From a virus, in the IMG/VR virus record IMGVR_UViG_3300031539_004785, positions 1 to 32,622 of that record: a stretch of DNA of 32,622 bases, one strand, 5' to 3'. Every line of letters starts with the position of its first letter. The first letter of the stretch is position 1. Shown one piece after another: positions 1-32,622 of this stretch. Position numbers and translations under genes: made by a program. The notes beneath the pieces were generated by a model. The model ran no database searches, was not told where the DNA came from, and was given only the letters and a program-made list of their open reading frames with translations.

Positions 1-2
1 TG

Positions 3-695
3 AACGTTTATATCTCGGCGGTTGCAGCTCAAGAAAATGAGGCAGCCGTTTCCGTTGCTGTCAACGCAATCACCACGATTCCTGTCGGGACAGCCGAAGA
101 ATTTGATAGCGCTGCGATTGTCGCAGTCGACCAGGCTGGCAATCCGCAATCCATCGGTGCCAACGCTTCAGCAGAGACAGAAACGGCACAGGCGGTAGGC
201 GCATACGCTAGCCAGTCAGTGACCGTCCAAACTGCCGGAGAGACAGAGACCGTTTCGGCTGTTGTTCCAGTGAACATCACCCAGATAGGTGTTGGGGCCG
301 AGTCTGACACCGCCCAGCCGGTCACCATCGTCACTGTCGTCACAATCCCGGTGGGTGCTGCATCCGAGGCAGAAATCGCACAGGCAGCAGTTACCGGCAG
401 AGTCGTGCTTGTTGGGGCTTCAGGTGAAGTCGAAACCGTCCTTACCACTGCGGTTCTCACCGAGACATTCATCGTCACTTCCGTTGCTGGAGAGGTCGAG
501 TCGGTGGTCTCTGTCGGGTACGGCATTCAGATACCAGGCGTGTCGGAAGTCGAAACAGCCGTCCTTGTGGGCAACTTCATCACAGAGAACTTCACAATCA
601 GGATGAGGACACAGTCGCAAGAGAATCGAACCGCCGTGGAGAGCAAGCGGAATAAGGCGACGGCGAGTACCGCGATCGAAGGGTCGCAGGGTTAG
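3..695 (+). CDS. Repeat-built virion surface or fibre-like protein, 5' end outside window
   Basis: The reading frame is open from base 3 with no start, so only the C-terminal 230 residues are present. They are made of about nine degenerate repeats of 19-25 residues. Each has an acidic motif of the form A-x-E-x-E/D-T-A followed by a Val/Thr/Ile-rich stretch that often ends in IPVG, IGVG or VLVG. Examples are GETETVSAV, AESDTAQPV, ASEAEIAQA and VSEVETAVL. Alternating hydrophobic residues suggest beta strands stacking into a solenoid or a string of small beta units. The last 35 residues are basic and polar (RMRTQSQENRTAVESKR) and outside the repeats. Similar E-T-A repeats occur in actinophage structural proteins, from memory. 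The next gene starts 8 bases downstream and a terminator closes the unit at 1648, which fits the end of a late operon. The virion role is inferred. Confidence 0.75.
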   Translation, partial: NVYISAVAAQENEAAVSVAVNAITTIPVGTAEEFDSAAIVAVDQAGNPQSIGANASAETETAQAVGAYASQSVTVQTAGETETVSAVVPVNITQIGVGAESDTAQPVTIVTVVTIPVGAASEAEIAQAAVTGRVVLVGASGEVETVLTTAVLTETFIVTSVAGEVESVVSVGYGIQIPGVSEVETAVLVGNFITENFTIRMRTQSQENRTAVESKRNKATASTAIEGSQG

Positions 696-703
696 GATGC
701 CTC

Positions 704-1072
704 ATGGCCAAGAAACCTAGAAAGATCGACCTCGGCGTCTACGCCGCGGGAGAGATACCCGCCCCACTCATTCACGTCTACAAGGACAATCAGAAGGTCG
801 TCATCCCCATTACGGGGTGGACACTGAAAGGGTTCCGTATCACAGGACCCGACGGTGCAGCCACTTTGGGTGAGGGAAGCTACACGATCACGGACGGCGT
901 GAATGGCGAAGTCACCTACGTGTGGATATCTGACGACATGCAGACAATCGGTGCATACAGTGGTGTCATGTGGGTGCAGAACGCACCGACCAGCCCGACG
1001 ATCAGGCTCGCAAGCGACCTGTTCGTGTGGGAGGTCTACGATGCCCCTGGCGCAACCCCACCGATAGAGTAG
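704..1072 (+). CDS. Small beta-rich protein, possibly BppU-like baseplate or fibre domain
   Basis: This is a 122-residue protein starting at ATG 704, 8 bases after the preceding stop. The ribosome site is weak (gggttaggatgcctc, core AGGA). After a basic start (MAKKPRKIDLG) the sequence alternates strands: an input-like strand with 'VYKDNQKVVIPITGW', a central 'FRITGPDGAAT' strand-turn, 'GEVTYVWISDD' and 'GVMWVQN'. This order resembles the Ig-like N-terminal domain of BppU-type phage baseplate or fibre proteins, which describe a value, a gradient and a tail-side output strand. The resemblance is by eye only. There is no signal peptide or membrane segment. It sits between the repeat protein and the unknown 173-residue protein and probably belongs to the same virion unit. 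Confidence 0.7.
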   Translation: MAKKPRKIDLGVYAAGEIPAPLIHVYKDNQKVVIPITGWTLKGFRITGPDGAATLGEGSYTITDGVNGEVTYVWISDDMQTIGAYSGVMWVQNAPTSPTIRLASDLFVWEVYDAPGATPPIE

Positions 1073-1079
1073 GAGCAGT

Positions 1080-1601
1080 ATGGCAACCCCCGTATCTGAC
1101 CTGAGGGACCAGCTTGATCGAGAGATCAACGTTCCAGGGTTCGGACAGCTTTCCGACATCACCGTGACCGAACTCGACTCCTACATCATGGATGGGTTTT
1201 GGGAATGCCGTCTATTGGGGATGCTGGACACCTACACGATCACGGACGGGACCGAATTCGCTACACCCATCGGCGACAACATCCAGGCCGTGTCAGGTGC
1301 AGGCGACATGCCAGAGCAGTACCAGATGCTGGTCGTGATCCTTGCCGGTGTTCGCATGGTTCGCCTGAAGGTCCTGAACCTGGCGATCAACTTCAAGGCT
1401 GTTGCTGGGCCGGTGTCGTTCGAGCAGCAGGCGTCTGCGACGACGCTGAGAGCTGTGCTGGCTTCGTTGGAGGACCGCCTGGGACAGTTGAAGGCCGTGT
1501 ACAGCGACACCCTGTCCCCCGGGGCTATGTACTACTTCGATGGGACGTTGCAGCGTGCCTATGCCGAGTCGCAAGGCCTCATCGAGCTTCAGGTGGTATG
1601 A
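1080..1601 (+). CDS. Unknown protein closing the left virion unit
   Basis: This 173-residue protein starts at ATG 1080, 7 bases after the previous stop, with AGGAG at 1072-1076 as ribosome site. It begins with a helix-like stretch (VSDLRDQLDREINV), then an Asp/Thr-rich segment and a long predicted helical region around residues 80-150 (VVILAGVRMVRLKVLNLAI, then TLRAVLASLEDRLGQLKAVY). The helical and acidic composition, and a hydrophobic helix that could pack in a ring, would suit a connector or adaptor, but no motif proves this. It is the last gene before the terminator at 1648. I do not recognise the family. Confidence 0.75.
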   Translation: MATPVSDLRDQLDREINVPGFGQLSDITVTELDSYIMDGFWECRLLGMLDTYTITDGTEFATPIGDNIQAVSGAGDMPEQYQMLVVILAGVRMVRLKVLNLAINFKAVAGPVSFEQQASATTLRAVLASLEDRLGQLKAVYSDTLSPGAMYYFDGTLQRAYAESQGLIELQVV

Positions 1602-1647
1602 TTGCCGTGGATTGACCTCCCTAGGTACTTTCCATCAGTAGGAGATC

Positions 1648-1670
1648 GGGGCCTTCGGGCCCCTTTCTCT
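1648..1670 (+). terminator. Rho-independent terminator with UUCG loop
   Basis: GGGGCC (1648-1653) pairs perfectly with GGCCCC (1658-1663) around a TTCG tetraloop, a very stable loop. It is followed by the T-rich run TTTCTCTTT. It lies 46 bases after the stop of the preceding gene and just before a promoter, so it should end transcription of the left virion unit. Confidence 0.8.
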
Positions 1671-1676
1671 TTGTCC

Positions 1677-1705
1677 TTGACGGCATTCTGTTGTTCGATT
1701 AGACT
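1677..1705 (+). promoter_or_regulatory. Sigma-70-type promoter for the accessory block
   Basis: TTGACG (1677-1682) matches five of six -35 consensus bases. It is followed after exactly 17 bases by TAGACT (1700-1705), which matches four of six -10 bases. It lies between a terminator and the ATG at 1730, which has AGGAGG at 1721-1726. Transcription would start near 1711-1713, giving a short leader of about 18 bases. The -10 is inside an inverted repeat listed separately, so this promoter is probably regulated. Confidence 0.7.
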
Positions 1706-1710
1706 CGAAC
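1693..1710. repeat. Inverted repeat over the -10: candidate operator
   Basis: GTTCG (1693-1697) and CGAAC (1706-1710) form an inverted repeat with an 8-base centre, ATTAGACT, that contains the -10 hexamer. The arms extend by one further pair (A1698 with T1705), so the repeat can be read as GTTCGA/TCGAAC. The same GTTCG-N8-CGAAC layout occurs at 3975-3992 before a LexA-like gene. Bound protein would block the promoter. The regulator is not proven. Confidence 0.5.
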
Positions 1711-1729
1711 GTATAGCCGAAGGAGGCAT

Positions 1730-2185
1730 ATGGGCGAACTTGTAGTCATCGAGAACACAGAGGTGCTCCTCGGGGCCAGATACCTCCCACAGGAGGAGGC
1801 AGACAACCAGTACCACTGGCACCTCGTCGGGGACCAGACCTCAGACATGTTGGAGTACACCTTGTCCGAACAGTGGCACGAACGGGTCAACTCCGAGCAC
1901 TACCGGGACCTGTGGGGCGACCTGCTCGACGAACTCAACGGTCGAGAAGGCCCCGTCCAGATCATCCTCGACGCTGTCTATGAGTTCGGGATGCTCACCC
2001 AGGAAGGGGTCTCGACGTACCTGGATGAGAACACCGGGAAGGGACCGCAGTTCCTCGTCGTGTTCGCCAGTACCGACAGCGAGATGCCGATGTCCTGTGT
2101 ATGGATGCGGGGGTGGGAGATCACCGACATTGCCATGACCGATAAGCTCGCCTCGACCATGAAGGACAATGATGAGAAAAGCTGA
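1730..2185 (+). CDS. Unknown acidic protein, first gene of the accessory unit
   Basis: This is a 151-residue protein whose ATG is preceded at good spacing by AGGAGG (1721-1726). It is strongly acidic and rich in Trp, His and Tyr (QYHWHLVGDQ, SEQWHERVNSEHYRDLWGDLLDEL). The centre looks helical, and the C-terminal half has a strand-rich stretch (GPQFLVVFASTDSE, then MSCVWMRGWEITDIAM). There is no membrane segment or signal peptide. It is the first gene after the promoter at 1677 and overlaps the next gene by 17 bases. I do not recognise a family. Acidic phage proteins of this size expressed from their own promoter sometimes act on host proteins, but nothing here shows that. Confidence 0.75.
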   Translation: MGELVVIENTEVLLGARYLPQEEADNQYHWHLVGDQTSDMLEYTLSEQWHERVNSEHYRDLWGDLLDELNGREGPVQIILDAVYEFGMLTQEGVSTYLDENTGKGPQFLVVFASTDSEMPMSCVWMRGWEITDIAMTDKLASTMKDNDEKS

Positions 2186-2393
2186 ACTCATAAAGCTCGT
2201 GGAGAGACTCCAAGAGGAGAACGTGCATCTTGACCACCTGGCTCGTGCCTACCGTGAACGTCTGCGCCAACACACGCACGACGCCGATGGCAGGGCCATG
2301 TGGAACGGTGTCCGTGCCAAGCTCGACACGGACGACATGACCGAAGCTGAGGTTCGTGACATGACCGAGGTCCGTCAAACAGACGGGTCGTGA
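2169..2393 (+). CDS. Small coiled-coil protein
   Basis: This 74-residue protein overlaps the end of the previous gene. Start codons at 2169 and 2172 are both possible, and GAAGGA at 2160-2165 sets the site. The N-terminal half is a heptad-patterned amphipathic helix (KAELIKLVERLQEENVHLDHLARAYRERLRQ), likely a dimeric coiled coil, and the rest is charged (VRAKLDTDDMTEAEVRDMTEV). It is translationally coupled to its neighbours. No function can be read from the sequence. Confidence 0.6.
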   Translation: MMRKAELIKLVERLQEENVHLDHLARAYRERLRQHTHDADGRAMWNGVRAKLDTDDMTEAEVRDMTEVRQTDGS

Positions 2394-2620
2394 ACAGGCA
2401 GCCCGAAGATGTGGGCGACATAGACCCCGCATCGAGCTTGGCAATGCCTCCGGGGGCCATAAACCCGCACCCCGGAGGCAGGCTGCCTATGAAAGGAAAG
2501 CTGATGGATTGGTTCCTTAAAGGACTCCTATTCTTCGTAGCGGCATTCGTCATCCTCACCGTCATCACGCTGATCGGTGCAGGATTGGAGTGTCTGTGGA
2601 GGAGATTCACCGATGAGTGA
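2390..2620 (+). CDS. Small protein with one transmembrane helix
   Basis: With the GTG at 2390 (GTGA overlap with the previous stop) the product has 76 residues: a polar, Pro-rich N-terminal 33 residues, then one hydrophobic helix at about 42-67 (FLKGLLFFVAAFVILTVITL), ending in a basic-aromatic tail (CLWRRFTDE). ATG 2489 (43 residues, behind GGAGG at 2474-2478) and ATG 2504 (38 residues, behind AAGGA) are rival starts that would give little more than the helix. Third-position GC remains high upstream of 2489, which favours the longer form. An 11-bp hairpin lies inside this upstream part. Single-helix phage proteins include holins and antiholins, but no endolysin gene is adjacent, so the role is open. 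Confidence 0.6.
   Translation: MNRQPEDVGDIDPASSLAMPPGAINPHPGGRLPMKGKLMDWFLKGLLFFVAAFVILTVITLIGAGLECLWRRFTDE
2445..2480 (+). repeat. Perfect 11-bp hairpin that can mask a ribosome site
   Basis: TGCCTCCGGGG (2445-2455) pairs with CCCCGGAGGCA (2470-2480) around a 14-base loop. The right arm contains GGAGG (2474-2478), the candidate ribosome site for the internal start at ATG 2489. There is no T-run, so it is not a typical terminator. It may control which start of the membrane protein is used or mark an mRNA processing site. Confidence 0.55.
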
Positions 2621-3113
2621 CCGTCTCCTCGTCGACGTATCGAAAATCATCCCCGAAGTGGTGTGGACCATCCACAGGGTCAACAGAGACGAACGAGGTT
2701 CGCTCACAGAGGCGTTTCGCACTTCGGAGTCTCGGGAGGTGCGGGGGTTCCACGTAGAGCAAGTGAACGTCTCCGTCAACGAGGCACGGGTGATGCGAGG
2801 GATGCACATGCATCAGCACCAGTTCGACTACTGGTACGTCGCTGACGGCTTCATGCAGGTTGCCGTGAGTAAAGGGAAGGCGAACGAGACTCGCATCCTC
2901 GCACCGGGGCACGGGGTCATCATCCCACCCGAAATCCACCACGGATTCCTGACCCTCACACCGGCGATTCTCATCTACGGCGTGTCCCGCGAATTCGACG
3001 AGGAGACTCCTGACGAGCAGGGATACCACCCATACTCGGGGACCATAAAATGGCTCTTGGAGCGGGACTCTGTAAGACTTTCACACCGAGACCTCACGGC
3101 TGAAAACGCATGA
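2613..3113 (+). CDS. RmlC-type dTDP-sugar epimerase (cupin)
   Basis: This is a 166-residue protein. ATG 2613 was chosen because GGAGGAG lies upstream (2597-2603) and it overlaps the previous stop by the usual small overlap. Visible family signs are 'RDERGSLTEAFR' (about 25-36), 'EQVNVSVNEARVMRGMHMH' (49-67) and 'PPEIHHGFL'. H65 in RGMH matches the catalytic His of the RGLH motif in RmlC, dTDP-4-dehydrorhamnose 3,5-epimerase. The fold is a cupin barrel in the cytoplasm acting on a nucleotide-activated 4-keto sugar. RmlC is usually about 180 residues, so this is slightly short. A related 3,4-ketoisomerase or 3-epimerase activity is possible. No RmlA, RmlB or RmlD is in the window, so the substrate would come from the host or another part of the phage. 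It pairs naturally with the methyltransferase and glycosyltransferases nearby. Confidence 0.8.
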   Translation: MSDRLLVDVSKIIPEVVWTIHRVNRDERGSLTEAFRTSESREVRGFHVEQVNVSVNEARVMRGMHMHQHQFDYWYVADGFMQVAVSKGKANETRILAPGHGVIIPPEIHHGFLTLTPAILIYGVSREFDEETPDEQGYHPYSGTIKWLLERDSVRLSHRDLTAENA

Positions 3114-3310
3114 GTTTTTTCATTGTGACTAGAATCCCAAAGGTGACGCGTATGGCATATAAGACGCGGAGGACGGTCGGCTCTAGACGTTCCTCAAATC
3201 CCAATCGTTCGAGCGGGGAAGCGAGAACCCCCGATAGACCACGAAGTGGTAGAGGGGTGCAGCTACCGCCTGACACATGTGCACATAAGACATATGAGAC
3301 GCGGACATGA
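3110..3310 (+). CDS. Doubtful small Arg-rich ORF in an odd-composition insert
   Basis: This 66-codon frame overlaps the upstream stop and the downstream start by ATGA at both ends, as true neighbours here do. However, third-position GC is about half, well below the flanking genes. Rare AGA codons recur and the product is a low-complexity, very basic sequence (KTRRTVGSRRSSNPNRSSG). The DNA also holds hairpins at 3214-3233 and 3238-3250 and a palindrome at 3277-3286. It may be a recently gained basic peptide gene, or a structured non-coding segment that happens to stay open. No clear ribosome site is visible ahead of ATG 3110. Confidence 0.35.
   Translation: MSFFIVTRIPKVTRMAYKTRRTVGSRRSSNPNRSSGEARTPDRPRSGRGVQLPPDTCAHKTYETRT
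3156..3305 (+). repeat. Direct repeat pair bracketing a structured 120-base segment
   Basis: CATATAAGACGCGGA (3156-3170) and CATATGAGACGCGGA (3291-3305) match at 14 of 15 bases and lie 135 bases apart. Between them are CGGGG/CCCCG (3214-3233), ACCAC-GAA-GTGGT (3238-3250) and the self-complementary ATGTGCACAT (3277-3286). This arrangement could result from a small insertion with flanking duplication, or form an RNA structure ahead of the methyltransferase gene. No transposase or tRNA-like fold was found. Confidence 0.5.
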
Positions 3311-3984
3311 GCGATTCTTTGGGAATTATGTTGAAGCCATGGAGTATTGAACCTCCTTTCCAGCAAGAAACAAACTTCTCACCTTGGGGCCATCCGAATT
3401 GGTTATGCTGGAATGGTCATGCTGTCGAAGTACAAGTAGCCACATTCCTTTCCAGGTTGTCCTACGAGGTCTGTTCTTCTTCCGCCGATCCGTATCTCAT
3501 AGAGACGGGCGTCGGGCAGGGGTTCGTGACCAGGCGTGTTGTCGAGGCGATTCCAGAGACGGCACGCCTGGTGTGCTTCGAGTCTGACCACGAATGGCGT
3601 GAAGGTCTCAAGCGGCTCGACTTCTGGACCGACCATCTCAATGTCTGCATCAGGAACGAGATATTTCCCGACGAGGCCGATTTCCGTACCGCCGATCTTG
3701 TCATCCTCGACTCGAACGACCCGTGGAGGAAGATCGAGATCATGTTGTGGCAGGAACTTGCCCCGGAGGGCTCCATCATGTTCGTCCACGACACGGGCAC
3801 GATCCACCCGCCACACGATGGCCATTTCACGCTCGGGTTCCTCATCAAGCTGCTCGGTATTACCGGATACTGGCTGGAGAACCCTCGCGGGTCCTTCCTC
3901 GCACAGAAGGGGGTGACGCTTCCCGATGACCGATACAGGGCCCTGTGGGACTACACACTTGAAGATGTCTATACGTTCGGGTAG
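3307..3984 (+). CDS. Class I SAM-dependent methyltransferase
   Basis: This 225-residue protein starts at ATG 3307, with only a weak ribosome site (GAGACGCGGA). After a 60-residue aromatic-rich N-terminus comes a Rossmann-type motif I, 'LIETGVGQGFVTR' (about 64-76), then 'ARLVCFESDHEW' (motif II, acidic residue binding the ribose), 'TADLVILDSND' (motif IV) and 'LAPEGSIMFVHDTG' (motif V-VI). This order resembles the Methyltransf_24 group, which often methylates sugars or small molecules. Its position after an RmlC-type epimerase and before three glycosyltransferases suggests O-methylation of a sugar, by inference. The first 190 bases are only about 47 percent GC, lower than the rest of the gene, so the 5' part may have a different origin. 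Confidence 0.75.
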   Translation: MSDSLGIMLKPWSIEPPFQQETNFSPWGHPNWLCWNGHAVEVQVATFLSRLSYEVCSSSADPYLIETGVGQGFVTRRVVEAIPETARLVCFESDHEWREGLKRLDFWTDHLNVCIRNEIFPDEADFRTADLVILDSNDPWRKIEIMLWQELAPEGSIMFVHDTGTIHPPHDGHFTLGFLIKLLGITGYWLENPRGSFLAQKGVTLPDDRYRALWDYTLEDVYTFG

Positions 3985-3992
3985 GATCGAAC
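3975..3992. repeat. Inverted repeat at the start of the LexA-like gene: candidate operator
   Basis: GTTCG (3975-3979) and CGAAC (3988-3992) flank an 8-base centre, GGTAGGAT, that contains a -10-like TAGGAT, the stop of the methyltransferase gene and the AGGA ribosome site of the gene starting at 3994. The layout equals that at 1693-1710. Binding here could block transcription or initiation, as in autoregulation. Confidence 0.45.
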
Positions 3993-3993
3993 C

Positions 3994-4263
3994 ATGCCAG
4001 TAGGAGTGCCAAGAGCAGGCGACACGAAGTTCGAGGTCCTGTCAGCCGTGAGCGACCACTGGAAGTCGTCACGCAAGGGTCCGACCGTCGCCGAGCTACG
4101 AGATGTCGTGGGCCTCAGTGCCCGCTCATCTGTCCAGTTCCACATCAACGACCTCATCGAAGACAAGTACCTCATCAATGTTCCAGGCATTGGAAGGTCA
4201 CTGAAGACCACGAGGAGGGGCGAGAGGCTCGTCAAGGTCATCCGTGAACTGGAGGACATGTGA
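3994..4263 (+). CDS. LexA N-terminal-like winged-helix DNA-binding protein
   Basis: This 89-residue protein starts at ATG 3994; AGGA at 3983-3986 is the ribosome site. Residues about 12-75 match the layout of the LexA DNA-binding domain: a first helix (KFEVLSAVSDHWKSS), 'GPTVAELRDVVGLSARSSVQFHIN' as the helix-turn-helix, then 'DLIEDKYLINVPGIGRSLK' as the wing. LexA has similar residues at '[22 protein letters not shown]'. The C-terminal self-cleaving peptidase domain is absent (full LexA is about 200-230 residues), so it cannot respond to RecA by LexA-type cleavage. It is probably a transcription regulator. The inverted repeat at its own start and the matching one at the 1677 promoter are candidate sites. 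It overlaps the next gene by GTGA. Confidence 0.75.
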   Translation: MPVGVPRAGDTKFEVLSAVSDHWKSSRKGPTVAELRDVVGLSARSSVQFHINDLIEDKYLINVPGIGRSLKTTRRGERLVKVIRELEDM

Positions 4264-4559
4264 AGCTCACGACGAAGGGTGACAAGGGCAACGACTTCGC
4301 CGCCTTCCAGCACACCCCCTCCGTTCGCGCGTCGGCGGAATCGAGCGTTGTGCTGTCCGCCTATCACATGGCCCTCGAAGCCGTGCTTGCGTCGGTGACC
4401 GCCGACAACAGCACGAGCGTGGTCCTTGAGGCGCAGATGGAGAACTATCTTGCCCTCAGGAAGCTGTCCGAGGAGATCAGGGAAGACGTAGACCGGGGCG
4501 ACATCGTCCTTCAGGTGATAGAAACGAGGTTGATGACGGTGAGTAATGGCACAGAATGA
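4260..4559 (+). CDS. Unknown small helical protein
   Basis: This 99-residue protein starts at GTG 4260 (GTGA overlap); GGAGGA lies only 3 bases upstream, so translation is probably coupled to the preceding stop. It is mostly helical in pattern, with 'SSVVLSAYHMALEAVLASVTAD', 'VVLEAQMENYLALRKLSEEIREDVDRG' and a final helix 'DIVLQVIETRLMTV'. There are no Cys pairs, no membrane helix and no recognised motif. It overlaps the start of the zinc protein at 4546 by 14 bases. It is probably a small protein-binding helical bundle. The role is unknown. Confidence 0.65.
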   Translation: MKLTTKGDKGNDFAAFQHTPSVRASAESSVVLSAYHMALEAVLASVTADNSTSVVLEAQMENYLALRKLSEEIREDVDRGDIVLQVIETRLMTVSNGTE

Positions 4560-4830
4560 CCCCCAATGGCAGTCGAGTGGCGGGTCGTACACCATCACTA
4601 CGAGCGATGGGATGACGGCTCTGAACCCGACCTTTTCTGGCTATGTGACTACGAGTCCTTCTTCATGGAGCGATACGGTTCCGTTGCTTCCTGTCGAACT
4701 GACCGTGTGTCAGATATGTGGTGCCGAAGAGGTCGTTGTGTTCTGTGACGGATGCAAAGGCATCCTGCAGCTAGCTCGCAAGAAGTGGGCAGAAACCCTG
4801 ATGGAGGAAATAGAAGATGCTCTGTCATGA
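4546..4830 (+). CDS. Small zinc-ribbon protein
   Basis: This 94-residue protein starts at ATG 4546, inside the end of the preceding gene; the GGTGAG ahead is a modest ribosome site. The first 45 residues are Ser/Thr-rich and probably disordered. Residues 55-70 hold C55-Q-I-C58 and C67-D-G-C70, a four-Cys zinc site with an 8-residue spacer. This is followed by an amphipathic basic-acidic helix (KGILQLARKKWAETLMEEIEDAL). Such modules mediate nucleic-acid or protein contacts. It forms a tight run with the next zinc protein. No enzymatic function is visible. Confidence 0.7.
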   Translation: MAQNDPQWQSSGGSYTITTSDGMTALNPTFSGYVTTSPSSWSDTVPLLPVELTVCQICGAEEVVVFCDGCKGILQLARKKWAETLMEEIEDALS

Positions 4831-4999
4831 GGCTTACACGAAGGCCAGCAAGAAGGTGCACGGCGTCTGGTTCCGTGACGGTGCATACGGGCTTCGTACC
4901 CTCTGTGGCGTGAGGGTCACCGAACACCGACGCAAGAACTTCTCGAAAGCAACAAACCGTTGTGGTGGGTGCCGCAAGGTGCACCGACTGTACTCATAG
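4817..4999 (+). CDS. Small Cys/His zinc-binding protein
   Basis: This 60-residue protein starts at ATG 4817, overlapping the previous gene by 14 bases, with GGAGGA at 4803-4808. Candidate ligands are H15, C30, C49 and C52, with H56 and the C3-H4 pair as alternatives. The pattern H-x14-C-x18-C-x2-C resembles small zinc proteins common in actinophages, which begin with a His in a basic strand, then a Cys-Gly and a final CxxC. The product is very basic (EHRRKNFSKATNRC), so nucleic-acid binding is plausible. No further function can be assigned. Confidence 0.7.
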   Translation: MLCHEAYTKASKKVHGVWFRDGAYGLRTLCGVRVTEHRRKNFSKATNRCGGCRKVHRLYS

Positions 5000-5006
5000 G
5001 AGACAC

Positions 5007-5711
5007 ATGAAAGACTACGTAAAGAAGGACGCCGAACTCGAAGCGAAAGCGTCGATGACCCAGGAAGCACTCTCGAAGCATCGCTGGCATTGGACGCTCG
5101 ACGAATCCAACCCGGATCGGGTGAGCCTCCGGCAGTACGCCAAGGATGTGGGACGGTCGTTCCCAACCATCAATGCACAGGCAAAGGGATACGAGACGTG
5201 GTTGGGTGATAGGTCACGACCTATCAGTGACCACATCGCTCTCGCCAACATGGGTGTCGAGAGGCAGGCTGCAACTGAGGCAGTCGCCAAGGCCACCGGC
5301 AAGTCGGTCAGCACCATGAAGGCTGGTCAGAATCGTGCCGAGGTGACCGAGGTGCTCGCCACGGCTCGGGATCGTGCCGAACGTAACAAGACAACCGTCG
5401 AAGAGGAAGTCGTCACCGTCGCCGAACAGCGTGCCAAGTCGAAGAAGGCCGACGAGAACCTCACCAAGAAGCGGAAGGAACGCCATTCGCTGCGGTACGT
5501 CGAAATCGAGGGCCATCTTGCCGGTGCGAAGAAGAAACTCACCGAGGCGCTTCGAGACTCGGAGAACGTTGACTTCAGCGAAGAAGAGATGGAGCTTCTC
5601 CGTGAGGCCATCAGGATCATCAAGGGGCTTCTCGCCTTCATCGACGTCCGGTTCGGTGGGGCAAGCGGTAACGACTGGGACACGGAGCTGGCAGCACTCA
5701 CAAAGGAATGA
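5007..5711 (+). CDS. Helix-turn-helix and coiled-coil DNA-binding protein
   Basis: This is a 234-residue protein. ATG 5007 is preferred over the GTG at 4962 because AGGAGA (4998-5003) lies just upstream. Near the N-terminus 'SLRQYAKDVGRSFPTINAQAKGYETW' (about residues 37-62) is a helix-turn-helix of the type seen in actinophage regulators. A second possible HTH follows ('RQAATEAVAKATGKSVSTMKAG'). Residues about 115-175 are a charged coiled coil (ARDRAERNKTTVEEEVVT, RAKSKKADENLTKKRKERH). The C-terminal part has 'FSEEEMELLREAIRIIKGLLAFID'. It shows the order N-HTH, coiled coil, helical end, as in dimeric regulators and segregation proteins. The target site is not visible. It overlaps the next gene by ATGA. 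Confidence 0.7.
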   Translation: MKDYVKKDAELEAKASMTQEALSKHRWHWTLDESNPDRVSLRQYAKDVGRSFPTINAQAKGYETWLGDRSRPISDHIALANMGVERQAATEAVAKATGKSVSTMKAGQNRAEVTEVLATARDRAERNKTTVEEEVVTVAEQRAKSKKADENLTKKRKERHSLRYVEIEGHLAGAKKKLTEALRDSENVDFSEEEMELLREAIRIIKGLLAFIDVRFGGASGNDWDTELAALTKE

Positions 5712-6166
5712 GCATGAGTTATCTGTACAAGGGTAAGGACGGAAAGACCCCGAGGAAGCGGACGGAACACGCCGCCGAACTGTTCGACTATCTGGCCGAC
5801 GAGCCGGATGGGGTCAACCTCCACCAGATCAGGACCAAGTTCGGGTGGGGCAGTGACACGGCGAAAGAGGCTCTTCGTGCGCTCCGGATCATTCTCGGTG
5901 AAGACACGATCAACGTTGTTTCTGAACCGACAGCGTATCGGAAACAGTGGACGATTCGTCTCGTAGGCAATTACGAAGATTCGCGGTGGTACCAGGGCAA
6001 CAGGATTGGCGACATGGAGGCGAGACTGGAGACCTGTCTCGCGTGGGCCCGAAGTTACGAGAATGCGGAAGACGGCAGGACGGTGAATGGCAAGAAGGCC
6101 GCGTTGATGCGGTCGACCGTCAGCCACCTCCTTGAACAGTTGCAGCTTCTCGACTCTTGGTCGTGA
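5708..6166 (+). CDS. Winged-helix-like DNA-binding protein
   Basis: This 152-residue protein starts at ATG 5708 (ATGA overlap), with AAAGGA at 5701-5706; ATG 5714 is a close alternative. Residues about 20-62 form a probable winged helix: 'AAELFDYLADEPDGVNLHQI' then 'FGWGSDTAKEALRALRIIL' as recognition helix, then 'DTINVVSEPTAYRKQWTIRLVG' as a beta wing. The C-terminal part has helices (IGDMEARLETCLAWARSYE; KKAALMRSTVSHLLEQLQLL) that could dimerise. It follows the HTH/coiled-coil protein in the same unit and may act with it in controlling late transcription. That is an inference from position, since it is close upstream of the late genes. Confidence 0.65.
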   Translation: MSMSYLYKGKDGKTPRKRTEHAAELFDYLADEPDGVNLHQIRTKFGWGSDTAKEALRALRIILGEDTINVVSEPTAYRKQWTIRLVGNYEDSRWYQGNRIGDMEARLETCLAWARSYENAEDGRTVNGKKAALMRSTVSHLLEQLQLLDSWS

Positions 6167-6351
6167 ATCCGTGTAACCACTACGCCTACACCAGGCTCAG
6201 CGAGGCGCGGTGGGTGTACGGGACTCCTGGCATCATCTCCGCGCGCTACCGCTGCACTGACTGCGGCATGGAATGGGACGACCCGACCGAACTGCCCGAC
6301 ACGAGCCATGTGTGGAGCAAGGGCGGTCCCCGCGGAATGCACCCATCATGA
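6163..6351 (+). CDS. Small zinc-finger protein
   Basis: This is a 62-residue protein. The GTG at 6163 (GTGA overlap with the previous stop) is preferred over an in-frame TTG at 6157. The ligands are C4, H6, C31 and C34 (PCNHYAY and YRCTDCGMEW), which together make a likely single zinc site with a 24-residue loop. 'RYRCTDCGMEW' resembles a zinc-ribbon knuckle, as in HNH-linked or transcription-factor ribbons. The C-terminal part is polar and short (KGGPRGMHPS). It ends with an ATGA overlap with the first glycosyltransferase gene. Confidence 0.65.
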   Translation: MNPCNHYAYTRLSEARWVYGTPGIISARYRCTDCGMEWDDPTELPDTSHVWSKGGPRGMHPS

Positions 6352-7040
6352 AGGTCATTGTTGGCTGTCCCGTCTATGAGCGGGCATGGGTACTCGAAGC
6401 GTGGTTCGACGCCCTCGAAGGCTGGCGCAAACACGTAGACCTCAAGTTCCTCTTCGTCTACACCGACAGCGAAGACAAGACGCTCGACATCATCGAGAAG
6501 CGTGCCGGGAACCACCTCGTCTTTCCCTTCAACGAAGGCGACCACTCCAAGGAACGCAACTGGGGCGATCAGTCCCGTCTCGAAACGATGGCCGACATGA
6601 GGAACTTCCTCCTGAACCAGGTCAATCTCGACAAGCCAGACTTCTTCCTCTCCCTCGATTCCGACATCCTCGTCGCCCCGTGGGACCAGTCGAAGCAACT
6701 GTTCGACACCCAGTACGACGTTGTTGCTCCGCTCGTCTATCTCGGCGCTGGAGACATCGGGAACTCGTTCAACTTCCAGGGGGATCACCATCGGCGAATC
6801 TCGAAGAACCGTATGTACGGTGTCGAGCAGAGGGTCGATGTGGTTGCTGCGGCGAAGCTCATGAAGCCGCTCGCCTACAGGAACAGTCTCTACGGGTATG
6901 ACCGGTACGGCGAGGACTTCTACTGGGCGAAAGAGATGAAGCGCGCTGGTATCTCGCTTGCTCTCAACTCGAACGTCGTTTTCAAGCACATCATGACCCC
7001 CGACAAGCTCGACATGATTGACCTGAGGGTTGGCTGGTGA
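6348..7040 (+). CDS. GT-A-type glycosyltransferase 1
   Basis: This is a 230-residue protein. ATG 6348 overlaps the previous stop and starts directly at the first strand (MKVIVGCPVYERAWVLEAWF), so earlier in-frame starts are unlikely. The DxD motif is D104-S-D106 in 'FFLSLDSDILVAPW', which binds the metal and sugar nucleotide. 'AWVLEAWFDALEGWRKHVDLKFLFVYTDSEDKT' is the nucleotide-binding half, and 'RYGEDFYWAKEMKRAGI' near the end is the typical acceptor-side 'ED' segment. The length is short but complete for a phage enzyme. It should move a sugar from a nucleotide donor to an acceptor in the cytoplasm. The acceptor is unknown. The gene is GTGA-coupled to the next glycosyltransferase. Confidence 0.85.
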   Translation: MKVIVGCPVYERAWVLEAWFDALEGWRKHVDLKFLFVYTDSEDKTLDIIEKRAGNHLVFPFNEGDHSKERNWGDQSRLETMADMRNFLLNQVNLDKPDFFLSLDSDILVAPWDQSKQLFDTQYDVVAPLVYLGAGDIGNSFNFQGDHHRRISKNRMYGVEQRVDVVAAAKLMKPLAYRNSLYGYDRYGEDFYWAKEMKRAGISLALNSNVVFKHIMTPDKLDMIDLRVGW

Positions 7041-7864
7041 GCAACCGCAAGCGCGAAGAGCAGCTTGCCTTGGAGCGAATTCCGGTGGATTCCCCGAAGG
7101 CGAAGATTGCTGCCCTCGTCGTCAACTGGAACACCCCCGATGACGTCATCCGTCTCGTTGAGTCCGCCGAAGAGTGGGAACCGAACCTCCGGTGGTCCTT
7201 CTACCAGAACAAGCCCCCGGACGGTACCGGGACACCATGGCTGGAGGTCGTGAAGGGCCGTGCCAAGAGGGTCGTTATCCAGCGCGGTAAGGAGAACCAC
7301 GGGCACGGGTACGGCATCAACAGGGCCGCTGAAGTCGCCAGGGAATGGGATGTCGACTACTACTTCATCCTGAATCCCGACTGTCTGTTCACCAGCTCTA
7401 TTCTCGACAGGCTGGCGGGGTTCCTCGAAGAGAAGGAGGAACGCTGTGTGGTTGGCCCGAAGCAGTTGGACTCGGCTGGTCATATCACCGCAGGTGGGAT
7501 CATCGGCACGAGAGAGCAGCCGGTACACCGGTACTGGAAGGTACGTGACTTGGGTAATACGCTCGGTCGTGACGCCGTGAAGTGTCCAACCGTTGCAGGG
7601 TCGGCGATGCTCGTCCGTGCTGACGATTTCCATAAGTACGGCGGGTTGTTAGAGGCGAAGCACTACTACTCAGAGACGTGGTTTAACTACCACATACAGG
7701 CACATGGACGTGAATGTTGGTACCTCGGTGAGGTCACGATGATCCACGAATGGCATCGTTCGAGTAAGCTCGGTGCTCAGAGTACGGACGGTTCCATGAG
7801 GCAGGACCAAGAGCTGTTCAGGAGAATGTGCGACGAGCACGACCCACCGATATCGAGGGACTGA
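7037..7864 (+). CDS. GT2-type glycosyltransferase 2 (rhamnosyltransferase-like)
   Basis: This 275-residue protein starts at GTG 7037 (GTGA overlap). Characteristic GT2 features are 'IAALVVNWNTPDDVIRLVES' at residues 24-43, 'KENHGHGYGINRAAEVA' (about 85-101), and 'YYFILNPDCLFTSS' with D115 in the NPD position that replaces a strict DxD in many rhamnosyltransferase-like enzymes. 'AGSAMLVRADDFHKYGG' and 'ETWFNYHIQAHGRECWYLG' match the acceptor-side loop and the 'ED..' region of this class. It resembles the dTDP-L-rhamnose-using subgroup, which fits the RmlC-type gene at 2613, but donor identity cannot be fixed from sequence. It ends one base before the next gene. Confidence 0.85.
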   Translation: MSNRKREEQLALERIPVDSPKAKIAALVVNWNTPDDVIRLVESAEEWEPNLRWSFYQNKPPDGTGTPWLEVVKGRAKRVVIQRGKENHGHGYGINRAAEVAREWDVDYYFILNPDCLFTSSILDRLAGFLEEKEERCVVGPKQLDSAGHITAGGIIGTREQPVHRYWKVRDLGNTLGRDAVKCPTVAGSAMLVRADDFHKYGGLLEAKHYYSETWFNYHIQAHGRECWYLGEVTMIHEWHRSSKLGAQSTDGSMRQDQELFRRMCDEHDPPISRD

Positions 7865-7865
7865 C

Positions 7866-8537
7866 ATGAGAATCATCGCACATATGGTTGTTGGCCCGGG
7901 GGAGGCCGATAGGTTCCTGACAACCGTGCTGAGTCGAGTGGCGGACTGGGCGGATGTGACTCACGTAGCTCTTGACCCGATGGCCGGTGACTCGGAACGC
8001 ATCGCGGCCACTATCGACTCCAACTATGTGACCAGGGTGGAGGCCCCGTCCTTCGTCGAGCACGAAGGGCGGTTCCGCGAAGCAGCCTGGCGTCAGATGG
8101 AGGAAGTCGTCGAACCCGAGCTCGGTGACTACATCGTGTGCATCGACGCCGACGAGATCATTGCTGACGCCACAGCACTCAGGAAGGCCGTCAAGGAATA
8201 CCCGGGCATGAGGCTCGGCGTGACGTTCCACCACATGTGGAACGGGACCCACTACCGCGTCGACGGACAGTGGAGGCCACACCTTGCTCACATCATTATT
8301 CCATTCCAGTTCAATGCCCATCATGTAGACCGCGCGCTGGCGTCGGGCCGTGAACCGTCGTATGCTCAGAACGTCCCGATGCACGGACAGCCCGTCTCCG
8401 ACATTCTCCATCTCGGGTATGTGAGAGACGAGGACAAGCAGATGAAGTATGACCGGTACATGGCTCTCGACGGCGGGAAGTACCACTCGAACGCACACAT
8501 CAAGTCGATCATCATGACACCTTCACTTGAACGATGA
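7866..8537 (+). CDS. GT-A-type glycosyltransferase 3
   Basis: This 223-residue protein starts at ATG 7866, directly after the previous stop, in 'actgacATG'; GAGGGA upstream is a modest ribosome site. It has 'RIIAHMVVGPGEADRFLTTVLSRV' as first strand and helix, 'ALDPMAGDSE', 'FREAAWRQMEEVV', and the DxD D94-A-D96-E97 in 'YIVCIDADEII'. It follows the common 'glycosyltransferase with DADE' form of phage and bacterial GT2 proteins. The C-terminal part is His- and Tyr-rich ('HILHLGYVRDED' type segment, 'MHGQPVSDILHLGYV'). With the two preceding genes it forms a three-enzyme run, which suggests stepwise assembly of a short glycan. Confidence 0.8.
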   Translation: MRIIAHMVVGPGEADRFLTTVLSRVADWADVTHVALDPMAGDSERIAATIDSNYVTRVEAPSFVEHEGRFREAAWRQMEEVVEPELGDYIVCIDADEIIADATALRKAVKEYPGMRLGVTFHHMWNGTHYRVDGQWRPHLAHIIIPFQFNAHHVDRALASGREPSYAQNVPMHGQPVSDILHLGYVRDEDKQMKYDRYMALDGGKYHSNAHIKSIIMTPSLER

Positions 8538-8553
8538 AGTAAGGGGGGCTTGT

Positions 8554-9219
8554 TTGCCTGAGTTCACCGACGAAGAACTCCTCAGGATGATCGGTCCTGT
8601 TGATGATGACAATGTGGCGCTCATTTCTGTCGAGGGCAGTAGCGGCACCGAGTTCAACGTCATTACCGTCGAAGAGGCTGCGTGGTTCGACTCGACCGTT
8701 GAGCGCTATCACGACCAGTACGAATTCGAGAACATTGCCGACCTGCAGGACCTCGATCGCCTTACCGCGCTCGAACTCCTCTCGTACCGTTACGCGTCCT
8801 GGCTGATCCGTGAGGCCGACTATGACGGGAATCCGTTTGACGACAAGTCCGTGCGTGACCACAAGGTCAAGGTCGATAAGGAGATTCGTGACATCAAGAG
8901 CCACATGGGCCTTGGCAGGAAGTCACGCACCGAGTCGGAGCATCAGTCCGTAGCTGACTATCTCTCCGACCTTCTCGCCAGGGCGAAAGAGTTCGGCGTT
9001 CATCGTGACATGCAGAATGCCAAGTCACAGGACCTGTTCAACGAGTTGAAGAAACTCATCGGCCTCTACCGCAGGACAGACGAGGAGGAGCGCAAGCATC
9101 TCTCTGTCGACCTCCTCGACATCATCGACTGGATAGAGAAGGTTGCTATCCCCGAGTATGACGCCATCGACGAGAACTTCAGGAAACAGCAGAAGCTCTG
9201 GATACGGGATGTTGGCTGA
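8554..9219 (+). CDS. Unknown helical protein in small-terminase position
   Basis: TTG 8554 is chosen as start because the AAGGGGGG at 8541-8548 is the only good ribosome site. A TTG at 8527 would overlap the glycosyltransferase gene without one. The product has 221 residues: an acidic N-terminus (PEFTDEELLRMIGPVDDDN), then mostly helices including 'LTALELLSYRYASWLIREADYDG', 'KVDKEIRDIKSHMGLGRKSRTE', 'LFNELKKLIGLYRRTDEEER' and a final 'VDLLDIIDWIEKVAIPEYDAID'. It directly precedes the large terminase gene and overlaps it by one base, so a small terminase or terminase accessory role is the simplest reading. I see no clear HTH, so this rests on position. Confidence 0.6.
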   Translation: MPEFTDEELLRMIGPVDDDNVALISVEGSSGTEFNVITVEEAAWFDSTVERYHDQYEFENIADLQDLDRLTALELLSYRYASWLIREADYDGNPFDDKSVRDHKVKVDKEIRDIKSHMGLGRKSRTESEHQSVADYLSDLLARAKEFGVHRDMQNAKSQDLFNELKKLIGLYRRTDEEERKHLSVDLLDIIDWIEKVAIPEYDAIDENFRKQQKLWIRDVG

Positions 9220-10811
9220 TGGCTATCAGGCCCAAGGCGCAGGACCTGTCTGAGGAGGAGTGCTATCTCGTTGCGCTGATCCAGGACCACGCAGGGATCG
9301 ACCTTGCTGAGTTCTGCTGGGAAGACCCGATGGCCTACAACGACGAGAAGATTTTCCGTTGCTGGGACTTCCAGTATTCGTGGTGGCGTGACACCAGAAC
9401 GCAGGTGATCGACCAGTGCGGGCGTGCCATCGGGAAGACGCTTTCGATCATCCTGAGGGGGTGGGTGTTCGGCATCCAGCATCCAGGTGCTGAGATGGTG
9501 GTCACCGCCCCCGAGCTGGTCCATCTTCAGCCCCTGACTTCGCGCATCGAGGACCGCATCAAGGAGACGAGGCTCACCCGTGAACTGCTTCCGAAGCGGA
9601 CTGGCAGGGGTTTCAAGCACCGCCCGTTCCAGGTCGACTTCACGAACGGGGCGAAGATTCTCGGCAGAATCCCGCAGCGTGACGGCAAAGGCGTGAAGGG
9701 GCTTCACCCGTTGCAGCTAGAGCAGGACGAAAGCCAGGACTATCCGCAGGCCGGGTGGATCGAGCTGGTCGAGACGTTGCGTCACGGCGAGGAGGGCGCA
9801 CAGTGGCGTGCACACGGGGTGTCCAAGGGTGTTCATGACGAGTTCTATCGCCATTCACAGCCCGGGTCGGGGTGGTCTGTCCATCGCTTGACCGGTATGC
9901 ACCGTCCGACCTGGTCTGACAAGGAACGCACCGAGAAGATCGAGGCGTACGGGTCGAGGGACAGTGCCGACTACAAGCGGAACATCCTCGGGCTGCATGG
10001 CGATGCCACGAACCCGCTGTTTGTATTGAACAGGCTCATGGCTACCGTCGATGATCGTATTGAGTCCGAATACAACACGGATATCTACTACTACCGTCGC
10101 ATCAACGACGACCACCTCATTAACACAACGATTGAGATGCTTGTTGACTTTCCTGGCTCACACAAACAGTGGAAGACGACCTGGGCCGGGATGGACGTTG
10201 GTATGACGAACCACCCGTCCGAGATTCTCGTCTTCGGTGAGGAGCCATTCGGTCGTACGAAGGTCGCGTTGCGTCTCCTCACGCGTCTCAACCTCCAACG
10301 GATCACAGCCTCCGACCAACGCAAAGTCGTGAAGATGATCTTCGCTGCGTACAACCCGAGACGATTCACGATAGACCGCGGTGGTCTCGGCCTTCCCATC
10401 TATCAGGACCTCCTTGAAGAGCTTCCCGAAGCCAAGGGGAGGATCATCGGGTACACGGCGGACCAGAAGCTCCTCGTCGGGTATCACGACCACGAACCCG
10501 AAGACAACCCAGCCGACTTCGAGATTCATGCCCGTGCCAAGGAGTACGGCTATGACAAGCTCCGTGAATATGTCGACTCGAAGCGCTTCTTCCTTCCCTG
10601 GGACCAGGAGTTCCTCGGTGAATGGCAGGGTTCCACCTGGTATCGGGAGCGTTCAGAGACGAACCCATACGGGAAGAAGACGTTCAACCGTGGACAGTTC
10701 CATACTTTGGACGCTGCGGCGATGATGATTGTCGGCAAAGAGCTCCTCACGCTTGACACTCTCATCAACATGCGTTCTAAGCACGAGGTAGTGCCTCTGA
10801 TGTTCGCTTAG
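9219..10811 (+). CDS. terL: Terminase large subunit (TerL)
   Basis: This is a 530-residue DNA packaging motor ATPase and nuclease. The ATPase part has a Walker A-like 'CGRAIGKT' at residues 67-74 (K73) and a Walker B-like 'LQLEQDE' at 165-171. The coupling region follows around 'HGVSKGVHDEFYRHSQPG'. The nuclease part has D326 in 'WAGMDVGM', D386 in 'FTIDRGGLG' and D498 in 'HTLDAAAMMIVG', the three acidic metal ligands of the RNase H-like fold. The length is typical of the family. It is at the head of the packaging and capsid genes, after the small-terminase-position gene, and before the portal. The packaging mode (cos or headful) cannot be read from the window. Confidence 0.93.
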   Translation: MAIRPKAQDLSEEECYLVALIQDHAGIDLAEFCWEDPMAYNDEKIFRCWDFQYSWWRDTRTQVIDQCGRAIGKTLSIILRGWVFGIQHPGAEMVVTAPELVHLQPLTSRIEDRIKETRLTRELLPKRTGRGFKHRPFQVDFTNGAKILGRIPQRDGKGVKGLHPLQLEQDESQDYPQAGWIELVETLRHGEEGAQWRAHGVSKGVHDEFYRHSQPGSGWSVHRLTGMHRPTWSDKERTEKIEAYGSRDSADYKRNILGLHGDATNPLFVLNRLMATVDDRIESEYNTDIYYYRRINDDHLINTTIEMLVDFPGSHKQWKTTWAGMDVGMTNHPSEILVFGEEPFGRTKVALRLLTRLNLQRITASDQRKVVKMIFAAYNPRRFTIDRGGLGLPIYQDLLEELPEAKGRIIGYTADQKLLVGYHDHEPEDNPADFEIHARAKEYGYDKLREYVDSKRFFLPWDQEFLGEWQGSTWYRERSETNPYGKKTFNRGQFHTLDAAAMMIVGKELLTLDTLINMRSKHEVVPLMFA

Positions 10812-10830
10812 GTCGAGTAAGCTGTCACCT

Positions 10831-11190
10831 ATGGTGAAGCTTCAGGTGAGCGATGACTCAATGCACATCGTTCCAACCCACCCCGCGCACGACCACGTAA
10901 CGAACCTCACCCCCGACGCGTCTCTCGAAGAAGAGATCATGGCGATGGTCGTCTCCCTGCGCGAACTCGAAGACGCCATGCCGGATGTGATCATGTCGAC
11001 CTGCATGGGGTACATGGCTCGCTGCACGGAGATTCACCTCCAGATCATTCGGGTCGAGGGGAGCAACCGGAGGCTGAAGACGTTCAGGGTCACTCAGTTG
11101 TCGAAAGTCATGGAACTCATAGAGTTCGAGTTCAAGGGAGCATCTCGTCTCATAGAGGTGCGTAGACAAGATGTGGAGCTGTCACGATGA
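10831..11190 (+). CDS. Unknown small helical protein between terminase and portal
   Basis: This 119-residue protein starts at ATG 10831 without a clear ribosome site. ATG 10861, behind CAGGTGAG, is an alternative start giving 109 residues. Helices dominate: 'SLEEEIMAMVVSLRELEDAMPDVIMSTCMGYMARCTEIHLQII' and 'VTQLSKVMELIEFEFKGASRLIEVRRQDVELS'. The protein has an ATGA overlap with the portal gene. Small helical proteins at this position occur in several siphophage groups but have no fixed name. The function is unknown, perhaps packaging or portal assembly. Confidence 0.65.
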   Translation: MVKLQVSDDSMHIVPTHPAHDHVTNLTPDASLEEEIMAMVVSLRELEDAMPDVIMSTCMGYMARCTEIHLQIIRVEGSNRRLKTFRVTQLSKVMELIEFEFKGASRLIEVRRQDVELSR

Positions 11191-12782
11191 CCGATATCGA
11201 CACGAACTACCACGAAGCCAAGCTCGAAGGCGGGATCGTCGTCGTCTCCGAAATAGACCCCGACGATGTCGAACTCTCTCCGGAACTCCTTGGACGGCTT
11301 CCGGCGAAGGTCGGTCGTGCCCTTGCAACGTGGGCGGAAGACACGAGGCCGAGTACGCGGAATTCGCGTGGGCTGTTCAACCGTGACCGGTATGTGACGC
11401 CCGGGAAGATTTTCGAGCAGATGGCGCTGGCGTCCGACGCGCTTGATGACGACATCGTTGGGAACTTCGCCGACACCTCCGAAGCTCTGGCTTTCCAGAA
11501 GGTGAGCTTTGAGGTCGCCGAAGACAAGGACCAGGAGAACATCTGGGGACAGATCGGACATGACCTTGACCTTGATGGGTTCGTGCGACAGATGTGGCGC
11601 GAGCTCATCGTCAACTCGCAGTGCTATCCGGTCAGGTGGTGGGGCCGCAAGTCGTACAAGGTCAAAGGCAAGGGTGATGGCGGCAGGGAGCGCCGCAAGG
11701 TGTATGACCTCACCGTCCCTGTCGCGCTCGGCTTTCTCGACCCGACGCGCGTCGTTCCCGTGAGGGTCACGCCGTTCGGTACTTCCGACCTTGCCTGGAT
11801 CGCATCCGATTCAGAGAAGAGCATGTTCGAGAACGACGATCTGGAGGACCAGCTCATCGACAGCCTCTTCCTTAGGCCGTACAAGGCGACGAAGAAGGAA
11901 GCGGAAGAGTTCGTCGAGGAAGACATCCCGGTCGACAACCTGATGCTCCTCAACCCGATGTACGTGTGGAAGCACACGATGACGAAATCCACCTATGAGC
12001 GGTGGTCACGGATTCGCATGAAATCCATCTTTCCGCTCCTCGACTTGAAGCATCAGGTCAGGGAGATGGATCGTGCCTTCCTTCTCGGCGGCATCAACTT
12101 CATCGTTCTTGTTCGACGAGGCTCGGACACGATGCCAGCGGCCAGGCAGGAGGTTGCCGACACGACCGCCCAGATACGGGCGCAGTCGAAGTCGCCGGTC
12201 ATCATCTCCGACCACCGAATCGAGATTGAGCTCATCACGCCCGACCTGACGAACATCCTCGACAAGGACAACTGGTCCGTCCTGGACGAGCGTCTCCTGA
12301 TGCGTCTTTGGGGAACGTTCCAGATTCCGTCCGAGACCTCGAACCGTGAGACGAGCCTTACCCTCGGTCGCGTCATCGCGCGTGGTATGGCGAGCCGTCG
12401 ACACATGATGAAGCGCAGCATCGAGAAGCACATCGTTGAGGCCGTGACCGATCATCCAGCCAACGAGGACTTCGATGCCGACTGCAGTATCGAGTTCGCG
12501 CCACGCAGGATGGAACTTGAATTCGATCAGTCTGTCGTCACTATGGTGCAGTCGTTGCGTGACCGTGGCGATATCTCCCGTGAGACGATTCTTACCGAGT
12601 TCAACTTCGATCAGGAACTCGAAGCATCCAGGCGTGAGTATGAGGATGACAGGTGGAAGGGTACGTTCGAGCCGACGAACGTTCCGTTCAACTCCCCGGA
12701 TAATCAAACGTCACCCGACGGTTCTGGTAGGACTGGAGGCCGTCCTCCGGGCAAGAAGGATGGCCCTAAGGAGGAAGAATAA
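11187..12782 (+). CDS. Portal protein
   Basis: This 531-residue protein is the size expected for a portal subunit, which forms the 12-fold ring at one capsid vertex. Features include an acidic N-terminus, 'RYVTPGKIFEQMALASDALDDDIVGNFADTSE' and 'LIVNSQCYPVRWWG' in the wing region, and then 'ALGFLDPTRVVPVRVTP'. The central 'RMKSIFPLLDLKHQVREMDRAFLLGGINFIVLVRRG' and 'LIDKDNWSVL'-type stretch 'NILDKDNWSVLDERLLMRLWG' correspond to stem and clip helices. The C-terminal tail is polar and Pro/Gly-rich (TGGRPPGKKDGPKEEE), as portal tails often are. It follows TerL in normal order and overlaps the protease gene by one base. It was identified from size, order and these segments rather than from one diagnostic motif. 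Confidence 0.85.
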   Translation: MTDIDTNYHEAKLEGGIVVVSEIDPDDVELSPELLGRLPAKVGRALATWAEDTRPSTRNSRGLFNRDRYVTPGKIFEQMALASDALDDDIVGNFADTSEALAFQKVSFEVAEDKDQENIWGQIGHDLDLDGFVRQMWRELIVNSQCYPVRWWGRKSYKVKGKGDGGRERRKVYDLTVPVALGFLDPTRVVPVRVTPFGTSDLAWIASDSEKSMFENDDLEDQLIDSLFLRPYKATKKEAEEFVEEDIPVDNLMLLNPMYVWKHTMTKSTYERWSRIRMKSIFPLLDLKHQVREMDRAFLLGGINFIVLVRRGSDTMPAARQEVADTTAQIRAQSKSPVIISDHRIEIELITPDLTNILDKDNWSVLDERLLMRLWGTFQIPSETSNRETSLTLGRVIARGMASRRHMMKRSIEKHIVEAVTDHPANEDFDADCSIEFAPRRMELEFDQSVVTMVQSLRDRGDISRETILTEFNFDQELEASRREYEDDRWKGTFEPTNVPFNSPDNQTSPDGSGRTGGRPPGKKDGPKEEE

Positions 12783-13510
12783 TGGACTCGTTCATCACTG
12801 AAGGAAACGGCAAGTTCTACGCGACAGCGCAGGCATACATCGTCGACAACGACAACCCACCGCCCCGTGAGCTTGCATCTGTGTGGGGTGGAGCGAAGAC
12901 GAATGACAGTTTCTTGTGGATCGCCGGTCGTTACGTTCAGGCGAACGCCAAGAACAAGAACGGTCATTTCTGGACCACTGAAGACATCGAGTCCGGTGAG
13001 TCGACGATCAGGCACACCCCGCTGAATGTCCTGCATCGTTGGGATCGACCGGTTGGGACGTTCGTTGAGACCAAGATCGTTCATCGTGAGGCCGCTTCTG
13101 AGGACATGCTCCCCGAGATTCAGGCGCTCGCCGTGTTGTGGGGGGCGAACTTTCCGAATGTGGCGAAAGCCGCGAGGGACGCCCATGAGGCTGAGCAGCT
13201 CTGGTTCTCGATGGAATGTGTCGCCGAGAAGAAGCAGTGTCTGGAATGCAGCGAAGTGTTTCCGTTCCGTGCCGAAGCTCATGAGACATGCAAGCACCTG
13301 GCTGTTGCAGGTGCACCGAGACGCTTCATCAACCCAACGTTCCTTGGTGGCGCGCTGATCTTCCCACCTGAGAAGCCAGCATGGAGCGATGCGGATGTGA
13401 CTGAAGTCGCTCATGAACTGACGAGCCAGTACGCCAATCGTGATTCCGAGAGGGACGTTCTATCTTCCGGTGAGTGGCAGCGCCTCATGGACATTGCCAT
13501 GTCGTCGTAA
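12782..13510 (+). CDS. Capsid maturation protease with embedded zinc-knuckle-like segment
   Basis: This is a 242-residue protein between portal and scaffold, the usual place of the prohead protease. 'LNVLHRWDRPVGTFVETKI' with H85 and 'QLWFSMECVAE' with S143 match the His and Ser spacing of S78-like phage prohead proteases (His followed by a G-T strand, Ser in a short strand before a hydrophobic segment). Downstream 'C153-L-E-C156' with H167, C170 and H172 makes a probable zinc-binding insertion that ordinary S78 proteases lack. It would cleave scaffold and capsid N-termini during prohead maturation. Start ATG 12782 is coupled to the portal stop with GGAGGAA upstream. The catalytic assignment is by motif only. 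Confidence 0.75.
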   Translation: MDSFITEGNGKFYATAQAYIVDNDNPPPRELASVWGGAKTNDSFLWIAGRYVQANAKNKNGHFWTTEDIESGESTIRHTPLNVLHRWDRPVGTFVETKIVHREAASEDMLPEIQALAVLWGANFPNVAKAARDAHEAEQLWFSMECVAEKKQCLECSEVFPFRAEAHETCKHLAVAGAPRRFINPTFLGGALIFPPEKPAWSDADVTEVAHELTSQYANRDSERDVLSSGEWQRLMDIAMSS

Positions 13511-13540
13511 GAGTGCGCCCAACTGCAACCAGCTTGCGTC

Positions 13541-13546
13541 TATAGT
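13541..13546 (+). promoter_or_regulatory. Possible -10 before the scaffold gene
   Basis: TATAGT (13541-13546) matches five of six -10 bases and lies 20 bases upstream of the chosen start at 13567. No acceptable -35 is visible at 16-18 bases. It may belong to a set of similar hexamers before late genes. Confidence 0.3.
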
Positions 13547-13566
13547 TTCAGGTGAAGGATGTGTAT

Positions 13567-14181
13567 ATGGGCGTGACAGGTCGAACTTTGCACGACGCTC
13601 TTCTGGAGATCATTCCGGAAGGTGTTGTACATGATGAGTTCTGTCCGTTCTGCACGGAAGCAGCCTCTGAACAGGAGGAGGAGGACGTGACGGATCAGGC
13701 GATCTTTAACGAAGAGCAGCATGAGCAGCTCTTGGCGTCTGCCGTCGAGAAGGCGTTGGCTGAGGCATCTGCCTTGACTGACAAGGAAATCCTTCGTCTG
13801 AACGAACAGCTCGAAGAGGCCGAGAAGGCGCTTGCCGAGAAGGACATCGAGGTTGCAAACCTCCAGTCCACGATCACTGACCGCGAGGAAAGTGATCGAC
13901 TCGAAGCCCTGGCCTCTGAGAGGGTTGAGTTGGTTCAGGCGGTGGCGAACTTCTCGGACGAGCAAATCGACGCACGCAAGGCGTCCTGGGCGAAGATGGA
14001 AACGGAAGACTTCACGGCGTACCTTGATGACATCAAGGTTGCCGTCGCAGCGGTTGCGAAACCACTGTCAGTAGTCCCCGAAACCGAATTCGACGGGACA
14101 CGAGTGACCGCAGGCGAAGAGGGAACGGATATAGGAGCAGTAAAGAGCTTCCTGACCGGTCTCTCAGCCACGCAGTCTTAG
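13567..14181 (+). CDS. Capsid scaffold protein
   Basis: ATG 13567 is favoured over GTG 13552 because GAAGGA (13554-13559) lies at the right distance, giving 204 residues. The protein is acidic and rich in Ala, Glu and Leu. A long coiled coil spans about residues 45-120 (VEKALAEASALTDKEILRL, NEQLEEAEKALAEKDIEV). Near the N-terminus 'EFCPFCTEAASEQEEE' carries a CxxC. The C-terminal part is 'GAVKSFLTGLSATQS', likely the capsid-contacting end. Position between the protease and the head genes and this composition are typical of scaffolds that guide capsid assembly and are then cleaved out. No decisive catalytic motif is expected. Confidence 0.75.
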   Translation: MGVTGRTLHDALLEIIPEGVVHDEFCPFCTEAASEQEEEDVTDQAIFNEEQHEQLLASAVEKALAEASALTDKEILRLNEQLEEAEKALAEKDIEVANLQSTITDREESDRLEALASERVELVQAVANFSDEQIDARKASWAKMETEDFTAYLDDIKVAVAAVAKPLSVVPETEFDGTRVTAGEEGTDIGAVKSFLTGLSATQS

Positions 14182-14196
14182 AAGGAGGTGGACTAA

Positions 14197-14781
14197 ATGG
14201 GTTCGAGCACGACTACCCGAAACTTCGGGATTCGGCGCTTCACGAACTTGGTCCGCGAGGGAAGGTTCCGTGGCATTGAGTCCGGCACTGAGCTTCGTCT
14301 CGGCACCATGGTGGAGATTGATCCGTCCGATACGGATCGTATTCGCCAGGCGACCGCGACGGCGATCGGCGCTGGTGGCGATACGGCAACCGATTCCTGT
14401 GGCATCCTGTGGTACGAGCACGATTCGCAGACGTTCAATTCCCCACCCTTCGGTGGGGCTGCGGGACAGCTTCCACAGGACCTGGACACCGCCCCCAACG
14501 GGCGCATGGTGCAGGTGCTGAGCGGACCAGGAGCAAAGGTGTGGCTCCGTAACACGGACGTCAACACCACCGAGCCGGGACTGTTCTTCACGAACACGAG
14601 GGCTGCGGTCAACATGGTCGAAGGCCTCGGAACAGCGACACCGTCCGTCACGGTCGGTGAGTTGCTAGGTTGGAACACAGCGGGTTATTGGGACGTAACG
14701 ACCACTGCCTCGGAGGCTTTCCTTCGGGTGACCGCAGTGGACGACGACCTGAACACCCTCGACGCCGTGATTCTTCATTAA
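14197..14781 (+). CDS. Capsid decoration or head-fibre-like protein
   Basis: This 194-residue protein starts at ATG 14197 behind a strong site, AGAAGGAGGTGG. It is rich in Gly, Thr, Ala and short strands: 'GTELRLGTMVEIDPSDTDRIRQATATAIGAGG', 'GPGAKVWLRNTDVNTTEPGLF', 'VTVGELLGWNTAGYWDVT'. Such beta-rich small proteins encoded just before the major capsid protein commonly bind and stabilise the expanded capsid. It is larger than the lambda gpD type (110 residues). The middle 'RIRQATATAIGAGG' and 'AVNMVEGLGTATP' resemble the strand segments of decoration proteins in actinophages. I infer capsid location from position, composition and the strong ribosome site implying high expression. Confidence 0.65.
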   Translation: MGSSTTTRNFGIRRFTNLVREGRFRGIESGTELRLGTMVEIDPSDTDRIRQATATAIGAGGDTATDSCGILWYEHDSQTFNSPPFGGAAGQLPQDLDTAPNGRMVQVLSGPGAKVWLRNTDVNTTEPGLFFTNTRAAVNMVEGLGTATPSVTVGELLGWNTAGYWDVTTTASEAFLRVTAVDDDLNTLDAVILH

Positions 14782-14791
14782 GGAGGTGATC
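14779..14791 (+). promoter_or_regulatory. Extended ribosome-binding site of the capsid gene
   Basis: TAAGGAGGTGATC is complementary over 13 bases to the 3' end of bacterial 16S rRNA as it is in E. coli (GATCACCTCCTTA). In an actinobacterial host with a CCTCCTTTCT end, 12 bases pair. The GGAGG core ends 9 bases before the TTG start, so this site decides the start and probably compensates for the weak codon. Confidence 0.9.
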
Positions 14792-14795
14792 TAAA

Positions 14796-15743
14796 TTGTC
14801 TACAAGCACAAGCGTGTTCAAGAAAGTAATTGACAACTACGGTCGCTCTCCCGAAGAGCGGGCCGAGGTTGCGAAGCTGATGGACCAGGTCAACGAAGAG
14901 GCCGCCGCCAACTGGGACAACCCCAAGTGGCGTCGCGAGATGGCTGCGGTTCTTACGCAGTCCATCCTCGAAGGCTTCCAGTTCGAGACCTTCTACGACC
15001 AGATCATCAGTGTCGATCGTGTCGGGTTCGATGACCGAGTCATCCTTGAAGAGGAGACAGGCCTGAAGGTCTTCTTCATCGCCAAGGGTGGACACATCGA
15101 AGCCAGCGCGATGGTCAGCGAGTCGATGGAGATTCCCCGGGATACCCTGGGTTTCCACGTCTACGAGTTCGAGGACAAGATGCAGAGCGGTTTCGCCAAG
15201 AGCGCTGCCACCCTGCGGAGTCTGGCTGTTCGGCGTCTCGACTGGGGCGTCAACAAGCAGATCAAGGCCCTCATCGAGGCTGCCATCCCGTCGGGTAACC
15301 CGTATTACGTCTCTGGTACCTCCGTGGACCAGACGGCGCTCAATACGGCTATCCGCGAAGTCAGGGACCAGTCCCAGTCCGGCGTCATCACGCTGTACGG
15401 ACGGTCCACCATGGTTGACCAGATCGCCTCATTCACCGGCTTCGCCGATGAAGCACTCGAAGAGATTCGGGCGCGTGGGCGACTGGGCGTGTATCGCGGT
15501 GCTTCCGTGGTTCAGGTCCGTAACTGGAAGGATGAGGACGGAGCGTCCTTCATCCCCGCGAACGAAATGTACGTTGTCGGTGACGACGCGGGCATGTTCG
15601 CCATGTACGGTGGCTTGAAGTCCAAGGAGTACGTCGAGCAGGACAACTGGTACTGGCACTACATTGGTCGCCAGGACTTCGGTGGAGTTCTCTCGCATCC
15701 CGAGCGCGTACGACGGTTCGTAGATACGTCGATCACGGCGTAA
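14796..15743 (+). CDS. Major capsid protein (HK97-fold type)
   Basis: This 315-residue protein starts at TTG 14796, fixed by the ribosome site at 14779. After an N-terminal helix (VFKKVIDNYGRSPEERAEVAKLMDQVNEEAAA) come 'ILEGFQFETFYDQIISVDRVGFDDRVILEEETGLKVFFIAKGGHIEAS' (N-arm and E-loop type segment), 'ATLRSLAVRRLDWGVNKQIKALIEAAI' (spine-like helix), and 'VITLYGRSTMVDQIASFTGF' and 'LGVYRGASVVQVRNWKD' (A-domain strands). Length, order and the strong ribosome site fit a HK97-type capsid subunit. It is flanked by scaffold and decoration genes upstream and connectors downstream. Whether the scaffold protease trims its N-terminus is not visible. Confidence 0.88.
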   Translation: MSTSTSVFKKVIDNYGRSPEERAEVAKLMDQVNEEAAANWDNPKWRREMAAVLTQSILEGFQFETFYDQIISVDRVGFDDRVILEEETGLKVFFIAKGGHIEASAMVSESMEIPRDTLGFHVYEFEDKMQSGFAKSAATLRSLAVRRLDWGVNKQIKALIEAAIPSGNPYYVSGTSVDQTALNTAIREVRDQSQSGVITLYGRSTMVDQIASFTGFADEALEEIRARGRLGVYRGASVVQVRNWKDEDGASFIPANEMYVVGDDAGMFAMYGGLKSKEYVEQDNWYWHYIGRQDFGGVLSHPERVRRFVDTSITA

Positions 15744-15760
15744 GTTCGAGTCGGACCAAT

Positions 15761-15790
15761 ACGAAGCCCCCGGTTCTCCGGGGGCTTCGT
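15761..15790 (+). terminator. Strong hairpin after the capsid gene
   Basis: ACGAAGCCCCCGG (15761-15773) pairs perfectly over 13 bp with CCGGGGGCTTCGT (15778-15790) around a TTCT loop. There is no T-run after it, so it may be an attenuator, a stability element for the capsid mRNA, or a leaky terminator. The next gene begins 35 bases downstream with its own -10-like TATGCT (15792-15797). Confidence 0.65.
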
Positions 15791-15824
15791 CTATGCTTCA
15801 CGTGACGGACGACAGGAGGAACGA

Positions 15825-16361
15825 ATGTCCGGAAATGAAAGCGTCGAGGTCTGGGTCAACACCGCGGCAGGTATGCGGTGGATCAAGGTCCTCGACAGGC
15901 AGGGTCGGGAGATCGGGAAGACGATTCCAGGTGGACGTACGTTTACCGTCTCGACGTTCGACCGGCAGGTGAATCAGGACGCGGCGGCGGACCCAGACCA
16001 GGACCTATTCAGGAACGGCACGTTCGTTCTTGTCAAGGAGTCCGGCGAGACGAACAAGGATGAGGTGGAGTCTTCGGACTCGCTCACCGACGCGGAGATG
16101 GCGACGATGGTGCATGAGATTCTCGCCAAGAACATGACGGCTGAGGTGGCGATCCGCAAGATCAACTCACCCGTCACGCTCGGGCGACTGTTGGAGGCCC
16201 TCGTCGCCGAGGACGCACCGAAGTCGTCGATCGACGTCGTAAAGGCGAAGCAGCAAGGCATCGAGCCTGGTGCCGCCGTGGAGCGTCAGGTCGTTTCACC
16301 GCCGCCTCCGAAGAAGAAGGAAGAAAAGGTCGTCGTCAAGACTTCCCCAGACGAGGAGTAA
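15825..16361 (+). CDS. Putative head-tail connector or capsid-associated protein
   Basis: This 178-residue protein starts at ATG 15825, with AGGAGGAACG just upstream. The N-terminal part is strand-rich (ESVEVWVNTAAGMRWIKVLD, IPGGRTFTVSTFDRQVNQD). It then has a helical centre with 'DAEMATMVHEILAKNMTAEVAI' and 'RLLEALVAEDAPKSSIDVVKAKQQ', and a charged tail of Pro, Lys, Glu and Val (PPPPKKKEEKVVVKTSPDEE). The N-terminal domain resembles small beta barrels. The location between the capsid gene and the next connector genes fits an adaptor that contacts the portal or capsid, but the family is not recognised with certainty. Confidence 0.65.
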   Translation: MSGNESVEVWVNTAAGMRWIKVLDRQGREIGKTIPGGRTFTVSTFDRQVNQDAAADPDQDLFRNGTFVLVKESGETNKDEVESSDSLTDAEMATMVHEILAKNMTAEVAIRKINSPVTLGRLLEALVAEDAPKSSIDVVKAKQQGIEPGAAVERQVVSPPPPKKKEEKVVVKTSPDEE

Positions 16362-16364
16362 CTC

Positions 16365-16838
16365 GTGGCAGAGTCGGCTGGTGGCTTCGAGACGATCGCG
16401 TCGTTCGACACCGACACGATACGGGAGAATCTTCGCCGTACCATGGTGATGGCGATGCCGACAGAGGAGGACGATCAGCCGACCTTCTACTTCGAGCGTG
16501 ACGCCGAGTGGGACAAGCATGACCGTGAGGGGAGTCCCTGGGACTGGACGGTAGCGCCCATCCTTGAGACCCAGTCGTCACCGTCACAGGTGCTGTGTGC
16601 GGCAGAGTTCTTCTCCCCGCTCGGCAGGCAGGGTGCCTTCTACACGGAGGTCGGTGAGTTCAACCCGACGACCCTGGTGCTCACCATGTTCGAGGACGAG
16701 TTCGAGGAGGTCTACGGATTCTCCTACGTGACAATCGGCCCTTCGGACCAGAGGTGGTATTTCAAGTTCTTCAGACCGGCAGTTGGGCTGAATGACCTCA
16801 CCGTGTATCAAATCCAGTGTGCAGCGGGTGGTGAATAG
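16365..16838 (+). CDS. Putative head-tail connector (stopper-like)
   Basis: This 157-residue protein starts at GTG 16365 with GAGGAG (16352-16357) upstream. After a short N-terminal helix it is beta-rich, acidic and aromatic, with 'PTFYFERDAEWDKHDREGSPWDW', 'GAFYTEVGEFNPTTLVLTMFEDEFEEVYGFSYVTIG' and 'WYFKFFRPAVGLNDLTVYQIQC'. It overlaps the next gene by one base. A beta-rich protein of about 120-160 residues between the adaptor and the tail terminator is typically the head-completion stopper. The role is inferred from gene order and composition. Confidence 0.6.
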   Translation: MAESAGGFETIASFDTDTIRENLRRTMVMAMPTEEDDQPTFYFERDAEWDKHDREGSPWDWTVAPILETQSSPSQVLCAAEFFSPLGRQGAFYTEVGEFNPTTLVLTMFEDEFEEVYGFSYVTIGPSDQRWYFKFFRPAVGLNDLTVYQIQCAAGGE

Positions 16839-17332
16839 TGGCTGATCTTGAGGGCGGTCTTCGTACGAGGATGATTCTGGAGTCGGTGCTGCGTGCCGTA
16901 GAGGCCGACTTGACGACGCGTGGGTGGTTCAATGATGGCGAGTTTTCACCCATCACAATCATCGACGAATATCCAGACGAGAAAGCTGAGGTCGCGATCA
17001 ACACGTTGGCGTTCTCGTTGGGCGACTCGAAGACTGAACCGATGGAGCTCGGTGCGAGGTCCGAGACGGTGATGTTCCCGATCTTCGTCGACATATTCGC
17101 CGAGTCGGACGGTCTCGGCAGGCATGTCGTTGGTGACGTGTACGACTTCGTGATGAAGAATCAGAGGTTCACCGTGTATGACTACCGCCAAACGACACCG
17201 ACTGCCGAGTTCGTTGTCCAGTACGTCGAGTACTCAGGGGAGACGCGGAAGCCTGATAGGGCGGTGAACGCCTGGCAGAAGCACTGGCACGTCTGTGCGT
17301 TCTCTGTTGCGGACGAGAGGTCGAATGCATGA
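16838..17332 (+). CDS. Putative tail terminator protein
   Basis: This 164-residue protein starts at GTG 16838 (one-base overlap). An N-terminal helix (LRTRMILESVLRAVEADLTTRGW) is followed by 'PITIIDEYPDEKAEVAINTLAFSLGD', 'MFPIFVDIFAESDGLGRHVVGDVYDFVM' and 'FVVQYVEYSGETRKP'. The alternation of a long helix, strands and the 'F-P-I-F-V-D-I-F-A' pattern with the following helix is the layout of phage tail terminator and minor tail (lambda gpU/gpZ-like) proteins that cap the tail tube. It is in the expected place between connectors and tail tube. No closer identity can be given. Confidence 0.65.
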   Translation: MADLEGGLRTRMILESVLRAVEADLTTRGWFNDGEFSPITIIDEYPDEKAEVAINTLAFSLGDSKTEPMELGARSETVMFPIFVDIFAESDGLGRHVVGDVYDFVMKNQRFTVYDYRQTTPTAEFVVQYVEYSGETRKPDRAVNAWQKHWHVCAFSVADERSNA

Positions 17333-17601
17333 GGTCGAACAACTCGATGGCTGCGAACCTGGTAGCGACCAGGGGTAATCGAACGTCTGCTGCCATCCTC
17401 GGGTGGTTCGAGGAGAATCTCTACACGGAGGTTCCGCAGGTCAGTACCGAGATGCAGAAGCGTGTGCGGCAGATGATTCTCGACAACGTGAACTCATTCA
17501 AGGACCTCGCCATCGACATCGTGAAGTCCGAGTCGGCGGTCATCAACCAGGAATGGGTCGAGAAGCTCGACGCTATCCATGACGAGTTGAGGAGGCGCTG
17601 A
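17329..17601 (+). CDS. Unknown small helical protein
   Basis: This 90-residue protein starts at ATG 17329 (ATGA overlap with the preceding stop). After a basic start it is helical: 'SAAILGWFEENLYTEVPQVSTEMQKRVRQMILDNVNSFKDLAIDIVKSESAVI' and a final 'WVEKLDAIHDELRRR'. It lies between the tail terminator and the 246-residue protein, all three overlapping by 1-4 bases. It may be a small connector accessory or tail-completion factor. There is no motif. Confidence 0.6.
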   Translation: MRSNNSMAANLVATRGNRTSAAILGWFEENLYTEVPQVSTEMQKRVRQMILDNVNSFKDLAIDIVKSESAVINQEWVEKLDAIHDELRRR

Positions 17602-18341
17602 TGCCGAACTCTTTTACCCAGCCTGGGGTGAGCGTCACCTATCTTCAGGTCGAGGCTGCCGCGGCGAGGCTGAAGGCCCGTCCGAAGAGTCACGGCGGCA
17701 TGATCCAGATGGACGATAATCTCAAGCAGGTCGGCACTGCATTGGCGATGGCAACACGAGACCTGCTCGACAATATCCACCATGTCCATGTTGGTTACTT
17801 CTCTGCACTGTCGAGCGCAGCGCTCCGCAATCTCTATTCCGACATTCAGCGTCCAGCAGAATCCGGTGAGGGTGAGGGCGGGAGAAGGCAGACTGGCAAT
17901 TTCACGTTCGGTCGCAGGACCGGTGGGGCGTTCGTCGGTCTCCTCGTCGAACCGGAGGGGAAGAGAGGGTCACTCCAGGGGTTTGGCTACCCAGACGTCG
18001 ACAGGGCTGACGCGGCAACGAACGGCGTGTGGCGCTCCCTGGAGATGGGCCTAAGTGGCAGGCACCATCTTCCCTCATCGTACAGCGATGACATGGATCG
18101 CTTCCGGCCTACCGGAACGCACACTATGCCAGCACAACCTTACGACTTCACCAGCTTTGAGCCATCGTTGGCGGTCCTGTATTTCGGTGGTAAGCGGAAA
18201 CGTGAGACTCGCGAAGGGGCTGGGTTTGAGGGGAAGCACTTCATCGAGAAGGCATGGATGGAAGTCACGTCACGCATCGAGGGCGATTACGAGAATATTG
18301 CTCGTGTCGCGTTCGGTCGGTTCGAGAGGTCACTCAAGTAA
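17601..18341 (+). CDS. Unknown neck or tail-completion protein
   Basis: This 246-residue protein starts at ATG 17601 (one-base overlap), with AGGAGG upstream. It contains a Gly/Arg-rich middle ('SGEGEGGRRQTGNFTFGRRTGGAF') and 'LLVEPEGKRGSLQGFGYPDV', then a His/Pro region ('LGLSGRHHLPSSYSDDMDRF'-type). The C-terminus 'HFIEKAWMEVTSRIEGDYENIARVAFGRFERSLK' resembles the C-terminal helix of HK97 gp10-like neck proteins, which often end in a long basic-acidic helix. It is the last gene before the tail-tube promoter. Family assignment is weak. Confidence 0.55.
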   Translation: MPNSFTQPGVSVTYLQVEAAAARLKARPKSHGGMIQMDDNLKQVGTALAMATRDLLDNIHHVHVGYFSALSSAALRNLYSDIQRPAESGEGEGGRRQTGNFTFGRRTGGAFVGLLVEPEGKRGSLQGFGYPDVDRADAATNGVWRSLEMGLSGRHHLPSSYSDDMDRFRPTGTHTMPAQPYDFTSFEPSLAVLYFGGKRKRETREGAGFEGKHFIEKAWMEVTSRIEGDYENIARVAFGRFERSLK

Positions 18342-18346
18342 GTGTC

Positions 18347-18374
18347 CTGACCACCATCGTTCACGTGATAGACT
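18347..18374 (+). promoter_or_regulatory. Candidate promoter for the tail-tube gene
   Basis: CTGACC (18347-18352), 16 bases, then TAGACT (18369-18374). The -10 hexamer is identical to those at 1700 and 19657. It lies 29 bases upstream of ATG 18404, in a 62-base gap with no hairpin. TCACGTGA (18361-18368) abuts the -10, and the same octamer stem occurs near the TATGCT at 15792. Confidence 0.5.
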
Positions 18375-18403
18375 CATTTTGAGCCTAGTGAGGAGCACCA
18401 TAC

Positions 18404-19597
18404 ATGGCCATCAAGGGTGGACAGATTCTCCACGTTTCTGGCGGTTTCGTCATCGACCGTATTCAGACCGGTGGCGTGTCAGGGATCAATGTCAACGAAG
18501 ATCGACTCGAAGAACTCGGTAACGTCGAAGCAGTTGGAACGATCAGGGACATTCCGGACCTGACGTTCGAGCTGGAGTCATATGACACGACGACCGAACT
18601 CGAATCACTACTGACCGGTGGTATCAACGACGAAGCGACAGGCACAGAGTTCAATCTTGCCAGCTTCGTCCCCGTCAACGTCCTGAGTCCGTTCAAGACT
18701 TCGGGCCTGTTCACGGTCGCGTCAGCGATCGCGATTCCGTTCCTGTCGTTGGAGTCCATGTCGTACTCGTTCGCGTTGGGTGACCCAGCGACGATATCCG
18801 CGACCCTGCGTGGAGACTCGGTCTTCTACATCCCGGGTTCGGCATTCGAGCAGGCCGAGGACGGGACCGGCGCACAGGACACGTTCACGTTTGACAACAC
18901 TCCTGCGTTCAAGTCCACGATTGCCGGTTCCGACTATTACGCCCTTTCGGTCACCGTCGACGGTGAGCGGATGCGTCTCGGTACCGACTACACGAACACC
19001 AATGGCGGTATCATCTTCGAGACGGCGTCCATTCCCGGGGCGGGCACCGGAAACGTCAAGTTCGTGTACGGTTCCGCGACGGCAACCACGTATCTCCAGA
19101 CGGTGCATGACACGACGAAGCCAGCAGGTGTGCGTGGCCGTGACATCTATGTCCGTCTCGGTGACGGTGCTGCCACTCCGGCGTATACGGACTGGCTTGG
19201 TGTCCAGTCTGCGAGCGTCGACTGGCGTGTCACCTTGGAGCGTGACGAAGAGTTCGGCAACCCGCAGGTGGTCGCCCAGGACTTCGACGTTCCGGAGACG
19301 AGCGGTTCGGTGACGATGAAGCCCGCAACGGTGGCCGCACTGTTCGACCAGGTCCAGGCGGTAGCCGGGATCAGCGGCACGGACATTGCGAACGCAACGC
19401 AGGACCCACCGGAGCTTCAGTTTGAGCTGAAGGTCACGGACCCTGCGGATGGGGCAACGCTCAAGACGCTCATGGTCACGGACGCGAAGTTCATCCTTCC
19501 GTCCATTCAGGGCAGTGTCGGATCGAAGCTGGAGGCGGACTTCGCTTTCACGTCGAGTTCCGGCGCACTGTCCATCTACAAGGGCGATCCCGCTTAG
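18404..19597 (+). CDS. Major tail tube protein
   Basis: This is a 397-residue protein. ATG 18404 follows GTGAGGAGC. The N-terminal part 'MAIKGGQILHVSGGFVIDRIQTGGVSGINVNEDRLEELGNVEAVGTIRDIPDLTFELESYDTT' is the classic tail-tube beta sandwich start, with strand 'VIDRIQTGG', 'VETVGTIRDIPD' and 'FELESYDTTTELESLL'. A middle domain follows (about 140-270) and a further Ig-like part. The C-terminus 'KTLMVTDAKFILPSIQGSVGSKLEADFAFTSSSGALSIYKGD' has the terminal strand pattern. The gene is longer than minimal tube proteins (about 150-250), so it probably carries additional domains exposed on the tail surface. It has its own candidate promoter and is followed by a terminator, so it is expected to be highly expressed. 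Confidence 0.85.
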   Translation: MAIKGGQILHVSGGFVIDRIQTGGVSGINVNEDRLEELGNVEAVGTIRDIPDLTFELESYDTTTELESLLTGGINDEATGTEFNLASFVPVNVLSPFKTSGLFTVASAIAIPFLSLESMSYSFALGDPATISATLRGDSVFYIPGSAFEQAEDGTGAQDTFTFDNTPAFKSTIAGSDYYALSVTVDGERMRLGTDYTNTNGGIIFETASIPGAGTGNVKFVYGSATATTYLQTVHDTTKPAGVRGRDIYVRLGDGAATPAYTDWLGVQSASVDWRVTLERDEEFGNPQVVAQDFDVPETSGSVTMKPATVAALFDQVQAVAGISGTDIANATQDPPELQFELKVTDPADGATLKTLMVTDAKFILPSIQGSVGSKLEADFAFTSSSGALSIYKGDPA

Positions 19598-19619
19598 GTC
19601 TCCCCCACCTAGGCCCCTC

Positions 19620-19652
19620 AAGTAGGGAGGACTCCGGTCCTCCCTACTTTTG
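19620..19652 (+). terminator. Rho-independent terminator after the tail-tube gene
   Basis: AAGTAGGGAGGAC (19620-19632) pairs perfectly over 13 bp with GTCCTCCCTACTT (19637-19649) around TCCG, and is followed by a short T-run and then TGTGTG. It should lower transcription into the chaperone genes and favour the tail-tube mRNA. Confidence 0.85.
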
Positions 19653-19656
19653 TGTG

Positions 19657-19662
19657 TAGACT
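19657..19662 (+). promoter_or_regulatory. -10-like hexamer and palindrome ahead of the tail chaperone genes
   Basis: TAGACT (19657-19662) is followed by the palindrome TCGTTC-ATGC-GAACGA and the leader ACTGGAGGAACGAATG. The -10 is 27 bases upstream of ATG 19690. No clear -35 is visible, since the position falls in the terminator. It may restart transcription after the terminator. Confidence 0.4.
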
Positions 19663-19689
19663 CGTTCATGCGAACGACTGGAGGAACGA

Positions 19690-20541
19690 ATGGCGAAGAC
19701 GCCGCATCTTGAGGACCTCTTCCGTAAGGGGACCGCTGTAACTATCACGGACAGTGATGATGTTGAGTATCGAATCTTTGTCCGTCGACCTGGCCCTAAC
19801 CAGCACGACGCTGTGCTTGAGGCTGCGAACGGCAAGATGGCCAAGTACACGATCCAGTACGACAAGAAGGAAGGCAGTTCGTATGAGGCGCTGAGCGCGC
19901 TGGTGCTCAGCTACGACCATGACGAATTGCTCACCGAACGTCTCAGGTATTTCGAGTCCGAGGTCCATGACCAGGCGTTCAATGAGGTCATGTACGATGA
20001 GAAGGTTGGGTCCAAGTGGTCCAATCTGGGCAGCGACGACAGTGATGACGATGACGTTGAGTTCACTGGATATCTCGACATTCTGAATGCTATCTCGGCT
20101 CGCTACGACGAGATTTCGCGGTTCAATGACGAGGTCGCAGCCGAGGATCGCATTCATCCGGAGGATGATGAGGAACTGAATCGCCTCAACGAAGTTCAGG
20201 TGAAGTTTCAGGGTGAGGTGCAGGAGCGTTCCGATGAGCTCATGGCTATCGAGCGCTTGAAGCACGTGAACAAGCCTGATGCTCAGCTCAGGAATGAGAT
20301 CGTGAAGAATGGGATTAACGTCGAGGCGAAGCTCCACTGGTATCAGGAGTACCAGGTGAGGCTTCTCTACTACGCCTGTCGCAACCCCGAAAATGAGGAT
20401 GAGCTGTACTTTTCGGACCCGTACAGCATCTTGGAGCTTCCCTCCTACATCAAAGACAAGCTGTACGCGGCATACCAGGAACTTGAGACCGGGAGCGAAA
20501 ACCTAAAAAACTCGCTCAGTCTCCCCATTTCCTTGGCCTGA
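19690..20541 (+). CDS. Tail assembly chaperone, short (unshifted) product
   Basis: This 283-residue protein starts at ATG 19690 with CTGGAGGAACGA upstream. The N-terminal half has 'VTITDSDDVEYRIFVRRPGPNQHDAVLEAANGKMAKYTI', a small beta-helix domain. The centre is very acidic (SDDSDDDDVEF), and helices follow (EFTGYLDILNAISARYDEISRF, DEELNRLNEVQVKFQGEVQERSDELMAIERL). The position directly before the tape measure and the A AAA AAC slip site near its end correspond to lambda gpG. Such chaperones bind the tape measure and tail-tube subunits during assembly. It is longer than usual (gpG is about 140 residues). Confidence 0.85.
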   Translation: MAKTPHLEDLFRKGTAVTITDSDDVEYRIFVRRPGPNQHDAVLEAANGKMAKYTIQYDKKEGSSYEALSALVLSYDHDELLTERLRYFESEVHDQAFNEVMYDEKVGSKWSNLGSDDSDDDDVEFTGYLDILNAISARYDEISRFNDEVAAEDRIHPEDDEELNRLNEVQVKFQGEVQERSDELMAIERLKHVNKPDAQLRNEIVKNGINVEAKLHWYQEYQVRLLYYACRNPENEDELYFSDPYSILELPSYIKDKLYAAYQELETGSENLKNSLSLPISLA

Positions 20542-20571
20542 TACGGGCCGTCAAGGGACTTGGTGGGGACT
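20505..20571 (+). promoter_or_regulatory. Programmed -1 ribosomal frameshift signal
   Basis: The heptamer A AAA AAC at 20505-20511 is in phase with the 19690 frame (CTA AAA AAC). Slipping back by one base leads into a frame open to 20843 that otherwise lacks a start. Downstream, 6 bases after the heptamer, AGTCTCCCC (20518-20526) can pair with GGGGACT (20565-20571) with one bulge, enclosing a shorter stem of CCTTG with CAAGG and GCC with GGC (20531-20556). A stem or pseudoknot at this spacing is the usual stimulator. Confidence 0.85.
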
Positions 20572-20843
20572 TCTCGTCGTTCTGGCCAGAAGGTATCGAA
20601 CGCGCCCCGTGGAATCTCGTGGTGGCCGTCAACATGGGCCTTCAGGTGATAGGCTGGTTCGAGAACTTGCCGAGGAAAGAGCAACCGCCTCGCTCCATAT
20701 GGTGGAGCGACAAGCTGCTAGATAAATGGTTCAAGAACGTCGAGAGTGACCGTAACGCGAAGACGGGCAAGCGTTCTTCGTATGACGAGGCAGATGACGT
20801 TCCGATGATGTCGAATGAACTAGCAGAAGGGTTGCGACCGTAA
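20511..20843 (+). CDS. Tail assembly chaperone, -1 frame extension (gpT-like)
   Basis: This frame is read after the -1 slip at 20505-20511, adding 110 residues to the first 274 of the short form, so the fusion has about 384 residues. It has no good start codon or ribosome site of its own. The extension begins LAQSPHFLGLIRAVKGLGG and continues 'EGIERAPWNLVVAVNMGLQVIGWFENLP', then a charged end 'NELAEGLRP'. In lambda the equivalent gpGT extension binds the tail-tube protein. The 'RAPWNLVVAVN' stretch is hydrophobic enough for an interaction helix. The stop TAA 20841-20843 overlaps the tape measure ATG by one base. Confidence 0.8.
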   Translation, partial: LAQSPHFLGLIRAVKGLGGDFSSFWPEGIERAPWNLVVAVNMGLQVIGWFENLPRKEQPPRSIWWSDKLLDKWFKNVESDRNAKTGKRSSYDEADDVPMMSNELAEGLRP

Positions 20844-23800
20844 TGGCTACTCCTGCGATTGTCTGGCGATCCGACGCTACTGCTGTTCTCGCCGACCAGC
20901 TCAAAATCCTCGAAAACCTCAAGCGCATCCAGGAGCAGGGGGCGAATCTCGGCGGTCCCTCTGGCGCTAACACGATCCTCGATGTCGACAAGATGTCGAA
21001 GGCCTATAAGAGCAGTAGCGACCAGATCGTCAAGGAGATCGAACGTCAGCAGGCGGCCATCGCCATGCTTGACGATGTGCAGCGGAAGTACGCTAAGGGC
21101 GGCAAGGCGGCTGCAGAGCAGTTCGTTACTGGCCGTGCTGGCCAGCACTTGGCTTCGGTTCTCGGGATGGGCGAGGTAAGCGACCTCAAGCAGGTGAGGC
21201 CACCCTCACCGTACAATCCGAGAATTGGCCCCAACCTTCCTGGCCCAAGGGGGTCCGAGGCCCTTAAGCAGGCTGCAGAACTTGCGCGCAAGGAGATAGA
21301 GAAGCTCGACGGGGCTCTCGTTCAACTGAACGAGACTGCTCACGCGCAATCATTGGAGACGGCGAAGCAGCTTGATCCGGCCCTTTACGCCGAGATGAAC
21401 CGTCTCGTTCTTCAGCGTGGCGACTACGAGCGTCGAGCGGCCAAGATTACTGGCGGCGAGGCGGTCAACGAAGTCCTTCGCGACCGCATGGGGATGCTCA
21501 GGGAGGAGCTCAAGCTTCTCGAAAGCCAGCGCTCTGCGTTGGTTGCCAATGCGAAGACTCAGTTGGCACCGAAGCAGCAGAGGATGGTCTCCTCAGCCCA
21601 GGCCAACATAGATGCCGAGGCCAAGGCGGCTGATGGTCTGTCTGCGGCGTACAAGGAGATCGACAGAATCTTCGAGCAGTCCGGGTTGGCTCGTGCCAAG
21701 CAATCCGCGATGCGTACCGGCCTTTCCAACAAGGACGCGAAGGTAGTCGGCGACGTCATCAAGAACATTCAGAGTGTCAACCCACAGGCTGCTGCTCAGC
21801 TAGAGACGCAGATCGGCCTGGTCGAGAAGTACGGGAAAGCGTTCGCCGATGCTAACGCTCCTCAGAAGGAGGGGGGTGGCCTGCAGAAGAGCATTCAGGA
21901 GGCCATTGGTGCTGATCCTGCACTCGCCCACCTTACGGAGCAGATCGACAACGTCAAGAAGGCGATGGTCGAGACCACCACCGCGTCGACGGAGACGTTG
22001 TTCCCGGGCATAGAGGACGACATCAGGCGGCTTGCCGAGATCGAACGGAAACTGTCTCGGATCAAGAATCTGCAGAGCGCGGAGGCTCAGAGGCTCCAGG
22101 CCGAGAGGGAGGACGTCACCAACCAGGCGCAGACGAAGATAGCGTCTGGTCAGGCTACCTTCGCCGCGACTCAGCCACTGTCGCCGGACCAGATGATGGC
22201 CGAACTGTCGAGGCAGCTTCCCATACTAGAGAGGACCTTCGTGCAGGTCTTCTCGGACATGCAGCGACGGTTCATCGCTACGTTCCAGTTTGCCATTTCG
22301 GGTGCGTTGATCTTCGGCACGGTCAAGATGGTCAAGGAGTTCTACCAGACCGCCGTCGAAGTCGAACGTGCGTTCGCCGATATCGAGTCAGCACTTGAGT
22401 TCGATATAGCCGAGCCGCGTGGTAGTGCTGCGTTTAAGTCACAGGTCGAAGGGGTGAGGCAGGAGGTACTTAAGCTCGCAGCAGAGTTCAACGTACTCCC
22501 GACTGAGGCTAACAAGTCTGCGTTTGTCATGATTTCGCGCTTTACCGACATGGGTAACGCCATGAAGGCTACGCGGGCACAGCTTCTCGCCGTGAAGGTG
22601 TCGACCATCGACCAGTCGGAGACGTTGCGTGCCCTAACCGCGGTGTCCGAAGGGTTTGCTGCCGTACAGCTTGAGGTGAACGAAGGACTGAACCTCCAAG
22701 AGAGGCTCATGGCGAAAGAGGCAGCTTCAGCCGAACTGTACGGGAAGGCTCTCGACCTTGCTGTCACCATTCAACAGAAGTTCGGTGTCGAGGTGGAGGA
22801 CACGCTCGAAGGTACGGCCCGTGCCACCGAGGTTTTCCGGCAAATGGGCTTCACGATGGAGGAGACTGCTGCCATCGTGGCGTCAACATCACGCCAGTTG
22901 GGGCAGACAGGTCAGCAAGCCGCTGAGCGCCTCGTCCGCTCTCTCGGACAGTTGACCGACCCGAAGATTCGGGATGCCCTCCTCGATCTTGCGGCAGGGA
23001 GCACCGAGTTCTCGCTTGGTATCAGTGACTTTGAGTCTGGAGCGAAGGCGTGGGAGACGATTACCAGGCAGTTCTCACGCCTGGAAGGTTCGGCACCGGA
23101 CGTAGCTCGCGCGATTCTTCAGATCGTCGGCCAGCGTCGTGAGTTGGAGGCAGTTGCTGCTGCTCTTGGCACGAACGACCTTCAGAGGGAGATGCTTGTT
23201 GCTGCCGAATCGGCGGCAGGCGCTGCGGAGACCAGGTTCAGTTACTTGAGCCAGACCGTGGCCGAGATGATGAATTCGATCAGGACTGGCTTCCAGGAGA
23301 TGGCCCAGAACTTCGAGAGGCTTGGTGGTCTTCAGACCATGAAGCTTCTGTTGAAGGGTGTCGATAACTTCGTTGGTGCATTGAATACGGCACTCAAGTT
23401 GGTAATCGACTTTGTTCACTGGATGGACAGGTTCACCCTTCTCGGAAGGGGGATCGGATCAATGGCAACACAGATTGCTGCCGTAACCCTTGCTGCTTAT
23501 GGACTTCTGCGTGTTGCTATAGCGCTCCAGAAGACGTTCCTTCTACTGTCCGGTAGCGCCGGTATAGCGAAGCTGGCCGCTGCGATGTCGGTGACTCAAG
23601 GGGTCTCAGTCGGTGCGGCTGCGGGTGCTGGTGGTGGGCTGGCGGCTCCCATAGCTGCTGGCTTCGGGGCAAGGATGGGGGCGTTCGCCGTAGCAGCCGG
23701 TAAAGGCACCACCGCGATGCTCGGCATGATTCCGGTGTGGGGATGGATGGCCGCTGCGGTAATTGGTACCGGCCTGGCGATCAACAGCGTGAAGGAGCGA

Positions 23801-26179
23801 TCCGAAAGGCTTAGTACGTCATTCGAGGAAGGCTCCGCAAACGTCATCAAGGCCACGCACGAGGCTCGTCGCAGGATACGCGAAGAGGGGCTTGTAGGCC
23901 TTGAGGCCAGGGAATTCTCGCAACAGTCGCTTGTTGATGCCCTGACGGCTGCCACAACGGCATCCCAGAGTGGTTCGCCGTCGAATGTCGAGTTCATTGG
24001 TGCGTACTTGAAGGACCTCGTCTCCGTCATCAACCTACCCACGGAGACGGCAAGGTGGGCTGTAGGCTTGGGCGGCCTCAGTCCTGCTGACAACTGGAGG
24101 CAGCAGAGTCTCGTGGGTATGGGGCAGGCCAGGGCGCATCCTGAGCTTGAGGAAGGGGCTAGTGAGCTGTGGCAGGACCTTACCGACAAGGCTATGGCAT
24201 CCCTCGTCGACACGCAGAAGGAAGCCATCTCCAGGGAGATGGCTGGTTTTAATTTCGACGAGGTCGATCTTGCTTCGCTCAGCAAGATGGACATGTACGA
24301 CCTCACGAGCCTAGTTCCTTCGTACGGGAAGGGGGCCTTCGACCCGAAGAGTGTACAGGCCGACGTTCTGCGGATGTATGCGGACTCTGCCCAGGCGTAC
24401 GCCGACGACCTGCCCGAAAAGGGTGCCCTCCTCGCCTATCTGGCTGCGGAGAAATGGGACATGTTCCTCGCCATCCTTGGCAAGCTCCCGGCCAACATGA
24501 CGAAGTCGATGACGGGCCTTTCGACTGAGCTTGCAGGGCTCGACACCAAGGTGGCGCTTGGCCAGATGACCGCAGAAGAGGCGATAGCTGCGAAGTTGCG
24601 AATCGCCCAGGAAATGGAGGATCAGGCCAGGAAAGCCCAGATTCAGTGGCCGAACATGAAGGAAGAGTGGACGCAGTGGTTCCAGGATGCGGCAGACGCC
24701 CAACTGGAAGGAATGCGTGCGGCAATAGCCGAACTGAGCTTCCAGCAAGACACCGGTGGTGATTACGGCGAGGGGACCAAAGAGCGCCTGGAGCGGCAGA
24801 TCGCCCAGTTCGAGGAAAGCAGCGTTGCGGACCCCGAAAATTATCAAGAAAAAACGTATGGGGATTTCAGGGGAGCACCGGCGACTACTGGGGTGATGGC
24901 GATTCCGCCAGAGGTCCAGGCGAAATGGGACGAAAACGAAGAAAGGATTCGTGAGCTTGCCGAAAACGAAATCCTTACTGCGATCACGGTCGCCGAACAT
25001 GCCGTGGCTATGGCGGAAGGTCTCGACGCGGAAGAGGCTGCCGCAGCGCAGCTTAACGAGGCTTTTGCTGCTGCTATTGCCCTGTATGAGGCGTGGGGCA
25101 ACAGTGAAGAAAAGGTGTCCGAATACGTACGCCGGATCGAGTCCAACAACAAGAAGTCCAAGGCGGATGGTGCTGCCGATGCCAGGAGGCTGGCCGAAGC
25201 ACGCGTCAGGATGAGTGGAAAAATTCTCGACCCGATCCTTGCGATACAGGCGACTATCGCCGGTATTCGTGCCGAACTCGCTGCCGGTGGGCTAGAGGCG
25301 GGTGAAGCCCTCGCTCTCCAGGTTGAACTAAACGAAGCGATCGCTCACGAAGCCCAGGCCCAGCAGGAGAAGATTCGTGCGTATGGTGAGTCGCAGATCA
25401 GCGTCCGCAACTCGGTGAAGCAGAACCAGTTCGAGTTGACGATGCTGGCCCGTGAGTTGGCGTTGACGGCTGAACTGTTCGGCAGGGGGTCGGTTGAATG
25501 GTCGAACGTCAAGAAGGCCATGGAAAACATGAAGGCCGCCCTCATGGATCAGGCCCTCGAACTCGAATCAATCAACCGCATGTTGGCCCCGGGCGTCGAC
25601 CTCACCGACGCCTATCAGAAGTCTCAGCTTGCCCTGATAGACGCGATCCAACAGCAGAAGGCCGTGTATGCAGACCTGGATGCTGGCGACTTGGAGAAGG
25701 CACGAGCCGATCTGGCGGTGGCTGAGGCTACGATCGCTGACCAGGCTGCCTTTGCCCAGGATCGCCTGTTCACTATGAAGTTCGACTACGACCGCGGTGC
25801 CATCTCGAAGGGTCAGTACATCGCTTCACTCAAGAAGTACTTGTCCGAGATCGACACCACGAGTCGTGCCGGTAAGGAGCTATGGAGCGAGATCAACGGG
25901 CTGATCGAAGGCATGACCGGTGACCTCAGTGACATGCAGTTCAACATTCCCGGCGAGATCAGGCTGCCGACCCTGTTCGAGGTGCGGCGTGCGTTGACTG
26001 CGGATGCCCTGGGTGTGAACTATCAGGACAACCGAACGCAGGACATCCGCATCTATGTCGACAGTGACGTGGATGTGGCAAAGGTAGCGAATGCCGTGAA
26101 CGAAGGTCTTGGCTCCCAGGCAGCCACTGCCTCTGCACGCTACGCTCCTGGTTCAGCGACATTGACGTTGGGAGTGTGA
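20843..26179 (+). CDS. Tape measure protein
   Basis: This 1778-residue protein starts at ATG 20843 (overlap with the chaperone stop). It is overwhelmingly helical and Ala/Glu/Gln/Lys-rich, with three hydrophobic segments at about 477-495 (FIATFQFAISGALIFGTVKM), 875-895 (TQIAAVTLAAYGLLRVAIAL) and 961-985 (GMIPVWGWMAAAVIGTGLAI). The 'VKMVKEFYQTAVEVERAFADIESAL' stretch after the first is typical of tape measures. A Gly/Ala-rich section near 915-955 and a second long coiled region (1260-1670) follow. It sets tail length and enters the host envelope with DNA. At about 0.15 nm per residue, it predicts a tail near 260-270 nm, an estimate only. I see no peptidase or lysozyme motif inside it. Confidence 0.93.
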   Translation: MATPAIVWRSDATAVLADQLKILENLKRIQEQGANLGGPSGANTILDVDKMSKAYKSSSDQIVKEIERQQAAIAMLDDVQRKYAKGGKAAAEQFVTGRAGQHLASVLGMGEVSDLKQVRPPSPYNPRIGPNLPGPRGSEALKQAAELARKEIEKLDGALVQLNETAHAQSLETAKQLDPALYAEMNRLVLQRGDYERRAAKITGGEAVNEVLRDRMGMLREELKLLESQRSALVANAKTQLAPKQQRMVSSAQANIDAEAKAADGLSAAYKEIDRIFEQSGLARAKQSAMRTGLSNKDAKVVGDVIKNIQSVNPQAAAQLETQIGLVEKYGKAFADANAPQKEGGGLQKSIQEAIGADPALAHLTEQIDNVKKAMVETTTASTETLFPGIEDDIRRLAEIERKLSRIKNLQSAEAQRLQAEREDVTNQAQTKIASGQATFAATQPLSPDQMMAELSRQLPILERTFVQVFSDMQRRFIATFQFAISGALIFGTVKMVKEFYQTAVEVERAFADIESALEFDIAEPRGSAAFKSQVEGVRQEVLKLAAEFNVLPTEANKSAFVMISRFTDMGNAMKATRAQLLAVKVSTIDQSETLRALTAVSEGFAAVQLEVNEGLNLQERLMAKEAASAELYGKALDLAVTIQQKFGVEVEDTLEGTARATEVFRQMGFTMEETAAIVASTSRQLGQTGQQAAERLVRSLGQLTDPKIRDALLDLAAGSTEFSLGISDFESGAKAWETITRQFSRLEGSAPDVARAILQIVGQRRELEAVAAALGTNDLQREMLVAAESAAGAAETRFSYLSQTVAEMMNSIRTGFQEMAQNFERLGGLQTMKLLLKGVDNFVGALNTALKLVIDFVHWMDRFTLLGRGIGSMATQIAAVTLAAYGLLRVAIALQKTFLLLSGSAGIAKLAAAMSVTQGVSVGAAAGAGGGLAAPIAAGFGARMGAFAVAAGKGTTAMLGMIPVWGWMAAAVIGTGLAINSVKERSERLSTSFEEGSANVIKATHEARRRIREEGLVGLEAREFSQQSLVDALTAATTASQSGSPSNVEFIGAYLKDLVSVINLPTETARWAVGLGGLSPADNWRQQSLVGMGQARAHPELEEGASELWQDLTDKAMASLVDTQKEAISREMAGFNFDEVDLASLSKMDMYDLTSLVPSYGKGAFDPKSVQADVLRMYADSAQAYADDLPEKGALLAYLAAEKWDMFLAILGKLPANMTKSMTGLSTELAGLDTKVALGQMTAEEAIAAKLRIAQEMEDQARKAQIQWPNMKEEWTQWFQDAADAQLEGMRAAIAELSFQQDTGGDYGEGTKERLERQIAQFEESSVADPENYQEKTYGDFRGAPATTGVMAIPPEVQAKWDENEERIRELAENEILTAITVAEHAVAMAEGLDAEEAAAAQLNEAFAAAIALYEAWGNSEEKVSEYVRRIESNNKKSKADGAADARRLAEARVRMSGKILDPILAIQATIAGIRAELAAGGLEAGEALALQVELNEAIAHEAQAQQEKIRAYGESQISVRNSVKQNQFELTMLARELALTAELFGRGSVEWSNVKKAMENMKAALMDQALELESINRMLAPGVDLTDAYQKSQLALIDAIQQQKAVYADLDAGDLEKARADLAVAEATIADQAAFAQDRLFTMKFDYDRGAISKGQYIASLKKYLSEIDTTSRAGKELWSEINGLIEGMTGDLSDMQFNIPGEIRLPTLFEVRRALTADALGVNYQDNRTQDIRIYVDSDVDVAKVANAVNEGLGSQAATASARYAPGSATLTLGV

Positions 26180-26180
26180 C

Positions 26181-26558
26181 ATGGCGCAGTGGAAACTGAC
26201 CGACTATTCGACCGGTGCTGCGGTTGATTACGTGTTCCCGATCAACCCGAACGAGTTCAGTCATCCCGACTATAAGCCCACGGTCAAGAACGAACAGACG
26301 GTCTCTACGTCCGGTTCTACCGTGATGTTCATGGGAAGGCCAGAGCTGTCTTCCATCCAGTTTTCGGGCTCTATCAGGACCGAGCAGCAGTACACCGACA
26401 TGAATACGTGGTTTAGGAAATGGAATCCGCTTGTGTTGACTGACGATCAGGGCAGTACGTGGTCGATCATCGTTACGGGTTACCAACCCAAGAGACGAAG
26501 GAAAGCGAATAACCAGTGGCTGTTCGACTACAGCGTCGATGCCAACGTAGTGGAGTGA
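26181..26558 (+). CDS. Distal-tail-like or tail-tip protein
   Basis: This 125-residue protein starts at ATG 26181, one base after the tape measure stop region; GGGAGTG is the weak ribosome site. The sequence has the layout of a short phage tail-tip family: an N-terminal 'FPINPNEFSHPDYKPTVKNEQTVSTSGSTVMFMGRPELSSIQFSGSI', then 'QQYTDMNTWFRKWNPLVLTDDQGSTWSIIVTGYQPK' and a final 'WLFDYSVDANVV' strand. It matches the single-domain form, short of full Dit (250 residues), that connects tail tube and hub. The gene order tape measure, this, hub supports it. Confidence 0.7.
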   Translation: MAQWKLTDYSTGAAVDYVFPINPNEFSHPDYKPTVKNEQTVSTSGSTVMFMGRPELSSIQFSGSIRTEQQYTDMNTWFRKWNPLVLTDDQGSTWSIIVTGYQPKRRRKANNQWLFDYSVDANVVE

Positions 26559-26559
26559 C

Positions 26560-29500
26560 ATGAGGAACGTACCTGGAGAGATGTGGTATACCTGGGAGCA
26601 GGGAAACTTCCTGGGTAGTAACCGTCCGATTACGAGAGCAACGATCTCGAAGACAGTCCTTGAGACTGTCGGGGGCGGGAACTTCCGGACGCTGTTCTTC
26701 GGTAACCGTGTCGGGGAGTACGAGATACCGAACATCCGTACCTGCGCGATTGACCGGAGGCTCGGTACCGACGCTGCCTCGATGACCCTCTCGTTCCTTA
26801 ACGCCAGCCGTGTCAACGTTCAGGAGAACCTTGACCAGACCTACCTTGAGGCCGCGGGGGGTGACGCTGGCGGGCCGACGAAGCGTGAACTCATGGAGTT
26901 TGGCTCTCCTGGTGGGTTCACGTACCGTCGTGGCGTGGCGAACACGGGGGACGGGTCGCCGAACCCGTGGGCACACGCAGCAGACCCGACGTGGGTTGAT
27001 ATGTTCGTCCCGAACAGGGTCATCAAGACCTTCCAGGGGTACGGGACCGACAATGCGAGCTATCCGTGGGACGACACGAAGCTTGTGCAGACCGGCGTGT
27101 GGCTGATCGACAAGGTAGAGATGGGTGCGGATGGCATCATTACCCTGACGTGTCGTGACCCTGCGAAGTTGCTGATCGAGCAGCGTCTCTACCCACCGAT
27201 CGTCCCATTGGATTCCTATCAGCTCAACATCTGTGGGCCGTACAAGAAGGTCAACTTCGAGACAACGGAGGGTACGACGACGACGACGCCGACACCGGAA
27301 ACCATCGGTGTCGACGTTGCAGTCCAGTCGAACAGCCGGTACGACTCGTCGACCGCCTATTACAGCATCAGTGTCTATGGGCACATAACTGCTCATGCTT
27401 TCGATGGTGACGAGACGACCTGGTGGGCGTCGATGCGGAACTCCCAGCCCTCATACGACTGGTCGTATGAGTGGATCGACGCCGCCTGCAACCGGGAGCC
27501 GATCAGGCGTGTCCGGTTCAAGCCCTGGAAGGGCGGGTACACGTGTTACGTGGGTGTCATGGTTGCCGGGGTGTGGCAGGGCACCGCAACGGTCCCCTAC
27601 AACCGGTATGCGAAACCGGCAGCTCCGAACGATTCCGACATCAAGTACCTGAAGAAGATCAACGTACCTTCAGGTGAAGGATGGGTCACGGTCGATCTTG
27701 ACGAGCATTACAACGCCGACTTCGTGCGACTCGTCTTTACTGACCTCCAGGACTTCAGTGGAATTTCCGGAAGGACCGACGGTGACTATCGAGCGGGCGT
27801 GTACGAAGTCCAGTGCATGGCGTATACGCCTGCGTCCACGAAGACGGTCACCACCAACGAGACCACCGAGGAGATCGTCGTCAACGAAGAGGGGAACATC
27901 GACGACTACACGGACATCATCAAGCTGTTCCTTGCGTGGTCGGGTTTCTACTGGCCGAAGGGCAGGCTCGACGGCGGCATCGCGGGCGATTCCGATCCGC
28001 TGTTCCTGCGGGACATCTGGGGTGCGGAGGGTGGAAGGGTCTGGGGAGACTTCTTCAACAGCGGTGCCTACCCGATAGAGCCGCCGTGTATCCCGTCCGA
28101 ATACTGGGACAACAAGTCGGTCCAGGACGGCATCAACCAGATCAAAGAGATTCTCGGGTTCATCGGATATGTTGACGCGACGGGTGGCTTTGTGTGGCGT
28201 CCCCCGAACATCTGGAAGACCGGCAACTTCGTGTCCGGTATGGGATATCAGGGAGCGACGTCGATTCCGATCATCACCGAAGAGAACGTCCTTCTCGACT
28301 TTGGTGTGACTGTCGATGACGCAGCTCTGAGGTCCGAAATTATCGTCGTCCAGAAGGACCCCGACCCTGAAGGGTCGATGGTCTGGGGTTCGTTTGTGCC
28401 CGACTGGGCTGGGGAGGGATATCCACAGACCTCCGAGGGACAGGCCGGACAGACATCTGATCTATCTCTCCTTGCGGGGCAGGTCCGTTCCATGCTCGTT
28501 GCGGATTATCCGTTCGGGCAGGACCTCGACGATGAGGAGAAGGCACGAGCCGAGGTCAACAAGTTCGCCTATCTCGTCGCCTTGTGGATTCACTGGTCCT
28601 ACCGGAAGACCAAGTTCCGCATCCCCGCGATGCCTGCCCTGGAGCCGGACGACCAGGTGCAAATCTTCGAGCGGATCACGTCGGAGACCTACATTCACTA
28701 TCTGTTGGGTGTCAATTCAGTCATGGACATGGATGCAGGCACCTACTACATGGATGTGGATACGCACTGGTTGGGGAACGGTCCCGACAAGGAATGGCAC
28801 GTTAGTGCTGCCTCTATGTCTCCGGCCTTGTTCGCCTACCTCGTTGCGGCGGGGCTGATCCTTGATCCGAAGGATGCGGATGCGGACTACACGTATCCGG
28901 ACGACTATTTCAAGTACACCCCACCGACACCACCCGAGGGCCTACCGAGGGTCGCTGACGACTACGAGTGGCTGTTCCCTGACCTTCCCGACTGGGTGTG
29001 GCCTGCGTGGGATTGGGACGGTGAGTCGATTGCCAACGACGACCCGTACGTCGAGCCGCCTGCCGAGTCCGGTAGTGGCGGGATTGTGGCGAATTGCACA
29101 AACTCCCATGCCTTCGCATATTGGCCCGGGTCTGGGCCGAGGTCGATTCATGCGATACCTCCGAACTGTGCTGGCGGGTATCAGTCGAGACGCTGGTTTT
29201 TCGGAGCTAGCGGCTCTGGGAGTCACGCAGTGGTCGATGACAGGGCGTGGCTTGCGTTCCGTGCGATGTGTCTCATCATGCAGGATGAGGGCTATGTGAT
29301 CAACACGGCTTCTGGCTATGTATGCCGGTACGTGTCTGGAACGAGCACGTGGAGCAACCATGCGTGGGGGCTTGCGGTTGACATTAACGGTTCAAGTCTT
29401 GGTCGCAAGAAGACAACCGATTCGACGCTTTTGAGGGTTGGGAATCGTGTCACGAATATCAGGGCCTACGATTCGCAGAACAGGGCCGACATTCCGGTGT

Positions 29501-29619
29501 TCAAGTGGGGCCAGTACTTCTCGAACCCCGACCCCATGCACTGGCAGGTGTGCTGCGGGCCAGCGGACATTGCTCGTGGCCTGTACATTCCCGGGATGCC
29601 TGGCGGTGGTCCCATTTGA
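26560..29619 (+). CDS. Tail hub/minor tail protein with discoidin-like and M15 peptidase domains
   Basis: This 1019-residue protein starts at ATG 26560 behind GGAG. The N-terminal 240 residues are hub-like with strands ('RTLFFGNRVGEYEIPNIRTCAIDRRLG'). A Thr/Pro linker (TTEGTTTTTPTPE, near 240-250) leads to a domain at about 257-422 with a discoidin/F5-8C pattern (AHAFDGDETTWWAS, RVRFKPWKGG, VTVDLDEHYNADFVRLVF), expected to bind sugar or surface. The centre resembles further tail structural domains. The C-terminal part has 'SNHAWGLAVDIN' (H934, D941) and 'DPMHWQ' (D991, H994), the metal and catalytic signature of M15 (VanY/endolysin-like) peptidases, so it probably cleaves peptidoglycan peptides at the tail tip during entry. 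The motif spacing is right, but activity is inferred. Confidence 0.8.
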   Translation: MRNVPGEMWYTWEQGNFLGSNRPITRATISKTVLETVGGGNFRTLFFGNRVGEYEIPNIRTCAIDRRLGTDAASMTLSFLNASRVNVQENLDQTYLEAAGGDAGGPTKRELMEFGSPGGFTYRRGVANTGDGSPNPWAHAADPTWVDMFVPNRVIKTFQGYGTDNASYPWDDTKLVQTGVWLIDKVEMGADGIITLTCRDPAKLLIEQRLYPPIVPLDSYQLNICGPYKKVNFETTEGTTTTTPTPETIGVDVAVQSNSRYDSSTAYYSISVYGHITAHAFDGDETTWWASMRNSQPSYDWSYEWIDAACNREPIRRVRFKPWKGGYTCYVGVMVAGVWQGTATVPYNRYAKPAAPNDSDIKYLKKINVPSGEGWVTVDLDEHYNADFVRLVFTDLQDFSGISGRTDGDYRAGVYEVQCMAYTPASTKTVTTNETTEEIVVNEEGNIDDYTDIIKLFLAWSGFYWPKGRLDGGIAGDSDPLFLRDIWGAEGGRVWGDFFNSGAYPIEPPCIPSEYWDNKSVQDGINQIKEILGFIGYVDATGGFVWRPPNIWKTGNFVSGMGYQGATSIPIITEENVLLDFGVTVDDAALRSEIIVVQKDPDPEGSMVWGSFVPDWAGEGYPQTSEGQAGQTSDLSLLAGQVRSMLVADYPFGQDLDDEEKARAEVNKFAYLVALWIHWSYRKTKFRIPAMPALEPDDQVQIFERITSETYIHYLLGVNSVMDMDAGTYYMDVDTHWLGNGPDKEWHVSAASMSPALFAYLVAAGLILDPKDADADYTYPDDYFKYTPPTPPEGLPRVADDYEWLFPDLPDWVWPAWDWDGESIANDDPYVEPPAESGSGGIVANCTNSHAFAYWPGSGPRSIHAIPPNCAGGYQSRRWFFGASGSGSHAVVDDRAWLAFRAMCLIMQDEGYVINTASGYVCRYVSGTSTWSNHAWGLAVDINGSSLGRKKTTDSTLLRVGNRVTNIRAYDSQNRADIPVFKWGQYFSNPDPMHWQVCCGPADIARGLYIPGMPGGGPI

Positions 29620-31103
29620 GACGTCTCGACCCCCTCTCTAAGGCGAAGCCCCGGGAGCTTGACCGGAAGATGTGGGCCGATGTTGATCGGCTCATGTACG
29701 AGTTTCAGGCGAAGGGCAGGGGTGAGTACCTGTTCGAGGACCCGATCTTCTTCGGCACGGCGTTCGGTTCCCCTCCGACGCTGTCGTATTCGTCGATCAC
29801 GGACGGTTCGGGTCCGCCCGTGATCCCGTTCCGCACGGTCCCCCCGAGGCTCTACCGGAAAAACATTGACAGCAACCATCTTGGCAACCATTCGATGGGC
29901 ACGAACAACACGATCCTGGACCCAGGTTTTGAGGTGCAGGGACAGTTCATTCCGCTGTTGGGTGACGATGCGCGGTACATCCCCGTGACTTCAGATTCAC
30001 CAAAGTCGTGGGAGTACTTCGATAATGATATTCCTCTGGGAGAATGGCCAGAAGCCCGAGAGCCTCGGTATATTGGCCCTCCTGGCGAGTACGACTTCTG
30101 GAATCACTGGCCGAGTACCGTCTTCGCCGCGTGGCATAAGGGCGGATACGAGCCTGCGCCAAACTTGTACGGTGATCGTGAACCATTGGATGGCACGAAC
30201 AGTTGGATACAGACTGGCGAGACTGAGGGACGTTGGGCGATCACCAACGAGAAGTCGCACGACTACGGAGTCGGTGCCAAGGGGGAGTATTCAGCCAAGT
30301 ACACGTTCGTCGAGGACGGTTCGAGCAACTGGATGATCCCGCTGGGATGGATGTCCGGGTGGCCGGAATGGCTGTCTTTCGACTATCCCGACAAAGCCCA
30401 TTGGGGGTTCTTTTCCTTGCAGTCGTGGGGCGACAATTCCTATGGGGGGGCAACTGCCATTCCGCCGATACTTCCCGGATGGGAGGGCACGGCTGCCGTA
30501 TGGTCCGACGAGGACTGTGAGTTCGAGGCGTGGAACTACAACTGGTGGGACACCGAAGGGTTCGAGGGGTCCGAACCTATGGAATACGGCTTTTGGGATG
30601 AGAGGTATTGGGACTACATCCCGATGCCGATGTCGTATGACGATCCGACGCCGATGCATGATTCCGACGCGTGGTTCGACTACTGGAGTGACCGGTATGA
30701 CCCCCCTAGGTGGGTCGAGCAGTCACGGACCTGGATCACCTGCCATATGGGTAGTAGCGAGACGGTGAAGGTCCCGATTGTGGGCGGGAAATGGAACGAC
30801 GTATCGTACTACCTTCCGCGCGGGAAGAACCAGTGGCAGCTACCTAATCACCCGCCAGGTCACCCGCTCAACTTGAGTGGTCCCGGATGGCAGCAGGAGA
30901 CGTTCCGGTTCCGTATCAATAACGGCTCTCCTGGGCAGGTTGTCTATCTCGACAATGTGTATGTCTGGCCTGATATCAGGAATATCTATGTTCCGATGGT
31001 GACGATCGGTGTTGCCGAATGGGTGGTTGACGAGCAGGGTGCCTACATCGGTGCGAAGCTCTGGATCAAGGTCGGCGAACCCTCAGATGATGGGAGGGGC
31101 TGA
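29616..31103 (+). CDS. Trp-rich tail protein with CBM4/9-like domain
   Basis: This is a 495-residue protein. TTG 29616 (TTGA overlap with the hub stop) is chosen; an earlier in-frame ATG at 29505 would overlap the hub by 115 bases. A polar N-terminus (LDPLSKAKPRELDRKMW) is followed by 'TILDPGFEVQGQF', a signature of carbohydrate-binding modules of the CBM4/9 jelly-roll type, ending at 'FRFRINNGSPGQVVYLDNVYVWPD'. By my count it contains about 31 Trp (6 percent), many in clusters such as 'PLGWMSGWPEWLSF' and 'EAWNYNWWDTEG'. This suggests sugar-stacking surfaces. A distal tail or receptor-binding role follows from position after the hub, and its sugar target is unknown. It overlaps the next gene by one base. 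Confidence 0.7.
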   Translation: MRRLDPLSKAKPRELDRKMWADVDRLMYEFQAKGRGEYLFEDPIFFGTAFGSPPTLSYSSITDGSGPPVIPFRTVPPRLYRKNIDSNHLGNHSMGTNNTILDPGFEVQGQFIPLLGDDARYIPVTSDSPKSWEYFDNDIPLGEWPEAREPRYIGPPGEYDFWNHWPSTVFAAWHKGGYEPAPNLYGDREPLDGTNSWIQTGETEGRWAITNEKSHDYGVGAKGEYSAKYTFVEDGSSNWMIPLGWMSGWPEWLSFDYPDKAHWGFFSLQSWGDNSYGGATAIPPILPGWEGTAAVWSDEDCEFEAWNYNWWDTEGFEGSEPMEYGFWDERYWDYIPMPMSYDDPTPMHDSDAWFDYWSDRYDPPRWVEQSRTWITCHMGSSETVKVPIVGGKWNDVSYYLPRGKNQWQLPNHPPGHPLNLSGPGWQQETFRFRINNGSPGQVVYLDNVYVWPDIRNIYVPMVTIGVAEWVVDEQGAYIGAKLWIKVGEPSDDGRG

Positions 31104-32622
31104 TGGCGTATTGGAGGTGGCCAGGATCGAAACCGTGGGTGCAGACCACCGTGGGGATGACGCAGACCGCCGACTGGGAGGAGGGTAGTGCCGCGGGTCT
31201 CTTGAAGTTCGACGACGGGACGATCTGGTGCTGGAACAGCGAGATGGCGCATCCGGCCTATGACTATTGGGGGTATTGGCCCGTCATCAATGAGTTGGCC
31301 CCGGGGTCGAAGGCGTGGGAGCAGATCACTCCAGACTATTGGAACGATATGGACACGGTCAACAATCTTCCTATCTATGGTGCAAGTGGGTTGTTGATTG
31401 ACGGCGAGCAACTTTTGCATGACCATTGGTATGTTGCTCATGATGGTGGGGATAAGTCATTTTGGGTGAGTGCTGGCAGTGTATGGAATGTTGATGCAGA
31501 TTTGGTTTGCTTCATTGTGAGTAAGGAAAATCGTTCTTGGGACATGAAGACTATATATATTGATAGTAGTAGTAGCTGGTCACAATGGATCGAGTCACTT
31601 CCGTTCCTCTATGGCGGATATCTATGGTTCTTCACGCACAGCCGTACCCTTGAGGGGTCAACATATCATTTTGTTACACTCTTACATCGTATGGACGTGG
31701 AGTCGCCATACAGCGAGATTATTGCAAAGACGTGGGACTATATGCAGCCATACACGGTTGGCTTGTATCCCGATAGGTCCCAATTTGATATCAATCCCGT
31801 TACCGGACGGATGTATTGGTTCGACTCTGAATTTCCTGACGTAGATGGCGATGCTGGGGTTGGTGTTGATGATGAGGGGTATGCCTACTGGATGATTGCA
31901 GCCAATCAATACCAGCGCGAGGATTATGATCCGCCGGTACCTGCTGCTGGTGCAGCCGGTTTGTGGCGCATGAAGCTTCCTGACGGAGAATGGGAGCTGC
32001 TGTACTATTGGCAGCAGCCAAAGAACTGGATTCGTGGACAGTCGTGGAGCTACAACCTTCCGGGCGGTGGTTCCAACGACCGATGGCACGGTCCGCTACC
32101 GATAGGCATAGGGTTTGTGCCCAACTGGTGGGGGGCGAAGCTCGGCATTCGCGATGGGTGGCTCTATTTTCTCAATAACACATACCCGTTTGCCATGCTT
32201 TCTTTCGGGTGGACGGGCGGACACACGTGGTGCCGCATCAGGCTGTCTGACCTTGCGAATGGGCCGGTCGAACACGATCCAGAGGACCCCATCTTTGAGG
32301 TACTGTCTATGACGACCGGGGGAGAAGACAGCTTCTACAACTGGGACGACACTGAGTATTGGGGCGGGCGATATAAGAGTCACGGCGGGTATGGGTGGCG
32401 TGACGGACTCAACTCGATTCACGCGTTCGTAGAGAACCTGTGGTACTTCGATGACGACGGAAGCATCGTCTATCTCCACCATGAATACCCGAACTGGTAC
32501 GCACAGCCGAACGACTACTACCCGCCGTACATCATGTCGCGCCTCTCCCCCCCGCAGAACCTCCCGATCACGTTCAACCTCGTCTTCGAGGGCAGCGAAC
32601 TGAAAGGCTACGGGCACGTACG
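31103..32622 (+). CDS. Trp-rich, possibly beta-propeller tail protein, 3' end outside window
   Basis: ATG 31103 overlaps the previous stop by one base, with GGGAGGGG upstream, and the frame is open to the right edge (506 codons, no stop). It starts MAYWRWPGSKPW and has about 36 Trp. Repeated strand pairs such as 'FDDGTIWCWN', 'QFDINPVTGRMYWFDSE', 'GVDDEGYAYWMIA', 'GIRDGWLYFLNN' and 'DDGSIVYLHHEYP' have the D-x-x-G-x-(I/L)-Y-W pattern of beta-propeller blades. I infer a receptor-binding or tail-fibre role. A stretch from about 31400 to 31900 is clearly AT-richer than the rest (one 60-base line at 31501-31560 is 33 percent GC), which suggests a swapped segment. No catalytic motif is seen in the visible part. 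Confidence 0.7.
   Translation, partial: MAYWRWPGSKPWVQTTVGMTQTADWEEGSAAGLLKFDDGTIWCWNSEMAHPAYDYWGYWPVINELAPGSKAWEQITPDYWNDMDTVNNLPIYGASGLLIDGEQLLHDHWYVAHDGGDKSFWVSAGSVWNVDADLVCFIVSKENRSWDMKTIYIDSSSSWSQWIESLPFLYGGYLWFFTHSRTLEGSTYHFVTLLHRMDVESPYSEIIAKTWDYMQPYTVGLYPDRSQFDINPVTGRMYWFDSEFPDVDGDAGVGVDDEGYAYWMIAANQYQREDYDPPVPAAGAAGLWRMKLPDGEWELLYYWQQPKNWIRGQSWSYNLPGGGSNDRWHGPLPIGIGFVPNWWGAKLGIRDGWLYFLNNTYPFAMLSFGWTGGHTWCRIRLSDLANGPVEHDPEDPIFEVLSMTTGGEDSFYNWDDTEYWGGRYKSHGGYGWRDGLNSIHAFVENLWYFDDDGSIVYLHHEYPNWYAQPNDYYPPYIMSRLSPPQNLPITFNLVFEGSELKGYGHV

Follow-up and report, generated by a model that had tools for sequence, protein, structure and literature searches.

Phage tail hubs with inserted carbohydrate-binding modules (CBMs) and hubs with C-terminal peptidases are both already known. 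In the 'evolved Tals' of Gram-positive siphophages, the central hub has CBMs inserted in its structural N-terminal part (PMC7291167), and Tal2009, from the lactococcal phage Tuc2009, ends in an M23 peptidoglycan peptidase for wall penetration (PMC6115969). Likewise, the baseplate hubs Gp189 of Deep-Blue and Gp110 of Vp4 carry a C-terminal NlpC/P60 peptidase, assessed as an ectolysin (PMC11406892). Roseophage R4C has a related layout, in which a baseplate protein harbours a nested carbohydrate-binding domain and the peptidase is separate (PMC10276861).

We analysed a 32,622-base virus record from IMG/VR, hereafter the window, which encodes a putative tail hub (tail-associated lysin, Tal) with a nested discoidin-like domain and a C-terminal M15 peptidase domain. 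As in evolved Tals, the hub lies directly downstream of the tape measure and of the Dit position and contains a nested binding-type domain, but the insert is of the discoidin/CBM32 type and the hub family has no detectable relation to solved hubs (PMC7291167). It shares with Tal2009 a C-terminal domain of the peptidoglycan peptidase type, whereas that of Tal2009 is an M23 peptidase and a nested discoidin is not described there (PMC6115969). Deep-Blue and Vp4, in contrast, are myophages that use NlpC/P60 and whose CBMs are described on other proteins (PMC11406892). We did not find the association of a nested discoidin and an M15 domain in one hub in the open-access literature. The first-pass annotation had judged this combination of domains uncommon, which is correct for the exact pairing and for the protein family, but not for CBM-inserted or peptidase-ended hubs, which are established.

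The genomic context is that of a tail gene cluster, with all genes on the + strand. A tape measure protein of 1778 aa (20843-26179; phrog_167 tape measure, E 3.3e-6), whose length indicates that the phage is probably long-tailed, is followed by a 125-aa tail protein (26181-26558), conserved in position and sequence in relatives, and then by the hub gene, whose ATG at 26560 adjoins the stop of the 125-aa protein, with its last base at 26558. The 125-aa protein retrieved no match in family or PDB searches, so that it is designated Dit by position only. The hub stop overlaps a likely TTG start of the next tail-region gene (29616-31103) in a TTGA tetranucleotide at 29616-29619, with a parallel GTGA overlap in the related contig L002 at 9087-9090. 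A listed start of that gene at 29505 is spurious, since the frame had been read from its earliest potential start codon, and TTG 29616 is likelier. Related loci repeat the same order; between an ORF of tape-measure size and the hub they have a few smaller ORFs or, in most cases, just one, of about 125-160 aa, although contig L003 stops short of the tape measure.

The hub ORF (26560-29619, +) encodes 1019 aa from the ATG at 26560 to a TGA at 29617-29619, with no internal stops, and the corresponding frame of the opposite strand is interrupted by stops. Its annotation as a tail hub or Tal is based on the ORF itself, on the alignment of 14 homologues and on the gene order of the locus. Hub part 1 (aa 1-225; 26560-27234) is kept in all 15 family members, with 52-83% identity among the first four, and is followed by a Thr-rich linker (aa 228-246; 27241-27297) with eight Thr in 19 residues. 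The nested discoidin/F5-8 type C/CBM32-like domain comes next (aa about 246-426; 27295-27837), as identified by AF2, Foldseek and PDB profile matches, and then a linker rich in Thr and Glu by composition (aa 424-445; 27829-27894). Hub part 2 (aa 445-745; 27892-28794) is the most conserved segment, with 62-89% identity among the first four members. A fast-evolving linker (aa 746-844; 28795-29091), with 14 Pro and 14 Asp in 99 residues, leads to the M15 zinc peptidase domain (aa 845-1010; 29092-29589). The domains proposed initially thus agree with the evidence, but the discoidin does not come after the hub, because the alignment nests it inside the hub, with part 2 downstream; and, instead of the single Thr/Pro linker that had been described, two Thr-rich linkers flank the discoidin and a Pro/Asp-rich one precedes the M15 domain.

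Single-sequence searches of the complete hub protein against PDB and NCBIfam gave no match, and an AF2 model of the full-length protein from a three-sequence alignment reached a pLDDT of only 27. Likewise, comparisons of the hub core with PDB, including the gp27-like fold, yielded no credible match. Two distant relatives, phage GX15bay (5.7e-5) and L021 (1.6e-4), match the family phrog_1887 'tail protein' in hub part 2; this family is recovered with some of the distant relatives only, and the window protein does not match it. A candidate assignment of the core to Sipho_Gp37 (mycobacteriophage D29 gp28-type) was discarded, as its hhalign probability of 0.1% was the same as that of shuffled controls. 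The hub call therefore derives mainly from the position after the tape measure, plus a weak family match. Indeed, the gene directly follows the tape measure and the Dit-position gene, as expected of a Tal, and the sequence includes an M15 domain corresponding to an optional feature of Tals, a C-terminal peptidoglycan hydrolase. A hub fold for the core (residues 1-225 and 445-745) is what we infer from these data, and it is the weakest structural step.

The hub belongs to a family of 15 distinct members that includes, besides the window protein, those from environmental contigs L002, L003, L007, L018, L019, L020, L021, L025, L028, L030, L032, L033 and L034, and from phage GX15bay; L031, a near-identical copy of L032, was left out of the count. 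Pattern-plus-tblastn scans of viral contigs retrieved L002 and L003, from one metagenome, with 81% and 59% identity to the window hub over the whole protein, respectively, and the other contig members came from scans in which the queries were the peptidase domain, the insert and the alignment as it grew. GX15bay is an environmental phage from mangrove soil (MK557849), whose hub (QBQ74878) shows 28-31% identity in the hub family and was the only match among 50,697 phage records scanned for hub relatives. GX15bay resembles the window hub in belonging to the same family and in having a nested discoidin segment, but it lacks M15 and carries GYW/GDA repeats instead. No hub relative emerged when 84,980 genomes of bacteria and archaea were scanned twice with short peptide patterns, a method that can miss relatives, and hence we assign neither a prophage nor a host.

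A segment at the position of the nested discoidin occurs in all 15 members, very divergent in L034 and GX15bay, whereas the C-terminal M15 domain is present in eight (the window, L002, L003, L007, L018, L019, L020 and L025) and absent from the other seven (L021, L028, L030, L032, L033, L034 and GX15bay). The existence of relatives without M15, among which the proteins of L021, L028 and L034 terminate after the hub, indicates that the hub family can dispense with the peptidase. In a tree built with the hub parts only, the eight M15 bearers are on one side of a branch with support 99/99, so that a single event, either a gain of M15 by this lineage or its loss in the others, is enough to explain its distribution. 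Comparison with the nearest relative, L002, gave dN/dS values of 0.09 for the discoidin, 0.14 for M15, 0.07-0.10 for the hub parts and 0.23, the highest of any segment, for the Pro/Asp-rich linker (Nei-Gojobori; values are approximate because dS is about 1). All segments of the protein are under purifying selection. These values (0.07-0.23) and the conservation of the architecture in seven further contigs, down to 48% identity, indicate that this architecture is beyond chance.

Our preferred reading, to which we give a probability of about 75%, is that the protein is a Tal-like central hub that docks on a surface glycan and opens the peptidoglycan locally at entry. The two hub parts would form the structural core closing the tail tube, from which the discoidin/CBM32-type domain, by means of the two Thr-rich linkers, would be displayed outward, probably to bind a glycan of the surface or wall. 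The Pro/Asp-rich segment would act as a flexible tether for the zinc-dependent M15 peptidase, which would cut stem peptides of the peptidoglycan locally under the engaging tail tip, and the local cut would let the tape measure and the DNA pass. The first-pass annotation had suggested docking and local wall cleavage, and this idea fits the evidence, with binding and cutting as predicted activities. The hub fold, glycan binding, catalysis, timing and host are parts of the scheme that we infer, and oligomeric state, binding, cutting and timing are taken by analogy from known Tal systems (PMC7291167, PMC6115969, PMC11406892).

The discoidin assignment depends on fold and not on a sequence profile, since the curated Pfam cut-off is not reached: the window region gave a sub-threshold E of 0.67 in a single-sequence Pfam search, and the best match in the family (E 4.5e-4) scored 21.2 bits versus a cut-off of 27.8. 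When the insert sequences of 14 members were made into a profile and searched against PDB, the matches were weak and to discoidin-type domains only, comprising five entries of chitosanase/glucanase modules (E 0.06-0.07) and the C-terminal domain of a chitobiase (3f2z, E 0.98). On the same 14-member alignment, AF2 modelled the segment with a pLDDT of 81.3 and a pTM of 0.83, and the top Foldseek match of the model was the chitosan-binding discoidin module of the Paenibacillus IK-5 chitosanase (4zxe; E 2.9e-6, 16-17% identity), followed by many domains of the CBM32 and F5/8 C types (probability 1.00, TM 0.5-0.7). The likeness to 4zxe is at the fold level, and the window domain differs from that module in being inserted in a phage hub. 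The model thus gives residues 246-426 a galactose-binding-like beta-sandwich of the discoidin/CBM32 type and, as a fold, the initial discoidin/F5-8C-like identification, the least secure of the first-pass calls, stands. Going by this model, the domain probably binds a cell-surface or cell-wall glycan.

Nevertheless, the discoidin could be structural, contacting other hub copies or neighbouring tail proteins with no binding of sugar. It occurs in all 15 members, whatever their C-terminus, as would be expected of a structural element, and such folds also mediate protein contacts, with XRCC1, netrin and laminin among the Foldseek matches. However, the domain is flanked by Thr-rich linkers and, in distant pairs, has diverged more quickly than the hub (31-36% versus 52-65% identity with L007); it also accommodates a plugged-in LysM module in two relatives, and has chitosan- and galactose-binding modules as its nearest folds. 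We thus regard a structural role as unlikely, although it is the strongest of the alternatives.

The SxHxxGxAxD...DxxHW signature reported for the C-terminus was confirmed as SNHAWGLAVD (932-941) and DPMHW (991-995), with H934, D941 and H994 exactly where they had been placed; the corresponding codons start at 29359 (H934), 29380 (D941), 29530 (D991) and 29539 (H994). Residues 927-996 match Peptidase_M15_4 (PF13539) with an E of 4.7e-7 and 30.7 bits, over the curated cut-off of 25, which is also exceeded in all eight M15-bearing members. H934, D941, D991 and H994 are invariant in these eight hubs, and from the sequence we predict that H934, D941 and H994 are zinc ligands and that D991 is the catalytic base. 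A profile of the eight C-terminal domains retrieved four enzymes from PDB, the best being 2vo9 (Ply500, named L-alanyl-D-glutamate peptidase; E 0.002), and the others, at E about 0.1, being ChiX, a peptidoglycan L-alanyl-D-glutamate endopeptidase (CwlK-type) and LysB4; we take ChiX and LysB4 to share the L-alanyl-D-glutamate specificity. In the alignment with 2vo9, H934, D941, D991 and H994 fall on chain residues H92, D99, D142 and H145. With a chain offset of 12, these correspond to the published zinc ligands H80, D87 and H133, and acid D130, of Ply500. The domain thus resembles Ply500 and M15-type endolysins in its SxHxxGxAxD...DxxHF/W zinc peptidase signature with aligned ligands, but these enzymes are free, whereas the window M15 is fused to a tail hub.

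Since the PDB profile matches are L-Ala-D-Glu endopeptidase-type enzymes, the M15 domain is most likely, on these alignments, an L-Ala-D-Glu endopeptidase and not a D,D-carboxypeptidase. A carboxypeptidase trimming the terminal D-Ala, with the same role at entry, would agree with the name of PF13539 (D-alanyl-D-alanine carboxypeptidase) and with a weak additional match of one relative to VanY. Yet, besides the endopeptidase-type profile matches, such trimming would leave the wall mesh closed, and endolysins with the same domain need an endo-cut, all of which makes this alternative improbable.

M15 might also serve host lysis, or processing late in infection, instead of entry, because the same domain family forms free endolysins in other phages and because we found no other lysin within the window, which is possibly incomplete. 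Likewise, searches of the 15 records, possibly fragments, for other lysin types (Amidase_2, M23, CHAP and GH25) found none. However, the window M15 is fused to a tail hub in a tail gene cluster, and the same phage that encodes the L003 hub has its own, separate 273-aa M15 + PG_binding_1 protein (L035:3199-4020, -), a probable endolysin from its domains, so that the hub M15 of L003 need not serve lysis. From these sequences, a distinct lysis enzyme appears to be retained by at least one such phage, and we consider a late role of the hub peptidase very improbable. The motif of the 273-aa protein, SLHAVAGGIAMD, has two extra residues between His and Asp, and a tree of M15 domains was poorly resolved as to whether the hub and endolysin copies of one phage could be direct paralogues. 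D29 gp29, considered as a parallel stand-alone M15 protein, was a wrong candidate, as it belongs to Phage_gene29. Finally, that M15 is an inactive remnant acting as a wall-binding module is hardly credible, in spite of the several relatives without M15 and of a divergence faster than that of the hub in distant pairs (33-42% versus 52-72% identity; 33-37% for the peptidase with L007, the most distant of the first four members), because none of the four active-site residues varies among the eight bearers and the dN/dS is 0.14.

Docking and local opening of the wall at entry, our preferred reading, would physically join both functions in one tail-hub polypeptide. A broader and rather doubtful extension of it is that the hub is a chassis whose discoidin acts as a glycan sensor, straining the Thr-rich linkers so that the hub opens and the tethered peptidase is released, with lineages swapping wall modules (M15, LysM, propeller-like repeats) to match envelopes. 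The lineage is almost absent from described phages, with GX15bay, itself environmental, as its one representative in the phage records, and the family offers a natural comparison, eight members with M15 and seven without, of what a hub-borne peptidase adds to entry. Being small, the domains could be tested directly in isolated form as a wall-binding module and a lysin.

Other features of the window and of its relatives deserve mention. The large terminase of the window (9219-10811) had no match in Pfam at E 0.01, and its identity is 41.6% with the GX15bay terminase and 25.7% with a Microcystis phage MACPNOA1 gene, a sequence comparison that points to an isolated lineage. Upstream of the terminase there are a Methyltransf_24 gene and two glycosyltransferase-like genes (a weak Anp1 and Glycos_transf_2), at 3307-3984 and 6273-7864, possibly for modification of the virion or of DNA. 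The GX15bay hub (L001:9983-13897, QBQ74878.1) contains two sets of GYW/GDA repeats, one after the discoidin segment and one at the end; it was deposited as 'glycoside hydrolase family 25', a domain that our Pfam search did not recover. In L030, an intein-like Hint domain (PT-HINT, E 9.1e-8) interrupts part 2 of the 1123-aa hub (L030:6001-9372). In L032 (6718-7458; E 1.9e-8) and L033 (6733-7473; E 1.6e-10), as well as in L031, a LysM lies inside the discoidin segment, and these proteins thus show three nested levels, a LysM in a discoidin in a hub.
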